Shown one piece after another: positions 1-64,000 of a stretch of DNA of 64,000 bases (position 1 is its first letter; every line of letters starts with the position of its first letter). The position numbers and the translations under genes were made by a program. This stretch comes from Pseudomonadota bacterium (lineage in GTDB: Bacteria; Pseudomonadota; Gammaproteobacteria; Acidiferrobacterales; Acidiferrobacteraceae): assembly GCA_021785035.1 (NCBI GenBank), contig JAJYGP010000025.1, positions 62,001 through 126,000 on the forward strand, in the 5' to 3' direction. The notes under the pieces were generated by a model. The model searched no databases, was not told the DNA's origin, and was given only the letters and a program-made list of their open reading frames with translations.

Positions 1-1
1 T

Positions 2-586
2 CTCGCCGATCTCGGCAAACGCCAGTTACGGGTCGCCGAAACGGAAAAGTACGCGCACGTGACCTTCTTTTTCAACGGCGGCGAAGAGAATCCATTCGAG
101 GGCGAGGAGCGAATTCTGGTCCCCTCGCCGACCGATGTGCCGACTTACAACTGCCGCCCCGAGATGAGCGCCGCACGTGTTACCCAAGAGATTATCGACG
201 CCGTAGGGACCGGGCGCTACGATGTGATTATCTGTAATTTTGCGAATCCTGATATGGTCGGTCATACCGGAGATTTCGCCGCTACGGTGCGCGCCATAGA
301 GGCCTTGGATAGCTGCCTTGCCAAGCTTGTTGTGGCAGTCAAGGCTCGCGGGGGTGAGGTCTTGATCACCGCCGATCACGGCAATGCCGAGCAGATGCGA
401 GACCCCGAGAGCGGTCAGCCGCACACTGCCCATACGACGAACCCGGTTCCCTTGCTGTACTTGGGGCGCCCGGCAAGCATGAGTCCGCAAGGCTCGCTTG
501 AGGATGTGGCACCGACTATTTTGAGACTTTTAAACGTCAGTCCACCCTCGGAAATGACGGGACAGCCCTTAATAGAGCTGAAGTGA
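2..586 (+). CDS. gpmI: 2,3-bisphosphoglycerate-independent phosphoglycerate mutase, C-terminal part
   Basis: This is the last 194 residues of the cofactor-independent phosphoglycerate mutase, which interconverts 3- and 2-phosphoglycerate in glycolysis and gluconeogenesis. The reading frame is open from base 2, so the gene begins before the window. The segment starts with the family signature [17 protein letters not shown] and later carries the metal-binding motifs [12 protein letters not shown] and [11 protein letters not shown], which hold the catalytic manganese ions of the alkaline-phosphatase superfamily. The stop codon overlaps the GTG of envC, so the two are probably co-transcribed, an arrangement common in gammaproteobacteria. 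Confidence 0.97.
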
Positions 587-1752
587 GCGCGACGTCGGCT
601 GCGAAGCAGGCATTAAAACCGGGCCTCAAGGCTCGAATCCTCTGGGGCGCGATAGTGGCGCTGTCCCCGCATTGGGCGCAGGCGGGTGTGCGCTCCGACT
701 TGCGTGCCCTGCGCCAGCAGGAGGCGGCCTTGCAGCGCGGCCTTGACCGAACGCTGCGCGATCGTAGCCACGCCCAGGACGCGCTGCGCTTAGCTGAGGA
801 CAAGGTGGCCAAAGTGGGCCGACGGCTCGTGCTGACGAGGACGCACGAACAGGACCTGCAGCGGGAGATTATCGATCTTAGGGCACGGGCGGAACGTTTG
901 CGGCAAACCCGTAACGCCGAGCGGACCGCCATCGCGCGTCAGGCGGCCGCAGCCTATATGATGGGTCGAGCCGGCACTCTCCAGCTTTTTTTTAGTCAAG
1001 AAAGCCCGCGGCTCGTCGCGCGGATGGTCCAGTATTATCGGTACATTGTGCGCTCCCGTGCCCAACAGCTCGAGGCGGCGCATCGCACCCTTCGGGCTCT
1101 CGGCAAGACCGCGGTGGCCATCCGCGCCAAGATCAAGGAGGCCCGCGTCATAGCCCAGGCCGAGTCAGGGCAAAAGCGCAGGCTTGAAGCGGCTCTGGCG
1201 CATCGCAAGGTCTTGGTCGAAGAATTGGACCACCGGGCCTTGAGCGGGCGTGCTCGGCTGCGCGCGCTTCGCGCCCGCGCACACCGTCTCCAGGCCCTAT
1301 TGCGTGGGCTTCGCCGGCTTCCCAAGGTCCCAGGACGGATCCCCGACCTACGCGGGCCGTTCGGTGACTTCCGAGGCCGCTTGCCTTTGCCGATACCGGC
1401 CCGATTTGCGACTCTGCGGGCGAGTGCCTTACGGGGTGGACTGAACCGGTGGGCGGGAATTGTTATCCCAGGGCGGCCCGGCGAGGACGTTCGGGCGGTC
1501 TTTTCCGGACGAGTCGTTTACGCCAACTGGTTGCGTGGCTACGGATTGTTGTTAATACTGCAAGATGGGGACGGGTATATGACCCTCTATGGTCATAACC
1601 AGACCCTGTTAAAGCATGTGGGCGATTTCGTTCGGGGTGGGGAAGTGATCGCGACCGTAGGCGACAGCGGCGGGTTTTCGCGGCCCGGACTCTATTTTGA
1701 CCTCAGCCACAACGGTCAACCTTTGGACCCCTTGGCTTGGCTCGCCCATTGA
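583..1752 (+). CDS. envC: Murein hydrolase activator EnvC (LytM/M23 domain)
   Basis: This 389-aa exported protein is EnvC-like. EnvC activates the septal amidases AmiA/AmiB for daughter-cell separation. A hydrophobic stretch near residues 18-34 ending WAQAG fits a signal peptide. Residues about 36-240 are long charged helices rich in Arg, Leu and Glu, as in the EnvC coiled coil. The last 100 residues form a LytM domain ([14 protein letters not shown]) that lacks a full set of zinc ligands, as expected for an activator rather than an enzyme. The GTG start overlaps the gpmI stop (GTGA). The gpmI-envC-ctpA order supports the call. Confidence 0.92.
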
Positions 1753-1777
1753 CGGCGGCTTATCGGAGATCTGCGGT

Positions 1778-3106
1778 ATGAAGAAAACCATCATGCGCTA
1801 CGCGCTCATCCTTCTCACCGGCGTGTTCCTCGGTGCCGGGCTCACCATAGAGCGTGCCGTGCAAGCCCAGCGCGAGGCTCATGAAAACGCGGCTCTCGCA
1901 CAGCTGCCCCTGAAAGAGCTTCGAACATTTGCCGAAGTCTTCAATATCGTGAAGGCCGAATACGTCATTCCGATCAGTGATCGCAAGTTGATCAATAACG
2001 CCATCCGCGGCATGGTGAACAATCTCGATCCCCATTCCCAATATCTTGACCCCCGTCAATATAAGCACTTGCAGGTCGATACCACCGGTCGCTTCGGTGG
2101 GGTGGGCCTGGAGGTCACCGAATACAAAGGTTTTCTGCGAGTAGTGACCCCGATTCACGGAACACCCGGAGGGCGCAGCGGTATCCGTCCCGGCGATTTG
2201 ATCGTCCGCATCAATGGCACGTTCATCCAAGGCTTATCTCTGCGTAAAGCGGTCCACCTTTTGCGCGGCCGCCCCGGGTCTTCGGTGACCTTGACGATCC
2301 TGAGGAAGGGTGTCACTCGCCCCCTTACCTTCCATCTCGACCGCCAAATTATCAAAATTCACAGTGTTGTCGGCAAGCTCCTGGCGCCGGGCTACGGCTA
2401 TGTACGCATCTCTGAGTTCCAGGGCGACACGGGCCGTGGCGTAACACGCACCCTTTTGCACCTGAAGGCCGAGAACCATGGCCCGCTTAAAGGTCTCATA
2501 CTCGACTTGCGCGACAATCCGGGCGGGGTATTGAATGCCGCTGTCGCGGTGTGCGACGATTTTCTGAACAGAGGTGTGATCGTCAGCACGCGCGGCCGTG
2601 TGCCGACCTCAGACATCGTTTTCCATGCCCACGGGCCGGATTTACTACACGGCGCCCCGATGGTGGTTCTCGTCAACGGGGGATCGGCCTCGGCCGCTGA
2701 GATCGTAGCCGGCGCGCTCCAAGACAATCGACGCGCGATCGTCTTGGGCTCCAAGACCTTTGGCAAGGGAAGCGTCCAAACCATCATGCCCATGTCCAAT
2801 GGCGGGGCCCTCCGCTTGACCACGGCTCGCTACTTTACGCCGAGTGGGCACTCCATCCAGAATGTCGGGATCACGCCCAATATTGTGGTGCACGAGGGTC
2901 GGTTCGTGCCCGGTCACCACAAGCCCTTTCTGCGCGAAATCAATCTTCCTGGGCATCTAGGCAACCCGAACCCTCCGAAGAAGACGGTCGCTCGGGGTGT
3001 TCTTGTCCCCGCCAAGGTGGAGAATATGCTGAACCAGGATTACCAATTGCGTCAGGCGTTCGATCTCTTGAAGGGAATCGCGGTGTTCCAACATTTCCGA
3101 GGATGA
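1778..3106 (+). CDS. ctpA: S41 family carboxyl-terminal processing protease
   Basis: This 442-aa periplasmic protease belongs to the CtpA/Prc family (peptidase S41). The ATG at 1778 is chosen because it is followed by a basic N-terminus and a hydrophobic segment at residues 5-22, typical of a signal peptide or anchor; upstream in-frame codons lie inside envC. A PDZ domain at about residues 95-180 includes GGRSGIRPGDLIVRING. The catalytic serine lies in NGGSASAAEI (near residue 304) and the general-base lysine in KTFGKGSVQ (near 329). It follows envC by 25 bp, so a role in envelope or peptidoglycan-enzyme turnover is inferred. Confidence 0.94.
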   Translation: MKKTIMRYALILLTGVFLGAGLTIERAVQAQREAHENAALAQLPLKELRTFAEVFNIVKAEYVIPISDRKLINNAIRGMVNNLDPHSQYLDPRQYKHLQVDTTGRFGGVGLEVTEYKGFLRVVTPIHGTPGGRSGIRPGDLIVRINGTFIQGLSLRKAVHLLRGRPGSSVTLTILRKGVTRPLTFHLDRQIIKIHSVVGKLLAPGYGYVRISEFQGDTGRGVTRTLLHLKAENHGPLKGLILDLRDNPGGVLNAAVAVCDDFLNRGVIVSTRGRVPTSDIVFHAHGPDLLHGAPMVVLVNGGSASAAEIVAGALQDNRRAIVLGSKTFGKGSVQTIMPMSNGGALRLTTARYFTPSGHSIQNVGITPNIVVHEGRFVPGHHKPFLREINLPGHLGNPNPPKKTVARGVLVPAKVENMLNQDYQLRQAFDLLKGIAVFQHFRG

Positions 3107-3110
3107 TGTC

Positions 3111-3587
3111 ATGGCAAGTCAAAGTGTTTTGCCTGTCAAAATTCGGCCGCTCCAACCCACCGATCTCCCCGGCGTTATGCAGTTGCACAGGGAGCTTGGC
3201 TGGAACCCGGCGTTTAAGGCCGACGGCAGCACGCTGGCGCAACGTCTCGCGGCCTTGATTACCGAGGAGAGTGCGCTCCTCTTGGTTGCCGAACATGATC
3301 GCCAAGTCGTAGGTTACGTGCACGGAGAGGTGGTCACCCACCTCTTGTTTGCCGGGAGAGAGCTCGCGATTACTGAGGTTTTCGTGATCGGCTCGGCCCG
3401 GAACCGGGGCGTGGGCAAGGCCTTGATGGCGGCGATAGAAAACGAAGCCGCGGCCCGCAAGTGCTTTCGCATCAGCGTTTTGAATAGTCGCGAACGGGAG
3501 TCGTACCGGCGCGGTTTCTATCCCTCCTTAGGCTACGAAGAGCGGCCGAGCGTCGTCAACTTTACCAAACGTCTGGACTGGGGCTGA
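3111..3587 (+). CDS. GNAT family N-acetyltransferase
   Basis: This 158-aa protein has the single-domain GNAT fold. Beta-4 and the acetyl-CoA pyrophosphate loop are visible in EVFVIGSARNRGVGKALM (about residues 85-103), which matches the R/QxxGxG/A motif. The C-terminal YRRGFYPSLGYEER is also typical of the superfamily. It starts 5 bp after ctpA, so it probably shares that transcript. The substrate cannot be read from the sequence; small-molecule or protein amines are both possible. Confidence 0.88.
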   Translation: MASQSVLPVKIRPLQPTDLPGVMQLHRELGWNPAFKADGSTLAQRLAALITEESALLLVAEHDRQVVGYVHGEVVTHLLFAGRELAITEVFVIGSARNRGVGKALMAAIENEAAARKCFRISVLNSRERESYRRGFYPSLGYEERPSVVNFTKRLDWG

Positions 3588-4062
3588 GGAGCGGGCGCAT
3601 CGATCCGCTTGCGGCTTGCTCGCCGACTTTTGTATACAGGCCGGCCGGCGCCTTCACGGCAAAGTGAATAGGAGGCAGCCCCTTAAGGGGATTTTCTGGC
3701 CTTCGCGCGGGTAAGAGAGTACCGGGCTTCCATTGGACGCTCCCGCAGACACGTATTACACCTCGCTGCGTGACACGGAACGGGTACCAAAACCCTTGGG
3801 ATTACCAACGCTGTGGCGAGAGTGGCGGTAGTGGCGGTATCAGTTGCCTCAGGCGATATCCGGCTTTAAGCGAGTACCGGTACGCGTGGGGCGGTCGCCA
3901 GATTCCCTTGGACGTAAAGGGAAGCAGGATCGGCAAAGACGGCCTTTCACCGTGGGTTTCTGGGCGACACCCGTCTATTAAAAGGGTGAAGGAAGGCGCA
4001 TGGCCCACGATGTGCTCCCGCAGTGCGGAAAGCCCAAATCCTGGCCGCACCCGTTCGTGCCC
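3588..4062. other. Intergenic region between convergent genes, with small hairpins
   Basis: No convincing gene lies in these 475 bases between the GNAT gene and the end of ubiB. A short hairpin CCCC-TTAA-GGGG at 3679-3690 followed by ATTTTC is at best a weak terminator for the plus-strand genes. A 7-bp hairpin TTCCCTT/AAGGGAA lies at 3903-3923. An ORF starting with ATG at 4000 runs into the antisense of ubiB and does not look coding. A small RNA is possible but I recognise none. Confidence 0.5.
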
Positions 4063-5730
4063 TTATTCGGCTGGGGTCCGGGCGAGATCAAAGAGCGACC
4101 ATGCGAGCAGTGCCACACCTGGAACGCCCACCGCGATTTCGATCGCGCTGAGGTACCGGGCCACAAAAATTGGGTGCGTCAGGCCAAAGATCAAAACGCC
4201 CGTGACAGCCAAAGCGCCGCCGAGTAAGCCGATCATGATGCGCCGGTGACGTTTGCGCATATCGACCACGAGGCGGTCGATCTCGTCCGAGCGTCCGCGC
4301 ACGGTCAACTCGCCATCCTTGGCCTGTTGCAGGGTTGCGTGCAAATAGCGCGGCATGTCAGGCAAGATCTTGATCCACGTCGGGTACTCCTTCTTGATGG
4401 CCGCCCATACCGCGCCTGGCCCCAATTGCTCGCGCATCCAGCGCTCGAGGAACGGTTTTGCGGTGATCCAAAGATCCAGATCCGGATAAAGGCGCCGGCC
4501 CAAGCCCTCGATATTAAAAAGCGTTTTTTGAAGAAGCACGAGCTGCGGCTGAACCTCCATATGGAACCGCCGGGCCGTTTGAAAAAGGTTGAGGAGCAGC
4601 CGGCCAAACGAGATGTCTTTGATAGGCTTTGCGAATATTGGTTCGCAGACCGTCCGAATCGCCCCCTCGAGTTCGTCCACGCGGGTCGTTCTTGGCACCC
4701 ATCCGGCGCGCACATGCGCCTCCGCTATGCTGCGGTAGTCGCGATTCAGGAAGCCCAGGATGTTCTGGGCAAGATAAAACTTGTCCTCGGCGCTGAGCGT
4801 CCCCATGATCCCGAAGTCCACCGCGCGGTATTGTCCGGTAAAGGACACGAAGATATTGCCGGGGTGCATGTCGGCATGAAAGAAGCCGTCGCGGAAGGCC
4901 TGGGTAAAAAAGATCTCGACTCCATTGTGGGCAAGTCGGCGTAGGTCCACACCGTTGGCTACCAGCGCCTCGATATTGGATATCGGTACGCCGCTGATCC
5001 TTTCCATGACCATAACGGTGCGACGCGTATAGTCCCAATAGACTTGCGGCACATACAGCAGCGTCGAGCCCGCAAAATTGGTGCGTAGCTGGCTTGCATT
5101 CGCGGCCTCGTGTGCAAGATCCATCTCGTCGTAGACGATCTTGTGATACTCCCCGACGACCTCCAGGGGCCGCAGACGCTTGGCGTCCGGCCAATAGCGA
5201 ACGGCGAGGGATGCCAGCGTTTCAAGTAAGGCCAGATCGCGCTGCAATATCTTTTCGATGCCGGGACGCAGCACCTTGATCGCAACCTCGGTGCCGTCGT
5301 GGAGCACTCCGAAGTGGACCTGGGCCACGGACGCCGACGCGATAGGGGCAGGATCGAAGTCCCGGAAGGCTTGCGCAAGCGGGAATCCGTAGGCGGCCTC
5401 GATAAGGGCGATGGCCTGGTGCCCCGGGAACGGCGGGACCTGATCTTGCAGCTTACTCAATTCGACCACGATATCGTCGGGAATGAGGTCCGGCCGAGTC
5501 GACAGCATTTGGCCGAACTTGATAAAGATCGGCCCTAGCTCCTCGAGCGCCAAGCGCAGGCGCTCGCCGCGCGGCGCCAAGGTTCGCCGACCCCACCGCC
5601 AGGGCAGAAGGCGGAGTGCGTAGCGATAGAGCCGGAATAGGTGCAGATTGACGACGAATTCGTCTAGGTCGTGATAAATGAAAACCGCGGTGATATGGAG
5701 GAGACGGCGCGTGCGTCCGAAGGCGAACAT
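4063..5730 (-). CDS. ubiB: Ubiquinone biosynthesis accessory kinase-like protein UbiB
   Basis: This 555-aa protein is an ABC1/ADCK/UbiB atypical kinase required for ubiquinone biosynthesis. The family-defining KxGQ motif is present in FIKFGQMLSTRPDLIPDD (about residues 70-87). The nucleotide-binding lysine is in EVAIKVLRPG, and the catalytic and metal-binding motifs are HADMHPGNIF and AVDFGIMG. Two hydrophobic helices close the protein, as in E. coli UbiB, and anchor it to the inner membrane. Its ATG overlaps the ubiJ stop (ATGA), and it is the last gene of the ubi operon. Confidence 0.96.
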   Translation of the reverse strand: MFAFGRTRRLLHITAVFIYHDLDEFVVNLHLFRLYRYALRLLPWRWGRRTLAPRGERLRLALEELGPIFIKFGQMLSTRPDLIPDDIVVELSKLQDQVPPFPGHQAIALIEAAYGFPLAQAFRDFDPAPIASASVAQVHFGVLHDGTEVAIKVLRPGIEKILQRDLALLETLASLAVRYWPDAKRLRPLEVVGEYHKIVYDEMDLAHEAANASQLRTNFAGSTLLYVPQVYWDYTRRTVMVMERISGVPISNIEALVANGVDLRRLAHNGVEIFFTQAFRDGFFHADMHPGNIFVSFTGQYRAVDFGIMGTLSAEDKFYLAQNILGFLNRDYRSIAEAHVRAGWVPRTTRVDELEGAIRTVCEPIFAKPIKDISFGRLLLNLFQTARRFHMEVQPQLVLLQKTLFNIEGLGRRLYPDLDLWITAKPFLERWMREQLGPGAVWAAIKKEYPTWIKILPDMPRYLHATLQQAKDGELTVRGRSDEIDRLVVDMRKRHRRIMIGLLGGALAVTGVLIFGLTHPIFVARYLSAIEIAVGVPGVALLAWSLFDLARTPAE

Positions 5731-6326
5731 CAGCGGGACCTTAAACGTTGGATGCGTTGCGCGAGGCGCTCTACGTCATCCCGTAAGACGTTCGTTTCCT
5801 GCAAAAAGGCCTCGACATCCGCTGGCCGAGGAAGCGCTTGCGCATCTTCTTGCGCGAACTCTACGGCGTTGGCGGCAAACTGGCTCGCGGCGTAGCCCAC
5901 GGCGGCCCTTGCCCGACCGAGTCCGGCAAAAAGAAAGTGTGCCGGAATATCCCCTATGGCCTGGGCCAGCGCCTCTTCCCAATCGATCCGCGCTTGCCCG
6001 AAGAGTCGTTTTATGGCGAACGCACACTCGGTGTCGCCATCTATGCGTAGGCCCCCGGTCACGACCTTCTGGGTCTGTTCGGGTTTTGCGCGAACGAGGG
6101 CGATATATTGGGCTAGGGTTCCCGTCAAGGCGACATCCCAATGGTCACCCAGGGGACCGACCGCGATGCGCTCCTCGCTAAACGTAAGCTCGAAGGCCCA
6201 CGCGGGTCTCGTGAAGGACAGCCGCATGACGCGGCCGGCCAAGGGGACCAGGCCTTTGCAAAGGTCGCGGTCCTGTCTAAATGGAAGGTTGATCGCCTGT
6301 TCGACGACGGCAAATAGCGGTTTCAT
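5730..6326 (-). CDS. ubiJ: Ubiquinone biosynthesis accessory factor UbiJ (SCP2 domain)
   Basis: This 198-aa protein matches UbiJ in size, N-terminal SCP2-like lipid-binding domain (VALTGTLAQYIAL region) and C-terminal helices ending in FLQETNVLRDDVERLAQRI. UbiJ holds hydrophobic ubiquinone intermediates within the soluble Ubi metabolon together with UbiK. Sequence divergence in this family is high, so the assignment rests on domain type plus position between ubiE and ubiB, where ubiJ normally sits. It overlaps the upstream RDD gene by 4 bp. Confidence 0.88.
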   Translation of the reverse strand: MKPLFAVVEQAINLPFRQDRDLCKGLVPLAGRVMRLSFTRPAWAFELTFSEERIAVGPLGDHWDVALTGTLAQYIALVRAKPEQTQKVVTGGLRIDGDTECAFAIKRLFGQARIDWEEALAQAIGDIPAHFLFAGLGRARAAVGYAASQFAANAVEFAQEDAQALPRPADVEAFLQETNVLRDDVERLAQRIQRLRSR

Positions 6327-6832
6327 GCGTCCCCCCTGCCTGTTGCCCTTGGGACGTAGAGCACGACCGAGCCCGCGATTTTATCGTGGAACCCCTGTTT
6401 ATGTTTATCCCAGGCGATCCAGAGAAACCCAAGTCCCAAGGTACCCCATGACACGAGATAGCCTAAGTTGCGCAACAAGGACTGTTTGACGGATAAGGGC
6501 CCGAGCGTTTCGGCATCAACCAAGTGGCAGCGGCATAAAAGCTTGCCGGGCGTGCCTAGGTATTGGGTCCAAAAAAACACCGAATAGGCGATCGCCAGCA
6601 GAAAGCCCAGAAGCTGGCGCCCCGGATCTTCGATCGCCGATTGTCGTAGGGCCTGTATCAGGCCTGCGGTCGTCCATTGCGCGGGCATGCTTGTGGGGGC
6701 GATTAACGACATGATGGGCAGAAGCAGCAGATTATCAAGCGCGTCGGCGGTCATTCTCCGCCAAAAGCCGGCATAATGAGGGGTCGCGCGACCAGAGCCG
6801 GCGCGCTCCTCAAGGCGGACAGCGGCGCTCAT
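6323..6832 (-). CDS. RDD family inner-membrane protein
   Basis: This 169-aa protein has the RDD-family pattern: an N-terminal segment AGFWRRMTADALDNLLLL, then several hydrophobic helices, with the paired aromatic and charged residues WTQYLGTPGKLLCRCHLVDAETLG replacing the usual GATPGK region. The function of RDD proteins is mostly unknown; some act as cation or osmolyte transporters. It is inserted within the ubiquinone operon, and its ATG overlaps the ubiE stop by one base, so it is co-expressed with quinone biosynthesis. Confidence 0.85.
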   Translation of the reverse strand: MSAAVRLEERAGSGRATPHYAGFWRRMTADALDNLLLLPIMSLIAPTSMPAQWTTAGLIQALRQSAIEDPGRQLLGFLLAIAYSVFFWTQYLGTPGKLLCRCHLVDAETLGPLSVKQSLLRNLGYLVSWGTLGLGFLWIAWDKHKQGFHDKIAGSVVLYVPRATGRGDA

Positions 6833-7590
6833 TACAATTTATAGCCTCGGTGCACGGCCACGATGCCCCCCGTGAGGTTCCAGTAGTCCACGCGTTCGAG
6901 TCCGGCATCTTCCATCAAGGCCTTGAGACCTTCTTGATCCGGGTGTTTACGAATCGATTCCACGAGGTACTGGTAGCTGGCCTCGTCTTTGGCCACGAAC
7001 CGTCCAAGCTTCGGCACCACGTTGAAAGAATAGGCGTCGTAGAGGCGACGAAAGGCCGCGGAGCGCGGCTGGGAAAACTCAAGGACGAGGCACCGGCCGC
7101 CCGGCTTCAGGGCTTGGCGCATCGCCTTCAGCGCCCGGTCTTTATGGGTCACGTTACGCAGTCCGAAACCGATAGTAATGAGGTCGAAGCTGTTGTCGGG
7201 GAAGGGCAGACGCTCGGCATCGGCTTGTACCGGGCCCACGTTATCGAATAGCCCCTTGTCGATGAGCCGATCCCGGCCGACCCCCAGCATCGCGCCGTTG
7301 ATGTCGCTCAGGACCACGTGCCCTTGGGGTCCTACGCGCTGGGCGAGCGCCGCTGCGAGATCGCCCGTGCCGCCCGCTAGATCTAAGACCTGCTCGCCCG
7401 GCCGAGCGGCGGCGATTTTCATGGCCAAGGCCTTCCATGCCCGGTGCAGGCCTCCGGACATAAGGTCGTTCATCAAGTCGTAACGCGACGCGACCGAGCT
7501 AAAGACTGCGCCGACCAAGCGCGCTTTTTCGGATTCCTCCACCTCCCGATAGCCGAAGTGGGTCGTCGATCCCGCGTGTTCTTCGCTCAT
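6832..7590 (-). CDS. ubiE: Demethylmenaquinone/ubiquinone C-methyltransferase UbiE
   Basis: This 252-aa SAM-dependent methyltransferase performs the C-methylation step of ubiquinone (and menaquinone) synthesis. The N-terminal [21 protein letters not shown] and [17 protein letters not shown] blocks are diagnostic. The SAM-binding glycine loop is [11 protein letters not shown], followed by [17 protein letters not shown]. The C-terminal [16 protein letters not shown] is the standard UbiE end. It lies 4 bp downstream of the DUF971 gene and heads the ubi genes. Confidence 0.97.
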
Positions 7591-7593
7591 AGG

Positions 7594-7956
7594 CTATGCC
7601 CGCTTATGTCCGGCCTGTTCCAGGCGGCTTATGTATTCGTTCCACAGTTTTTCCTGGTTGAGGCCCAGGTTGTAAAGCAGGTCCCAAGAATAGATCCCGG
7701 TATCGTGCCCGTCGTCGAACCTTAGCAATATGGCATAGGTCCCAACCGGCTCGATTGCCGCGATGTTCACGTACTCTTTGCCGAGCTGCAAAACCTCCTG
7801 CCCCGGCCCGTGGCCACGCACCTCAGCCGACGGCGAATAGACGCGCAAAAACTCTGCTGGGAACCGGAAATGGCTGCCATCGGCGAACATCACCTCAAGG
7901 ATGCGGGATTTTTGGTGCAGCTTGATATCGGTCGGTCGTACCGTGTTTTTGCGCAT
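7594..7956 (-). CDS. DUF971 protein (gamma-butyrobetaine hydroxylase-like N-terminal domain)
   Basis: This 120-aa single-domain protein has the DUF971 pattern: LHQKSRILEVMFADGSHFRFPAEFLRVYSPSAEVRGHG near the N-terminus and FDDGHDTGIYSWDLLYNLG toward the end. I chose the ATG at 7956 because a GGGGAGG sequence lies about 10 bases upstream; an upstream GTG at 7995 would add 13 residues without such a site. The biochemical role is not established. It immediately precedes ubiE, an association seen in other proteobacteria, and DUF971 proteins are often linked to Fe-S cluster handling. Confidence 0.9.
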   Translation of the reverse strand: MRKNTVRPTDIKLHQKSRILEVMFADGSHFRFPAEFLRVYSPSAEVRGHGPGQEVLQLGKEYVNIAAIEPVGTYAILLRFDDGHDTGIYSWDLLYNLGLNQEKLWNEYISRLEQAGHKRA

Positions 7957-7988
7957 GCGCCAAAGGCCTCCCCGGACACCCGTTGCGT

Positions 7989-8006
7989 CTGACACAAAAG
8001 CGTCAT
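7989..8006 (+). promoter_or_regulatory. Candidate Pho box upstream of phoB
   Basis: CTGACAC-AAAA-GCGTCAT has the 7+4+7 architecture of the PhoB binding site, with 5 of 7 matches to CTGTCAT in each half. Ten bases after it comes TTAAAT (8017-8022), a plausible -10, which is the same spacing as at the perfect Pho box near 11561. Autoregulation of phoBR by PhoB is usual. This site is imperfect. Confidence 0.5.
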
Positions 8007-8041
8007 ACTGTTTGTGTTAAATAGACGACAGGGGGGACATC

Positions 8042-8731
8042 ATGCCTGGAAAGATCCTTGTTGTCGACGATGAGCCGGCGATTCGTGCTATGGTTCGGTT
8101 TGCTCTGAAGCAGGCCGATTTTACCTGCATCGAGGCCGCGGATGCCGAACAGGCGCAGACCCTTGTGCTGAAAGACTTACCGGACCTTATCCTGCTTGAC
8201 TGGATGCTGCCGGGCGTAAGTGGCGTGGATTATGCCCGGAGGCTGCGGCGCGAGCGACTCACACAGAATGTCCCGATTATTATGTTGACGGCCCGGGCTG
8301 ACGAAGACGATAAGGTGCGCGCGCTCGGCACCGGGGCTGACGACTTCATGACCAAGCCGTTTTCGCCGCGCGAGTTGGTTGCCCGGGTGAAGGCGATCCT
8401 GAGGCGGATCGCGCCCATGGCTTCGGGCGATGTGGTGGCGGTGGCAGACCTGATATTAGATCCCTCCACCCACAAGGTCTTAGCCGGAGACGAGCATCTG
8501 TCTCTTGGTCCTACCGAGTTTCGGCTATTGCACTTTTTTATGACCCATACGGAACGCGTCCACAGCCGAGAACGCGTCCTGGACGCAGTTTGGGGAAGCA
8601 ATGCTTACATTGATGAGCGTACTGTCGATGTCCACATCCGGCGTTTGCGCAGGGCTTTGATGGCCAGCGGCTATGATCGCTATGTGCAGACCGTAAGAGG
8701 CGTGGGCTATCGATTTTCGGGGGATGGTTAG
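8042..8731 (+). CDS. phoB: Phosphate regulon response regulator PhoB
   Basis: This 229-aa OmpR/PhoB-family regulator has a receiver domain (residues 1-120) with the acidic pair DDEP, the phosphorylatable aspartate in LILLDWMLPG and the conserved lysine in TKPFSPREL. A winged-helix DNA-binding domain follows (about 130-229, LSLGPTEFRLLHFFMTH and VDVHIRRLRRAL). It overlaps phoR by 8 bp and sits beside pstB-phoU and a Pho-box promoter, which supports PhoB over other OmpR-type regulators. It activates genes for phosphate scavenging when phosphate is low. Confidence 0.95.
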   Translation: MPGKILVVDDEPAIRAMVRFALKQADFTCIEAADAEQAQTLVLKDLPDLILLDWMLPGVSGVDYARRLRRERLTQNVPIIMLTARADEDDKVRALGTGADDFMTKPFSPRELVARVKAILRRIAPMASGDVVAVADLILDPSTHKVLAGDEHLSLGPTEFRLLHFFMTHTERVHSRERVLDAVWGSNAYIDERTVDVHIRRLRRALMASGYDRYVQTVRGVGYRFSGDG

Positions 8732-10055
8732 CGTGCATCGCGAACTACGGCGCGAGCTGTGGCGGGTATTCTTTCTGGGTCTGGCGGGTGCGATGATCGG
8801 GAGGATCATGGGTTCCGCTTTGACCGGTCTCTCGGTCGTCTTTCTGTTTTACGTCTTGATTCAAATCAATAAGCTACGCCGTCTCCATCGGTGGTTGCGG
8901 CGGCGTGCCGGAGGCCCCATTCCCGAGCTCGGCGGAATGTGGGACGAGGTGATCCGCGAGGTTCATCGGGTCGATCGCGATAGCGAGCGTCACAAGGAAC
9001 GAATCACCGGCCTTTTCGACCGTCTTCAAGCGGCGGCAAGCGCCATGCCCGACGCCATGGTCGTGCTGTCGCAGCGGGATTTGATCGAATGGGCCAACCC
9101 GCCGGCCGAGCGCCTTTTGGGTCTACACGCGCAACGCGATATCGGCGCACGCATCGTCCATCTCGTGCGTGATCCGTCGCTCACCGCCTATCTGGAGGCT
9201 GGCGATTACCATCAGCCGTTGGTCTTGAAGGGCTCGGTGGAGCCCTATGTCGTGTCGGTCCAGATCATCCCGTTCGGGGCCAGTCAGAAGCTCATTATTG
9301 GTCGGGATATCACCCACCTCATCAGGCTCGAAGACATGCGCAGCCATTTTGTGGCTGACGCCTCCCATGAGCTTCGTACCCCGCTTACCGTTCTTCGCGG
9401 TTTTGTCGAAACCTTTCAAGATACCTTGGGAAAGGAAGACGAGGAACTTTCCGCCAATCTTGCCCTGATGCAGGAACAAGTTGAGCGCATGCGGCGCCTG
9501 GTGGACGATTTGCTGGCGCTGTCGCGCCTTGAGACCACCCCCGCGCGGGTGCATGAGGAGGTCGTGGACATGCGGGCCCTGGTGGACGGCCTCCAGGGTG
9601 TGGCCCAAGCACTGAGTGGAGATCGCGGCCACAGGATCGAGGTCGGCGTGCAGGGCGAAGATCTGATGGGTAATCCGGAGGAATTGGGCAGCGCCTTTAC
9701 GAATCTCGTGCATAACGCCATTCGCCATACCCCTGCCGGTGGGCTGGTGCGCGTCACCTGGGCGACCGACGTGACTGGCGGACACTTTGCGGTCCAAGAT
9801 ACTGGCGAAGGAATCGCTCCCCGCCACATCCCGTTTCTGACCGAGAGGTTCTATCGAGTGGATAGCGGGCGCTCGCGTGCCACAGGCGGTACGGGGCTCG
9901 GCTTGTCGATCGTAAACGAGGTATTGGTTCGCCACGACGGACGATTAGCCATCGAAAGCGTTCTCGGACAGGGCAGCACCTTTACTTGCCATTTTCCCTT
10001 GAGCCGGCTCGTGGTCCGGGTGCCATCTTCGCCTCCCTCGGTAACCACGGTATAA
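8724..10055 (+). CDS. phoR: Phosphate regulon sensor histidine kinase PhoR
   Basis: This 443-aa membrane kinase is the partner of PhoB. Two short hydrophobic segments lie at about residues 10-50, with almost no periplasmic loop, as in E. coli PhoR. A PAS domain covers roughly 90-200. The HisKA box is HFVADASHELRTPLTVLRGF with the phosphoaccepting histidine. The ATPase domain has N box LVHNAIRHTP and G boxes DTGEGI and GGTGLGLSIV. The lack of a sensing loop fits control through the Pst transporter and PhoU, both encoded nearby at least in part. Confidence 0.95.
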   Translation: MVSVHRELRRELWRVFFLGLAGAMIGRIMGSALTGLSVVFLFYVLIQINKLRRLHRWLRRRAGGPIPELGGMWDEVIREVHRVDRDSERHKERITGLFDRLQAAASAMPDAMVVLSQRDLIEWANPPAERLLGLHAQRDIGARIVHLVRDPSLTAYLEAGDYHQPLVLKGSVEPYVVSVQIIPFGASQKLIIGRDITHLIRLEDMRSHFVADASHELRTPLTVLRGFVETFQDTLGKEDEELSANLALMQEQVERMRRLVDDLLALSRLETTPARVHEEVVDMRALVDGLQGVAQALSGDRGHRIEVGVQGEDLMGNPEELGSAFTNLVHNAIRHTPAGGLVRVTWATDVTGGHFAVQDTGEGIAPRHIPFLTERFYRVDSGRSRATGGTGLGLSIVNEVLVRHDGRLAIESVLGQGSTFTCHFPLSRLVVRVPSSPPSVTTV

Positions 10056-10413
10056 TGAGCGGCTAGCGACTTTATCCGACGCTTTGCGTTCGCCCCAGGC
10101 CTTTTCGTGTTCGCGATCCGGTCCGGCCATGACGGAATGGCGTCTTGCCCAGGCCCCCGGGGTTTGTGCGGGACTCGCGGTGCGCGGGGTCTTGCGCCCT
10201 CTCCCTTGGTTCAGCCCTGAGCCAGCTGCTGAGCGACGATGTCCTGAAATGGGGATAAGGCCAGCCTTTGTTGTTGCGATTCGGGCGGGTCCACTTCAGG
10301 CCTGCGGATGGGCCCAAACCTTTGACTAGGCCTCGGGCTGCGCGTCGACAAGATCTGCGGCGCCGTAAAACCGTTGACGGCGCGCTCGCCGCTTTTCTGA
10401 GGACCGTTCTATC
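10056..10413. other. Intergenic region, nothing recognised
   Basis: These 358 bases lie between phoR and the DUF481 gene. A short open frame from the ATG at 10130 to 10329 gives 66 residues with no recognisable domain and no clear ribosome-binding site, and I do not call it. No terminator with a T-run, no tRNA and no Pho box was seen. The phoR and DUF481 genes may therefore be separate transcription units. Confidence 0.5.
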
Positions 10414-11154
10414 GTGTTTCCTAGTAAACCCTTCCTTGTCCTGCTCCTCGCTCTCGCGTTCATCTCACCGGTCGTATACGCCAGCAAAGGTCTAGTGGCC
10501 CCAAAGCACAATCTGAGCGCTCAGATCGGCTTTGGGTATGAAAGTGTGACCGGCACGACCACCACGAAGACCATAAACAGCCGTGATCGGGTTCGCTATC
10601 TACACCACTTGTGGCGCTATACCGGACGCTTAAGCTACAACTATGCCGCAAGTGGGGCGTTCGTCAGCGCAAACCGCTTGGACATCAACTTGAAGGCGGC
10701 TCAATATTTCAGCGGTGAGAAGGAAAATTTTGTGCTCGCGACGCTGCGCTATGACCGCAATCCCTTCGATGGTTACAGTCACTACCAGATGGAGTCGGTG
10801 GGCGTCGGTCATCGTGTTCTGCGGCATGGCAACATGCGTCTCAAGGCCGATGGAGGCCTCGGATTTCGCCAGAACTATTATCTGCGGGGAGGCTTTCAGA
10901 GCGTACCGGCTGTGCGGCTGGCGGTCGATTACCGGTGGCGGATTGCGCATAAAAGCCTTTTTAGCCAACGGGTGGCCGTGCTGGCCGCCAGCACGGGGAC
11001 TCTGCTCATATCGACGACCGGGATCAGCACGCCCATAAACGGTGGGCTCGCCCTCAAGGTTTCCGAGATTGTCGATCACTATTCCAGTGCGCCCGCCGGG
11101 TTTGCCCCCACCTCTACGTTCACGACCGTCGATCTGATTTACAATATGGTCTAG
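10414..11154 (+). CDS. DUF481 family outer-membrane protein
   Basis: This 246-aa protein begins with a signal peptide (FLVLLLALAFISPVVYA, cleavage expected after residue 23) and continues as alternating amphipathic strands rich in Tyr, Arg and Gly, for example FGYESVTGTTTTKTINSRDR and LNYNYAAS-like strands. This is the pattern of DUF481, predicted beta-barrel outer-membrane proteins such as YdiY. The gene starts with GTG. Its function is unknown; its position between phoR and the porin suggests an envelope role connected with nutrient limitation, which is inference. Confidence 0.8.
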   Translation: MFPSKPFLVLLLALAFISPVVYASKGLVAPKHNLSAQIGFGYESVTGTTTTKTINSRDRVRYLHHLWRYTGRLSYNYAASGAFVSANRLDINLKAAQYFSGEKENFVLATLRYDRNPFDGYSHYQMESVGVGHRVLRHGNMRLKADGGLGFRQNYYLRGGFQSVPAVRLAVDYRWRIAHKSLFSQRVAVLAASTGTLLISTTGISTPINGGLALKVSEIVDHYSSAPAGFAPTSTFTTVDLIYNMV

Positions 11155-11156
11155 CC

Positions 11157-11477
11157 ATGTATAAGCGACGCGCCCACGTGGTGTTTTTTGCCGCCAACGA
11201 CCTTTTGGTCGAAAAGGCCCTGCGTTGCGCCCAGGCGCTCGCGGCCGATTGGATTGAAGCCCGGTCTTATGTCCCTTCGCTTGCCGAGTGCGACCTCTTT
11301 ATCACGCTCGATGCTGGAGGGTTGGGCAATCTCCCGCGCCTTCCTCAGGGCGTGCGCCACAAGCACTGGCCGCTGTCCCCGGACGCAGTCGACCAAGACA
11401 TCGAGGCGCGCGTGAAGGGTCTTATCGGAGGTATGCGTCTTCTCGCGAGCTTGGACGGAAGCCCTGCCCCCCGTTAA
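11157..11477 (+). CDS. Degenerate low-molecular-weight phosphatase/arsenate reductase-like protein
   Basis: This 106-aa protein resembles the LMW protein-tyrosine phosphatase/ArsC fold. VVFFAANDLLVEKALRCAQAL aligns with the N-terminal strand and P-loop helix, and CDLFITLDAGGLGNLPRLP, with RHKHWPLSPD after it, matches the D-loop region, where ArsC enzymes read HWGIPDP. The catalytic CX5R(S/T) loop is missing: no Cys occurs before residue 24 and no Arg follows at the required place. It is probably a non-enzymatic binding protein. It starts 2 bp after the DUF481 gene and is likely co-transcribed with it. Confidence 0.55.
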   Translation: MYKRRAHVVFFAANDLLVEKALRCAQALAADWIEARSYVPSLAECDLFITLDAGGLGNLPRLPQGVRHKHWPLSPDAVDQDIEARVKGLIGGMRLLASLDGSPAPR

Positions 11478-11560
11478 GGAGTCGAGGAGCATCCCTCACA
11501 GTTCCTGATCGCAGACGAGCCAAAGCGCGTCTAGCCTGGATCCGGGGCCTTTTTATCCGT

Positions 11561-11578
11561 CTGTCATCAGACTGTCAT
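11561..11578 (+). promoter_or_regulatory. Pho box with PhoB-type promoter
   Basis: CTGTCAT-CAGA-CTGTCAT is a perfect pair of PhoB half-sites with the canonical 4-base spacer. A -10 element TAGTAT follows at 11589-11594, exactly 10 bases downstream, so the box replaces a -35 element. The predicted transcript starts near 11601 and runs into the porin gene at 11659. This marks the porin as a phosphate-starvation gene. Confidence 0.9.
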
Positions 11579-11658
11579 AGAATCTCCCTAGTATGCATCG
11601 CCAAGGACCGGAGGCAGTCTCCCACCGTCCTGCCGTCATAACCATAAGAGGAGGGTTT

Positions 11659-12927
11659 ATGAGAACAATGCGTTGGGTCCCTTTCGCCGGACTTTTACTG
11701 GCCTCGGCCGCTGCCGTATCGGCCCAGGCAGGCCAGGGGTTTTTTGATGGAATGAAAATCAATGGCGATATACGCGCCTACGATTTTACCCGTCACTATA
11801 GCGGGCCGGTGGCCGGGCAATCGGCCTTTTCCTTGGGTGGCGGTCTCAATGTACTAAGTGGAGCCGTAGACGGGTTTTCGGCCGGCGCGAGCTTTTATAC
11901 CGCGCATTCCCTGGGACTCAATCACAGCAATCCGGCGCTCGTTGACGGCACCCTCGCCGGCTACGATGGCATCAACACCTTCGGTCAGGCCTTCCTGCAG
12001 TACCAAAATCGCCGTGTCCTTGTGCGGGCGGGCGACCAATTGTTATCGACCCCGTGGATCAATGCCTCTGACTCGCGACTGATTCCGGCCACCTACCAAG
12101 GCCTCTTTGCCGCAATAAAGCCGGTCACTGGGCTCACGATTTCGGCCTTACGCCTGACGCGCTTTAAGAGTCGCACTTCCGACAACTTTTCGCGCACGGA
12201 TCTCTATAATTCGACCGGCACTTTTAATATTGGTGGGACCCCCACCCCGGGTATGGCCGGGAGGACAGAGCCCGGTGCCGCGGCACTGGGTCTCGCCTAT
12301 CACACAGGTGGTCTGAAGGTCGCGGGCTGGGGCTACGAATTTTATGATCTCGCCAAGATGGCGGACGCCCAAGGCGCCTATACCTTTCCGAGCCGCGGGG
12401 CCCTGAGGCCGTTTGTTGGCGCGCAGCTCGTTCGCGAGACGGGTTCCGGCGCGCAGTATCTAGGCCCGGTGAATGCCACGGTTTACGGGGCGGTCGTTGG
12501 CGTAAAGCATCGGAGCGACGAGCTCAGTCTCGGTTATAACGATCTGCCTGCCCACCCCGGGGCGTTCGGGAACGGTGACGTCGTGTCGCCTTACACCACG
12601 GGCTATGCGACTGACCCCCTGTACACGACCTCCATGATCCAAGGCATGGTGGATCGCAAGACCAGCGGCCACGCGGTCAAGCTCGCGGCCACGGGTTTCT
12701 TTTTACAGCATCAGCTGCGCGTCATCGCGAGTTACGCAGATTACTTTAATACCCTGACTCCCAGCTATTCCTCGGCCACGACGAGCGAAGTCGATCTCGA
12801 TCTGACCTATTTCCTTAAGGGTGCTCTGAAGGGGCTCTCGGTCCGCGATCGGGTCGGTATTGCTCGTAACATTCCGGTCGTTAATCGGTTTGTTTATAAC
12901 CGCCTGATGGTCGAATACGATTTCTAA
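11659..12927 (+). CDS. OprD-family outer-membrane porin
   Basis: This 422-aa protein has a signal peptide (residues 1-24, ending ASAAAVSAQA) and an 18-strand-barrel type sequence. GFFDGMKINGDIRAYDF at the mature N-terminus and TPWINASDSRLIPATYQGLF are OprD-family hallmarks, and the last residue is Phe as in most outer-membrane barrels. The ATG at 11659 follows a strong AAGAGGAGGG site. OprD porins take up specific small solutes. Because a perfect Pho box drives this gene, uptake of phosphate or a phosphorus compound is a reasonable inference, although the classic phosphate porins OprP/OprO are a different family. Confidence 0.88.
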   Translation: MRTMRWVPFAGLLLASAAAVSAQAGQGFFDGMKINGDIRAYDFTRHYSGPVAGQSAFSLGGGLNVLSGAVDGFSAGASFYTAHSLGLNHSNPALVDGTLAGYDGINTFGQAFLQYQNRRVLVRAGDQLLSTPWINASDSRLIPATYQGLFAAIKPVTGLTISALRLTRFKSRTSDNFSRTDLYNSTGTFNIGGTPTPGMAGRTEPGAAALGLAYHTGGLKVAGWGYEFYDLAKMADAQGAYTFPSRGALRPFVGAQLVRETGSGAQYLGPVNATVYGAVVGVKHRSDELSLGYNDLPAHPGAFGNGDVVSPYTTGYATDPLYTTSMIQGMVDRKTSGHAVKLAATGFFLQHQLRVIASYADYFNTLTPSYSSATTSEVDLDLTYFLKGALKGLSVRDRVGIARNIPVVNRFVYNRLMVEYDF

Positions 12928-13196
12928 GGGTGTGGCATGGGTTTCCCGGGCGGCTTGCGCTGTACGGCCGTCCGGGGTTTTCAACCAGTCGCATGGCGGG
13001 CGCCCCCGGTTGGCCCTAGGATTGCGGGGCTATCCCCCAGCCTCACCGCGCCATCGTCCGAGGCGCTTGAGGGGTCCGACTCTGTACGGCTAAGAAATCG
13101 CCCCCCCTCAGGGGAGCTGTGGCATAATTGCGCGGGGTCTATCTGAACGAACGAGAACCCCTTCTATTTCCCAAGGAGACCGCAGGGGTCCTGATA

Positions 13197-13973
13197 ATGG
13201 AATCGGCGCAGAACAGTAACGGTAGCAAGATTACGGTACGCAACTTGCATTTTTATTACGGCAAGGAAGCTGCTCTGCATGACATCAATCTCGAGATCGC
13301 CACCAATCTGGTCACGGCTTTTATCGGCCCATCGGGATGCGGTAAGTCGACCTTATTGCGCACGTTTAATCGTATGTACGAGCTGTATCCGGATCAGAAG
13401 GCGACCGGTGAGATTTGGCTCGATGACCGCAATGTCCTTTTGCCGGGCGAAGACCTCTATCGTCTACGGTCTCGGATCGGTATGGTCTTCCAGAAGCCGA
13501 CCCCCTTTCCCATGTCGATCTACGAGAACGTGGCCTTTGGTATTCGGCTCTATGAGCGCATGCCCAAGGCCGAGCTAGATGATCGGGTGGAAGAGGCTTT
13601 GCGCCAAGTGGCGCTCTGGGACGAGGTGAGCGGGAAACTCGGTCAAAGCGGCATGAGCCTATCTGGAGGACAGCAGCAGCGCCTCTGTATGGCGCGCGCC
13701 GTAGCCTTGAAGCCCGAAGTGCTGCTCTTGGACGAGCCGGCCTCGGCCTTGGATCCGATATCGACGCTGAAGATCGAGGAGCTTATTTATGAGCTCAAAC
13801 AGAATTACACGATCGCGATCGTGACCCACAATATGCAACAGGCAGCCCGCGTTTCTGACTATACTGCCTTTATGTACCTTGGGCGCATCGTGGAGTTCGA
13901 TAACACGAACACGATCTTTACCAACCCGGCGACGAAACAGACGGAAGATTACATTACGGGACGCTACGGCTGA
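13197..13973 (+). CDS. pstB: Phosphate ABC transporter ATP-binding protein PstB
   Basis: This 258-aa ABC ATPase is PstB, the energising subunit of high-affinity phosphate import. Walker A is GPSGCGKST (residues 44-52), directly followed by [13 protein letters not shown], a PstB-specific stretch. The signature [14 protein letters not shown] and Walker [13 protein letters not shown] are intact, and the C-terminus [13 protein letters not shown] is the standard PstB end. The ATG at 13197 matches the usual length; AAGGAG lies rather far upstream. It is followed by phoU, but pstS, pstC and pstA are absent from the window. Confidence 0.96.
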
Positions 13974-13989
13974 AAGGCCAGGAGACATC

Positions 13990-14721
13990 ATGGAGCCACA
14001 TGTGAATCCCCATATTTCGCGCCGTTACAATGCGGAGCTTGAGGACATCCGTACCCGCGTCCTGCACATGGGCGGGCTTGTCGAGCAGCAGATCATCGAT
14101 GCCATGGCCGCGCTGGTAAAGGGCGATGCGGTGTTGGGCGATGAGGTGATAAAAAACGACTATAAAGTCAATAAGATGGACGTCACCATAGACGAGGAGT
14201 GCAATCAGATCATCGCCCGCCGCCAGCCCACGGCCAGCGATTTGCGGCTCGTCATGGCGGTGATTAAGACCATAACCGACCTAGAGCGGATCGGCGACGA
14301 GGCTGAGAAAATCGCCCGTATGGCGGTGCGCTTGGCGGCTGAAGAGCGCCCGAAGGACGGCTACGTCGAGGTCCAGTCTCTTGGTAATCATGTGCGCCAA
14401 ATGGTACACGATGCGCTAGATGCCTTTGCCAGACTCGACATGGAGGCCGCGATCCGGGTGGCGCGCGAAGACCGCCAAGTCGATAAGGAATACGATGGCC
14501 TCATGCGCCAGATGATCACCTTCATGATGGAGGACCCGAGAACCATCTCCCGGGTGCTCAACGTCATGTGGGCCATGCGTGCTTTGGAACGGATCGGGGA
14601 TCATGCCCGTAATATCTGCGAGTACGTGATTTATCTCGTGAAGGGGAAGGACGTACGGCACACGAGTCTCGAACAGATCGAAACCGAGATTTTAGGACGC
14701 TCGGAGCCACGTCCGGGCTAG
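13990..14721 (+). CDS. phoU: Phosphate signalling protein PhoU
   Basis: This 243-aa protein is built from the two three-helix PhoU repeats. The motifs [12 protein letters not shown]-like (residues 58-70), [15 protein letters not shown] and, in the second repeat, [15 protein letters not shown] are the metal-coordinating E/DxxxD signatures. PhoU keeps PhoR in its inactive state when phosphate is plentiful, acting through the Pst complex. The ATG at 13990 lies behind AGGAGA, 16 bp after pstB, which is the usual pairing. Confidence 0.96.
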
Positions 14722-14727
14722 TCTCAT

Positions 14728-15801
<1,074 letters not shown>

Positions 15802-15806
15802 TCAAT

Positions 15807-15838
15807 AAAGAAACGGGCCCCGAGGGGCCCGTTTCTTT
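15807..15838 (-). terminator. Strong hairpin terminator between adk and hemB
   Basis: AAAGAAACGGGCCCC and GGGGCCCGTTTCTTT form a perfect 15-bp inverted repeat with a two-base centre, flanked by A and T runs. It lies directly after the adk stop on the minus strand. The symmetry means it could also work on the other strand. Confidence 0.88.
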
Positions 15839-15854
15839 TGCCTCCTTTCCTGGT

Positions 15855-16913
15855 CTAGCGGCGACCTTTTTTGACCTTCTTTTTGACCGCCGATTTCTTC
15901 GGGGCCGCCTTTTTCTTCGGCGCAATCTTCTTTTTGACCGCTGATTTCTTGACCGAGGCCTTGGCGGTCGCCTTTTTCTTCGGGGCCGCCTTCTTCATCG
16001 ACGTCTTTTTCACAGTCGCCTTTTTCTTGGCCGTTGATTTCTTGGCCGCTGCCTTCTTTGTGGCGGACTTCTTCGGGGCCGCCTTCTTCGCGGAGGCCTT
16101 TTTCTTCGGGGCTGCCTTCTTCACTGCAGGCTTATTCTCGGTGGCCGACGCGGCCTTCGGGGCGGTCTTATCGGACCGCGCGGGGACCGCCGTGGGCCGG
16201 GAGGCCGCGACCTTGGGTTTCGGTGCTTGTGGGGTTACGGCTTGGCGTAGGGCCGAGAGGGGGTGGATGTGATCCTCAATAAGACCCGACACCGTCCTAA
16301 ATATCTCCTGGACGTCGCCTTCGCCGATCACCCGCCGCAGCTTATTTTGGCTCTTGTAGTAAGCAATAAGCGGGGCAGTCTGTTGTTCGTAGACTTCGAG
16401 GCGCTTACGGATAGTGCTCTCGTTGTCGTCCGACCGTTGCTCGAGCTCACCGCTACATTTGTCGCAGCGCCCGGGTATCCGCGGGGGCTGGAAGTACACG
16501 TTATACATCTGTCCACACCGGGCGCAGGTCCGTCGGCCGGTCAGTCGCTTGAGCAGGATCTCGGTGTTGACATCGACCAAAAGCGCCAGTTGCAGGGGTT
16601 GGCCTAGGCGCGCGAGCAGGGAATCTAAGGCCTGAGCTTGTGGGTTGTTGCGCGGAAATCCATCGAGGATGAAGCCGTTTTTTGCGTCGGCTTGTCCGAG
16701 CCGATCCTGAATCATTCCCAGAACTATGTCGTCTGTGACCAATTGGCCGGCGTCCATCGCCGCCTTGGCCCGCTTGCCGAGTTCCGTGCCGGCCGTCACT
16801 GCCGCCCTCAAGAGATCGCCCGTGGAAATTTGGGGGATCTTGTATTTTTCGACCAACAGCTTGGATTGCGTCCCTTTCCCGGAGCCCGGTGCTCCCAATA
16901 GCACGATTCGCAT
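15855..16913 (-). CDS. adk: Adenylate kinase with histone-H1-like C-terminal tail
   Basis: Residues 1-216 are a complete adenylate kinase (AMP + ATP to 2 ADP): Walker A GAPGSGKGT at 7-15, AMP-binding STGDLLRAAV, DGFPRN, and a LID domain with Cys130, Cys133, Cys150 and Cys153, a zinc-type LID. Residues 217-260 are a Pro/Ala-rich linker. Residues 261-352 are a run of KKAAPKKKA-like repeats with 40 lysines in 92 residues, like bacterial histone-H1-like and AlgP tails. Ordinary Adk is about 215 residues. The frame is continuous and ends just before a terminator, so the tail is not an assembly of two genes. DNA, RNA or ribosome association of the kinase is inference. Confidence 0.93.
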   Translation of the reverse strand: MRIVLLGAPGSGKGTQSKLLVEKYKIPQISTGDLLRAAVTAGTELGKRAKAAMDAGQLVTDDIVLGMIQDRLGQADAKNGFILDGFPRNNPQAQALDSLLARLGQPLQLALLVDVNTEILLKRLTGRRTCARCGQMYNVYFQPPRIPGRCDKCSGELEQRSDDNESTIRKRLEVYEQQTAPLIAYYKSQNKLRRVIGEGDVQEIFRTVSGLIEDHIHPLSALRQAVTPQAPKPKVAASRPTAVPARSDKTAPKAASATENKPAVKKAAPKKKASAKKAAPKKSATKKAAAKKSTAKKKATVKKTSMKKAAPKKKATAKASVKKSAVKKKIAPKKKAAPKKSAVKKKVKKGRR

Positions 16914-17148
16914 GGTTTCTCTCGCTTTAGATTTGAATTGACCTAGTAGAGGTTCTTTATATATTGTCCCCGAGCAGGGGTTTCCCGTATCGTAAGCTAC
17001 CCTCTGGTTTCCGCGCCGTCAATGTTTTTTGGCGACAAGAGCAGGCGATGGCGGACGTAAAAAAGTTCGCTTCACGACATGTATTGCGTCCGTTTTTGCG
17101 CTACGCTAACCACAATTTCAGGAAGCCGATACGCGGCCCGGTATTGAT

Positions 17149-17447
17149 TTGAGACTTTCTGTGGCGTCGATACCAGATCTTACCGACACGGAGCTCTGGG
17201 TGGCCCGCACCGCCATAATGAGCGCTATGGAAAGACCGTTGCCACAGAGCTTGCTGATAGCGAATTGCGTCTTGACCCGGGGTCGACGACCCTCACGTTA
17301 TGTCCAACGATCTTTTGGACCGAACGCGACACGAGTTTCGTGGTGTTTAAGGCCAGAGGGAGTCAGTACCGCTGTCAGGTTTTTTCTGGTGCCTACGTGC
17401 ACTACGGCACGGGGCGCGAGGTCTACGACGAATCGGGGAGCGCGTGA
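17149..17447 (+). pseudogene. Small conserved-looking protein gene with a frameshift
   Basis: Two adjacent frames join into one protein-like sequence. The first (from about 17149, TTG) ends in IPDLTDTELWVARTA; the second resumes near 17219 as NERYGKTVATELADSELRLD and runs through TIFWTERDTSFVVFKARG to a TGA at 17447. Continuing the first frame gives an Arg/Ser-rich sequence unlike a protein, so a one-base loss near 17215-17220 is the simplest reading. The product would be about 98 aa. I do not recognise the family. No clear ribosome-binding site is visible at the TTG. Confidence 0.45.
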
Positions 17448-17571
17448 CCCATCTCTTACAGTTTCAGGCGGACCAGGACCGTCAACGCGCGTTAGGGTCC
17501 GAGAGACACGATAATGAAGCGGTTACCTTATTTTATTAATGACATGAAAGTTGCAGGAGCAGAAGACAGAT

Positions 17572-18837
17572 ATGGCAAAGCCTAAAAACGCGTTTTATGC
17601 CCAGTCCGGCGGTGTGACGGCCGTTATTAACGCCTCGGCGTGCGGCGTCATCGAGACAGCGCGCAAGCACAAGGCGAAGATCGGTAAGGTCTATGCCGGG
17701 CGTAACGGCATCATCGGCGCTCTCACGGAGGATCTGATCGATACCAGCAAGGAGTCGGTTGAGGCGATCCGGGCTTTGCGTCATACCCCTGCGGGGGCGT
17801 TTGGCTCCTGCCGTTACAAGTTGAAGGGGTTGCAGGAGAACAAAGCCCAGTACGAGCGGTTGATTAAGGTGTTCAAGGCCCACGACATCGGCTACTTTTT
17901 CTACAATGGCGGCGGCGATTCCCAGGATACTGCCTATAAGGTGTCGCAGATCGGGGACCAGTTAGGTTATCCCGTGGTGTGTGTCGGCGTGCCAAAGACG
18001 GTCGACAACGATCTGCCGTTTACGGACTGTTCCCCCGGGTTTGGCTCGGTCGCGAAGTATGTCGCGGTCTCGATCCGGGAAGCGGCCTTCGATGTGGCCA
18101 GCATGGCGAAGACTTCAACCAAGATCTTTGTGATGGAGGTGATGGGGCGGCATGCGGGATGGATTGCCGCGGCCGGCGGTCTTGCCGCCGAAAAGGCCGG
18201 CGACGCTCCCCACATCATTCTCTTTCCCGAGCGGGTTTTCGACGAAGAGGCCTTTTTGGCCCGCGTTGACCAGTCGGTCAAGGCCTACGGCTATTGCGCC
18301 ATCGTCGTATCCGAGGGCGTAAAGGGTAAAGACGGGAAGTTCCTCGCCGAGAGTGGGTTAAAAGATGCCTTCGGTCATGCCCAGCTCGGAGGTGTGGCCC
18401 CGGTGATCGCCCAGCGCATCAAAGACAAACTCGGCTATAAGTATCATTGGGCCGTTGCCGACTATCTCCAGCGCGCCGCTCGCCACATTGCCTCGAAAAC
18501 CGATGTGGAGCAGGCCTACGCCCTGGGGAAGAGAGCCGTAGAGCTGGCCTTGAAGGGGCATAACGCGGTTATGCCCACGATTGTTCGGAAAGCGAATCGG
18601 CCTTATAAGTGGGACCTGGGTGTCGCGAATCTGGCCGATGTGGCGAACGTCGAGAAGAAGATGCCGGAGGACTATATTACCGAGGATGGGTTCGGGATCA
18701 CCAAGAAGTGCCGGACCTACCTTGAACCCCTCATTCAGGGGGAAGACTATCCCCCCTATAAGAATGGCTTGCCCAGTTATGTCAAGTTGAAGAATGTTGC
18801 GGTCAAGAAAAAGCTCGGCGATGACTTTAAGGTGTAG
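17572..18837 (+). CDS. pfp: Pyrophosphate-dependent 6-phosphofructokinase
   Basis: This 421-aa enzyme phosphorylates fructose 6-phosphate with PPi instead of ATP; the reaction is reversible. Phosphoryl-donor specificity is readable: GGGDSQDTA has Asp where ATP enzymes have Gly, and PKTVDNDL has Lys where ATP enzymes have Gly, both hallmarks of PPi use. FVMEVMGRHAGWIA is the substrate-binding MGR motif. The ATG at 17572 is preferred over the TTG at 17551. The downstream neighbours are a 70-aa protein and the proton-pumping pyrophosphatase hppA, which makes or consumes the same PPi. Confidence 0.95.
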   Translation: MAKPKNAFYAQSGGVTAVINASACGVIETARKHKAKIGKVYAGRNGIIGALTEDLIDTSKESVEAIRALRHTPAGAFGSCRYKLKGLQENKAQYERLIKVFKAHDIGYFFYNGGGDSQDTAYKVSQIGDQLGYPVVCVGVPKTVDNDLPFTDCSPGFGSVAKYVAVSIREAAFDVASMAKTSTKIFVMEVMGRHAGWIAAAGGLAAEKAGDAPHIILFPERVFDEEAFLARVDQSVKAYGYCAIVVSEGVKGKDGKFLAESGLKDAFGHAQLGGVAPVIAQRIKDKLGYKYHWAVADYLQRAARHIASKTDVEQAYALGKRAVELALKGHNAVMPTIVRKANRPYKWDLGVANLADVANVEKKMPEDYITEDGFGITKKCRTYLEPLIQGEDYPPYKNGLPSYVKLKNVAVKKKLGDDFKV

Positions 18838-18839
18838 CG

Positions 18840-19052
18840 ATGACTATCGACAGGCCCCGCGAGCTTTTGCGCGCACAAGCGGGCTTCGCCGGTTTCTATA
18901 ACGGCAATTCTGCTAAGCTCGTTCTTTCGGAGATTTACCGCGAGCATGGGCAGGCGGCCGTCGATGCCTTGATGCGTGTAGCCGAGCAGGATCGGATTTT
19001 TGGATTTGAGCCGGGCACCCGGTTCGAGGGGGGCTTGGCACTTAAGAAGTAA
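18840..19052 (+). CDS. Small conserved protein between pfp and hppA
   Basis: This 70-aa protein starts 2 bp after the pfp stop and is probably translated from the same mRNA. It reads as a small globular helical protein (ELLRAQAGFAGFYNGNSAKL, then IYREHGQAAVDALMRVAEQD, ending GFEPGTRF and a Gly-rich tail). There is no membrane segment, cysteine motif or known domain that I recognise. Its placement between two PPi enzymes suggests a link to PPi metabolism, which is inference only. Confidence 0.7.
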   Translation: MTIDRPRELLRAQAGFAGFYNGNSAKLVLSEIYREHGQAAVDALMRVAEQDRIFGFEPGTRFEGGLALKK

Positions 19053-19118
19053 TAACTTATAGGCGCGAAGCTAAAGACTATCGCGCGATCCGTTACCATC
19101 ATCCTAGGGAGCTTGAGT

Positions 19119-21146
19119 ATGTCAGTCGATCTTTTGGTGGTGTTTGCTTGTGCCGCCTTAGCACTTTTGTATGGCGGTATTTCGATCATGTGGGTCCTGA
19201 AGCAGCCTACAGGAACGGCGCGTATGGTCGAGATCGCCCAAGCGGTTCAGGAGGGCGCCCAAGCCTACTTGAACCGGCAGTATCGGACGATCGGTCTTGT
19301 CGGCGTCATCTTGTTTCTCCTCATCTTCTTTTTCCTCCACCATTTGACGGCTATCGGCTTCGCGATTGGAGCGCTTTTGTCGGGACTCGCCGGCTATATC
19401 GGTATGAACGTCTCGGTCCGCGCGAACGTGCGGACAGCAGCGGCTGCCTCTCACGGGATTAACGCCGCCTTGCGTGTTGCGTTCCGTGGCGGTGCTATCA
19501 CGGGGCTGCTCGTGGTGGGGTTGGGCCTTCTGGGCGTGACCGGCTATTTTTCGGTGTTGTTGGCGTTGACGCCCGCTGGGCACCATATCGATATTTCCCC
19601 CCTCGTAGGACTTGCTTTCGGCGGGTCCTTGATCTCGATCTTTGCGCGCTTGGGCGGTGGTATCTTCACCAAAGGCGCTGATGTGGGTGCAGATCTGGTC
19701 GGTAAGGTCGAGGCCGGTATCCCTGAGGATGACCCGCGCAATCCCGCTGTGATCGCCGACAACGTTGGTGACAACGTGGGTGACTGTGCTGGGATGGCGG
19801 CCGACCTTTTTGAGACCTACGCGGTTACGGTCGTTGCCACTATGCTTTTGGGACACCTTGACCTGCAGGGCTTTCATAACGCCCTCATATACCCGCTGGC
19901 TCTGGGCGGCGCCTCGATTGTGGCCTCGATTATCGGGACTTGGTTTGTGCGGGCACGGACGGGGGGCAAGATCATGAATGCCCTCTACCGGGGCCTCATC
20001 GTGACCGGCGTGATCGCGGCTGCCATGTTTTATCCCATCACGCACTGGCTGATGCAGAACAATGGCGCTTATCCAGTCATGAGCCTCTATTACGCCGCCC
20101 TGACAGGTCTGCTCGTGACCGGCCTTTTGGTCGTGATCACCGAGTACTACACCGCGACCGAATATGGGCCGGTGCGCTATATTGCGCAGGCGTCCACCAC
20201 CGGTCACGGCACCAATGTGATCGCGGGGCTTGCGGTCTCTATGAAGGCCACTGCCGCTCCGGTGCTGGTCATCTGCGGTGGGATAGCCCTCGCTTACCAC
20301 TTGGGAGGGCTCTACGGGATTGCCATTGCCGCGACCGCGATGTTGTCCTTGGCTGGCATGATCATAGCGCTTGATGCCTACGGCCCCATTACCGACAACG
20401 CTGGTGGCATTGCCGAGATGGCCAATTTGCCGCCCGAGGTGCGCGCCATCACCGATCCCTTGGATGCCGTCGGAAATACCACCAAGGCTGTGACCAAGGG
20501 TTACGCCATCGGCTCGGCCGGCCTTGCTGCCCTGGTCTTATTTTCGGACTTCACCCACGAGCTCACAGCTCGTACCGGCAAGGTCATGAGCTTTGACTTG
20601 TCGAACCACATGGTGATCATAGGCCTGTTTCTGGGCGGCCTCCTTCCTTATCTCTTCGGGGCGTTGGCCATGGAGGCCGTAGGCCGGGCGGCAAGCTCGG
20701 TGGTAGTTGAGGTCAGGCGGCAGTTTAAGGAAATCCCAGGCATTATGGCGGGCACGAGCCGGCCGGATTATTCCCGCGCCGTCGATATGCTGACCAAGGC
20801 TGCGATTAGGGAAATGATCATCCCGTCCCTGTTACCGGTCTTGGTGCCCCTCATCGTCGGGATTGCCCTGGGTGCCCAGGCCTTGGGCGGCGTCCTCATG
20901 GGGACGATCGTCACCGGTCTTTTCGTGGCCATTTCTATGACCACGGGCGGGGGCGCTTGGGATAACGCCAAGAAATACATTGAGGACAATCACTTTGGCG
21001 GCAAGGGTTCGGAGGCTCACAAGGCGGCCGTGACCGGCGACACCGTAGGCGACCCGTATAAAGACACAGCGGGTCCGGCCATCAATCCGATGATCAAGAT
21101 CATCAATATTGTGGCGCTGTTGATTGTCCCCCTGCTCCACTTCTAG
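19119..21146 (+). CDS. hppA: Membrane-bound proton-translocating pyrophosphatase
   Basis: This 675-aa integral membrane enzyme couples PPi hydrolysis to ion pumping and can run in reverse to make PPi. The substrate site is in [16 protein letters not shown], and [19 protein letters not shown] and the C-terminal [18 protein letters not shown] are the acidic Mg-PPi motifs. Around residue 455 it reads GNTTKA; Lys at this place marks the K+-independent, H+-pumping class. The ATG at 19119 is used, with AGGGAG 8 bases before it. It probably works with pfp, recovering energy from PPi released by biosynthesis. Confidence 0.96.
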
Positions 21147-21158
21147 TGTTCTGCTGGC

Positions 21159-21190
21159 CGGGGGCGCCTAAGGTCGCGCCCCCGGTTTTT
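21159..21190 (+). terminator. Rho-independent terminator after hppA
   Basis: CCGGGGGCGC and GCGCCCCGG pair around an 8-base loop, with one bulged G, and are followed by TTTTT. It begins 13 bases after the hppA stop and should close the pfp-hppA transcript. Confidence 0.82.
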
Positions 21191-21361
21191 CCCGTTGTTC
21201 CTTTGTTCCACGCAGGATCCTTCGTGCGGTGCTTTGGCCAAATACGCAATCCTACCGAATTGAGGCGCCCTATGCCCCTCACCCCGGTTTCTGGAACCAT
21301 AGCCAGGCGATTTTTTAAACTTAAGGATGCTCTTATGTCGCCTAGTTGCTAGACTGCGCAC

Positions 21362-21886
21362 ATGAAAATTTGCATCGTGTCTGATAGTCACGACCACCGT
21401 GACCTCCTCAATGCCGCCGTGTTCGAGGCCAAGGGTCTTGGCGCCGAAGCAATCGTGCATTGCGGCGATATCGTAGCCCCTAGCACCCTGCGCACCCTGC
21501 GGCGCCATGGGCTCCCGATTCACGCCATCCACGGCAATAACACCGGGGACGTGTTCCATCTCGCGCGCCTAGGACAAGAGCCCGCGACTTTCGTGCACTA
21601 TTACGGCCAGGACGCCGACATCGAGCTGGGGGGCAAACGCCTTTTTGTCGTGCACTACCCGCACTATGCCCATGCTTTGGCCTGCACCGGGGACTGGGAC
21701 ATCGTGTGTTGTGGCCACGACCACGTGGCGGAACTCAAGTGGGTGCCCAATATGAAGGGATCTAAGACCATGGTCGTCAATCCCGGAACGGTGGGCGGAG
21801 TCGGGGCGGCGGCGACCTACGTATTCGCGGACTTGGAGGCCATGTCCTTCGCTATACGTGAGGTGCCGCTCCCAAAGGCGGGTTAA
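21362..21886 (+). CDS. YfcE/MJ0936 family metallophosphodiesterase
   Basis: This 174-aa protein has the calcineurin-like phosphoesterase motifs of the YfcE/MJ0936 group: SDSHDH at residues 8-13, HCGDI near 38, GNNTGD, and the C-terminal CGHDHVAELKWVPN and NPGTVG. These residues bind two metal ions. Members cleave phosphodiesters in model assays, but physiological substrates are unclear. It converges with the cytochrome gene, overlapping by 4 bases. Upstream, 21191-21361 holds nothing recognised. Confidence 0.92.
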   Translation: MKICIVSDSHDHRDLLNAAVFEAKGLGAEAIVHCGDIVAPSTLRTLRRHGLPIHAIHGNNTGDVFHLARLGQEPATFVHYYGQDADIELGGKRLFVVHYPHYAHALACTGDWDIVCCGHDHVAELKWVPNMKGSKTMVVNPGTVGGVGAAATYVFADLEAMSFAIREVPLPKAG

Positions 21887-22335
21887 CGAGGTTTGCCGCC
21901 GATCGCAACCTTCTGGCCGTGGGCGAGCGAGCCCAGGTAACTGACGAGGTCCACCATGGTCTGGCTGCCGTAAGCCGGCGCATGACCCAAAAGCCCGTTG
22001 CGTACGCACGCCTGAATCTGGGTTTCGAGCGTGATGACTTTGTGCATACGCGGGTTATAGCGGGGGAAGATCGCGACCGCGTTCACGAGGCTCGGGATTT
22101 TCTTGCCGTTCGGTAAGTGGCCCATAACGCGACCCCCATCGACGTGGCAGGTAGCGCACGTGGTGCGGGTGCCGTGAAAGCTTTGCTCATGGCCCCCAAA
22201 GGTATCGGTAGCGAATATGTGCGCGCCGGCCTGCACGGCATGCTCGAGTGCTTGCGAGGCGGGCGACGCAAATGCGTTGCCCGTAGCGACCAAGGCGGCC
22301 AAACTGATCGCGACTTTCGTTATGGTTTTTTTCAT
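21883..22335 (-). CDS. Exported mono-haem cytochrome c, TsdA/SoxX-like
   Basis: This 150-aa protein has a Sec signal peptide (residues 1-23, ending GNAFA) and one haem-binding motif, CATCH at residues 60-64. The stretch from CHVDGGRVMGHLP through LETQIQACVRNGLLG to MVDLVSYLGSLAHG resembles the N-terminal haem domain of thiosulfate dehydrogenase TsdA and SoxX-type cytochromes. It lacks the second haem domain of TsdA. A role as a periplasmic electron carrier in sulfur-compound oxidation is plausible but not shown. It is transcribed divergently from the arn locus. Confidence 0.82.
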   Translation of the reverse strand: MKKTITKVAISLAALVATGNAFASPASQALEHAVQAGAHIFATDTFGGHEQSFHGTRTTCATCHVDGGRVMGHLPNGKKIPSLVNAVAIFPRYNPRMHKVITLETQIQACVRNGLLGHAPAYGSQTMVDLVSYLGSLAHGQKVAIGGKPR

Positions 22336-22504
22336 TGACAAGGCTCCATCCATCGGTTTTCCAGCGCCCTAGCCTAGCGAAGCCGGACGAATGGCGCAAC
22401 TGCGTGGACGTCCCGCGCTTGAAAGCGACCTCGGAAGCCCCCTCCGTCTGCCCCTCGCCTCCAATTTGTGCTACGCTGCCGCACAAATTCAGACTTATTC
22501 CTAC

Positions 22505-24181
22505 ATGTCTCCTAGCGAAAATACGCAGCACGAAAACCGATTTTGGTCGCGCGATATCCTGCTCGTCACACTGCTGGCCGCGCTGCTTTTTGGCATTATG
22601 CTTGGCACGCGCGAGTTGGGCGCCCCGGACGAGGCCCGCTATTCGGAAATTCCTCGCGAGATGGTGGTTACCGGTCACTATATCTCGCCGCGCCTCGACG
22701 GCGTTCTCTACTTCGAAAAGCCGCCGCTTTTTTATTGGCTCCAGGCGTTCTCGATCCGGCTTTTTGGCCTCGGCCAGTGGTCGCTTCGATTTTGGACCGC
22801 GGCGTTTGCGGTCCTTGGCTGCGTCGCGGTTTATGTTGTGGGCCGAAGGCTCTATAGCCGCAGGACCGGCTGGTTATCGGCGATGGTGCTCGGCACCTCG
22901 TTTCTTTATTTCGGCATGGGGCATGTCATTACGCTCGACATGGCCGTGTCTGTGCTTTCTAGTCTGAGTCTTTTCGCGTTCATTTTGGCAAATCGCGAGC
23001 CCATCGGTTCGCGTCGGCGATGGGGGATGTACGCGGCCTTTGCCTTCGCCGCCCTCGCGACATTGACTAAGGGGCTCATCGGTATCGTGTTTCCGATGAT
23101 GGCTATCGGTTTGTGGATCATAGCCCTTTGGGATTGGGCCCTGCTAAAGCGCATGTATTTGCCGACCGCCTTTGCGCTGTTCTTTTTGATTGCCGCGCCC
23201 TGGCATATCTTGGTCCAGCTTAAGCACCCGACCTTCCTGCATTACTACTTCATTCGCCAGCACTTCGAGCGTTATCTCACGGACGTAGCGCATCGCTACC
23301 AGCCGTTCTGGTATTTCGTGCCCATTCTGCTCCTGGGCATCCTGCCGTGGAGTGCGTTTTTTGCCCAGGCGGTCCGCTTTAATCTGCGTTTCCCGTGGCG
23401 CGACCGCGCCCGTCACGCCGACACCCTACTTTTGGCGATTTGGGTTGCCTCCATATTCGTCTTTTTTTCGGCGTCGGACTCTAAGCTCGTTCCGTATATT
23501 CTCCCAGTCTTTCCGCCGCTCGCCATTCTGATCGGACGCTACTTAGACGATCGTTGGGAAAAGCCGCTTGAGCCCATCAACCGCTGGGTATTTATCGCCA
23601 TAGCGCCAGTGGGCCTTCTGTTAGCGGCGGCCGTTGCCTTTATCGTGCCGGCCACCCGCCCAAGCCTCGAACCCCATACCTTGAAGATCGCCATGGCGCT
23701 CTTGGGCGCGGCCTTGGCTGCCTGTGCCCTGGCTACCACCGTGGCCGGCGTTAGGCGTGGCTTCGCGGCTGGCGCGGTCGTTTTGGCGCTCGGTTTTTCC
23801 GTCTTTCTGCTCGGCATCAACGCTTCGGCGCCCTATCTCGACATTCGGACCATGAAAGCTCTGGCTTTGACGCTTCGACCCAAGCTGACCCGCAATGCGG
23901 TCGTGGCCTGTTACGGCGGTTATTATCAGGACCTCCCCTTCTACCTCCGTAGGCGCGTGGAGGTAATCGATTACAAGGGCGAACTGGGATATGGCACGAC
24001 GCTCGAAAAGACGCCGTGGTTTATGAAGGGCCCCCGATTCTGGCGCCAATGGAAGGGCCCCAAGACGGTCTACATGGCCACCAGCCGCAATAGCTACCAG
24101 CAACTCAAAAAGCGCGGTATCCGCATGTATATGGTTGCGGAAAACCGTTTCAACGTGATCGTATGCAACAAGGCACCATGA
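22505..24181 (+). CDS. arnT: Undecaprenyl-phosphate-Ara4N lipid A transferase ArnT (GT83)
   Basis: This 558-aa multi-spanning glycosyltransferase belongs to the PMT/ArnT family, which moves 4-amino-4-deoxy-L-arabinose from undecaprenyl phosphate onto lipid A at the outer face of the inner membrane. The first periplasmic loop carries GAPDEARYSEIPREMV, which holds the catalytic aspartate, and YFEKPPLFYWLQA follows, typical of ArnT. About 11-12 hydrophobic helices precede a C-terminal periplasmic domain. The ATG at 22505 is used. It leads the arn operon, unlike E. coli, where it comes after arnD. The product raises resistance to cationic peptides and may lower envelope charge. Confidence 0.92.
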   Translation: MSPSENTQHENRFWSRDILLVTLLAALLFGIMLGTRELGAPDEARYSEIPREMVVTGHYISPRLDGVLYFEKPPLFYWLQAFSIRLFGLGQWSLRFWTAAFAVLGCVAVYVVGRRLYSRRTGWLSAMVLGTSFLYFGMGHVITLDMAVSVLSSLSLFAFILANREPIGSRRRWGMYAAFAFAALATLTKGLIGIVFPMMAIGLWIIALWDWALLKRMYLPTAFALFFLIAAPWHILVQLKHPTFLHYYFIRQHFERYLTDVAHRYQPFWYFVPILLLGILPWSAFFAQAVRFNLRFPWRDRARHADTLLLAIWVASIFVFFSASDSKLVPYILPVFPPLAILIGRYLDDRWEKPLEPINRWVFIAIAPVGLLLAAAVAFIVPATRPSLEPHTLKIAMALLGAALAACALATTVAGVRRGFAAGAVVLALGFSVFLLGINASAPYLDIRTMKALALTLRPKLTRNAVVACYGGYYQDLPFYLRRRVEVIDYKGELGYGTTLEKTPWFMKGPRFWRQWKGPKTVYMATSRNSYQQLKKRGIRMYMVAENRFNVIVCNKAP

Positions 24182-24549
24182 CCGTGCGCTACCTCCCCCT
24201 TATCCTGTTTGGCGTCATGCTCAACGCGGTAGCGCAGCTGGTGCTCAAAGAGGGGATGCGGCGCATCGGGTATTTCGCCTTCGACTGGGCCAACGTTGTT
24301 CCCATCGGGCTGCGGATCGTATTCAACCCCTTTGTCTTCGGCGGCCTTGTTATCTATGTCGTGAGCTTCGTGACTTGGTTGCTCGTGCTCTCGCGCGTTC
24401 AGGTGAGCTTCGCGTATCCCATGCTCAGTCTCGGCTATATCATGAACGCCGTTGCCAGCTACTACTTGTTCCAAGAGACGCTTTCGCCGGTGCGCATAGC
24501 CGGGATCTTCGTCATTGTTCTTGGCACCTATCTGATAACGAGGAGCTGA
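24178..24549 (+). CDS. arnE: Ara4N-phosphoundecaprenol flippase subunit, ArnE/ArnF type
   Basis: This 123-aa protein has four hydrophobic helices of the small multidrug resistance/EamA type. LILFGVMLNAVAQLVLKEGM and VSFAYPMLSLGYIMNAVASY fit ArnE/ArnF, which flip Ara4N-phosphoundecaprenol to the periplasm. E. coli uses an ArnE-ArnF pair; only one such gene is present here, so it may work as a homodimer. The ATG overlaps the arnT stop (ATGA). I cannot separate ArnE from ArnF by eye. Confidence 0.82.
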   Translation: MTVRYLPLILFGVMLNAVAQLVLKEGMRRIGYFAFDWANVVPIGLRIVFNPFVFGGLVIYVVSFVTWLLVLSRVQVSFAYPMLSLGYIMNAVASYYLFQETLSPVRIAGIFVIVLGTYLITRS

Positions 24550-24550
24550 C

Positions 24551-25717
24551 ATGAGCTATTCGCAGGACGAGTTTATGCCGTTTTCTCGCCCAACCCTCAG
24601 TGAGGAGGCGATAGCGGAGGTCGTATCCTGCCTGCGCTCCGGCTGGATCACCACCGGTCCGCGAGTCAAGCGCTTCGAGGATGACCTCAAAACCTATACC
24701 GGCGCACCGTTCGCCCTGGCCCTATCCTCGGCCACGGCCGGCCTGCACTTGGCGCTCGCCGCTTTGCGGCTAAACCCAGGGGATGAAGTGATCACCTCAC
24801 CCATGACCTTCGCGGCGACCCTCAATACCATCGTTATCGCCGGCGGCCGACCGGTCCTCGTCGATGTCGAGGCGGCTAGCTACAATATCGATATAAGCCG
24901 CGTTGAGTCCGCCATTACCCCACGCACGCGGGCCATCGTCCCCGTGCATTTCGCAGGCGTGCCGGTGGATCTTGATCCTCTCTATGCGCTTGCCGCGAAG
25001 CATGGTCTGCGCGTCATCGAAGATGCGGCGCATGCCATAGGAACCGAGTACAAGGGTCGCCGCATCGGCTCGTTTGGCGACACCCAGGTCTTCAGCTTCC
25101 ACCCCAACAAGAACATCACCACGGGAGAGGGAGGCGCTGTCGCCACTCGTGACGAGAAGCTGGCGGCGGATATCGCTTTAACGCGGTTTCACGGGATGGA
25201 TAGGGAAGCCTGGAATCGCTTTGGGAAGACCGGGGCCGCGCACTATGAGATCATAGCCCCCGGATTTAAGTACAATATGATGGACATCCAGGCAGCGCTG
25301 GGTATTCACCAGTTGCCGGCGTTGGCCGGATTTATCAGGCGCAGGACCGACCTTGCGCAACGGTATCTGACAACCCTCGCGGATTGGCCGCAGTGGCAGC
25401 TGCCGAAGGCGCCGGCGTATGCGCATCTGCCGGCATGGCACCTCTTTGCTCCGCTGCTCAATCCCGCGGCCGCCAAGATGGACCGAGACCGCTTCATGGC
25501 CGAGATGAAGGCACGCAATATCGGCACCGCTGTGCACTACCGCGCGGCCCATCTTTACCCTTACTATCGCGATCGCTATGGCTATCAGCCGGGAGACTTT
25601 CCCTATGCCGAGACCATTTCCGAGCGCATCGTGAGCCTGCCCTTGTTTCCGACTATGTCGGATGCCGATCAGGATCGCGTGATCGGCGCTATGAGCGACA
25701 TCTTTGCGCGGAGTTGA
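24551..25717 (+). CDS. arnB: UDP-4-amino-4-deoxy-L-arabinose aminotransferase ArnB
   Basis: This 388-aa PLP enzyme of the DegT/DnrJ/EryC1 family transaminates UDP-4-keto-arabinose to UDP-Ara4N using glutamate. The N-terminus PFSRPTLSEEAIAEVVSCLR is characteristic of ArnB. The PLP-binding region includes EDAAHAIGTEYKG, and FHPNKNITTGEGG has the Schiff-base lysine. It starts 1 bp after the arnE stop. Neighbouring arn genes secure the assignment over other sugar aminotransferases. Confidence 0.94.
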   Translation: MSYSQDEFMPFSRPTLSEEAIAEVVSCLRSGWITTGPRVKRFEDDLKTYTGAPFALALSSATAGLHLALAALRLNPGDEVITSPMTFAATLNTIVIAGGRPVLVDVEAASYNIDISRVESAITPRTRAIVPVHFAGVPVDLDPLYALAAKHGLRVIEDAAHAIGTEYKGRRIGSFGDTQVFSFHPNKNITTGEGGAVATRDEKLAADIALTRFHGMDREAWNRFGKTGAAHYEIIAPGFKYNMMDIQAALGIHQLPALAGFIRRRTDLAQRYLTTLADWPQWQLPKAPAYAHLPAWHLFAPLLNPAAAKMDRDRFMAEMKARNIGTAVHYRAAHLYPYYRDRYGYQPGDFPYAETISERIVSLPLFPTMSDADQDRVIGAMSDIFARS

Positions 25718-25720
25718 GTG

Positions 25721-26662
25721 ATGCGGCCCTATTTAAGCGCGGTAATTCCGGTCTATAACGAAGAAGATAACCTCTGGCCGCTCTTCGACCGGCTGGTGGC
25801 CGTTTTGGACGCCATCGGGAAACCCTTCGAGATCGTTTTTACCAACGATGGCAGCGCCGATCGTTCGAGTGCCATTCTGCGCGAGCTCCACGAACGGCGA
25901 CCGAACGAGGTTCGCGTGATCGAGTTCAACGGTAACTTCGGCCAGCACATGGCGATCATGGCCGCCTTCGAGTACGTCCGTGGTGAGATCGTGGTGACCC
26001 TGGATGCCGACCTCCAAAACCCCCCCGAGGACATCCCGAAACTCCTCGAGAAGATCGAGCAAGGTTTCGATGTGGTCGGGGGATATAGGCGTGATCGGCA
26101 GGATACTTGGTTTCGGCGCAACGCGTCGCGCTTTATCAATCTCATCCGGGCTCGGATCACGCGCATCGAGATGCGCGACCAAGGGTGCATGCTCCGGGCT
26201 TATCGTCGACACATTGTCGACAATATCGCGACAAGCGGCGAGGTGTCGACCTTCATTCCGGCGCTCGCGTATAGCTTCGCCGCCAACCCCACTGAGATCG
26301 AGGTCCAGCATGCCCCCCGGGCCGCGGGCCACTCCAAGTACCATCTCTACAACCTGATTCGGCTCAATTTCGATCTGATGACCGGGTTTTCCTTGGTCCC
26401 CCTTCAGGTCTTTACTATGCTCGGCTTCGCGGTTTCGCTTTTGAGCGCAGTTCTTGTAATCTACCTGCTCTTACAGCGCATTTTCGTAGGACCCGAGGTT
26501 CAGGGCGTATTTACCCTGTTTGGCATCATGTATTTCCTGGTCGGACTCGGAATTTTCGGGCTTGGCATTATTGGCGAATATATCGGCCGGATTTATCTTG
26601 AGGTGCGAAAGCGTCCGCGTTTCGTGATTCGCGAGGTGCTGCAGAGACTCGATGGCCAGTAA
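25721..26662 (+). CDS. arnC: Undecaprenyl-phosphate Ara4FN transferase ArnC
   Basis: This 313-aa GT2 glycosyltransferase attaches formylated Ara4N to undecaprenyl phosphate at the inner membrane. The nucleotide-sugar site is SAVIPVYNEEDN at the N-terminus with FTNDGSADRS, and VTLDADLQNPPEDIPKL is the metal-binding DxD region. Two C-terminal membrane helices (about residues 230-300) anchor it. The ATG at 25721 directly follows a GTG; either could serve. Its end overlaps the next gene by 11 bp. Confidence 0.94.
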   Translation: MRPYLSAVIPVYNEEDNLWPLFDRLVAVLDAIGKPFEIVFTNDGSADRSSAILRELHERRPNEVRVIEFNGNFGQHMAIMAAFEYVRGEIVVTLDADLQNPPEDIPKLLEKIEQGFDVVGGYRRDRQDTWFRRNASRFINLIRARITRIEMRDQGCMLRAYRRHIVDNIATSGEVSTFIPALAYSFAANPTEIEVQHAPRAAGHSKYHLYNLIRLNFDLMTGFSLVPLQVFTMLGFAVSLLSAVLVIYLLLQRIFVGPEVQGVFTLFGIMYFLVGLGIFGLGIIGEYIGRIYLEVRKRPRFVIREVLQRLDGQ

Positions 26663-27602
26663 AGCGCGCATCGTTGTCTTTGGGTATCACGAGGTCGGAT
26701 ACCGTTGTCTTGAGTGGTTGATTTCGCAGGGCGAAAACCTTATCGCGGTGTTCACTCACGAAGACAATCCGCACGAAGAGATCTGGTTTCGCTCGGTAGC
26801 GGGCTTGGCACGGGCCCATGAGATTCCGGTTTTCACGCCCGCGTCTTTGAGGGAGGAGCGAGTCGAGGCGCAGGTTCGCGCATGGGATCCGGACGTGGTC
26901 TATTCGTTTTACTATCGCAATATGATTCCGAACGGCATCCTGGCGATTCCTCGACGCGGGGCCTTCAATATGCACGGCTCGCTCTTGCCACGGTATCGCG
27001 GCCGGGTTCCGATCAACTGGGCCATTATCCACGGCGAGACGGAAACCGGCGCCACTTTGCACCATATGGTGGCCCGCGCTGATGCTGGCGATATCGTCGA
27101 TCAACAGGCAGTCCCCATAGGGCCGTCCGATACCGCCCACGGGGTCTTTCTTAAGGTGACCGACGCGGCTGTAAAGGTCTTGGCACGCAATCACGCGGCC
27201 ATTCTTGCCGGGACCGCGACTCGTCGCGTCCAAGACGAAAGCTTGGCTGTGACATTTGGCGCTAGACGCCCCGAAGATGGGCGTATCGATTGGAATAGAC
27301 CCGCATCGGAGGTCTATAACCTCGTACGCGCACTGACCCATCCGTATCCGGGCGCGTTTAGCGAGATCCGGGGACGAAGATTCTACGTCTGGTGGGGGGA
27401 GCCGGTAGACCTCGCAAGCGCTCCTTTGCGCCCCGGGCAAGTTATTGCCGTAGACCCGCTTGTCGTGGCAACACAGACCGGCGGGTTTCGTATCGAGAAG
27501 CTTGAGTGGGCCACCAAGGACGCTCGGGAACACCACGAATTTGTTACAGGGGAACTTGTCGGTCAAAGCGCCGCAGGCCTCGTCCACTCTGGAGAAACGT
27601 AA
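26652..27602 (+). CDS. arnA: UDP-Ara4N formyltransferase (ArnA N-terminal domain as a separate protein)
   Basis: This 316-aa protein corresponds to the formyltransferase half of ArnA and transfers a formyl group from 10-formyl-tetrahydrofolate to UDP-Ara4N. It has the catalytic Asn-His-Asp set: [19 protein letters not shown] gives N and H, and [15 protein letters not shown] the aspartate. The C-terminal OB-like segment includes [20 protein letters not shown]. In E. coli this domain is fused to the decarboxylase; here it ends with a stop whose last base starts the next gene (TAATG). Confidence 0.93.
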
Positions 27603-28636
27603 TGGCCCTGAAAGTCCTAATCCTAGGCGTCAACGGATTCATAGGTAATAGCCTCACCCAGACTATCCTCGAGAAGAAGGACTGGGAGGTTTACGGCATG
27701 GACATGAATAACGACAAGCTCGACGCTTGCCTCAGTAATAAGCGCTTTCGTTTCGTCGAAGGCGATATTACCGTCAACCGCGAGTGGATCGAGTACCACA
27801 TCAAGAAGTGTGATGTCGTGCTGCCGCTTGTCGCCATCGCGACCCCCGCCACCTATGTAACGGACCCGCTGCGCGTGTTCGAGCTCGACTTCGAGGCAAA
27901 TCTCGACATCGTCCGGAAATGCGTGCGCTACAAGCGTCGCGTACTTTTCCCTTCGACCTCGGAGGTCTACGGGATGAGCGCCGATACCCCTTTTAACGAA
28001 GAGACAAGCCATCTGGTTCTCGGCCCGATTCACAAACAGCGCTGGATTTACTCCTGCTCGAAGCAGCTTCTCGACCGCGTCATCTATGCTTATGGCAAGG
28101 AAGGCCTGCGTTTTACCCTCTTCCGTCCCTTTAACTGGATCGGGCCCAAGCTCGACAATATTTGGGAGCCTAAAGAAGGCAGCTCGCGCGTATTGACCCA
28201 GTTTTTGGGAAATATTCTTCGTGGTAAGGACATCCAGCTCGTCGACGGGGGCAGTCAGAGGCGCAGCTTCACCTACATCGACGACGGCGTCGACGCGCTC
28301 CTGCGGATTATCGAGAATCGCGACGGATGTGCGGATGGCCGGATCTTCAATATCGGCAACCCCCAAAACGATTGCTCGATAAAGGAGCTGGCCGACTCGC
28401 TTGTCACTCTGGTGCGTTCCTATCCGCGCTATGCCGAGCTGGCCGACAAGGTGAAGATTATCGCCGTGAACTCCAAAGAGTATTACGGCGAGGGTTACCA
28501 AGACATCCTGACGCGCGTTCCGTCCATAGAAAACGCTCGCCAGTTCTTGGGCTGGCAGCCCAAGACCGATCTTACGACGGCGTTGCGCAAGACCTTGGAT
28601 TACCATCTCGGTCGCCCATCCCAGGAGCTTCAGTAA
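27602..28636 (+). CDS. UDP-glucuronate decarboxylase (ArnA C-terminal domain as a separate protein)
   Basis: This 344-aa protein is the dehydrogenase/decarboxylase half of ArnA, which oxidises UDP-glucuronate at C4 and decarboxylates it to UDP-4-keto-pentose. The NAD-binding loop is [11 protein letters not shown] at the N-terminus. Catalytic residues sit in PSTSEVYGM and [17 protein letters not shown] (YxxxK variant). [13 protein letters not shown] and the C-terminal [16 protein letters not shown] are ArnA-specific. The start overlaps the stop of the formyltransferase gene, so the pair is probably translationally coupled, replacing the fused enzyme. Confidence 0.92.
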
Positions 28637-28640
28637 CGAG

Positions 28641-29555
28641 ATGCCGGACATCGCCCTAGCCATTAAGGTCGATGTGGATACCGATCGCGGCACGCGTCTC
28701 GGCGTACCCGCTTTGGGTGGCTTATTCAATGAATTCGGCATCAGGGCAAGCTTCTTTTTTTCACTGGGACCCGACAATACCGGGCGCGCCTTGAAGCGCA
28801 TCTTTCGCCCGGGGTTTCTCACCAAGGTGCGGCGTACGAGCGTTGTCAGCACCTATGGCTTGCGGACGTTGATGAACGGGGTTCTTTGGCCAGGTCCCCA
28901 TATCGGCCACCGCCATGCCGATCTGATGCGGGCGATCAAGGATGCTGGGCATGAGGTCGGCATTCACTGCTACGACCACGTCCGTTGGCAGGACGGTCTC
29001 GCGACCATGCGCGTAGCCGAGGTCCGCCGGGAATTCGGTCGCGCGCGCTCGGAGTTTGAGCGCGTCTTCGGGGCTCCATCACGGGCCGCCGCCGCCGCCG
29101 GCTGGCAGGCGAACGCCGATAGTCTTACCGTGTATGACGAGTCTGCCTTCCACTACGCGAGCGACGCGCGTGGGCATTCCCCGTTTTTTCCCTCCGTGGC
29201 CGGAGAGCGATTTCGGACCTTGCAGATACCGACGACTCTCCCGACGCTAGACGAGTTACTGGGACGCCCTGATTTTCCGGATGAACAATTGGCTGGTCAT
29301 TATTTTTCGCTGCTGCAACGCAACTCGATTAACGTCCTGACGATTCATGCCGAAATCGAGGGGATGGCCAAGTATCGTTGGTTTCGCGAATTTCTGGCGC
29401 GTGCGGTCTCGATGCGGGTCCAGTTCGTCACGTTGGAGGCGGTGGCGGCCGAGCTGCTCGGGGCGCCCGCGACCATCCCGGTTTGCGAGCTGGTGATGGG
29501 GGAGTGCGAGGGCCGCTCTGGCACCTTAGCAACCCAAGGCAACGTCGTAGCTTAA
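28641..29555 (+). CDS. arnD: 4-deoxy-4-formamido-L-arabinose-phosphoundecaprenol deformylase ArnD
   Basis: This 304-aa polysaccharide-deacetylase (NodB-fold) protein removes the formyl group from the undecaprenyl-linked sugar. Metal and catalytic motifs are AIKVDVDTDRGTRLG (first Asp pair) and HEVGIHCYDHVRWQD (HxxxH with Asp). RASFFFSLGPDNTGRA is typical of ArnD rather than chitin deacetylases. It lies 4 bp after the decarboxylase gene and ends the locus. No terminator is evident between it and hrpB, 161 bp away. Confidence 0.93.
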   Translation: MPDIALAIKVDVDTDRGTRLGVPALGGLFNEFGIRASFFFSLGPDNTGRALKRIFRPGFLTKVRRTSVVSTYGLRTLMNGVLWPGPHIGHRHADLMRAIKDAGHEVGIHCYDHVRWQDGLATMRVAEVRREFGRARSEFERVFGAPSRAAAAAGWQANADSLTVYDESAFHYASDARGHSPFFPSVAGERFRTLQIPTTLPTLDELLGRPDFPDEQLAGHYFSLLQRNSINVLTIHAEIEGMAKYRWFREFLARAVSMRVQFVTLEAVAAELLGAPATIPVCELVMGECEGRSGTLATQGNVVA

Positions 29556-29716
29556 ATCACGCACTTGTTGGAAGCGCATCCTGGACCTATATAGCGGGGC
29601 GTCCGCGAGAGCTAGCCTCAAGGCCTCTGTTTCTAGGCCCGATTCAGCGAGGGCGATATGATCATGATAGGCCGGACCATGACAGACCTTGCCGATCCCG
29701 CCGCTGTCGTACACGC

Positions 29717-32191
29717 ATGACTAAGGCGTTAAGCCAAGGTGTAGAGCTGCCGGTTGCTGGCAGCCTTGACGACCTCAAGGCCGCGCTTTCCGCACACCCC
29801 CTAGTCCTTTTGTCGGCCGAAACGGGAAGCGGCAAGACCACGCTCGTGCCCCCCGCCTTGCTCGATGCACCTTGGCTTCGCGGGCGCAAGATTGTCATGC
29901 TTGAACCCCGGCGCCTGGCAGCGCGGCTCGCCTGCGAATGGATGGCTCATAGCCGCCAGGAACGGCCCGGCGAAACGGTAGGCTACCGCACCGGGCAAGA
30001 AACCTGCGTATCGCCTACCACTCGCATCGAGATCATGACCGAAGGGGTGTTGACCCGCCGTTTGCAGCGGGATCCCGAAATGGCAGATGTCGGACTCATT
30101 ATTTTCGACGAGGTCCATGAGCGGCATCTGGCCACTGATCTGGGGCTCGCCTTGGTTCAAGACGTCCAGCGCAGTCTGCGCTCCGATCTCCGCGTCTTGT
30201 TGATGTCGGCCACTCTCGAACGAGACATGTTCGTGCGTCACTTCGGGGCGGTACCCGTCATCGAGACGACCGGCCGCCGCCACCCAGTCCAGATCGACTA
30301 CTTGGCGCGCCCCCCGACGGGGCCCCTTGAGGAACAGGTGCGTGCGGCTGCAGTCGAACTGTTGCTCGAGACGTCCGGGGATATCTTAGTATTTTTGCCG
30401 GGGCTTCGGGAAATCAGGCGCTGCGAAGCGGCACTGGCGCGCGATGCCCGGACCTTGGGGTACCTTGTACTTCGCCTTCACGGCGACATGACGGCCGGCG
30501 AGCAGGATGCGGTCTTAAGCGAAATCACCACCCGCCGTGTGATTCTCGCGACCGCTGTCGCTCAAAGCAGTATCACTATTCCCACGGTCGATGGCGTGAT
30601 CGACGTCGGTCTCATGCGGGTTGCGCGTTTTGACAAAGGTAACGGTTTTACCCGTCTCGTCACCCTACCGGCCACCCAGGATGTGACCGACCAGCGTGCG
30701 GGTCGGGCGGGGCGCGTTCGCCCGGGCCGCTGTCGGCGCCTTTGGACCGAGGACGATCATCGGGGGCGGCCGCGCTTTGCAAGCCCCGAGATCGAGCATG
30801 CCGATCTCGGCCAGCTCGCTTTGGATCTCATCGCATGGGGTACCCCCGATGGCACGGCGCTCCCTTGGTTGACCCCGCCACCGGCCCCGGCGCTTCAGGA
30901 CAGCCAGCGACTTTTGCGGGCGCTTGATCTTGTGACCGAAAAAAATGAATTGACGGTTGCCGGTCGATCGGCTGCTGCCTGGGGTATTGCGCCCCGGCTT
31001 TCGGCGACGATCACCAGGGCGCAACCGGCACATAAGCCCCTCGCTTGCGCGGTGGCGGCGGTGCTCGGCGAGCGGGACCCGGTGCGCGACTTCGATGACT
31101 GCAGCCTTGAGGCGCGTTTGAAATGGCTGCGTGAAAACCGCCACTCGGTGCCGGCAGGGACCCTCGCAAAGCTCGTACGCCGCTGCCGCGTGCCGCCGTG
31201 GCGCGGCGACTACGAGGCCGATGCGGATGTTTTAGCCGCGCTTTTGCTGTTTTCCTATCGGGATCGTATCGCTTTACGGATCGAGTCCCAGGATCGCACC
31301 TTCAAATTGGCCTCGGGACAGCGGGCGCAGGTCTCGCCCCGCGACCCTTTAGGGCGCGCCGCGGCACTCCTTGCGCTTACGGTTGAGGAGACGGCAGACG
31401 GCATCTGGATCCGTGTGGCGATCCCGATCTCGCCGCGCCAGTGGGCCCAAGCAGTCACGAGCTATGGCGAGGAACGCGTACTTGTGACCTGGGACGAACG
31501 CAGTCATAGCGTGAGCGCTCGCAAGGAGCGGTTCTTGGGCGCGCTCGTTTTGCACAGTGTCCCAGTCCCCGCGCCTTCGGGAATAAACCTTCAAGGCCCC
31601 TTAAGCGAAGCGGTCCACCGGTTTGGGTTGAGCGCTATTCCTTGGACGGATGGGGCGCATGCTTTACGGGCGCGGCTCGCCAGCGTGCGTTGCTGGCAAG
31701 CCGAACAGCCATGGCCCGATGTCGGGGACGCGGCACTCGTCGCGACCGTCGAGCAGTGGTTGGCGCCGGCCCTTCACGCCTTGCCTGCTGGGGCGCCCAT
31801 GGCGGCTTTGGACGTGGCCTATGGTTTGCGCTATGGCCTACTGTCGGCAGCGCAACGAACGGCTCTCGAGCGGCTGGCGCCGACGGGTTTGCGCTTGCGG
31901 TCGGGTCGTATTCGGCCGTTGCGCTATCAGGACGCAGCGCCTCCCGTCCTGATAGCTCCGGTGCAAGAGTTTTACGGGATGGAGAGCGTTCCCGCTATCG
32001 CCGACGGTCGGGTGACCCCGACCGTGGAGTTGTTGTCTCCGGCCGGGCGCCCTTTACAGGTAACGTCCGATCTCCGCGGTTTCTGGCGCACGGTCTATCC
32101 CGAACTCAGGCGCAGCCTCGCTGCCCGGTACCCCCGCCACGACTGGCCTCTTGATCCGCTTTCGCCTCCTCCGCTGCGTCGGAAGACTTAG
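29717..32191 (+). CDS. hrpB: ATP-dependent RNA helicase HrpB
   Basis: This 824-aa DEAH-box helicase matches HrpB in length and order. Motif I is [14 protein letters not shown], motif [15 protein letters not shown], motif [13 protein letters not shown], and motif [22 protein letters not shown]. The HrpB-specific C-terminal domain closes with [23 protein letters not shown]. The ATG at 29717 is used; the longer frame upstream lies in noncoding sequence. The cellular role of HrpB is poorly known. Its 3' end overlaps the 3' end of bioB by 86 bp on opposite strands. Confidence 0.95.
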
Positions 32192-33116
32192 CGACATGTA
32201 ACCCGAGCGCGGCAAATAATGCGCGATCGGTCGCTAGGGCGGGATTGGGGGTCGTGAGCAACGTGTCGCCGGCAAATACGGAGTTTGCCCCGGCAAAGAA
32301 GCAAAGTGTCTGCAGTTCGTCGCTCATGCCCTGGCGGCCGGCCGATAAGCGCACACGGCTTTTCGGAAGACACATGCGGGCGACGGCAATGGTGCGGACG
32401 AACTCCAGGGGTTCGAGGCTAGGCGCGTCCGCAAGCGGTGTTCCGGGTACGCGCACCAAAAGATTTATGGGTACGCTTTCGGGAGGCGGATCTAAAGACG
32501 CCAACTGGGCAATGAGCCCGGCGCGGTCGCGGCGTGACTCGCCCATCCCGACAATCCCGCCGCAGCAGACCTTGAGTCCGGCCTTACGTACCCGGCCGAG
32601 CGTCGTGAGGCGGTCGTCGTAGTCCCGTGTCCGGATGATGTCCCCGTAGAACTCGGGACTCGTATCCAGGTTGTGGTTGTAGTAGTCAAGCCCTGCTTCC
32701 GCCAGTTTTTCCGCCTGGCCGTCTTGTAGTAGGCCAAGCGTCGCGCACGTTTCGAGTCCCAGGCCGCGTATGGCCGTGATCATTTCGGTCACGCGCGCTA
32801 AATCGCGCTCTTTCGGACCGCGCCAGGCGGCCCCCATGCAGAAACGGTCCGCGCCATTGGCCTTGGCGCGCTTGGCTGCCGCCACCACCTCGTCCACACT
32901 TAAAAGCGCGTCATCGGTGACTCCGGTGTGATAGCGGCGCGATTGCGGACAGTAGCCGCAGTCTTCCGGACAGCCTCCGGTCTTGATTGACAGTAGGGTG
33001 CTGATCTGAATATCGGCGGGGTCGAAGTGCTGGCGATGAACGCTATGCGCTTCCCACAAAAGCTCAAAAAACGGCCGCTCGAAAAGCGCTTCGACGGTCT
33101 CTGCGGTATGGGTCAT
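32106..33116 (-). CDS. bioB: Biotin synthase BioB
   Basis: This 336-aa radical SAM enzyme inserts sulfur into dethiobiotin. The radical [4Fe-4S] cysteines are in [11 protein letters not shown], and [13 protein letters not shown] plus [11 protein letters not shown] supply residues of the SAM, dethiobiotin and [2Fe-2S] sites. The ATG at 33116 is preceded by AGGAGG; upstream in-frame codons give a nonsense N-terminus. The last 25 or so residues are charged and overlap hrpB antisense. It follows ugd by 19 bp. No other bio gene is in the window. Confidence 0.96.
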
Positions 33117-33135
33117 GGATCCTCCTGCTCCGACG

Positions 33136-34524
33136 CTACGACGACCGCTGTCCCTTGTCAACTTTCGTATCATCGCTTTTTTGACGAAAATTGGAACGCC
33201 CGATCGCGCTATAGCGAAACCCGAATTCGGTAAGCCGCCGCGGATCGTATTGATTGCGTCCGTCGAAGATCCGCGGGGCCTTGAGCAGGCCTTTCATGCG
33301 CTCGAAGTCGGGATGACGAAAAAGCTTCCATTCGGTCACAAGGACAAGGGCGTCGGCGCCCGTCAGGGCCTCGTATGGATCCGATGCGAGCCGTAGCCGG
33401 CCTTCGTCAAGCCAATTTTTGGGCAGTTCATGCGGAACCGTTGTGGTCGCCACGGGGTCGTAGGCGCTGACCGTTGCGCCCGCGGCCAAAAGGGCCTCCA
33501 GCAAAACGACAGATGAGGCCTCGCGCATATCGTCAGTTCCCGGCTTGAAGGCAAGTCCCCACAAGGCAAAATGCCGGCCTTTGAGATCGGCTCCGTACTC
33601 GTGCCGAATGTGGGCAAACAGCACCTGCTTTTGTTGCTCGTTGCGGGCCTCCACGGCCTTTAGTACCGTGGGTTCGAGACCGGATTCGTCGGCCATGCGT
33701 ATTAAGGCCTTCACGTCCTTAGGGAAGCAGGACCCGCCGTATCCGCAGCCCGGATAGATAAAGGAATAACCGATCCGGCTGTCCGATCCGATCCCCTTGC
33801 GGACGCTCTCGACGTCGACATTAAGCCGTTCGCACAGATTCGCGATTTCGTTGATGAAGGAGATTTTCGTAGCCAGCATCGCGTTGGCCGCATATTTCGT
33901 CATCTCCGCGGCCCTGATGTCCATGAACAAAAGACGCTCGTGGTTGCGCATGAAGGTGCCATAAAGATCGCGCATGATGTCTCGCGCGGTGTCCGACTCG
34001 CAACCGACAACCACGCGATCGGGGCGCATGAAATCCCCGATGGCATCGCCCTCTTTTAGAAACTCCGGATTGCTGACCACGTCGAACGGGATAAGCTTAC
34101 CGCGCTTCGACAGCTCCTCCGCGATGGCTTCTTTTACGCGCTCGGCCGTTCCGACCGGCACGGTCGATTTATCGATCACGACCGCGTAGTGCCCAAGATG
34201 CCGCCCGATTTCGCGCGCGACCGCCAAAACATGGGAGAGGTCGGCCGACCCATCTTCGTTGGGCGGGGTCCCGACCGCGATAAAGTAGATCTCGCTCTGG
34301 GCGAGCGCCTCGGCGAGCGAAGTCGTAAAGTTCAAGCGGCCCGCCGCCACGTTGTTTGCCACCATCGTGTCGAGGCCAGGCTCGTAAATCGGAAGGATGC
34401 CTTGCTTTAGGCCCGCGATCTTGCCGCTGTCGATGTCGACGCATGTGACGTCGTTGCCCATTTCCGCAAAACAAGTCCCGGTCACCAAACCTACGTACCC
34501 CGTGCCTATCACGGTCAATCGCAT
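33136..34524 (-). CDS. ugd: UDP-glucose 6-dehydrogenase
   Basis: This 462-aa enzyme oxidises UDP-glucose to UDP-glucuronate with two NAD+. The N-terminal Rossmann loop is [19 protein letters not shown]. The catalytic cysteine is in [15 protein letters not shown], and the NAD/sugar interface contains [18 protein letters not shown]-glucuronate is the entry metabolite of the Ara4N pathway, so this gene supplies the arn locus 4 kb away on the other strand. An in-frame codon 4 residues upstream (34536) is a less likely start. Confidence 0.95.
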
Positions 34525-34600
34525 TGCGTGCCTCACCTAGCAAGTCGGCAGATCTTGCCGCGCGTGCATCATAGCGCACGTCGCCCGGCTGCTCTAGTTG

Positions 34601-34999
34601 CTAGACAGACGGGGTTGTGTCGCGTCCCCCATGGACGCGTTCAAGACGGGTTTGGCAGGGCGTGCAGCGCTCGGCCGTAGGGTAGGCATCGAGCCGCGCG
34701 TACGGGATAGCACAACCGCACTCTGAGCAATATCCGTAAGTTTGTTCTTTAAAGCGCCTAAAGCCGCGTTCTATGGCTCGCGCCTCCCAAAGTTCGCTTT
34801 CCATCTCCGCTAAGTTGAGGTCGGCAAGCTGCAAGGCCATCGATTCATCGCCAGAGTCGCCCACTTCGCCGCCCATTCCTTGCATGCTGTCCCGGTTTGC
34901 GCCGGCAGTTACCGCTCTAATCATCCGCTGAAGCTCGGTGTGCCGTACCCTAAGTCTTTCCCAAAGAGTAGCGCGCTGCTCTTCTGTCATATCTCCCAT
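34601..34999 (-). CDS. DksA/TraR family zinc-finger protein
   Basis: This 132-aa protein has an N-terminal helical region and a C-terminal C4 zinc finger, CSECGCAIPYARLDAYPTAERCTPC, typical of DksA/TraR proteins that bind the RNA polymerase secondary channel. The acidic coiled-coil tip reads GDSGDESMALQLADLNLAEME, not the canonical DxxDxA of DksA, so it is a paralogue rather than housekeeping DksA. The start at 34999 has GGAG about 8 bases upstream; an ATG at 34990 is an alternative. Confidence 0.87.
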   Translation of the reverse strand: MGDMTEEQRATLWERLRVRHTELQRMIRAVTAGANRDSMQGMGGEVGDSGDESMALQLADLNLAEMESELWEARAIERGFRRFKEQTYGYCSECGCAIPYARLDAYPTAERCTPCQTRLERVHGGRDTTPSV

Positions 35000-35682
35000 T
35001 ATAAGTCTCCGCTATCGAATGACCTTAAAAGTCTCTTGGCTTATCACAGAATGTGATTTTCAACCCTTGTCTTCGTGGTACAGGCGAAGACAGCGGCCCT
35101 TGTTTCTTCGCCCATGTTGGCAAAAAACGTCGCTCATTGCTCCGGACTCCGGTCCCTAGCGCGCCTTAACGAACCGGGTGCCTCGGCCTTGCCGTTCCGC
35201 CGGAAAACAGCGAGTCCGACTTTGAATTAGGCGTTTAGAGGCGGCCGCGACACGCAAAAAAAGCCGGCAGCAGCAGGTCAAGAGGCCCAATCCCCGGAAG
35301 GCGCACCCCTCATCGTAAAATTCGGTCTTTGAACGCGACCGCAAGCGCGATTCGACCGCAATAAAGGGTCCGGTGGGTCGCAAGTCTCAAGCTTGGCTTG
35401 GGCGCGCACAAACAAAACCGCGCGCGCACCGGCTTAAGCTGATGTCAAAGCGCCCTGAATCGAAAAACTTGGCCCACTTTCGGCGTTAAGTCGGTCGACG
35501 GCATAAGGATGTGTCGCGTCGACGCCGACACAAGCCGCATAAGATGGTGTATTTGCGATTTCGCTATCGTAAAAGCCATTTTCGGTACGGTGAGGACACC
35601 GAGGTTGGGGTGATGGAGCGCGTCCTTGGCATGGTTCGGATGTTTTGTACAGAGATTTATGCAAAGAAGTGACATGAATTGT
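35000..35682. other. Long intergenic region, no gene recognised
   Basis: About 680 bases separate the DksA-like gene from the leader of the histone-like gene. An inverted repeat GTCGGTCGACG / CGTCGACGCCGAC lies at 35490-35529 with a 16-base loop. A 43-codon frame from ATG 35543 (MVYLRFRYRKSHFRYGEDTE) shows no family I know. No tRNA, terminator or mobile-element ends were found. Confidence 0.5.
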
Positions 35683-35710
35683 TTGCAAATGTAGATATCG
35701 CTGTTACAGT
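35683..35710 (+). promoter_or_regulatory. Weak candidate promoter for the histone-like gene
   Basis: TTGCAA (35683-35688) and TACAGT (35705-35710) are separated by 16 bases, each matching the sigma70 consensus at 4 of 6 positions. Transcription would start near 35717, immediately before a perfect hairpin at 35720-35757. The match is modest. Confidence 0.3.
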
Positions 35711-35719
35711 TAGGCTGAC

Positions 35720-35757
35720 AGCGATGCGATCTCGTAAGTTTGTATCAACGCATCGCT
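35720..35757 (+). promoter_or_regulatory. Leader hairpin upstream of the histone-like gene
   Basis: AGCGATGCG at 35720-35728 pairs perfectly with CGCATCGCT at 35749-35757 across a 20-base loop. It would sit at the 5' end of the transcript and ends 3 bases before a strong AGGAGGAGGAG ribosome-binding site. A second hairpin, AGAGTTG/CAACTCT, is at 35883-35904, just before the start region of the histone-like gene. Confidence 0.55.
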
Positions 35758-35772
35758 AGTAGGAGGAGGAGA

Positions 35773-35838
35773 GTGAGGGTTTTCGGGATGGCCCGAACCA
35801 AAGAGTGTGATCGGGTGACAAGCTCGGTCATGGAATAG
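35773..35838 (+). CDS. Candidate 21-residue leader peptide
   Basis: A GTG start 6 bases after AGGAGG (35761-35766) opens a short frame, VRVFGMARTKECDRVTSSVME, ending in TAG at 35838. The ribosome-binding site is among the strongest in the window, and the ORF lies inside the leader between two hairpins, 91 bases before the histone-like gene. Translation is a guess based on the site; no family comparison supports it. Confidence 0.3.
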   Translation: MRVFGMARTKECDRVTSSVME

Positions 35839-35929
35839 CCGGAAGTGGCTCCTTGCCTCGACGCCCTGACTCAGGGAGGCGGAGAGTTGGCGGGGTGCAA
35901 CTCTTAAACATGATTGAAGGAGTGAGTGT

Positions 35930-36184
35930 ATGGCAATAAAGAAGAAGACATCCGCATCTAAGAAGGCGGCGCGTAAGTCGGCGCCTGCCAAGGCGGCGAC
36001 CAAGAAGGCCGGACCCAAGAGGGCGGTAGTGAAGAAAAAGACGCAAGCCAAGAAGGCCGCGGTCAAGAAGGCGCCAGCGAAAAAGGCTGTTCCCAAATCG
36101 CGCGTCAAGGCGGCCGTGAAGAAGGGTGTGTCGAAGGCCAAATCCACCGCGACTAAAAAGAAGTCGCGCGCAAAAAAGAAGTAA
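35930..36184 (+). CDS. Histone H1-like Lys/Ala-rich DNA-binding protein
   Basis: This 84-aa protein is made almost wholly of Lys, Ala, Ser, Thr, Pro and Val: 31 lysines, with repeats such as KKAAVKKAPAKKA. It resembles the basic tails of bacterial histone-H1-like proteins (Hc1, AlgP, BpH1) and probably binds DNA or RNA without a folded core. The ATG follows GAAGGAG by 8 bases. The gene has its own structured leader and its own terminator. The adenylate kinase in this window carries a very similar tail. Confidence 0.88.
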   Translation: MAIKKKTSASKKAARKSAPAKAATKKAGPKRAVVKKKTQAKKAAVKKAPAKKAVPKSRVKAAVKKGVSKAKSTATKKKSRAKKK

Positions 36185-36196
36185 GCCGCAAAGACC

Positions 36197-36235
36197 ATAA
36201 GGGTTCGCGCCTTTATGGCGCGAACCCTTATTTTT
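36197..36235 (+). terminator. Rho-independent terminator after the histone-like gene
   Basis: ATAAGGGTTCGCGCC pairs with GGCGCGAACCCTTAT around the loop TTTAT, followed by TTTT. It begins 13 bases after the stop codon and, being nearly symmetrical, may also end the minus-strand transcript of the next gene. Confidence 0.9.
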
Positions 36236-36242
36236 CCCCGTT

Positions 36243-36689
36243 TTATTCCCCTGCCTCTTCGCTGTCGCTGAGCGCGTCTTTATTGATGGACTGAAGGGCC
36301 TCGGCCCATAGGTTTTCCAGCCCTTGCAGGTCGGTCATCACGATCGTATGAAGGGCGATCAGTCTCCCGGTCAGGGCATCGAGATCGGCCCCGCCCGTCA
36401 GATCTTGGGCCGTGCGTTCGGTAAGTAAGAGTGTATCGCGCATGCTGAGGCAGGATCCAAGCAGGTTTTTCAATCGCTCTCGCTTGTGCGGAATCCAGTC
36501 ACGGTCCGCGCCGAGCGATTTCAGGCGTTCGCCGAGATCGAGGATGCGCTTGCGCAGTTTGCTTGTGGCGCCGAGCTTATCGCTCTTTATATCCCCCCAA
36601 ACCGCAATCTCTATCAAAGCCAGCCAATGTCCCTTCAGCTGAGCGAGCAATTCCGGATCTGGCCCTATCGGGGTTGTCGACTGGTTCAT
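36243..36689 (-). CDS. Hypothetical helical protein downstream of murU
   Basis: This 148-aa protein has no domain I recognise. It is predicted helical and charged: a central block from LRKRILDLGERLKSLG to KNLLGSCLSMRDTLLL is followed by an acidic C-terminus (DALSDSEEAGE). There is no signal peptide or membrane segment. Its ATG overlaps the murU stop (ATGA), so it belongs to the amgK-murU operon and is the last gene before a terminator. A role in cell-wall recycling is only a guess from position. Confidence 0.75.
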   Translation of the reverse strand: MNQSTTPIGPDPELLAQLKGHWLALIEIAVWGDIKSDKLGATSKLRKRILDLGERLKSLGADRDWIPHKRERLKNLLGSCLSMRDTLLLTERTAQDLTGGADLDALTGRLIALHTIVMTDLQGLENLWAEALQSINKDALSDSEEAGE

Positions 36690-37342
36690 AACATTCCTTC
36701 GTTGAGGGCTCGGAGGCGTTCCGGGGTGCCGACATCGGTCCAAAGCCCCCGATAGTGCTCCCCCGCCACCAAGCCTTGGGCCATGGCTTTGCGCAGAAGC
36801 GGTGCGAGCGGAAAGCGTTCTTCCGAGCTCGATCTAAAGAGCGTCGCTCGGTAAACGCCGACTCCAGCGAAGGTGAGACGCGGGGCGCGATCAATGACCT
36901 GCCCGTTCTCCAGCCCAAAATCGCCAGCGTCATGATGTTCCGGGTTATCGACCAACACCAGGTGCGCTAGCCCCGGGGGGGCGTTAGGGAGCTGGGCGAA
37001 AGGGTAGTCGGTATAAATGTCGCCGTTGACGACCACGAAGGTGTCGCTTGTCAATAATGGCAGCGCTCGGCGTATGCCTCCTCCGGTTTCAAGTCCCGTC
37101 GGCCCCTCGTCGGAGTAGCGAATACGGGCGCCCAAGGCGTGCCCGGACCCGAGGTAAGACTGCAATTTGTGCCCCAGGTGGGCGACATTGATAACAATCT
37201 CGTCAAAACCGGCCGCCACAAGTTGGGTGACTAGGCGCTCGATAAGTGGCACGCCGCGTACACTTAACAGCGGTTTTGGGATGGTGTCGGTCAGAGGCCG
37301 CATGCGTTCGCCGCGGCCGGCCGCAAGTATCATGGCGATCAT
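36686..37342 (-). CDS. murU: N-acetylmuramate alpha-1-phosphate uridylyltransferase MurU
   Basis: This 218-aa nucleotidyltransferase carries the sugar-nucleotide signature LAAGRGERMRPLTDTIPKPLL at the N-terminus and VVNGDIYTDYPF around the metal-binding aspartate. In Pseudomonas, MurU makes UDP-MurNAc from MurNAc 1-phosphate in the recycling route that bypasses MurA and thus fosfomycin. The call over other NTP transferases rests on its overlap with amgK and on the lptD-surA neighbourhood, where murU normally lies. Confidence 0.92.
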   Translation of the reverse strand: MIAMILAAGRGERMRPLTDTIPKPLLSVRGVPLIERLVTQLVAAGFDEIVINVAHLGHKLQSYLGSGHALGARIRYSDEGPTGLETGGGIRRALPLLTSDTFVVVNGDIYTDYPFAQLPNAPPGLAHLVLVDNPEHHDAGDFGLENGQVIDRAPRLTFAGVGVYRATLFRSSSEERFPLAPLLRKAMAQGLVAGEHYRGLWTDVGTPERLRALNEGML

Positions 37343-38328
37343 TTTGGTTCAGGCAAGCCGCACAAAAGAGCGTGAAGCGCGCTCAAGTCCTCGTACTCGG
37401 CGGTTGTTTCGCGCAGGTAGCGCATGGTGAGCGGCAGATCTGCAAGGTAGCCCGATTTGCCGTCGCGGAGATGGAGTCGAGCAAAGATGCCAGCTACTTT
37501 CAGGTGGCGTTGAATGCCGATTCTATCGAACCACTCGACAAATCGATCTGCGTTATCGCAGCGGTGGATGCCCGATTCACGGGCTAGCTGCCAGTAGCCC
37601 TTAACCCATTCCAGAACCCGGGCTCTTGGCCAACTGATGTAGCAGTCTTTGAGGAGCGACGCGAGATCGTAGGTAATGGGCCCGAGCACGGCATCCTGGA
37701 AGTCGAGAATGCCAGGGTTATGGCGCGCAGCGATCATGAGGTTGCGCGAGTGGTAGTCGCGGTGAACCCAGACTTGGGGCTGGCTGAGGGCCGATGCCGT
37801 GAGCGATTGAAAGGCGGCACTTAAGACCCTGGCTTGCGCCGCCGAGATCGTGATCCCGAGATAGCGTTCCAGATACCAGGTCGGAAACAGCTCCATTTCC
37901 TTTTGGAGCAGCTCGCCGCTGTAAGGGGGTAAAAATTCGGGATCCGAAAATGTCCCGCTCTGAAGTACGACCAGCGCCCTCAGGGCATCGCCATAGAGCC
38001 GCTCCACCGTGTCGGCGTTGAGCTCGTTGAGATAGGGCCTATGACCGAGATCGGAAAGCAGGCAAAACCCGTGGTCCAGGTCGCATGCGAGAATGTTCGG
38101 CACATGTAAACCGACCGTGGCGAAGCGGCGCGCGATCTTCACAAATAGCCCGAGATCCTCCTTTTCGGGCGGGGCATCCATGACGATCCACGAATCGCCG
38201 GCCTGCGTCACCCGGAAGTAGCGCCGGAAACTGGCATCGGAAGACGCGGGTACGCAGTCAAAGCCGGGACCCCCCAGGGCCTGCGCCGCGAAGTTCCGTA
38301 AGGCGGCGAATCGTACATCGTCGGACAC
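37339..38328 (-). CDS. amgK: N-acetylmuramate/N-acetylglucosamine anomeric kinase AmgK
   Basis: This 329-aa aminoglycoside-phosphotransferase-fold kinase phosphorylates MurNAc and GlcNAc at C1, feeding MurU. Catalytic motifs are VWVHRDYHSRNLMI (Brenner HxDxxxxN) and GILDFQDAVLGPITYDLASLL (metal-binding DFQD). SSDASFRRYFRV is the nucleotide-binding loop. I chose the GTG at 38328, preceded by AAGGGGG; longer versions reach into lptD. It overlaps murU by 4 bp and is divergent from lptD, as in Pseudomonas. Confidence 0.92.
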   Translation of the reverse strand: MSDDVRFAALRNFAAQALGGPGFDCVPASSDASFRRYFRVTQAGDSWIVMDAPPEKEDLGLFVKIARRFATVGLHVPNILACDLDHGFCLLSDLGHRPYLNELNADTVERLYGDALRALVVLQSGTFSDPEFLPPYSGELLQKEMELFPTWYLERYLGITISAAQARVLSAAFQSLTASALSQPQVWVHRDYHSRNLMIAARHNPGILDFQDAVLGPITYDLASLLKDCYISWPRARVLEWVKGYWQLARESGIHRCDNADRFVEWFDRIGIQRHLKVAGIFARLHLRDGKSGYLADLPLTMRYLRETTAEYEDLSALHALLCGLPEPK

Positions 38329-38414
38329 GAAAACAGCCCCCTTCTCATAGAACCCTTGCTTAGGCGGTCGATTGTATGCGATTTTAGCGGGCACATACAT
38401 TCCGCCGATTTCAT

Positions 38415-40574
38415 ATGCCCCGGGCCGTTGCCGTGCGCTCTTTGGCGGGGCTCCTGCTGTCAGTTGCATGCTCTTGCAGCGCGAGCGCCGCCGTATGCCC
38501 CCCGATTCCTCCGCATCCGGTTCCGTTCGTGAGCCACCATAAGGGGACCAAGGTGGCCCACGTCGTAGCCGATGAGGCGCGCGCCTTTCGTGACGGTGTG
38601 TCCGTCTTTAGCGGGCATGTAGTTTTGACTTACGGTGTCGAGGTGGTTCATGCCGCGTTGCTGCGCTTTAATCGTCTGCGTAACACCTTTACGGCCATAG
38701 GCCATGTGCGCGTGACCAATGGTAAAGGCGGGGTACTGCGGGCCCACTATTTCCACCTCAACCGGACATCCGGACGGGGCGTGGCCCGCGCCGTCCGCTT
38801 TGCCCTGCCGGCCAGCAATGCCCGCGGCCGCGCGGTCATGGTGATTTTGCGAGGGCACCACAAATCCGACATCAAACAGACACGCTACACGCTTTGCCCC
38901 GAGGGCACCAAGGTTTGGTACATCAACGCCGAGCGCTTGCACCTCAATTATCTCAAGGACGTCGGGGTGGCGCGCAACGCGAAAGTGGTATTCAAGGGCG
39001 TCCCGATCTTTTATTGGCCCTACCTAAGCTTCCCTTTGTCCTCTAAACGTAAATCGGGGTTCTTGCCGCCACGCTATGGAAGCGCCAGCACGTCCGGCAT
39101 CACCTTGTCCGTTCCCTACTATTGGAACTTAGCGCCCAATTACGACCTGACGACGACGCCCGAGGTCTTGGCGCGGCGCGGGGTCCTCTTCCGTAACCAT
39201 TTTCGTTATCTGGGCGCTACCTATAGCGGCTCGGATTACGTGGACTATATTCCCACCGATCGGGTCTATGGCGGTCCGCGTTATGCCCTGGATTTCATCC
39301 ATAACCAAACCTTCAACCCGTATTGGTGGGCCGCGGTCAATTATAACCGCGTATCGGATCCGGCCTTCTATACGGATTTCAGCAGCAACTTTTCTTTGGT
39401 GAGCCAGGTTGATGTCCCGCAGTTGGCGGAGGTCGGCTATTCAGGACGCAAGGTGCGCGTCCACATCGTGAGTTCATCCTATCAACTGCTCGATACAAGC
39501 CTCGGCTCGGCCTATCAGCCCTACCAGGAGTTGCCAGGGCTCTTTCTGCGCGCGCATAGCACCCTAAAGCCCAACCAGTGGCACTACTCTCTCCGGGCCA
39601 GCGCCATCCGCTTTATCGGCGGGAGTGGAATTCCAAGCGATCGCCTTAATCTCTACCCTTCGGTAAGCATTCCTTGGCGTTGGCCGGCCGGTTTCGTGAT
39701 CCCGAAGCTTGGCCTTCGCGAGACGGATTACCGGACCGCGGGACAACCCACCCTTTACCGCACGACCCCGACTGTAAGCCTGCGCAACGGCCTCATACTG
39801 GAACGGGGTTTCGTGGGCGGAGGTCGAGAGACCCTGACCCCCGAGATCGCGTACCTTTACGTTCCGTATCGCAATCAGCAGAACATTCCGATATTCGATA
39901 CCGCCCCCGCGCCTTTCACCTACACCGATCTTTTCCGGACCAACCCGTTTTTCGGGCCAGACCGCGTGATCGACACCAATCAGCTCACGGCTGGTCTCAC
40001 TACCCGCGTTTATTCGGCGCAGGGTCGCGAGCGTCTGCGGGCGAGCGTAGGCGAGATCTATTATTTTCATAAGCCAAGCATCTATCTGGCCCCGCAGACG
40101 CAGGTTTTAAACCGGGTCTCGGACTTGGCGGCCGAGGCCTACGCACGCCTCGCTCGCCGGTGGTATCTGCGGGGCTCCCTGGTCTGGAACCCCAATAACG
40201 ACCACACCGATGCCGGAGATGCCTACCTGGAGTATCAGCCGCGGCCTCGGGCGCTCATAACCGTCGGCCACAGGTACATCCGCGGTGTTCAAGAGCAAGT
40301 GGATCTCTCGATCCAGTGGCCGGTAGCGGACCGCTGGTCGACACTGGCGGAGACGAGCTACTCCTTGGCGCAGTCAGCAAGTTTGGAGTCCTATCTCGGT
40401 ATCCAATACAATAGCTGTTGTTGGGGCATCAGCTTTTTCGTTGGCAAGACCCTTGGTCTTAACAATACTCAGTTCACGACGACCAGTCTTGAGTTTACCT
40501 TGAACGGCCTGGGTGCCCTCGGGTCCGCGCCCGTCATACCCCTGGCCCAGCATGGCTTTATGTTGGGCCCTTGA
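38415..40574 (+). CDS. lptD: LPS-assembly outer-membrane protein LptD
   Basis: This 719-aa protein is the barrel of the LptD-LptE translocon that inserts lipopolysaccharide into the outer leaflet. After a signal peptide (residues 1-25) comes the periplasmic OstA/LptA-like jellyroll (VVADEARAFRDGVSVFSGHV and so on, to about residue 190) and then the C-terminal barrel, with family stretches FYWPYLSFPLSSKRKSGFLPP and NNCCWGISFFVGK-like paired cysteines (YNSCCWGISF). Two further cysteines lie in the N-terminal part. It heads the lptD-surA-pdxA-rsmA cluster. Confidence 0.95.
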   Translation: MPRAVAVRSLAGLLLSVACSCSASAAVCPPIPPHPVPFVSHHKGTKVAHVVADEARAFRDGVSVFSGHVVLTYGVEVVHAALLRFNRLRNTFTAIGHVRVTNGKGGVLRAHYFHLNRTSGRGVARAVRFALPASNARGRAVMVILRGHHKSDIKQTRYTLCPEGTKVWYINAERLHLNYLKDVGVARNAKVVFKGVPIFYWPYLSFPLSSKRKSGFLPPRYGSASTSGITLSVPYYWNLAPNYDLTTTPEVLARRGVLFRNHFRYLGATYSGSDYVDYIPTDRVYGGPRYALDFIHNQTFNPYWWAAVNYNRVSDPAFYTDFSSNFSLVSQVDVPQLAEVGYSGRKVRVHIVSSSYQLLDTSLGSAYQPYQELPGLFLRAHSTLKPNQWHYSLRASAIRFIGGSGIPSDRLNLYPSVSIPWRWPAGFVIPKLGLRETDYRTAGQPTLYRTTPTVSLRNGLILERGFVGGGRETLTPEIAYLYVPYRNQQNIPIFDTAPAPFTYTDLFRTNPFFGPDRVIDTNQLTAGLTTRVYSAQGRERLRASVGEIYYFHKPSIYLAPQTQVLNRVSDLAAEAYARLARRWYLRGSLVWNPNNDHTDAGDAYLEYQPRPRALITVGHRYIRGVQEQVDLSIQWPVADRWSTLAETSYSLAQSASLESYLGIQYNSCCWGISFFVGKTLGLNNTQFTTTSLEFTLNGLGALGSAPVIPLAQHGFMLGP

Positions 40575-40584
40575 AGGAGAAATT

Positions 40585-41826
40585 ATGCCGATTATAGTCC
40601 CGCAGGCGGGGGCCGCTAGCCATCCCGTGACCGTCGATCAGATCGTCGCGATCGTCAATAACGCCGTTATTACTCAAAACGAGCTCGATAAACGCGTATC
40701 GCTTTTGATGCGGCGCTTGGCGGCGCGCCATGTTGCCCTTCCCCCGCGGCGTTTGCTGGCGCGAAAGGTCTTAAGCCAAATGGTATTGCAACGCTTGGAA
40801 CTTCAATACGCCAAGCGCTTGGGTATACGTATAAGCCGAAGTCAACTGCGGCACGCCGAGAAGGACTTGGCGGCCCGCAATCACATGACCTTGGCTCAAT
40901 TTGAGGAAGCGGTGGCCGGGCAGGGCTTCAGTCCCCGAGGCTTTCGTCGGCGGTTGCGTGTCGAATTGACGATTCGGGAATTGATCGAGCGCCGGATTAG
41001 CCGAAGCGTGACGGTCTCGCGGCGGGCCGTGAACCGATTTCTGGCCCGGGCGCGGGCCGCGGACGGAGATCGTTATCGCATCTCCGAAATTACCCTGACG
41101 GTCCCCGCAACCGCAAGCCAAATGCGCCGCCAGAAGATCCACCGTCGAGCACGGGCGGTTCTCGCCAAGATTCGTGGTGGGGAACCGTTCAGTCAGGCCG
41201 CTATCGCCTATTCCCAAGACCCCCATGCCTTGGAAGGCGGCAGCTTGGGTTGGCGGACCGCGGCGCGGCTCCCGGCGCGCTTTGTGCGTGCGGCCCGCGC
41301 TATGACGGTGGGCCAGGTGCGACTGCTTACCGGGCACGCGGCCTATTATCTTATTAAGCTGCGCGGGGAAAAGGCCGGTGTTGCAGAGTCGGTCCGGGCT
41401 GAGGTGCGGCTGCGCGAGATCGTGCTGCGTCCGAGCCAATTCCTCTCGGGCTCGACCGTGCACGAAAAGTTGAAGGCGCTCAAGGCCCGCATTAGCCACG
41501 GTCAGCATTTTGCGACCGTGGCGAGAGCCTATTCTGAAGGGCCGTCCGCTCTCCGTGGCGGCTCCCTGGGCTGGGTGAGCCTCAGTGAGCTCCCGTCCAC
41601 GCTGGCTAAGGCGGCAAGCCGGCTTCCGCTGCATACCGTAGGCGGCCCGTACGTCATACCTCAAGGTCAGGCGCTTATCGAGGTGACGGGGCGCCGGCAG
41701 CGGAGTGGAATGACACGCGAGGAGGCGCGCCGACTCCTGCGCATGCGCAGAGGAAGCGCCCTGTATGTGCACTGGTTGCAGACGCTCCGTGACGACGCCT
41801 ACGTCCGTTATCCTGGCCATGGATAG
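40585..41826 (+). CDS. surA: Periplasmic chaperone/peptidyl-prolyl isomerase SurA
   Basis: This 413-aa protein has the SurA N-terminal chaperone helices (VDQIVAIVNNAVITQNELDKR) and two parvulin domains, about residues 165-265 (SQDPHALEGGSLGWRTAARLP) and 275-380 (YSEGPSALRGGSLGWVSLSELP). SurA escorts outer-membrane proteins, including LptD encoded just upstream. The ATG at 40585 has AAGGAGA upstream. The N-terminus MPIIVPQAGAASHPVTVDQ has no hydrophobic core, so an export signal is not apparent; an earlier in-frame start overlapping lptD does not supply a convincing one either. Confidence 0.93.
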   Translation: MPIIVPQAGAASHPVTVDQIVAIVNNAVITQNELDKRVSLLMRRLAARHVALPPRRLLARKVLSQMVLQRLELQYAKRLGIRISRSQLRHAEKDLAARNHMTLAQFEEAVAGQGFSPRGFRRRLRVELTIRELIERRISRSVTVSRRAVNRFLARARAADGDRYRISEITLTVPATASQMRRQKIHRRARAVLAKIRGGEPFSQAAIAYSQDPHALEGGSLGWRTAARLPARFVRAARAMTVGQVRLLTGHAAYYLIKLRGEKAGVAESVRAEVRLREIVLRPSQFLSGSTVHEKLKALKARISHGQHFATVARAYSEGPSALRGGSLGWVSLSELPSTLAKAASRLPLHTVGGPYVIPQGQALIEVTGRRQRSGMTREEARRLLRMRRGSALYVHWLQTLRDDAYVRYPGHG

Positions 41827-42793
41827 ACGTCCGCTTATTGCCATTACGCCGGGAGAGCCGGCCGGTATAGGTCCGGATTTGATGGCTTTGCTCGATAATC
41901 CCGGCGACGAGGCGGATTGGGTGTGTATCGCGGACCCCGGGCTTTTAGCCGATCGCGCTAGTCGGCGCGGACGAAAGCGCGAATGGCCGCTTTATACTCC
42001 GGGCGCGCGCGGCTTATCGATCTTGCCTGTGGCGCTGGCACAGCGCTCGGTACCGGGGGCCTTGGATGCGCGCAACGCTCCCTATGTGCTCACATGCCTA
42101 AGGCGCGCCGCCCAGGGCTGTTTGACTGGGGAGTTCGACGCCCTAGTCACGGGCCCTGTCCATAAGGGCATCATCAACGATAGTGGCGAGGCCTTCACCG
42201 GCCACACTGAGTTTTTGGCCACAGAGGCCGAGGTCGCCGAGGTCCTCATGGTGTTGGTCGCCGGGCCCTTGCGGGTCGCACTTTTGACGACCCATCTCCC
42301 CTTATCCGCGGTCCCGGCTGCCGTCACCAGCGCTCGTCTCGACGCTGCGCTCGACATTCTTCATCGCGGCCTTGTCCGCGACTTCGCCCTGCCCGCGCCC
42401 CGTATTGTCGTGCTGGGTCTCAACCCCCATGCCGGGGAAGGGGGCTATTTGGGTCACGAGGACCGAGATATTATTGGTCCGGCTGTCAACCGCGCCCAAG
42501 GCCGGGGTATAGATGCCGTCGGACCGGTGTCGGCGGATACTGCTTTCGTATCCAATCGACTCGTAGGCGTCGACGCGGTGCTCACCATGTATCACGACCA
42601 AGGCTTGCCGGTTTTGAAAAGCCATGGTTTCGGTCATGCGGTTAATGTCACCTTGGGACTCCCGTTCGTGAGGACCTCCGTGGATCACGGCACAGCACTT
42701 GATCGCGCGGGCCAAGGAACGGTCGACACTGGAAGTTTCGTCGAAGCGCTGGCGCTGGCTAAAGACGCGGCGTTGATTCGTGGCCGTGCTTAA
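41819..42793 (+). CDS. pdxA: 4-hydroxythreonine-4-phosphate dehydrogenase PdxA
   Basis: This 324-aa enzyme oxidises 4-phosphohydroxy-L-threonine in the DXP-dependent pyridoxal 5'-phosphate pathway. Family motifs include ITPGEPAGIGPD at the N-terminus, DALVTGPVHKGIIND, FTGHTEFLA, LGLNPHAGEGGYLG and MYHDQGLPVLK, the last two carrying metal-binding His and Asp residues. The ATG overlaps the surA stop by 8 bp. The surA-pdxA-rsmA order is standard in gammaproteobacteria. Confidence 0.96.
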   Translation: MDRRPLIAITPGEPAGIGPDLMALLDNPGDEADWVCIADPGLLADRASRRGRKREWPLYTPGARGLSILPVALAQRSVPGALDARNAPYVLTCLRRAAQGCLTGEFDALVTGPVHKGIINDSGEAFTGHTEFLATEAEVAEVLMVLVAGPLRVALLTTHLPLSAVPAAVTSARLDAALDILHRGLVRDFALPAPRIVVLGLNPHAGEGGYLGHEDRDIIGPAVNRAQGRGIDAVGPVSADTAFVSNRLVGVDAVLTMYHDQGLPVLKSHGFGHAVNVTLGLPFVRTSVDHGTALDRAGQGTVDTGSFVEALALAKDAALIRGRA

Positions 42794-43574
42794 AAAGCGT
42801 TTCGGCCAGCATTTTTTACACGATGAAGGCGTGCTTCAGCGCATCGCGAGCGCCTGTCTGGCCGCCCCGGGCGAGCAAACAGTCGAGATAGGTCCGGGGG
42901 GCGGCGCTTTGACGGCACATCTTCTGCAGCGCCTCGAGCGACTCCACGTGATCGAGATTGATCGCGATCTCGTGGCCGATCTCGGGCGACGATTCCCCCC
43001 GCCACGCGTCACGATCCACGAGGGCGACGTGCTTCGTTTTTCGCTGTGCGAGATCGGCGCAAGTGGTTTGCGGGTCGTCGGCAACCTTCCTTACAACATC
43101 TCGACGCCGCTCATTTTCCATCTCCTGGATCAGCCCTGTATCCAAAGCATGGTGTTTTTGCTGCAAAAGGAGGTTGTCGACCGATTGGCGGCCGCGCCGT
43201 GTGGCCCGGACTATGGGCGCCTGTCGGTGATGGTTCAGGCCCGGTGCGACGTGGCTCCGCTCTTTGCAGTTTCGGCTCAGGCCTTCACGCCGCCTCCCAA
43301 GGTCGAGTCCCGACTTGTGTATCTGCGACCGATTCCCCACCGCATCCCCGCACCGGACGCCGTACGGTTCGCCAAGCTTGTGGCGACCGCCTTTTCGCAG
43401 CGACGGAAGATGTTGCGCCATAGTTTGAAGGCCTATTTTGCTGCCGACGATTGGCGGGCCCTTGGTATCGACCCGACGCGTCGGGCCGAGACTCTGGCTT
43501 TTGAGGAGTTCGCGATGTTGGCGGCTTATCGGAGTCCCGCCGAAGCGGGTGTTCAGGAACCGTCGACTCCGTAA
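42780..43574 (+). CDS. rsmA: 16S rRNA A1518/A1519 dimethyltransferase RsmA (KsgA)
   Basis: This 264-aa SAM-dependent enzyme dimethylates two adenines near the 3' end of 16S rRNA late in 30S assembly. The N-terminal [21 protein letters not shown] loop [15 protein letters not shown] and catalytic [11 protein letters not shown] are diagnostic. The GTG at 42780 overlaps pdxA by 14 bp; a second GTG two codons later is possible. The 3' end overlaps queH on the other strand by 22 bp. Confidence 0.96.
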
Positions 43575-44206
43575 AATCGCTTCCCAAACTGAATTTTGGT
43601 TTGCCCTCTTTTCAGGCGGGCGCGATTCGTGTCGCGGAGCGAGTAGACGCATCCGCAATACTCCTGCTGATAGAAGTGGTTCTCTTTCGATAGTGTAATC
43701 ATGCGCTGGCTGCCGCCGCCCTTGCGCCAGTTGAAAGTCCAATAGGAGAGTCCGTCAAACCGCGCCGCGGCTCGTTCGCCACAGCCGTTGATCTGGTTCA
43801 TGTCTTTCCAGCGCGAGATGCCAAGCGAACTCGTAAATACAGAAAATCCATGTTCGACTGCGTATAGCGCCGAACGCTCGAACCGGAGATCGAAACATAC
43901 CGTGCAGCGGGCCCCGCGCTCCGGCTCGTTTTCAAGCCCTTTGACTCGCTGAAACCAGTTCTCTTGATCGTAGTCAAGGTCGATAAAGGCGATGCCCAGA
44001 GCGTCGGCAAAACGCTTGTTCTCGGCCTTGCGCAGCTCGTATTCTCCGCGGGGTTGGATGTTGGGGTTATAGAAAAGCACCGTGAGCTCAATGCCGGACC
44101 GCTGCATTTCCTGCATGATATCGGCGCAACAAGGGGCACAGCAAGAGTGCAAAAGGACCCGGCGCGAGCCATCGGGGACGATAAGGGGGGGCCGTTCGGA
44201 CGTCAT
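43553..44206 (-). CDS. queH: Epoxyqueuosine reductase QueH
   Basis: This 217-aa DUF208/QueH protein carries out the last step of queuosine synthesis in tRNA, reducing epoxyqueuosine, and is unrelated to QueG. It has the paired cysteines [14 protein letters not shown] near the N-terminus, [13 protein letters not shown] in the middle and the CGCVYS site near the C-terminus, which bind an Fe-S cluster. [16 protein letters not shown] is a family signature. It is the last gene of the glyQ-glyS run on this strand. Confidence 0.94.
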
Positions 44207-44244
44207 GCCTTATTGTAACCCGCCGCTTCGTTTCGACACAGCCC

Positions 44245-44961
44245 TTAGGCAAGCCTTTCAAGGGCATCGGTGGTGTCCGTAATCCAGCGTTCGGCAAGCG
44301 CGTTTACGGTGGCTGGGTCTCGGCCATCGACGGCGATGGGGGGGCCGATGACGACGCGAATTACCCCCGGTCGTTTAAGAAAGGCGCGCCGCCCCCAAAA
44401 GCACCCCGCGTTGTGGGCTACGGGCAGGACCGGGCATGCGGCGGCGCAGGCGAGCCGCGCCCCGCCGAGTTTGAAGTGGCCATGTTCGCCGCGGGCGACG
44501 CGCGTCCCTTCCGGAAAGATGATGATGTAGCGCCCGTCTTGCAAACGTTTTTTGCCATCGCGAATGACCTGATCGATGGCCCGGCGTTTCTGTTCGCGGG
44601 CGATCGCGATCGGCTGGCTCAAGGCCATGCCCCATCCCAGCAGTGGTATCCAAAGTAGCTCCCTTTTCAGGACCCAGACGTGTGGCGGAAAGATCCACTG
44701 ATAGGCCAGCGTCTCCCATGTAGATTGGTGTTTTGACAAGATCACGCACGGGGTTTTCGGGATATGTTCGCGTCCCGCCACCTGATACGACAGCCCGCAG
44801 GTGATCTTGAGCCACCAGACCGTGAATCGCCCCCATTGACGGATGACAAGATAGCGGGGGATGGGCTTTAGCCAAAAGAGCGCCAACACCACCGGGGCCC
44901 ATACGGCAATTGAAGCCACAAAGCCCACTTGGAATAACGCGGCTCTGGCAATTCTCATCAT
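44245..44961 (-). CDS. plsC: 1-acyl-sn-glycerol-3-phosphate acyltransferase
   Basis: This 238-aa membrane acyltransferase converts lysophosphatidate to phosphatidate. The N-terminal hydrophobic helix spans residues 9-30. The catalytic block is ILSKHQSTWETL, a common proteobacterial variant of the HX4D/E motif, and IIFPEGTRVARGEHGHFKLGG is the FPEGTR glycerophosphate-binding motif. Its ATG overlaps the gmhB stop. The gmhB-plsC pairing is frequent in this class. Confidence 0.93.
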   Translation of the reverse strand: MMRIARAALFQVGFVASIAVWAPVVLALFWLKPIPRYLVIRQWGRFTVWWLKITCGLSYQVAGREHIPKTPCVILSKHQSTWETLAYQWIFPPHVWVLKRELLWIPLLGWGMALSQPIAIAREQKRRAIDQVIRDGKKRLQDGRYIIIFPEGTRVARGEHGHFKLGGARLACAAACPVLPVAHNAGCFWGRRAFLKRPGVIRVVIGPPIAVDGRDPATVNALAERWITDTTDALERLA

Positions 44962-45512
44962 GGCGTTACAGCGAGTCCCCCACCGAGGAGTGCCGAGGTA
45001 AACGCGGCAAGGTCATCGAAGACCGCAACCGAGTCAAGGCCGCTGGCCTTGGTCAAGGTCCTTAAGCCTTTGCCGGTTTTCACCAAAACTGGTATCGCCT
45101 GCGCCGCTCGCGCCGCTTCGATGTCGCGCAGCGAATCCCCCACGGCATAGGTCCCGCTCAGGTTAGTCTTGAGACGAGTCGCGATCTCTTCGAAAAGACC
45201 GATGTTTGGTTTTCGGCAGCGACAGTGATCATTAGGCCCGTGAGGACAAAAGAAGATAGCGTCGATCTCGCCGCCCTTGTGATGGATCTCGTCGATCATG
45301 CGGCTATGAATCCGGTTTAGCATATCGACATTAAAAAGCTGGCGGGCGATGCCGGACTGGTTTGTCGCCACGACTACGTGAAAGTCGGCATGGACGAGAC
45401 GAGCGATAGCCTCCAGGCTTCCCGGTATCGCCTGCCATTCGTCCGGGCTCTTAATGTAGGCGTCGGAGTCTTCGTTGATTACGCCATCTCGATCAAGGAT
45501 GACTAAGCGCAT
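44958..45512 (-). CDS. gmhB: D-glycero-beta-D-manno-heptose 1,7-bisphosphate 7-phosphatase GmhB
   Basis: This 184-aa HAD-superfamily phosphatase works in ADP-heptose synthesis for the LPS inner core. Motif I is ILDRDGVINEDSD, motif II VATNQSGIAR, and the GmhB zinc loop is FFCPHGPNDHCRCRKPNIG, with the ligands in a CxH...CxC pattern. The C-terminal GDSLRDIEAARAAQ is motif IV. It starts 3 bp after the MazG-like gene. Confidence 0.95.
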   Translation of the reverse strand: MRLVILDRDGVINEDSDAYIKSPDEWQAIPGSLEAIARLVHADFHVVVATNQSGIARQLFNVDMLNRIHSRMIDEIHHKGGEIDAIFFCPHGPNDHCRCRKPNIGLFEEIATRLKTNLSGTYAVGDSLRDIEAARAAQAIPVLVKTGKGLRTLTKASGLDSVAVFDDLAAFTSALLGGGLAVTP

Positions 45513-45515
45513 AAC

Positions 45516-45851
45516 TTAAGTCCTGAACTCGGAGACGCGTATGCGCCCGTTGATCATGCGCGATTCTCGGGTCATAAGCTTTTCCATTTTGGCCCAAAAC
45601 GCCTTGTCGAGCGAAAAATCAGCGGCGATCGCCGTCCCCATAAGCAGGATCAGAAGGTCCGCGCATTCCTCGGCCAGAGACTCCGTGTCCTTGCCTTTGG
45701 TAACGCACGCCGATATCTCCCCTAGCTCTTCGGCCATAAGCGCGACTCGGTAAGCGAGGTCCTCGCCACCCCTACCTTTGAGGTCGTGTTTGTCGTGGAA
45801 GGCCTGAACGGCCTCCGTCATGGCGGTAATGGAATCCCTGTTAGGACTCAT
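45516..45851 (-). CDS. MazG-like nucleotide pyrophosphohydrolase
   Basis: This 111-aa protein has a single MazG-type all-alpha NTP pyrophosphohydrolase domain. MAEELGEISACVTKG provides the EExxE metal site and AEECADLLILLMGTA the second ExxD site. Such enzymes hydrolyse dNTPs or NTPs to monophosphates and PPi. The ATG at 45851 overlaps the glyS stop by 11 bp. The natural substrate is unknown. Confidence 0.82.
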   Translation of the reverse strand: MSPNRDSITAMTEAVQAFHDKHDLKGRGGEDLAYRVALMAEELGEISACVTKGKDTESLAEECADLLILLMGTAIAADFSLDKAFWAKMEKLMTRESRMINGRIRVSEFRT

Positions 45852-47946
45852 CGTGACCCCCTTGCGGTTTGAGGCGCGACACATCGCCTATGCCTTCGAA
45901 TATAGACGAGAGTCTGGATAACAAGGCCAAACGACTGCGTCGCAGCTCCCGATCTTCGGCCATCACCAGCACTTCAAGAAAAAACGCATCAACGACCGGC
46001 CGCAGGCCGCTCAAGGCAATGAGCGCTTGTTGGTAGTCCCCTTGCTCCACCCAGGCCCTAACGCGGGGCTGCAAGGTTTCTAGCCTCTCTGCAAGCTGGA
46101 TCTCGGCGGCCTCCGAGAGAGTTAAGGGCGCGACACTGTCCACGGTTTCAGGAGCCTGCTTTAGGATATTACGGATTCGTTTGTTCGCACTAATGAGCGC
46201 GGCGGCATTCGGGCTCTGCCCGAAAAGCGCCAAGGCCTCTATACGGCGAGTGCTGTCGCTCACCTTGACCATGCCGTACGCAAGCCCAGCATCGACCGCA
46301 TCGGCGGGATAAGAGGCCTCGAGCAGGTGACGCAGCCGCTCGACTAGGAAGTCGCCAACGGCATCGGGCGTGGTGCTTGCGAGCAGACCCTGTGGGTATT
46401 GGGCGCAGGCCTCCCGGATCAGGGCCGCGACTGGTATATCGCAGCCCGGACGTTGCCCGATGAGTTCCCACAATCGGAGTGCGCCGATGGCGGCGCGGCG
46501 CAGCGCAAAAGGATCCTTGTCCCCCGTTGGGGCAAGACCGATCCCAAAGATGCCCACCAAGGTATCAAGCTTATCGGCCAAGGCGAGCGCCTGCCCGAGT
46601 TCGGTTTGTGGCAGGGTATCGCCCGCGAATCGGGGGCGATAATGCTCGGCTATGGCCTCAGCTACCGCCTCCGGTTCCCCATCATGGCGGGCGTAGTGGC
46701 CGCCCATGATGCCTTGCAGCTCCGGGAACTCGCCCACCATGCCCGTGAGTAGATCGGCTTTGCTAAGCCGTGCCGCCCGATCAGCTAAGGTTTCATCGCC
46801 TCCGGTGAGTCGGGCGATGCGACAAGTCAGTCCGCGCAGGCGCCCGACCTTGTCGGCAAGGCTTCCCAGGCGTTGTTGGAAGACCACCGCCTCCAATCCT
46901 TCGGCATGGGCCTCCAGGCGTTTTTTGCTGTCGTTCTGCCAAAAGAAGCGAGCATCGGCAAAGCGTGCAGCCAGCACCCGTTCGTTGCCACGGCGCACCA
47001 CGGATTCGTCTGTGCTCTCGATGTTTGCCACCGTAATGAATTGCGGAAGGAGCCGCCCTTCGCGCTCAAGCGGAAAGTACTTTTGATGGTCTTGCATTGC
47101 CGCCACCAGCGCTTCCCGTGGAACCTCGAGAAAGCCTTCATCGAAAGATCCTAAGAGCGCCCGTGGCCACTCGACAAGGGACGTCACGAGGTCGAGCAGC
47201 GCCGGGTCTACGAGGGCCTTGGCCTTTATACCCGCGGCCAGGGCCTCGACTTGTTCCCGAACCCGCGCCTTGCGTTCCTCAAAATCCGCTAACACATATC
47301 CTTCCGCCTTCAATAGGCGGCGGTAGTCGTCGGCAGACGAGATTGCAATCTTTTGCGGGGCATGAAACCTGTGCCCACGGGTCGTGCGCCCGGCTGTCAC
47401 CGCTAACACGGGCACGCGCAATACACGTTGGCCGTGTAGGAGAACGACCCAATGTACGGGACGCACGAATTCGGTCTCGTTATTGCCCCAGCGCATGCGT
47501 CGACCCATGGGCAAGCCGCGCAGCACTTTGTCGAGAAGGGCTGGTAGAACGGTTCCCAAAGCCAGGCCCTTACGCCGTTCGCGGTAACCCAAGAAGTCCC
47601 CGCGGTCAGTGGTTAAGGTAGCGAGCGCTTCGACCGGGACTTGAAGGGAGCGGGCAAAGCCATGCGCGGCGGGAGTCGGCGCCCCGTCTTTGTCAAAGGC
47701 CGCGCTTAAGGCGGGCCCTTTGCGTTCCACAAACTCGTCGGTTTGTTGTGTTGCTACCTCGCTTACCAGCACCGCCAGCCGGCGCGGGGTGGCAAAGCTT
47801 TGGCTGCTCGCGCCCTCGCCCAGCAGTCGCGCCTCTGTCAAGGCCGCGAGGAGGCTGTGCGCGAGCACGGTACCAAGCTTATGCAGCTCCTTGGGCGGGA
47901 GCTCCTCGGTTCCGATTTCTACCAATAATGGCTCGGTCTTAAGCAT
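45841..47946 (-). CDS. glyS: Glycyl-tRNA synthetase beta subunit
   Basis: This 701-aa protein is the beta chain of the bacterial alpha2-beta2 glycyl-tRNA synthetase. The N-terminus [19 protein letters not shown], the block [21 protein letters not shown] and the HD-like region with [20 protein letters not shown] are characteristic. The C-terminal helical part binds the anticodon stem. It overlaps glyQ by 8 bp, matching the universal glyQ-glyS pair. Confidence 0.97.
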
Positions 47947-48817
47947 CGGGTTTTTGCATCCGAGGAAAGCCTAGCTCTTCGCGCTTCTGATAATAGTCCT
48001 GCGCCACGGCTCGGGCGAGGGCACGAACGCGCCCGATAAAGCGCGCGCGTTCCGTCACGCTCAGGGCGTGACGGGCGTCGAGTAGGTTGAACGTGTGCGA
48101 GGCGTGCAGGACATGGTCGTAGGCCGGTAAAGGCAGGTGGCGTTCGACAAGCCGGTTGCACTCCGCCTCGTACTGCTGAAAACGGGTGTGTAAAGCCGGT
48201 ATGTCGGCCTCCTCGAAATTGAAGTGAGACATCTCAACCTCATTTTGGCGGTAAATATCGCCGTAGCGGACGTTTTCGTTCCAGGCGAGGTCGTAAACAT
48301 TGTCGACCCCCTGGAGGTACATCGCGAGGCGTTCTAGCCCGTATGTGATTTCGCCTGTCACCGGGCGGCACTCAAGCCCCCCAGCTTGTTGAAAATAAGT
48401 AAATTGAGTGACTTCCATGCCGTTTAGCCACACCTCCCAGCCGAGCCCCCAGGCGCCGAGCGTGGGGGATTCCCAGTTATCCTCGACGAACCGTACGTCG
48501 TTTTTTAAGAGATCGATACCAAGCGCCTCCAGGGACTTCAGGTATAAGTCCTGGATATCGATGGGTGAGGGTTTGAGTGCCACCTGAAACTGAAAATAGC
48601 GCTGCAGCCGGTTAGGGTTTTCCCCATAACGTCCATCGGTCGGTCGGCGCGAGGATTGGACATAGGCGGCGCGCAAAGGCTCTGGGCCTATGCTGCCGAG
48701 AAAAGTCGCGGGGTGGAATGTCCCGGCGCCGACCTCGGTGTCGTAGGGCTGCTCTATTACGCAACCCTGCCGAGCCCAGTAGCTCTGCAGGGCCAAAATC
48801 AGTTTTTGGAATGTCAC
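47939..48817 (-). CDS. glyQ: Glycyl-tRNA synthetase alpha subunit
   Basis: This 292-aa class II synthetase subunit forms glycyl-adenylate. It contains [53 protein letters not shown] and [21 protein letters not shown], all standard for GlyQ. I prefer the GTG at 48817, because it matches the E. coli N-terminus and has AAGGG about 8 bases before it; the GTG at 48850 lacks a site. About 200 bases upstream, to mtgA, hold no gene. Confidence 0.95.
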
Positions 48818-49023
48818 GTCGTGGCCCTTGAAAAGAGGGTGCAAGCACACTTTCTGGTTTTATGGAGCGTCGCGACAGCCGAAATCGCCGGTTCTTGGGT
48901 TTGCCAAGAAAACAAGCGCGCGCACGGGCACTATAATGCGTGCGGGGGACCTTCGGCAATCGACGGCTGGTTCTTGCGTCCCGCGAGGCCCCGTGGGGTA
49001 TGGGAATTTGGCGTGCCCCGACC

Positions 49024-49779
49024 TCAAAGGCGCAAAGTGGGGCGTTTCTGGTCCGGGCTCTTCGGACGCGGCAGGTATCCGGCCCAAGCCAAGAGGCGCA
49101 TAAGTTTCGCTGTCCGGGCGCGAAAATAGGGGCTACGGGTCGCGGGATTGCTGCCTTCGGGGTCGGGGAGTGTCGCTGCAAGTTCGGCAGCCTCGTGAAC
49201 CGTGATCGCTCCAACCGGTTTCCCGAAATAGTAGCGGGAGGCAGCCGCCACCCCGTACACCCCGCGACCAAACTCGGCATCGTTCAGGTAAATCTCTAAA
49301 ACCCGGTCTTTCGTCAAAAAATGATCGAGGGCGATCGTCAAAAGCGCCTCGTTACCTTTCCGAAAGAAGCTCCGTGAGGGACTTAAAAATAGGTTTTTCG
49401 CGGTTTGCTGGGTGATTGTGCTGGCGCCGAACACGATGCGTCGAGCGCGCCAGTCGTAGCGTGCCGCCCAGAGGATGGAACGCGGATCAAACCCATCGTT
49501 CTCGTAGAATGTGTCGTCTTCCCCGAGGATTGCGGCGGACTGTAGGGCGCGCGGGATGGCCGCCAAGGCGACTGGTTGCCACCGCAAGGGGGGCCAATGC
49601 CGAACTCTCCTATGACGAAGATAGGTGACAATAAACCGGGATTTAGGTACCGGACCATTCGCCAGATGAGACATACTGACCCAGCGGAACGCGAGTACGC
49701 CAAAGTCTATAATGGCGGCCACGAGTACGGCAGCGAGAAGAAGGCGAAATAGGCGCATAGGTTTCGGACGGGTAAGCAT
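49024..49779 (-). CDS. mtgA: Monofunctional peptidoglycan glycosyltransferase MtgA
   Basis: This 251-aa GT51 enzyme polymerises lipid II into glycan strands at the inner membrane. A membrane anchor occupies residues 10-32. The catalytic glutamate is in ILGEDDTFYENDGFD, and ASTITQQTAKNLFLS and KDRVLEIYLNDAEFGRGVYG are the conserved GT51 motifs. No transpeptidase domain follows, so it is the monofunctional form. The first ATG (49779) is used; a second one 7 codons later is possible. Confidence 0.95.
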   Translation of the reverse strand: MLTRPKPMRLFRLLLAAVLVAAIIDFGVLAFRWVSMSHLANGPVPKSRFIVTYLRHRRVRHWPPLRWQPVALAAIPRALQSAAILGEDDTFYENDGFDPRSILWAARYDWRARRIVFGASTITQQTAKNLFLSPSRSFFRKGNEALLTIALDHFLTKDRVLEIYLNDAEFGRGVYGVAAASRYYFGKPVGAITVHEAAELAATLPDPEGSNPATRSPYFRARTAKLMRLLAWAGYLPRPKSPDQKRPTLRL

Positions 49780-49861
49780 TGCTCCGGCTGCGATATACTA
49801 AGGACGGGTCCACGAAGCAAACCCAAGAATAAACGGAGAATGGCGGCAAGCCAAGGGTTTT

Positions 49862-50905
49862 ATGGAAAATGGTAAGAGAAAAGCGATTGTCTTGCTTTCG
49901 GGCGGACTGGATTCGATGCTCGCGGCCCGGCTCATGTTGGATCAGGGGATCCACGTCGAAGGAATCAACTTTTTTACCGGTTTTTGCGTCGAAGGGCACA
50001 CCCACGCCGTGCGCGAAGACCGTCAAAAACGCAACTTGCGTAATAGCGCCCTGCATTCGGCGGAACAGCTCGGGATTCGGCTCCATATTGTCGACGTCAT
50101 AGACGAATACAAGGATGTGGTCCTGAACCCGCGTCATGGCTATGGCACACATCTCAATCCCTGCTTGGATTGTAAGGGCTTTATGGTGGGTAAGGCCCGG
50201 GCCTGGATGGAGCAAAACGGCTTTGATTTTATCGTGACCGGGGAGGTTCTTGGGCAGCGCCCCATGTCGCAGCGGCGTGATACCTTCCCCGTCATTGCTC
50301 GCGAATCGGGGGCTACCGACCGTCTTCTGCGACCGCTTTGTGCCCGACTCCTCCCGGAAACCCTACCGGAACGGGAAGGTTGGGTGGATCGCGAACGCCT
50401 ACTCGGTCTCAGCGGCCGCAGTCGGAAGCCCCAGATTGCTCTCGCCGCGGCCTACGGCTTCACATATGCCCAGCCCGCCGGGGGCTGCTGTTTTTTGACC
50501 GACGCAAATTACACCCATAAGCTGAAAGACCTTTGGCGGAGCCGCGGTGAGCGCCGCTATGATTTCGATGATATTATGCTTCTCAAGATAGGGCGCCATC
50601 TTCGGCCGCGTCCGCACTTTAAGCTGATTGTGGGAAGGGAGGCCGGAGAAAATCGGTTTCTGGAAGGGTATCGGAACCGGTTCGTGCACATGTGGGCGCT
50701 TGACCACAATGGCCCCCTCGTTCTTTTGCAGGGCGATGCCAACGAAGCCGATTTGGATCTGGCTGCGTCGATAACGGCTCGATTTGGACAGGGCCGTGGC
50801 GCCCTCAAGGTTCGGGTCGCCGTGGGCCGGCCAGGAGGCCCTCTGGGGGAGCGAGACGTCAAACCGCTACCCGCCCATGCCTTGGCTGCCGAATGGTATT
50901 TATGA
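49862..50905 (+). CDS. PP-loop (ThiI/MnmA-like) sulfurtransferase with C-terminal DUF814 domain
   Basis: This 347-aa protein opens with the ATP-pyrophosphatase PP-loop SGGLDSMLAARLM (from residue 13), as in ThiI and MnmA. CLDCKGFMVGKA near residue 100 and AGGCCFLTD near 215 offer cysteines for sulfur transfer. The last 120 residues, from DIMLLKIGRHLR, resemble the DUF814/NFACT-R-like domain. Related genes are often labelled tRNA thiouridylase, but the modified base is not established. The stop overlaps a TusA-like gene (TGATG), a likely sulfur donor. Confidence 0.82.
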   Translation: MENGKRKAIVLLSGGLDSMLAARLMLDQGIHVEGINFFTGFCVEGHTHAVREDRQKRNLRNSALHSAEQLGIRLHIVDVIDEYKDVVLNPRHGYGTHLNPCLDCKGFMVGKARAWMEQNGFDFIVTGEVLGQRPMSQRRDTFPVIARESGATDRLLRPLCARLLPETLPEREGWVDRERLLGLSGRSRKPQIALAAAYGFTYAQPAGGCCFLTDANYTHKLKDLWRSRGERRYDFDDIMLLKIGRHLRPRPHFKLIVGREAGENRFLEGYRNRFVHMWALDHNGPLVLLQGDANEADLDLAASITARFGQGRGALKVRVAVGRPGGPLGERDVKPLPAHALAAEWYL

Positions 50906-51129
50906 TGCCGCACCTCGACGCCCGTTATTTATTGTGCCCAATGCCGGTTATTCGGGTAAGCGCCTGCGTAGCCGGCCTGTCGACGGGCGAGGTGTTGACG
51001 GTGCGGTGCACCGACCGTGGGGCACTGAACGACCTGCCCGCCTGGTGCCGTTTGGAAGGACATGAGGTGTTGCAAGCCGAAGCCGACTCTTCAGGCGATG
51101 TCGTTTTGACCATTTTGGTGCATAAGTGA
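50905..51129 (+). CDS. TusA-like sulfur carrier protein
   Basis: This 74-aa protein has the SirA/TusA fold signature at its N-terminus: LDARYLLCPMPVIRV, with the persulfide-carrying Cys11 in a CPxP motif. TusA relays sulfur from a cysteine desulfurase or, in sulfur oxidisers, from sulfur oxidation enzymes to acceptors. It overlaps the PP-loop gene by one base and the CDF gene by 4 bases. The natural reading is that it delivers sulfur to the PP-loop enzyme. Confidence 0.88.
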   Translation: MPHLDARYLLCPMPVIRVSACVAGLSTGEVLTVRCTDRGALNDLPAWCRLEGHEVLQAEADSSGDVVLTILVHK

Positions 51130-52286
51130 CGGCCACGCGCGCGGACGGCTACCCTGACGTTGCGCTGGGCGCCAGTCGTCAAAGGGCGGTTTTTAACGGC
51201 CTTCTCGTTAATGTGTGTTTGGCGACGGGGCAGCTCGCGATCGGGGTTCTTGGACGTTCGGCTGCTCTTGTCGCAGACGGCTTTCATACCCTGTCGGACC
51301 TTTTGAGCGACAGCTTGGTGTTGATGACGGCGCGGTTTGGCGCCAAGGGCGCCGACGAAGACCACCCATATGGCCATGCGCGCATCGAGACCGCCGGCAC
51401 ATTCGGGCTGAGTTTGTTGCTTATCGGGACCGGGGTCGGGATCGCTTTGCACGCCGCCGCCGCACTGAGCGCCCCACATAAGTTGGCAAGGCCGGATCTT
51501 TTGGCTCTGGCAATGGCGTGCGCCGCCATCGCGGTCAAGGAAGGGCTTTTCCGGTATATGCGCAACGCCGCCAATCGTCTGCGCTCCCAGCTTTTGCACG
51601 CCAATGCGTGGCACTACCGAACGGACGTTTTTTCTTCGACCGTCGTAGCGGTGGGGATCGCGGGAAGCATTCTTGGTATTCGCGATTTGGACACGATCGC
51701 CGCGATAGGCGTGGCCATCCTGATCGTGCGCATGGGCGCCAACCTTGCCTGGCAGGCTTTGCGCGAACTGGTCGACACCGGGCTTGAGACCGAGAAGCTC
51801 GAGCGCATCCGGCGTGTCATCATGTCGATAGACGGTGTGCGCACGCTCCATCTCTTACGTACGCGCCGGGCCGGCGGACTCGCTTTTGTCGATGTCCATA
51901 TTCTCGTTGATGAAGGCGTGAGCGTATCAGAGGGGCATCAGATCAGTGAAATGGTGCGAATAGCGCTTATGCGCCAAGTCGAAAACATGGCGGATGTCCT
52001 CGTCCATATCGATCCTGAGGATGACGAGCGAGCGGCCACTAACGCCCAGTTGCCCTTGCGTTCGGAGATCATGGCTCGGCTCGATCATTACTTTGCCGGG
52101 ATCGAGGCTGCCAAGGCGATCGAGTCTGTGGTTCTCCACTATCTGGGCGGCAGGCTCTCCATCGAGATTCGGTTGTCGCTCGACTTCGCGCCCACGTCGG
52201 CGGCTGCTCGTACCCTCCAGAAGCGTTTTGCCGATGCCGTGGCCCATGATCCGCAAATCGGGATGGTCCACGTGTGTTTCCGTTAA
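51126..52286 (+). CDS. Cation diffusion facilitator family metal exporter
   Basis: This 386-aa protein has six predicted membrane helices followed by a cytoplasmic domain of about 170 residues, longer than in FieF. Zinc-site residues are in ADGFHTLSDLLSD (helix II) and HANAWHYRTDVFSS (helix V), the usual HxxxD/DxxxD pattern. The C-terminal part includes VDVHILVDEGVSVSEGHQI, typical of the ferredoxin-like CDF dimer domain, and appears to repeat it once more. GTG start overlaps the TusA-like stop. Metal specificity (Zn, Fe, Mn) cannot be read. Confidence 0.9.
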   Translation: MTATRADGYPDVALGASRQRAVFNGLLVNVCLATGQLAIGVLGRSAALVADGFHTLSDLLSDSLVLMTARFGAKGADEDHPYGHARIETAGTFGLSLLLIGTGVGIALHAAAALSAPHKLARPDLLALAMACAAIAVKEGLFRYMRNAANRLRSQLLHANAWHYRTDVFSSTVVAVGIAGSILGIRDLDTIAAIGVAILIVRMGANLAWQALRELVDTGLETEKLERIRRVIMSIDGVRTLHLLRTRRAGGLAFVDVHILVDEGVSVSEGHQISEMVRIALMRQVENMADVLVHIDPEDDERAATNAQLPLRSEIMARLDHYFAGIEAAKAIESVVLHYLGGRLSIEIRLSLDFAPTSAAARTLQKRFADAVAHDPQIGMVHVCFR

Positions 52287-52287
52287 C

Positions 52288-52304
52288 TGCACCGTTACGG
52301 TGCA
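52288..52304 (+). promoter_or_regulatory. NtrC binding site upstream of glnA
   Basis: TGCACC-GTTAC-GGTGCA is a perfect palindrome with the spacing of the NtrC enhancer consensus. It lies about 72 bases before the sigma54 -24 element. A weaker second copy, TGCACC-AATCA-TAGGCA, is at 52309-52325, giving a paired enhancer arrangement. Confidence 0.88.
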
Positions 52305-52375
52305 TGAATGCACCAATCATAGGCATGGCGTCCCATGCAATCGCCGCCGCATCGCCATTCCCGGCGTTTTCTCGC

Positions 52376-52391
52376 TGGCATATTTCGTGCA
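52376..52391 (+). promoter_or_regulatory. Sigma54 promoter of glnA
   Basis: TGGCATATTTCGTGCA has GG at -24 and GC at -12 with the exact spacing of the TGGCAC-N5-TTGCA consensus. Transcription should begin near 52402, leaving a leader of about 58 bases before glnA. Combined with the upstream NtrC site, it implies induction under nitrogen limitation. Confidence 0.85.
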
Positions 52392-52459
52392 AAATGGCGG
52401 CCTCAGGCGTAGCCGCGAGCCCGCCGCCCCCTTATTACCCCTAGAGTCAGGAGAAAGGT

Positions 52460-53866
52460 ATGTCCGCTAATGTATTGAAGATGATCAAGGACAACGACGT
52501 AAAGTTCGTCGATTTTCGATTTACAGACACCAAAGGGAAGGAGCAGCACGTCTCGGTGCCCTCGCACACGGTAGACGAGAAGCTCTTTGAGGACGGGAAG
52601 ATGTTTGACGGCTCATCCATTGCCGGATGGAAGGCCATCAACGAGTCCGACATGGTGCTCATGCCCGATGCCGATACTGCCGTCCTGGACCCCTTCACCG
52701 AGGAGCCCACCTTACTGCTGCGGTGCGACGTGTTGGAACCCCTGACGATGAAGGGCTATGAGCGCGATCCGCGATCCATCGCCAAGCGCGCCGAGGCCTA
52801 CTTGAAGACCACCGGCATCGCCGACACCGCGTTTTTTGGACCGGAACCGGAATTCTTCATTTTCGATGACGTGCGCTGGGGCGCGGACATGTCAGGCTCG
52901 TTTTGCCGCATCGACTCGGAAGAGGCCAGTTGGAACTCCGGCAAGGAATATGATGGTGGCAATATGGGCCACCGTCCGGGCGTCAAGGGCGGATATTTTC
53001 CGGTTCCGCCTGTCGACTCCTCCCAGGACATCCGTAGCGCCATGGTCTTGGCAATGACCGAGATGGGCCTGGTCGTGGAAGCCCATCATCACGAGGTCGC
53101 GACCGCCAACCAGAACGAAATCGCCACTCAGTTCTCCACGCTTGTTCGCAAGGCCGACGAGATTCAGATCCTTAAGTACTGCGTGCATAACGTCGCGCGC
53201 AACCATGGCAAGACCGCCACGTTTATGCCCAAGCCGATCGTCGGCGATAACGGCTCAGGTATGCATTGCCACCAGTCCCTGGCCAAGGGCGGCAAAAACC
53301 TCTTCGCGGGTGACGGTTACGCGGGGCTAAGCGAGCTTGCCTTGTTCTACATCGGCGGCATCATTAAGCATGCCCGAGCGTTGAACGCCATCACGAACCC
53401 GCTTACCAATAGCTACAAACGCTTAGTGCCGGGATTTGAAGCGCCAGTGATGCTCGCCTACTCAGCCCGCAACCGCTCGGCGTCGATCCGTATCCCGTAT
53501 GTGCCGAATCCCAAGGGTCGGCGTATTGAAGTTCGTTTCCCCGATCCGGGTTCCAACCCCTACTTGGGTTTTGCCGCCATGGTCATGGCCGGTCTCGACG
53601 GCATCGCGAACAAGATCCATCCAGGCGAGCCGACGGATCACGATCTCTACGAACTCACGCCTAAAGAGGCACGGAAGATCCCCACCGTCTGCCATTCGCT
53701 CGACATGGCGCTCGAGGCCTTGGATAAGGATCGCAAGTTCCTCACCGCGGGCGGCGTCTTCACAGACGACCTGATCGATGCCTACATCGCCCTAAAGATG
53801 CAGGATGTGACCCGCATGCGTATGACTACGCACCCAGTCGAGTTCGACATGTACTACAGCCTGTAA
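52460..53866 (+). CDS. glnA: Glutamine synthetase, type I
   Basis: This 468-aa enzyme makes glutamine from glutamate, ammonia and ATP. Signatures include [16 protein letters not shown], the ATP-binding block [17 protein letters not shown], and [32 protein letters not shown] includes the tyrosine that is adenylylated by GlnE in the beta subtype. The ATG follows AGGAGAAAGG. It is a single-gene unit with a nitrogen-controlled promoter and its own terminator. Confidence 0.98.
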
Positions 53867-53900
53867 ACTATGTCCCAACGGGCCGGGTTTTAACGGTCCA

Positions 53901-53940
53901 AAAAAGCCCGGACGTCGAACGACGTTCGGGCTTTTTCTTT
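53901..53940 (+). terminator. Rho-independent terminator after glnA
   Basis: AAAAAGCCCGGACGTC and GACGTTCGGGCTTTTT form a 16-bp stem, with one G-T pair, around GAAC, and T-rich sequence continues. It begins 34 bases after the glnA stop. Confidence 0.9.
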
Positions 53941-54338
53941 TAGACGGAATGAATGACCACAAGAAGACGTGTTGCTTGCCGTGAGGGTAAAAGGAACAAA
54001 TCCCTTACTATTCTGTTCATGAGCGCCTCGCGGGTGTTTGACTTATTTCGGGGCCTCATAGCGGTCACGACGTCTATTTTCTTTCGGAACGGCGCAATGC
54101 TCAGGGCGCCGGGACGCGGATTCCAATGTACCCGCAGGTCCATTACCGACGCGTACCATGACCATATAACGTGCCGCACCTTTCTTTGACAACAAATGCA
54201 CCATATGTGCCTGATATAAAACCGAAATTATGGAAATATATATTGGCGTCCGCCATAGGCCCGATCGTATCGAGAGGTAGTGGGGGCTGATAATGCCGAC
54301 TCGCTGAAGTGGCGATCACAGAAACGGACGAGGTGTTT
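53941..54338. other. AT-richer intergenic region before the ferritin-like gene
   Basis: No credible gene lies here. The stretch is clearly richer in A and T than its surroundings, with AATTATGGAAATATATATTGG at about 54225-54246. TTGACA at 54186 and TATAAA at 54215 are too far apart (23 bases) to form one sigma70 promoter. Promoters for the ferritin-like gene probably lie here but I cannot fix one. Confidence 0.45.
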
Positions 54339-54929
54339 ATGAACCGTAACCAAGTTGATGAGTTGTTGTGTGAGGCTATAGAGACGGAGCGTGGGGGCAT
54401 AAAGGTTTACGAGATTGCGCTGAGCTGTGCGCAGAATAGGGATTTGCGCCAGGAATGGGAAAAGTATCTAGCCGAAACCCGAAATCATGAGCGGATACTG
54501 AAGGATATTTGCACCGAGTTCGGGGTCAATGCCGAACGCGACACAAGCGGAAGAAAGATCGTGCGAAGCTTGGCAGAAACCCTCATAAAAGGCATGCAAG
54601 CGGCCTTGAATTCCGGCGTACGAAGCCAGGCCGAGATTGTCGCGGCTGAGGCGGTGGCAACCGCGGAGATGAAGGATCATTTGAATTGGGAGTTGATCGG
54701 ACAAGTGGCTAGCAAGATGGATGGCAACGACGCTGCCATACTGAAAAAAGCCTACGACGAGGTGGAGGATCAGGAGGACCGCCACTTTTATCACGCCAAA
54801 GGATGGGCGCGCGAGCTGTGGGCGGCGTCCCTCGGGGTCCCTGCGGTACTGCCGCCGCCGGAAGAGAAGCTGCATGTAAAAAGTGGCCTGGGGGCTGCTG
54901 CCGCGCAAAGTACCCGAAAACTGATGTAA
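54339..54929 (+). CDS. Ferritin-like/rubrerythrin-type helical protein
   Basis: This 196-aa protein appears to be a four-helix bundle of the ferritin-like superfamily. Candidate diiron ligands are Glu15/Glu17 in EAIETERGG, the E-x3-H pair Glu46-His50 in LAETRNHERIL, the glutamates of AAEAVATAEMKDH and the final EVEDQEDRHFYH. The C-terminal 40 residues are low-complexity. I chose the ATG at 54339, with GAGG upstream; a GTG at 54309 is possible. Its codons are less GC-rich than its neighbours, which hints at transfer. Iron binding or peroxide detoxification is inferred. Confidence 0.68.
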   Translation: MNRNQVDELLCEAIETERGGIKVYEIALSCAQNRDLRQEWEKYLAETRNHERILKDICTEFGVNAERDTSGRKIVRSLAETLIKGMQAALNSGVRSQAEIVAAEAVATAEMKDHLNWELIGQVASKMDGNDAAILKKAYDEVEDQEDRHFYHAKGWARELWAASLGVPAVLPPPEEKLHVKSGLGAAAAQSTRKLM

Positions 54930-54936
54930 CACGAAA

Positions 54937-54967
54937 AAGACGAGGAGCGAATGCCCCTCGTCTTCCT
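54937..54967 (+). terminator. Hairpin terminator after the ferritin-like gene
   Basis: AAGACGAGG and CCTCGTCTT pair around a 10-base loop and are followed by CCTT. It begins 8 bases after the stop codon. It lies between convergent genes and could also serve the beta-propeller gene. Confidence 0.75.
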
Positions 54968-55012
54968 TATTCAAGCCCTTCTGACGATATGCTTTTGGCT
55001 TTTAAGTGTGGG

Positions 55013-57301
55013 CTAGCCCAAGCCTCCCCCGGAAAGCCCCTCGACCGTGCAAGTCCCTGTGGCGACAGATCCGAGGGATGTGTAGTTTGTAGCCGATAGC
55101 CCCGCACTAAAGATGGGGATCGCCAGTGCCTCCACACGGCCGTTCGTGCTTGAGTCTCCGGAGCAGTTGTCGACCACATAGAGGGCCCTGCCATTGTTGC
55201 TGATCGCCAAGCCATACGCGTTCGCGAAGGTGCCCGTCAAAGCAATCGGCGTAGGCTCCCACGAAGAGGGGGTGGCAAGCGGATTGTTTCTTATGAACAC
55301 ATCAACTGTGCCGTTTTGGGTCGCCACATAGAGCCGTCGGCCCTTGGGACCCATGACGAGGCCCAGCGGATTGCCGGGCACGATGAGTGTTGGTGTTGAG
55401 GCTGGCGACAGGATGCCGGTTGAGGCGTTGATTTGATAGAGGGACACGTTGGACCCGTTGTCGCTGACATAGACGTGGCGCCCGGCAGGCCCCACCACCA
55501 CCGTCCACGGATTAGATCCGGAGGGGATAGAGCCAATATCCGTGAGGGCTCCGGTGCCGGGCTCAATCGAGAACATACCGATAGAGTTGACTGCATATTG
55601 GGAAACGTAGAGGAAGCGGCCTGTCGGATCGATCGTAAGGAGCATGGGGTAAGGCTGGGTATCTGTAATCTCTTGCATAAGTGGGGCCGGATTGCCGCTG
55701 GTGCCGAGTCCGTAGCCATAGATCGAACCCTGGCCATTGCTGCCATCATTGGCGCCATCCGTACCGAGACCGTTATCGGCTGTCGTGCTTCCATCTCCGT
55801 TTATGTAGTAGCTATTTGCGACATACAGATAGCGATTCGAGGGGTCGACTGCGACTCCCATGGGGCTCATTCCGGCGGCAATCGAATTGGGAGTTCCGAG
55901 ATTACCGTCCGCTCCGACCCCGAAGGTCGTGACATCCCCTTGACCGGCCTCGGCCCAGTCCGTGGCGTACAGATGGCGACCGTTAGGCGCCATAGCGAAC
56001 GCGCTGGCGCCGGTGTTGGCGACGGTTGCGCAAGAGTTACAGGTGTGTTGGATGGTCTGTGTTTGTGGACTCAAGGCGCCATTCGGTGCGACCTGGTAGC
56101 CGGCAATCGCGTTCTCCGATTGATCGATGACATAAAGCATTTGCGGCGCAATGACCACGTCGGCGACAAGGCTTGTGACGGCCTGAGGATCTGGGCGTGT
56201 GCGCACGTAAGCCGTGAGCTGCGGGCCCGACCCGCTGGTCGTGGCCGTATAGGCCAGAAGATCACCGCGCGTCTCGTTTGCGACATATACGTAACGACCG
56301 CCGGGGGAGAGGGTAGCACTGCTCGTTTGGCCGCTTGGTCCCCACACTGCCGATGTCGGGCAGGCAATGCCCCCGCTTACGAGCGGAAAGGTTGCGATCT
56401 CGGATCCACTCGACCCGGCACCCGCCACGTTTAGCTGAGTGCGGCCCACGGCTAAGGCTGACGGTGTTAGCCCGCTTGGCAAGGGCACGCTATCCTGGAC
56501 GCTTAAGGTTCCGCCACTTACGTTATAGGCGGTGACGGTGGTATCCGTCAGAACGTAGAGTAGACCGGAACCGTTGCCGGCCCCGCTTATCAGGCCGCTG
56601 ACCGCCGTGGTGCCCAGGGTGCGGGGCGCGCTGGTGCCGGCGCTGAAGCTTACAATCTCGTTGGTGCCAAGCCCATAGAGCATGTCATCGGTGTCAGCTA
56701 CCAAGGAAGTCACGGCTGGGGTATTGATTGATCCCACAAATTCGAGCGTTCCGTTGCTCCCGATCTGGAAGGTATTGAGTGTGTTGTCGTTGGTGTTGAG
56801 GGCATACAAAAAATTCCCGACCACCGCGAGCGAGGATACCCCCGCTACGCTTGTGGCGTTGGGGCCCAGACTAGCAAGCTGGGCCGTCAATGGATCCCAG
56901 CTGTATTGCGAGATCGTGCCGTCGATTTTGTTCGCCACATAGACATAGCGATCCTGACTCACGGCCACGGCGCTCGGGCTTTTACCGGTTGGCACGTAGC
57001 CGCGATCCACGAGCGTCCCGGTCCACGGGTTACGCAGATAGATGCCGAGGCTGTCTTGGCCCTCGGGAACCAAGACAAGCGAGGTCTGGATCGTACCGCT
57101 TGTGGGCGGAGCCGGGGGCGTGGCGACCGTCGCTACCGCCGCCGCATGGGATGTAAGCGTTTGGCACTGCTGAACACCGGTAGGCGCTGGTCCCCCGCCC
57201 GAGACTGGCGTGTTCCCGGAGTTACTGCTCCCCACGCCTTGGCATGCGGATAGGACCGCGCAAGCGAGTAGAGCCCCGGCAATTCGGGCCTTCAATGGCA
57301 T
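55013..57301 (-). CDS. Beta-propeller (lactonase/YncE-like) lipoprotein
   Basis: This 762-aa protein starts with a lipoprotein signal peptide; the lipobox is LSAC with the cysteine at residue 20. A Ser/Gly/Pro-rich linker follows. The rest consists of repeats of the 6-phosphogluconolactonase/YncE propeller type, each with a strand such as RYVYVANETRGDLLAY, RYLYVANSYY or RHVYVSDNGSNVSLYQI, about 14 blades and so probably two propellers. No catalytic residues are evident, and a binding or surface scaffold role is more likely than enzymatic lactonase. A candidate FNR-type box lies upstream. Confidence 0.85.
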   Translation of the reverse strand: MPLKARIAGALLACAVLSACQGVGSSNSGNTPVSGGGPAPTGVQQCQTLTSHAAAVATVATPPAPPTSGTIQTSLVLVPEGQDSLGIYLRNPWTGTLVDRGYVPTGKSPSAVAVSQDRYVYVANKIDGTISQYSWDPLTAQLASLGPNATSVAGVSSLAVVGNFLYALNTNDNTLNTFQIGSNGTLEFVGSINTPAVTSLVADTDDMLYGLGTNEIVSFSAGTSAPRTLGTTAVSGLISGAGNGSGLLYVLTDTTVTAYNVSGGTLSVQDSVPLPSGLTPSALAVGRTQLNVAGAGSSGSEIATFPLVSGGIACPTSAVWGPSGQTSSATLSPGGRYVYVANETRGDLLAYTATTSGSGPQLTAYVRTRPDPQAVTSLVADVVIAPQMLYVIDQSENAIAGYQVAPNGALSPQTQTIQHTCNSCATVANTGASAFAMAPNGRHLYATDWAEAGQGDVTTFGVGADGNLGTPNSIAAGMSPMGVAVDPSNRYLYVANSYYINGDGSTTADNGLGTDGANDGSNGQGSIYGYGLGTSGNPAPLMQEITDTQPYPMLLTIDPTGRFLYVSQYAVNSIGMFSIEPGTGALTDIGSIPSGSNPWTVVVGPAGRHVYVSDNGSNVSLYQINASTGILSPASTPTLIVPGNPLGLVMGPKGRRLYVATQNGTVDVFIRNNPLATPSSWEPTPIALTGTFANAYGLAISNNGRALYVVDNCSGDSSTNGRVEALAIPIFSAGLSATNYTSLGSVATGTCTVEGLSGGGLG

Positions 57302-57380
57302 AAGATGTCCCCTTCATGCGGTCTGTCGTCTATCAGGTGGCCAAAAGACCGTGCTGGGCCGTTATACGGCCCTGGCCGCC

Positions 57381-57392
57381 TGATGGGCATCA
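57381..57392 (-). promoter_or_regulatory. Candidate FNR-type box upstream of the propeller gene
   Basis: TGAT-GGGC-ATCA matches the FNR/ANR dyad TTGAT-N4-ATCAA except for the outer bases. On the minus strand a TATAAC hexamer at 57366-57361 follows 14 bases downstream, and the propeller gene starts 60 bases later. It is imperfect and may be chance. Confidence 0.4.
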
Positions 57393-57458
57393 GCCGAAGG
57401 TCCCCCGGACCTTTGAACGAAAACGGTGCTGAAGAGGTGTCTTGTGGCCGCGCCGACC

Positions 57459-57944
57459 CTAGGGGGATCGACCTTCGTGCATGATTCGAAGTTGGGAGAT
57501 GCGCCAGGAGTTATGGTGCTTTATGAGCGCTACCTGAAAAACCGCAGTTCCCCCTCGGAATCGGGCAAATAGGTGGTAGTGGGCCGCAATAGTGAGGTCA
57601 TGGCGCCACAGCAGTTCGGTTCCTCCGCGGACTCGGAAGGCCTGCAGGGGCCCGAGATGGGTAAGCGTTCGTGTCAGCGACCCTCCCTCTCGATTCAACT
57701 CTTCACGCCATCGCGGGTCCGCCAGGGCACGGAAGGCAAATACGCTCGGGTCGTTCACAACGGGGATAAGCGCCGCGTTCAGGAAGTCGCGGCTCTGAAT
57801 GTTCCAGGTCATCCTCTGGGTCGAGCAGTACCCGATCACGACTACCCACCCCACGTAGAACACAAGGAGCAGGCCCGCCGCCCGAAGCATCATCGTTTTG
57901 ATGAGCGCTTTCGTCGCGCGCAAAGAGTCCCACTGTGCCACCAC
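57459..57944 (-). CDS. Membrane-anchored hypothetical protein
   Basis: This 161-aa protein has one hydrophobic segment at residues 19-40 (MLRAAGLLLVFYVGWVVVIG) and a mostly soluble C-terminal part (FLNAALIPVVNDPSVFAFRA, then HHNSWRISQLRIM). I do not recognise a family. The start could be Met18 or Met19 instead of the first Met. It sits 12 bp after fnr on the same strand and may be co-transcribed with it. Confidence 0.7.
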   Translation of the reverse strand: MVAQWDSLRATKALIKTMMLRAAGLLLVFYVGWVVVIGYCSTQRMTWNIQSRDFLNAALIPVVNDPSVFAFRALADPRWREELNREGGSLTRTLTHLGPLQAFRVRGGTELLWRHDLTIAAHYHLFARFRGGTAVFQVALIKHHNSWRISQLRIMHEGRSP

Positions 57945-57956
57945 GTTGCTTCGAGC

Positions 57957-58688
57957 CTAGGTAACGGACCCTTGTTGGCACAGGGCCTTTAAGGCTTTGC
58001 GATTGCGGATGAAGGTCTTGCGGCCTTCGGTCTCTATGAGGTTTTGATCTCGGAGTTTGGAGAACATGCGACTTACGGTTTCGAGTTTCAGTCCAAGATA
58101 GTTCCCTATCTCTTCTCGGGACATGGGCAGGAGAATCTCCGAGGGGTCTTCGCCGCGTTGCCCCCGTCTGTCGGACAGATTGAGCAAAAAGGCCGCAACT
58201 TTAAATTCGGCGGTCATCGTCCCAAGAATCATCACCAGGGTATGGTCTGTGGTGATGGCGCCGCTGAGTAGTTTATGAAACTGGTGCTGGAGACGTGGGA
58301 GATCGGACAGCAGGCCTTCGAGGCGGGTGAATGGGATCTCGCAAACCTCGCTATCCTCGAGGGCGACCGCATTCCCCCTGTGGGTGCCGGTACTGATGGC
58401 ATCAAGCCCCATCAATTCACCGCTCATGGGGAAGCCTGTTATTTGCTCTTGGCCGCTCACGCTGACCTCGTAGATCTTAAAAAACCCGGTACGTACTGCG
58501 GCAAGCGCTTGCAGCGGGTCGCCGGCGCGAAATAAAGACTGGCCCGAGAAGACGCGGCGCCGGCGTTTTACAAGATCGTCGAGCTTGGTCATTTCTTCGG
58601 CGTCAAGACCGAGTGGCAAACAGATCTCCCGGAGGCTGCAGCTTGAGCACCGGTGCTTCAGGTTCGCTTCAAAACTTGTCACAGACAT
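57957..58688 (-). CDS. fnr: FNR/ANR-type oxygen-sensing transcription regulator
   Basis: This 243-aa Crp/Fnr-family protein carries the four cysteines expected for an oxygen-labile [4Fe-4S] cluster: Cys14, Cys17 and Cys23 in HRCSSCSLREICLPLG, and Cys116 in SEVCEIPF. The helix-turn-helix SREEIGNYLGLKLETVSRMFSKL has the E-x2-S-R recognition residues that read TTGAT half-sites. A perfect FNR box lies 96 bases upstream, suggesting autoregulation. Neighbouring NO-response and anaerobic ribonucleotide reductase genes fit its role. Confidence 0.94.
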   Translation of the reverse strand: MSVTSFEANLKHRCSSCSLREICLPLGLDAEEMTKLDDLVKRRRRVFSGQSLFRAGDPLQALAAVRTGFFKIYEVSVSGQEQITGFPMSGELMGLDAISTGTHRGNAVALEDSEVCEIPFTRLEGLLSDLPRLQHQFHKLLSGAITTDHTLVMILGTMTAEFKVAAFLLNLSDRRGQRGEDPSEILLPMSREEIGNYLGLKLETVSRMFSKLRDQNLIETEGRKTFIRNRKALKALCQQGSVT

Positions 58689-59026
58689 CGCCGCTCCACC
58701 TTCTTTTGTATGCCCAGGGATTGGGACCGCCAATTTCCTGTTCGCGGCCGCCTTGGCTGAGAGAGTATAAGAATAGGAGGCTTTTGATAAGTATCAAGAC
58801 GCAAGTCGTAGACTTTGCCCCGGCAATTCTTTCGAAAAACGGGGCCGGATCGTGTGTCGGCGCGCCATCGGTCCTCATGGCCGCCTGGGTTCGGCTGTTT
58901 CCCCACGGCTCGCGGACGGCCCATTCTGGGGCCAGCCCCCGGGTTATTCGTAGGCTTGACCCAGGACAAGGGCAGGCAGCCGCCAATTATTAAAGAATAA
59001 GGGCTGGTTTTCGCGAGGGCGCGGAC
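58689..59026. other. Divergent intergenic region holding the FNR box
   Basis: Apart from the FNR box at 58784-58797 and the TATACT hexamer for fnr, nothing is recognised in these 338 bases. ORFs crossing it in either direction show no domain and lack ribosome-binding sites. Confidence 0.5.
58784..58797. promoter_or_regulatory. Perfect FNR/ANR box
   Basis: TTGAT-AAGT-ATCAA matches the FNR consensus at all ten defined positions. It lies between fnr (minus) and the hemerythrin pseudogene (plus). On the fnr side a TATACT hexamer (58769-58764) follows after 14 bases, closer than the usual activating position, so repression or autoregulation is possible. Confidence 0.85.
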
Positions 59027-59678
59027 GTGTCTGACGTCGCCTTGTCCCAGGTTCTTGCTGGCCAGTATCGGAAATGGGATCGTTTATTGGAAGCTGCCGA
59101 TAATCGGTGCGGCCCGATCGATGGGCCGAAAACGCAGACCCGCTTTTGCGATGCCATGGAATGTCATATCGAGGTCAAGGAGCGGGGTTTGTTCCCGGTG
59201 CTGGAGGGGCGTATGGCGCCGGCGGCCGCTTGGCTGTGATGCGCAGAGAGCGTGGTGCCATACGCGCCCTCCTGACACCGCTGCACGCAGCCGTTGGAGT
59301 CGATGTCTGCGGCCCGCTATTAAAGACCTTGGCGGTCCTGGTTCAACAGCATTACGTCAAAGAGAAGCATGTCTTGTATCCGCTGAGTGACGATCTGCTT
59401 GCGGACGGCGCACGGGCGCTCATAGAGACCCTGGCCACGGAGCCAGGCTCAATTGAGGAGCTCTTTCTCGACGTGAGTCCGTTCCCGCCGCCAAAACCCT
59501 TGGAAAGCGTCATGCGTGCCATACTGTCTTTATGGCCTGGAAAGCGGCTGCGGTTGCGCGTGCCTGCGAACCCTACCCCTTATACGGACTCATATCCGAG
59601 CGCGGGTTTCGCTATAAGCCAAAGGCTGTGTCTTCGCAGGGCGAGACGGTCTGCGAAGTTTGGGTGACAACGCTCTAG
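59027..59678 (+). pseudogene. Hemerythrin (HHE)-DUF2249 gene broken by two frameshifts
   Basis: Three frames join into one protein. The first (from GTG 59027) gives an HHE-like start, YRKWDRLLEAADN to CHIEVKERGLFPVLEGRM. After about 59215 the next frame continues RLAVMRRERGAIRALL, QHYVKEKHVLYPLSD and LFLDVSPFPPPKPLE, the start of a DUF2249 domain. At about 59578 a second shift is needed to read LYGLISERGFRYKPKA and VSSQGETVCEVWVTTL before TAG at 59678. Each step equals loss of one base. Hemerythrin-DUF2249 proteins accompany NO and anaerobic metabolism. No slippery heptamer explains the shifts. Confidence 0.75.
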
Positions 59679-59692
59679 GGCGCCTCCATATT

Positions 59693-60400
59693 ATGAATAC
59701 CCGTACGCTTTCCGTGCACGAAAGTTCACCTTTTGGGTCTGTGCCCCCAACGTTCCCGATCGCCCCTTGGTTTGTCGCCGCGGGCCTTGTGCTGTTACGG
59801 GGCGGCGCCTGGGCCTTGACGAATCGTTACACCCCGACCGTTCTTGCGGCCACTCATCTTGTGACGATTGGCTTTCCTATGACGGCCATAGCGGGCACTG
59901 TAGGGCTTAGCCTAGCCTTTATGCTTAAGCGACTCTGGAGTCGCGGTTGTTGCTGGCACGATGCCATGACGTATTTCCGGTCTATCGCCTTAACGAGCCT
60001 TATTGCCGTCTACTCTAGCGCGGCCTTGCTGGCGCTTGGGTATGCGCGGCCGCCGCGTAAGCCCCTCGTCTTCGGGGTCTTGGTCTTTTTCGGGGCTGCC
60101 GCTTCTTTTACTGATGGCACGCCCTACAAGATCGTGCTGTTTTTAATCTGGCTGGACCTTCAACGGCAACGTCGCCGCACAGCTTTGCTGAAGCAAGGGG
60201 TGATGTCGGGGTGCCGGGTGGTGATTGACTTTGTTGTTCGCTTGCGCGCTTTGGTGACTGTGCTTATCGCGATCTTTCGGCGTCCCGCGGCCCCGCTTGC
60301 GGCTGTCTTTTGGGTGGGTGCCGGTGCCAGCTTAGATCTCAATGTGGCCTTGGCGACGCTGTCTTGCCGACGGGTCTTGCGCCCGTTGTCTTCGGCCTAA
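59693..60400 (+). CDS. Multi-pass membrane protein of the NnrS-associated type
   Basis: This 235-aa protein has about six to seven hydrophobic segments. The block RYTPTVLAATHLVTIGFPMTAIAG and the later DGTPYKIVLFLIWLDLQRQ resemble a membrane family commonly found next to nnrS and nitric-oxide or cbb3 oxidase genes. Between them several usually conserved residues are missing and an unusual run of basic residues occurs, so it may be decaying like the upstream gene. The ATG at 59693 begins MNTRTLSVHESSP. Function is unknown. Confidence 0.6.
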   Translation: MNTRTLSVHESSPFGSVPPTFPIAPWFVAAGLVLLRGGAWALTNRYTPTVLAATHLVTIGFPMTAIAGTVGLSLAFMLKRLWSRGCCWHDAMTYFRSIALTSLIAVYSSAALLALGYARPPRKPLVFGVLVFFGAAASFTDGTPYKIVLFLIWLDLQRQRRRTALLKQGVMSGCRVVIDFVVRLRALVTVLIAIFRRPAAPLAAVFWVGAGASLDLNVALATLSCRRVLRPLSSA

Positions 60401-60403
60401 ACG

Positions 60404-61612
60404 ATGCACCTATTCGACGCTCCGCATCGTGCCTTCTTCCTCGCGGGCTTGGCGCAGGCCCTTCTCGCCTTGGCGTTGTGGTCGCTTTGGCTTGCCGGTG
60501 CCTTTGCCGGGGCTTATAGCCTGCCGCTTCTCCCGGTATCCGCGATTGCGCTGCACGGTTTTTTTATGGTGTACGGCATTTTCCCTTTTTTTATCTTCGG
60601 GTTTTTGATGACGACTTATCCACGTTGGATGCAAACCGAGGCCTTGAGTCGGACTGCCTACCGTGGTCCGGTGATGCTTCGTGTCGCGGGGCTCGCGATG
60701 ACTTATCTGGGTCTGGCGCTGGGGCGGGCCGAGTTGGCTTGGGGCCCTGTCGTGATGGCTCTGGCCGATGCCTGGCTCGCCCAAAACCTTTTTCGCGTTT
60801 ATCACCGGGCGCGAAGCGAAGCGCGTCGGGGGATAATGCTCTTTAACGTGACGATCGTGGCCGAGATACTCGGGCTCCTCCTGTATGGCTTGGGGTTTTA
60901 TAAGGCCAGTACCCCCATGATCCTGTTGGCGGTCCATGTTGGGCTGTTCTTGTTTCTTGCGCCGACCCTTTTGGGTGTCGCCTATCGTATGATCCCGTTC
61001 TTTTGCGCCCAGGTCTTGGTCTCCTATCAACGCCCGATCCAGTCTCCTAATGCCCCGCTTGGCTTCTTGGGCGGCATGGCTGCCCACTTCGCCTTGATCC
61101 TGTGGCACGCGCCGCTTGCACTAGCTGTGGTGGATGGTGCACTGGCGGCGGCGGCTTGGCACTATCTGTGGCTTTGGTTTCGGCGTGATGTGGTTCGCGA
61201 GGGGCTTTTGTTGCTCCTTTTTATCGGGTTTTCCTGGCTGGGGTGGGCCTATGTCCTGTACGCCGTTCAAGACCTAAACCAGGCCTTCGGCCTTTTTGTC
61301 CTGGGGCGCGCCCCCTTGCACGCCTTAGGCTTAGGCTTTGCCTTGAGTCTTGTCATTGCCATGGTGACGCGCGTCACCCGCGGACACTCGGGCCGGACTT
61401 TGCAAAGCGATCATGTCAGTTGGATCGCCCTAACCGGGGTGCAGATCGCGACGATTCTGCGCGTAGCAGCCGCCTTTCCCTCGGTTGACCGCCTCGCTAC
61501 CATCAATTTGAGCGCGGTCGCAGCGCCTGTCGTTGTGTTGACATTCATACCATGGGCGTTCCGCTACAGTTATATGCTTCTTACACCGCGTCTCGATGGG
61601 CGCCCAGGATGA
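60404..61612 (+). CDS. nnrS: NnrS family protein
   Basis: This 402-aa protein has about 12 membrane helices and the NnrS pattern: HGFFMVYGIFPFFIFGFLMTTYPRW near the N-terminus, YRMIPFFCA in the middle and HALGLGFALSLVIAMVTRVTRGHSGR toward the end. NnrS is a haem- and copper-containing membrane protein that relieves nitric oxide stress on metabolism. It starts 3 bp after the preceding membrane gene and lies in an FNR-linked neighbourhood. Confidence 0.92.
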   Translation: MHLFDAPHRAFFLAGLAQALLALALWSLWLAGAFAGAYSLPLLPVSAIALHGFFMVYGIFPFFIFGFLMTTYPRWMQTEALSRTAYRGPVMLRVAGLAMTYLGLALGRAELAWGPVVMALADAWLAQNLFRVYHRARSEARRGIMLFNVTIVAEILGLLLYGLGFYKASTPMILLAVHVGLFLFLAPTLLGVAYRMIPFFCAQVLVSYQRPIQSPNAPLGFLGGMAAHFALILWHAPLALAVVDGALAAAAWHYLWLWFRRDVVREGLLLLLFIGFSWLGWAYVLYAVQDLNQAFGLFVLGRAPLHALGLGFALSLVIAMVTRVTRGHSGRTLQSDHVSWIALTGVQIATILRVAAAFPSVDRLATINLSAVAAPVVVLTFIPWAFRYSYMLLTPRLDGRPG

Positions 61613-62079
61613 TGCTTATGTGGATTACGGGATCGTTGCTTGTCGTGCATATCTTGTCGATAGTATTGTGGATAGGCGGGGTCGCGTTTGTCACTACGAT
61701 CACCTTACCAATGCTGGCATCATGGCCAGCCGCCCACCGCTTTGCCGTATTTAGCGAGATGGAGCGGCGTTTCGGCGCCCAGGCCCGTATCCTCGTCGTA
61801 GCCGCGGGTTTAAGCGGGGGGGCTTTGCTAGTTCGTTTGCGACTGACTGGTCTTCTGGGTCGACCCCAGGGGGCTTGGCTTGATGGTATGATCGGCTTTT
61901 GGACGCTTTTTGCGCTTCTCTTGTTTGTCGCAGAACCCCTCTTTCTCCACAGAAAAATGAGCGAACTTGCGCAACGTGATCCCAATCGCGTTCACGCACT
62001 CCTCTTACGTGGCCACCGATTGCTTTTGGCGCTTGCCGTAATAGTCATTATAAGTGGCGTGTGGGGAGTGACGACCTAA
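61609..62079 (+). CDS. Four-helix membrane protein downstream of nnrS (CopD-like)
   Basis: This 156-aa protein has four predicted membrane helices. The first, VVHILSIVLWIGGVAFVTTITLP, with a His and Trp-Ile-Gly-Gly, resembles CopD/DUF2269-type proteins, and the last is LLLALAVIVIISGVWGV. Conserved histidines in helices could bind haem or copper. The ATG at 61609 overlaps the nnrS stop (ATGA), so it is part of that unit. The exact family is uncertain. Confidence 0.68.
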   Translation: MMLMWITGSLLVVHILSIVLWIGGVAFVTTITLPMLASWPAAHRFAVFSEMERRFGAQARILVVAAGLSGGALLVRLRLTGLLGRPQGAWLDGMIGFWTLFALLLFVAEPLFLHRKMSELAQRDPNRVHALLLRGHRLLLALAVIVIISGVWGVTT

Positions 62080-62083
62080 AGTT

Positions 62084-62773
62084 TTAAGGGGCCGGCAGAT
62101 CGATGGCGGGCATAAGAGCGCGGAGCTTTTGACGCAGTTGTGGGGTAAGCCAGGGTTCGTAATGGGTCTTGAGCTCGATATCCTGGCAGCCAGCGGGCCG
62201 GAAGTCTTTGAGGGTCAAATGGTTCACGCCTAGCTCCCCGAGTTCTGCGACAAGGGCTATAAGGTCATGGCTTGAGAGCAGGGCGGGGTGGACCGTGGTT
62301 CTCAATTCGTAAGGTTTGCCGCTTGCGAGCAGTATCTTGAGCGATTCGCGGGCCGCCGTCTGGCTGCGGCGACCTTGAGTAATCGCGGCGTAGCGTGAGA
62401 ACGGTCCCTTCACGTCTAGGCCCACCCAATCGACCAGTGGCAGAACTTGTGCGAAGCGTCTTGGCGAGACCCCGGCAGTATGAATTGCGGTGCCAAATCC
62501 CGCTCCCCGGACCTCGAGCAAAGCCGATCGTACCGCTGCCGATTGCGCCAAGGGCTCGCCGCCGCTGAAGACCACGGCGTCCAAAAGCCCCTGCCGCTTA
62601 GCGAGGAAGCCCTCGACTTCGGGCCACGAGATCCGGGGCTCGCTTTCCCAGAGGTGACTGTTGTGACAGTAGCGACAGCGCCATGGGCAGCCAGCACAGA
62701 ATAAGACGGCGGCCTGGTGCCCCGGGTAATCGATGCTGCTCCAGGGCACAAGACCGCCTAAGCGGAGCCTCAT
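62084..62773 (-). CDS. nrdG: Anaerobic ribonucleotide reductase activating protein NrdG
   Basis: This 229-aa radical SAM enzyme generates the glycyl radical in class III ribonucleotide reductase. The cluster motif is CPWRCRYCHN (Cx3Cx2C) near residue 30, followed by VVFSGGEPLAQ, the SAM-binding GGE motif. IDYPGHQAAVLFCAG is the usual N-terminal stretch of this activase type. Its ATG overlaps the stop of the small glycyl-radical ORF (ATGA). Confidence 0.93.
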   Translation of the reverse strand: MRLRLGGLVPWSSIDYPGHQAAVLFCAGCPWRCRYCHNSHLWESEPRISWPEVEGFLAKRQGLLDAVVFSGGEPLAQSAAVRSALLEVRGAGFGTAIHTAGVSPRRFAQVLPLVDWVGLDVKGPFSRYAAITQGRRSQTAARESLKILLASGKPYELRTTVHPALLSSHDLIALVAELGELGVNHLTLKDFRPAGCQDIELKTHYEPWLTPQLRQKLRALMPAIDLPAP

Positions 62774-62952
62774 CCTCCAAGATGGTCTTCTTGAAAAAAG
62801 ACCCGCTCCTCGTGTTCGCCCTTTTTGCCCTCGTTGAATGAGGCCACCGGGCGATGGTAGCCCATGACGCGGGTCCAGACTTCGCAGAGCTGGCGTTCGT
62901 CCGCGCGTAACGCGGAGTTTTGTGACGTAAGTTCTGTTTCCCGGTTTTTCAT
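62770..62952 (-). CDS. Separate glycyl-radical C-terminal segment of class III ribonucleotide reductase
   Basis: This 60-aa ORF matches the extreme C-terminus of NrdD: residues 21-50, beginning QLCEVWTRVMGYHRPVASFN, correspond to the RVxGY glycyl-radical loop, with Gly31 as candidate radical site, and GKKGEHEERVFF after it. It has a strong AGGAG site 6 bases before ATG 62952. The nrdD ORF upstream stops at 62972 with TAG and is in a different frame, so readthrough cannot join them. The product could act in trans or dock onto NrdD. Confidence 0.8.
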   Translation of the reverse strand: MKNRETELTSQNSALRADERQLCEVWTRVMGYHRPVASFNEGKKGEHEERVFFQEDHLGG

Positions 62953-62971
62953 AGACGACTCCTGATGTTGA

Positions 62972-64000
62972 CTAAGTGGCGGCTTGCGCGCGTCGGCGCG
63001 CCCAAGCCTCTTCATCGCATGTCGGACAATACTGATGCTCGCCCGCGATATAGCCGTGGTGCGGGCAGATCGAGAAGGTGGGGGTGATGGTAATGTAGGG
63101 CATGCGAAAACGGGTCAGCGCCCGGCGCACGAGATCGCGTGCCACGGTGGCACAAGATAGCCGCTCGTTCATATACAGATGCAGGACCGTGCCCCCGGTG
63201 TAACGTCTCTGTAGGTCCTCCTGGCGCTCCAGGGCCTCGAACGGGTCGTCGGTCAGACCTACGGGTAGCTGCGATGAGTTCGTATAGTAAGGCCGCTCGC
63301 GCGTACCGGCTTGAATGATGCCCGGGAAGCGCTGACGATCGGCGCGTGCGAAGCGATAGGTCGCGCCTTCGGCGGGTGAGGCCTCTAGATTATAAAGACA
63401 CCCGGTTTCTTCCTGGAAGCGCGCCAGTCGGGCGCGGATATGATCGAGTAAGCGGCACGCCAGAGCATGGCCATCGGGGTGGACGATATCGAAGGCATCA
63501 GCGGTGAAGTTGCGTATCATCTCGTTGATGCCATTCACTCCGATGGTCGAGAAATGGTTGCGCAAGGTCCCAAGATAACGCTTGGTGTAAGGAAAAAGCC
63601 CCTGGTCCATATAGCTCTGAATGGTCTTGCGTTTGATCTCGAGGCTTGTGCGAGCCATCTCCAAGAGCCGGTCTAGTGTCAGGAAAAGCTCGGCTTCTTG
63701 ACCTCTATGAATGTATCCGAGGCGTGCGCAATTGATAGTCACTACCCCTACCGAGCCTGTTTGCTCCGCCGATCCAAAAAGCCCGTTGCCGCGTTTTAGA
63801 AGCTCGGTCAGGTCCAACTGAAGCCGGCAACACATGGAGCGCACCATGTGCGGTTCGAGATCAGAGTTCAAGAAGTTCTGGAAATAGGGCAGGCCATATT
63901 TCGCGGTCAAGGCGAACAAGCGCTCGACGTTCTCGCCCTCCCAATCGAAGTCTTTGGTAATGTTATAGGTCGGGATTGGGAACGTGAAAACGCGGCCTTT
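62972..64000 (-). CDS. nrdD: Anaerobic ribonucleoside-triphosphate reductase, catalytic part (cut by window edge)
   Basis: At least 342 residues of the class III reductase are visible; the frame is open to the right edge (KGRVFTFPIPTYNITKDFDW), so the N-terminus lies outside. It contains NPSDLEPHMVRS-like SDLEPHMVRSMCCRLQLDL and ends with a zinc site, SICPHHGYIAGEHQYCPTCDEE. The glycyl-radical loop that normally follows the zinc site is missing here and is found in the next ORF. It reduces NTPs to dNTPs without oxygen, fitting the FNR neighbourhood. Confidence 0.9.
   Translation of the reverse strand, partial: KGRVFTFPIPTYNITKDFDWEGENVERLFALTAKYGLPYFQNFLNSDLEPHMVRSMCCRLQLDLTELLKRGNGLFGSAEQTGSVGVVTINCARLGYIHRGQEAELFLTLDRLLEMARTSLEIKRKTIQSYMDQGLFPYTKRYLGTLRNHFSTIGVNGINEMIRNFTADAFDIVHPDGHALACRLLDHIRARLARFQEETGCLYNLEASPAEGATYRFARADRQRFPGIIQAGTRERPYYTNSSQLPVGLTDDPFEALERQEDLQRRYTGGTVLHLYMNERLSCATVARDLVRRALTRFRMPYITITPTFSICPHHGYIAGEHQYCPTCDEEAWARRRAQAAT

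Follow-up and report, generated by a model that had tools for sequence, protein, structure and literature searches.

A conserved 5′ leader before a lysine-rich H1-like gene in Acidiferrobacteraceae and its possible relation to putative ribosome-coupled leaders across the order

INTRODUCTION

How is the gene of a small lysine-rich, histone H1-like protein controlled when a long structured leader precedes it? To our knowledge, little is known about how bacteria set the amounts of H1-like proteins. We investigated such a gene in the window, by which we mean the whole stretch of 64 000 nt of DNA that was analyzed. The family of its genome is placed in the Acidiferrobacterales, Gammaproteobacteria (NCBI taxonomy), the order being assigned via named records of the window's family. 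An earlier note, made from the sequence alone, had described two hairpins and a 21-codon ORF with a strong ribosome-binding site upstream of the gene and had suggested translational or attenuation-type control. No description of this leader was found in the open-access literature searched. In the following, G000 is the window's own genome, G001 its close sister, g1 the window's genus and g2 the sister genus.

RESULTS

The leader and its gene

The features of the locus are listed in Table 1. For the 84-aa protein no Pfam match was found at an E-value of 1, and the comparison with the NCBIfam model hist_H1_lk_Burk (NF038053) gave an E-value of 0.26 and 11.5 bits, which is below the cut-off of 80. 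Its likeness to histone H1 is one of composition only. Passages of a paper on AlgP describe H1-like proteins as lysine/alanine-rich and similar to the H1 tail, with a 154-aa C-terminal repeat domain in AlgP (PMC9239181); the window protein shares this composition and differs in having no Pfam family. The term 'UTR' is absent from the main text of that paper, and the portion of it covered here contained no leader of this type.

Table 1. Features of the leader and the H1-like gene in the window (SD, Shine–Dalgarno)
Feature	Position	Strand	Remarks
Conserved promoter block	35677..35712	+	candidate -35 TTGCAA (35683-35688), 16-nt spacer, extended -10 TG-T-TACAGT (35705-35710)
5′-terminal hairpin	35720..35757	+	arms 35720-35728/35749-35757, 9 bp in G000
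Remnant of the conserved leader frame	35724..35759	+	ATG CGA TCT CGT AAG ... TAG = MRSRKFVSTHR; overlaps the 5′ hairpin
Purine run AGGAGGAGGAG	35761..35771	+	in G000 and G001 only, 17 leaders compared
21-codon GTG ORF	35773..35838	+	one Lys; in G000 and G001 only, of 17 leaders
Middle hairpin	35806..35832	+	arms 35806-35814 and 35824-35832
Anti-SD strip	35848..35857	+	GCTCCTT plus GCC; complements the SD
Purine strip GGGAGGCGGAG	35874..35884	+	invariant across 17/17 family leaders
SD-proximal hairpin GAGAGTTG/CAACTCTT	35882..35905	+	96.1% of cells paired, changes one-sided only
SD AAGGAG of the histone-like gene	35917..35922	+	sequence
Lysine-rich H1-like protein, 84 aa	35930..36184	+	ORF; single copy in own genome
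Likely terminator of the monocistronic H1-like gene	36197..36235	+	15-bp perfect stem, then TTTT; own reading

The hairpin at 36197–36235 is symmetrical and is located between the convergent H1-like gene and orf166, for both of which it is likely a shared terminator. The orf166 product (36243–36743, minus strand) has no Pfam or NCBIfam match at an E-value of 1, and the gene adjoins murU in the family as well as in G015, G030 and G034. On the other side, the divergent dksA-like gene is separated from the promoter block by about 680 nt (35000–35676) with no assigned feature.

The perfect 9-bp inverted repeat of the 5′ hairpin was located where the earlier note had placed it, and a perfect repeat of at least 9 bp occurred in 6 of 300 dinucleotide shuffles of 35683–35929. 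The second hairpin described in the note, AGAGTTG/CAACTCT at 35883–35904 ahead of the histone-like start, was confirmed. The whole leader folds with a z-score of −1.61 (14 of 200 shuffles were equally good), the first 52 nt of the transcript with −1.56 and the SD-proximal block of the window with −0.51. By itself the leader folds modestly beyond chance, and the hairpins alone are weak evidence. A strict terminator scan of 34950–36300, which also passes over the 36197 hairpin, called no terminator-like site in the G000 leader, and a consensus promoter scan did not call the conserved promoter block. Rfam E-value scans of 34900–36300 and of 11 loci each gave three matches, all far below gathering in the former and all below gathering in the latter; a gathering-score scan of four loci gave no match.

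Conservation within the family

Searching 60 relatives for the leader DNA, we found it in 17 genomes: all 14 of the own genus (G000 included), 3 of 4 others of the family and none of 42 outside. Each of the 17 family leaders is followed by a lysine-rich H1-like ORF of 83–99 aa at a distance of 238–254 nt from the promoter block. Scanning named genomes with an exact pattern yielded 14 stretches, two of them from one genome, with Acidiferrobacter sp. and Acidiferrobacteraceae bacterium among them. As far as the named family stretches reach, they have homologues of the dksA-like gene, ugd, bioB, orf166, murU, amgK and lptD as common neighbours. This strong conservation at one syntenic place supports the view of the earlier note that a regulatory leader precedes the histone-like gene.

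Identities to G000 were calculated for 13 of the 16 relatives (G005, G009 and G013 are without the long locus), using up to four flanking genes for third codon positions. These third positions were 40–51% identical in 12 relatives and 87% in G001. The 36-bp promoter block was 92–100% identical between G000 and the 13 relatives, and with up to 3 mismatches allowed the G000 genome contains it once. Identity to G000 was 38–59% over the 5′ half of the leader (G001, 96%); over the ~85 nt that directly precede the gene it was 85–89% within the genus (G001, 100%) and 69–72% in the sister genus. A second promoter and leader start was observed in G007 at the end of contig C20 (L018/L027), beside the same left-hand neighbours; it is possibly a strain duplicate, the contamination of the bin being given as 5%.

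For pairing we used an alignment (A4) of 12 of the 14 genus leaders, leaving out G008 (divergent) and G011 (leader the same as in G007). Four pairs of the 5′ hairpin (35720–35723/35754–35757) are kept in 97.9% of the cells, and 97.2% of the cells are paired over the 9 pairs of the middle hairpin; in each hairpin two pairs are changed on both sides. Taken jointly, the two have 97.4% of cells paired and four pairs changed on both sides; shuffles reached the covariation score in 1 of 500 cases and the number of double-changed pairs in 36 of 500, statistics that ignore relatedness. The three sister-genus leaders have lost one of the four 5′-stem pairs, and across the 17 leaders the energy of the 5′ hairpin is unremarkable (mean z −0.57). 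Two further candidates were rejected: a long-range GATCTCG/CGAGATC pairing in the 5′ half, which is 98.6% paired but nearly invariant and hence uninformative, and a helix of columns 60–67/81–88, which is 84% paired with mixed support. Conservation is stronger evidence than folding, and it does not extend to the 21-codon ORF and its ribosome site, which were found in 2 of the 17 leaders.

The SD-proximal block

Close to the gene, GCTCCTT (35848–35854; CUCCUU) is complementary to AAGGAGT (35917–35923), with GGGAGGCGGAG and the SD-proximal hairpin in between. Within this block 96.4% of the cells pair and none of the changes is compensatory; column shuffles give equal pair counts and are therefore uninformative as a control here. 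The anti-SD:SD pairing itself holds in 93.8% of the cells across 16 distinct leaders, without compensatory change, and its two outer pairs are lost in G014, G016 and G017. The stability of the block did not exceed that of shuffled sequence (17 leaders, mean z +0.14). The anti-SD:SD pair exceeded a probability of 0.5 in 8 of 17 local folds and in 4 of 17 full-leader folds, with values of 0.42 and 0.39 in the window. We also considered and rejected stable sequestration of the SD, which is weak in the window: the cost of opening the SD is not above that of 15 control genes (genes of the window with rule-chosen starts). Because folding does not favour it strongly, we treat the block as a conserved sequence whose structure is uncertain.

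Conserved sequence without extra folding stability would suit a protein site. In the window's genus, CsrA/RsmA or the lysine-rich protein could bind GGGAGGCGGAG and AAGGAG and thereby block ribosomes, which would make the leader a protein-controlled translational switch. The strip GGGAGGCGGAG does not vary in any of the 17 family leaders, and the genome encodes CsrA. Three GGA triplets occur in the conserved block; however, such triplets belong to any SD-like strip. We regard a switch of this kind as unlikely.

Leaders beyond the family

At an E-value of 0.1 or better, model R1 matched 28 of 57 genomes of the order: the 17 family genomes, G015, the full set of five from genus g7 (family f5) and five more. 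The match was weak in G015, which represents a third genus of the window's family. Among the weak matches in the order, those in G015 and the five g7 genomes were pursued directly. G015 and the five g7 loci each carry a lysine-rich ORF (49 aa and 26 aa, respectively), and G015 and two of the g7 loci adjoin orf166 and murU. The G015 leader contains a 53-codon TTG frame with its stop at −24 and without an R-L-R start. In one g7 genome (G034, L059, 395–1075) the upstream ORF is a co-oriented 226-aa ORF and not the dksA-like gene. Class-wide R1 matches outside the genus (six genomes) were rejected: in L061 and L062 the match is the lysine-rich beginning of a 143-aa ORF that we read as HU-like, in L060 it is a lysine-rich stretch within an ORF, and in L063–L065 it is something else. 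The pattern TTTGCAA-N10-CGCT-N2-3-TANAGT-N5-TTGACG, derived from the promoter block and shared by G015 and the g7 loci, was present in 21 of the 57 order genomes, and its reversed control in none. With fixed spacing, the promoter pattern matched the same six G015/g7 genomes plus one control at 3 mismatches, and none of 369 class genomes at 2 mismatches.

A search for murU in 34 further genomes matched 33, and 30 loci were read; a lysine-rich ORF passed the filter in 11 of these 30, with a common leader. From 14 leaders we built model R2, which covers the last ~130 nt of the order leader including the first 12 coding bases. R2 matched 35 of the 57 order genomes, namely 34 of 39 non-family genomes (14 of which are the sources of the model) and, weakly, G015; it gave no match in the 17 family leaders of g1 and g2. 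The murU search also covered 29 of the R2-matched genomes, and in 27 of these the gene lies within 2 kb. The same model gave three matches in 369 class genomes, two of them in members of the order and the third a weak one where no lysine-rich ORF was found.

We examined 37 of the 38 listed R2 places, leaving out the partial match in G015. All 37 precede a lysine-rich ORF of 14–101 aa with a K fraction of 0.30–0.67. At 25 of them we saw a promoter of the TTGACA type with TGnTA[GC]A, and in these cases the leader is ~400 nt long. At L131 (G048), L137 (G032), L139 (G023) and other f7 loci the lysine-rich ORFs behind the leader are only 14–21 aa long (e.g. MAKKKAKKAAKKKK), a size easily overlooked by gene callers.

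Terminator-like hairpins and the leader ORF

The order-wide leader ORF contains two hairpins, the terminator-like T1 and a second one, T2. For T1 (GACAGCC/GGCTGTC and variants) we observed a 7-bp core in 30 of 37 places, with loops of 3, 4 or 5 nt; the core was chosen by a rule demanding at least 6 pairs, the count was anchored by hand, and the 7 places without a core were left out of the following exchanges. Among the 30 core places, A-U (24) is exchanged for G-C (4), C-G (19) for U-A (10) and C-G (27) for G-C (2). A run of at least 4 T lies near T1 in 32 of 37 places. The stem sequence of T2 is variable. In one relative (L084) the terminator scan called both hairpins terminator-like. In alignment A5, which held 14 of the 16 leaders then available (G024 and G038 were left out), the pair counts of T1 and T2 did not exceed column shuffles; no counts were drawn from the model alignment A6, in which 12 partial matches lay on the reverse strand. 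For T1 we found no conspicuous antiterminator partner (5.67 versus 5.22), and terminator-like hairpins were not found in the leaders of the window's family. In three f6 genomes (G022, G027 and G031; L149, L150 and L151) a second T1-T2-SD copy, without an R-L-R leader start, precedes a different lysine-rich protein of 67–75 aa; the element may be portable.

The start motif [AT]TGGATCGATTGCGA (at most 4 substitutions) was found in 34 of the 37 leaders, 214–306 nt before the gene, and is absent in the three second copies. Read as a start codon it is TTG in 25, ATG in 8 and CTG in 1 of them, and the frame that begins there with M-x-R-L-R comprises 61–95 codons, G032 running on. Codon 3 is CGA in 34 of 34 and codon 5 encodes Arg in 33 of 34 (CGA, CGG, AGA, CGT). 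In many leaders a purine run lies ~13–15 nt before the start. Up to −45 the frame is without a stop in 34 of 34 primary leaders, compared to 12 and 3 for the other frames and 3.8 expected from shuffling, where the frame had been spotted before it was tested and the genomes are related, so that the counts are not independent. The stop is located between −45 and −17 in 29 of 34; it lies at −5 in G018, at −12 in G050 and at +5 in G047 and G044. Past its start the leader peptide has little or no third-position bias, and by our own reading the frame that passes through T1 differs between families; therefore the act of translation, and not the peptide, seems to be selected.

In the window's family the corresponding frame, TTG-ACG-N-N-CGA, is open as far as the vicinity of the gene in 14 of 17 leaders (other frames 6 and 4; 3.4 expected) and ends at −28 to +7. 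It is interrupted in G000, G001 and G008. A start codon shared by the family is lacking: 7 of the 14 open leaders have an in-frame ATG and G013 has a GTG, and the rest offer only a TTG at the putative transcript start.

A conserved promoter, a long conserved leader and tandem hairpins with T-runs ahead of the ORF would also be expected of a separate small RNA of ~300 nt, which would end at T1/T2 in most of the order and leave the lysine-rich ORF as a read-through product. However, the leader frame continues without a stop across the two hairpins until shortly before the SD, every one of the 37 places, including the three f6 second copies, precedes a lysine-rich ORF, and no terminator-like hairpins were found in the window's leader. 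A small RNA is thus improbable in our judgement.

We are slightly more sceptical still of an ordinary long 5′ UTR, in which the promoter is under strong constraint, the SD is preceded by purines, and hairpins and open frames occur without regulation. Opening energies of the SD that resemble those of control genes, a 3′ block without excess stability and the lack of an Rfam match at gathering score are all consistent with it. On the other hand, the 3′ block is 85–89% identical within the genus versus 40–51% at third codon positions, T1 covaries, and an uninterrupted leader frame was seen in 34 of 34 leaders; all three argue against it.

The AGGAGGAGGAG site and the 21-codon ORF of the earlier note are present in G000 (such a run occurred in 1 of 300 dinucleotide shuffles), and the single Lys codon was seen as described. 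Classical attenuation by lysine supply through this peptide is very improbable, although strong SD and ORF exist, since the ORF is confined to 2 of the 17 family leaders, contains a single Lys codon and lies in a leader in which no terminator-like site was called; the run of regulatory codons in a conserved peptide that characterizes his/thr-type leader peptides was likewise not found.

DISCUSSION

Our best explanation, for which we judge the chances to be about even, is that a single lysine-rich H1-like gene has this region as its 5′ leader, that the leader belongs to a set syntenic across most genomes of the order, and that it is under ribosome-coupled control. In most of the order the leader consists of a promoter, a leader ORF that starts with M-x-R-L-R and runs through T1 and T2, and a stop just before the SD of the lysine-rich gene. 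With ribosomes close behind RNA polymerase on the leader ORF the hairpins could not form, so that the gene would be transcribed and re-initiated upon, and with lagging leader translation T1/T2 would end the transcript. In Acidiferrobacter and the sister genus no terminators were found at the places of the hairpins, and the conserved block with the anti-SD strip lies there instead. As the family frame (14 of 17) still stops near the SD, the same signal would there affect translation. With its broken leader frame, the window's own lineage retains only the promoter and the SD-proximal block. Conservation, synteny, the open leader frame and T1 covariation are observations; termination at T1/T2, coupling and the signal are inferences. 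Several results speak against the explanation: in the window, the interrupted frame and the lack of a called terminator; in the family, the lack of a shared start codon, an SD that is no costlier to open than in control genes, an SD-proximal block without extra stability or compensatory change, and the lack of R2 matches in g1 and g2; and in the order-wide leaders, the A5 pair counts, the rule by which the T1 core was picked, the small third-position bias, the missing antiterminator partner and the distance of the purine run from the leader start.

The other families of the order probably show the ancestor-like form of the leader. From its position, gene, neighbours and promoter pattern and from the motifs CGGAAGT and CTCT-TAAC, matched by eye, we infer that the SD block of the family descends from the T1/T2 region. 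We read the window's leader as a ribosome-coupled leader that has been remodelled or is decaying. The attenuation-type control suggested earlier can be recognized as a layout in relatives of the same order; it would not proceed via the ORF then named, and the window has an interrupted frame and no called terminator.

Known systems offer partial parallels. Passages of two papers on pyrBI (pyrL) of Escherichia coli describe a 135-bp leader gene that contains an intrinsic terminator, at which a close ribosome suppresses termination (PMC4824070, PMC5021804). The order-wide leader has the same layout, with an ORF that is open through the putative terminator and mostly stops between that hairpin and the gene start. 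It differs in having two hairpins within 61–95 codons, before the gene of a lysine-rich mini-protein, and in having no known nucleotide-sensing pause site; in the window the leader frame is broken and no terminator was called, so that an ORF open through a terminator as in pyrBI was not found. For mdtU-mdtJI of E. coli, passages of PMC7815308 describe that translation of the upstream ORF affects whether transcription reaches the gene, involving Rho and a conserved C-terminal peptide, with the stop 106 nt upstream; here we observed hairpins with T-runs and a peptide that is not conserved past its start. In Chlamydia, the small RNA IhtA controls translation of hctA, which encodes a histone-like protein (PMC4355289, PMC3469542, in part). 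This system shares the histone-like gene and translation control at the RNA level, and differs in that IhtA acts in trans.

More tentatively, and with distinctly greater doubt, we propose that an undescribed ribosome-coupled attenuator controls lysine-rich micro-histones of 14–101 aa across the order. It would read the rate of translation via the leader ORF, whose peptide would be irrelevant past the R-L-R start with its invariant CGA, and it would make the output of a nucleic-acid-condensing peptide depend on the capacity for translation. In Acidiferrobacter, termination would have given way to translational coupling, which would be decaying in the window's lineage.

The analysis flags a set of lysine-rich ORFs of 14–30 aa that gene callers could easily miss. 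Furthermore, the change of one leader from a terminator type to an SD-proximal type may be visible here inside a single order. An order-wide leader whose ORF stays open across hairpins ahead of lysine-rich mini-proteins would link translation directly, and in a testable way, to a chromatin-like protein.
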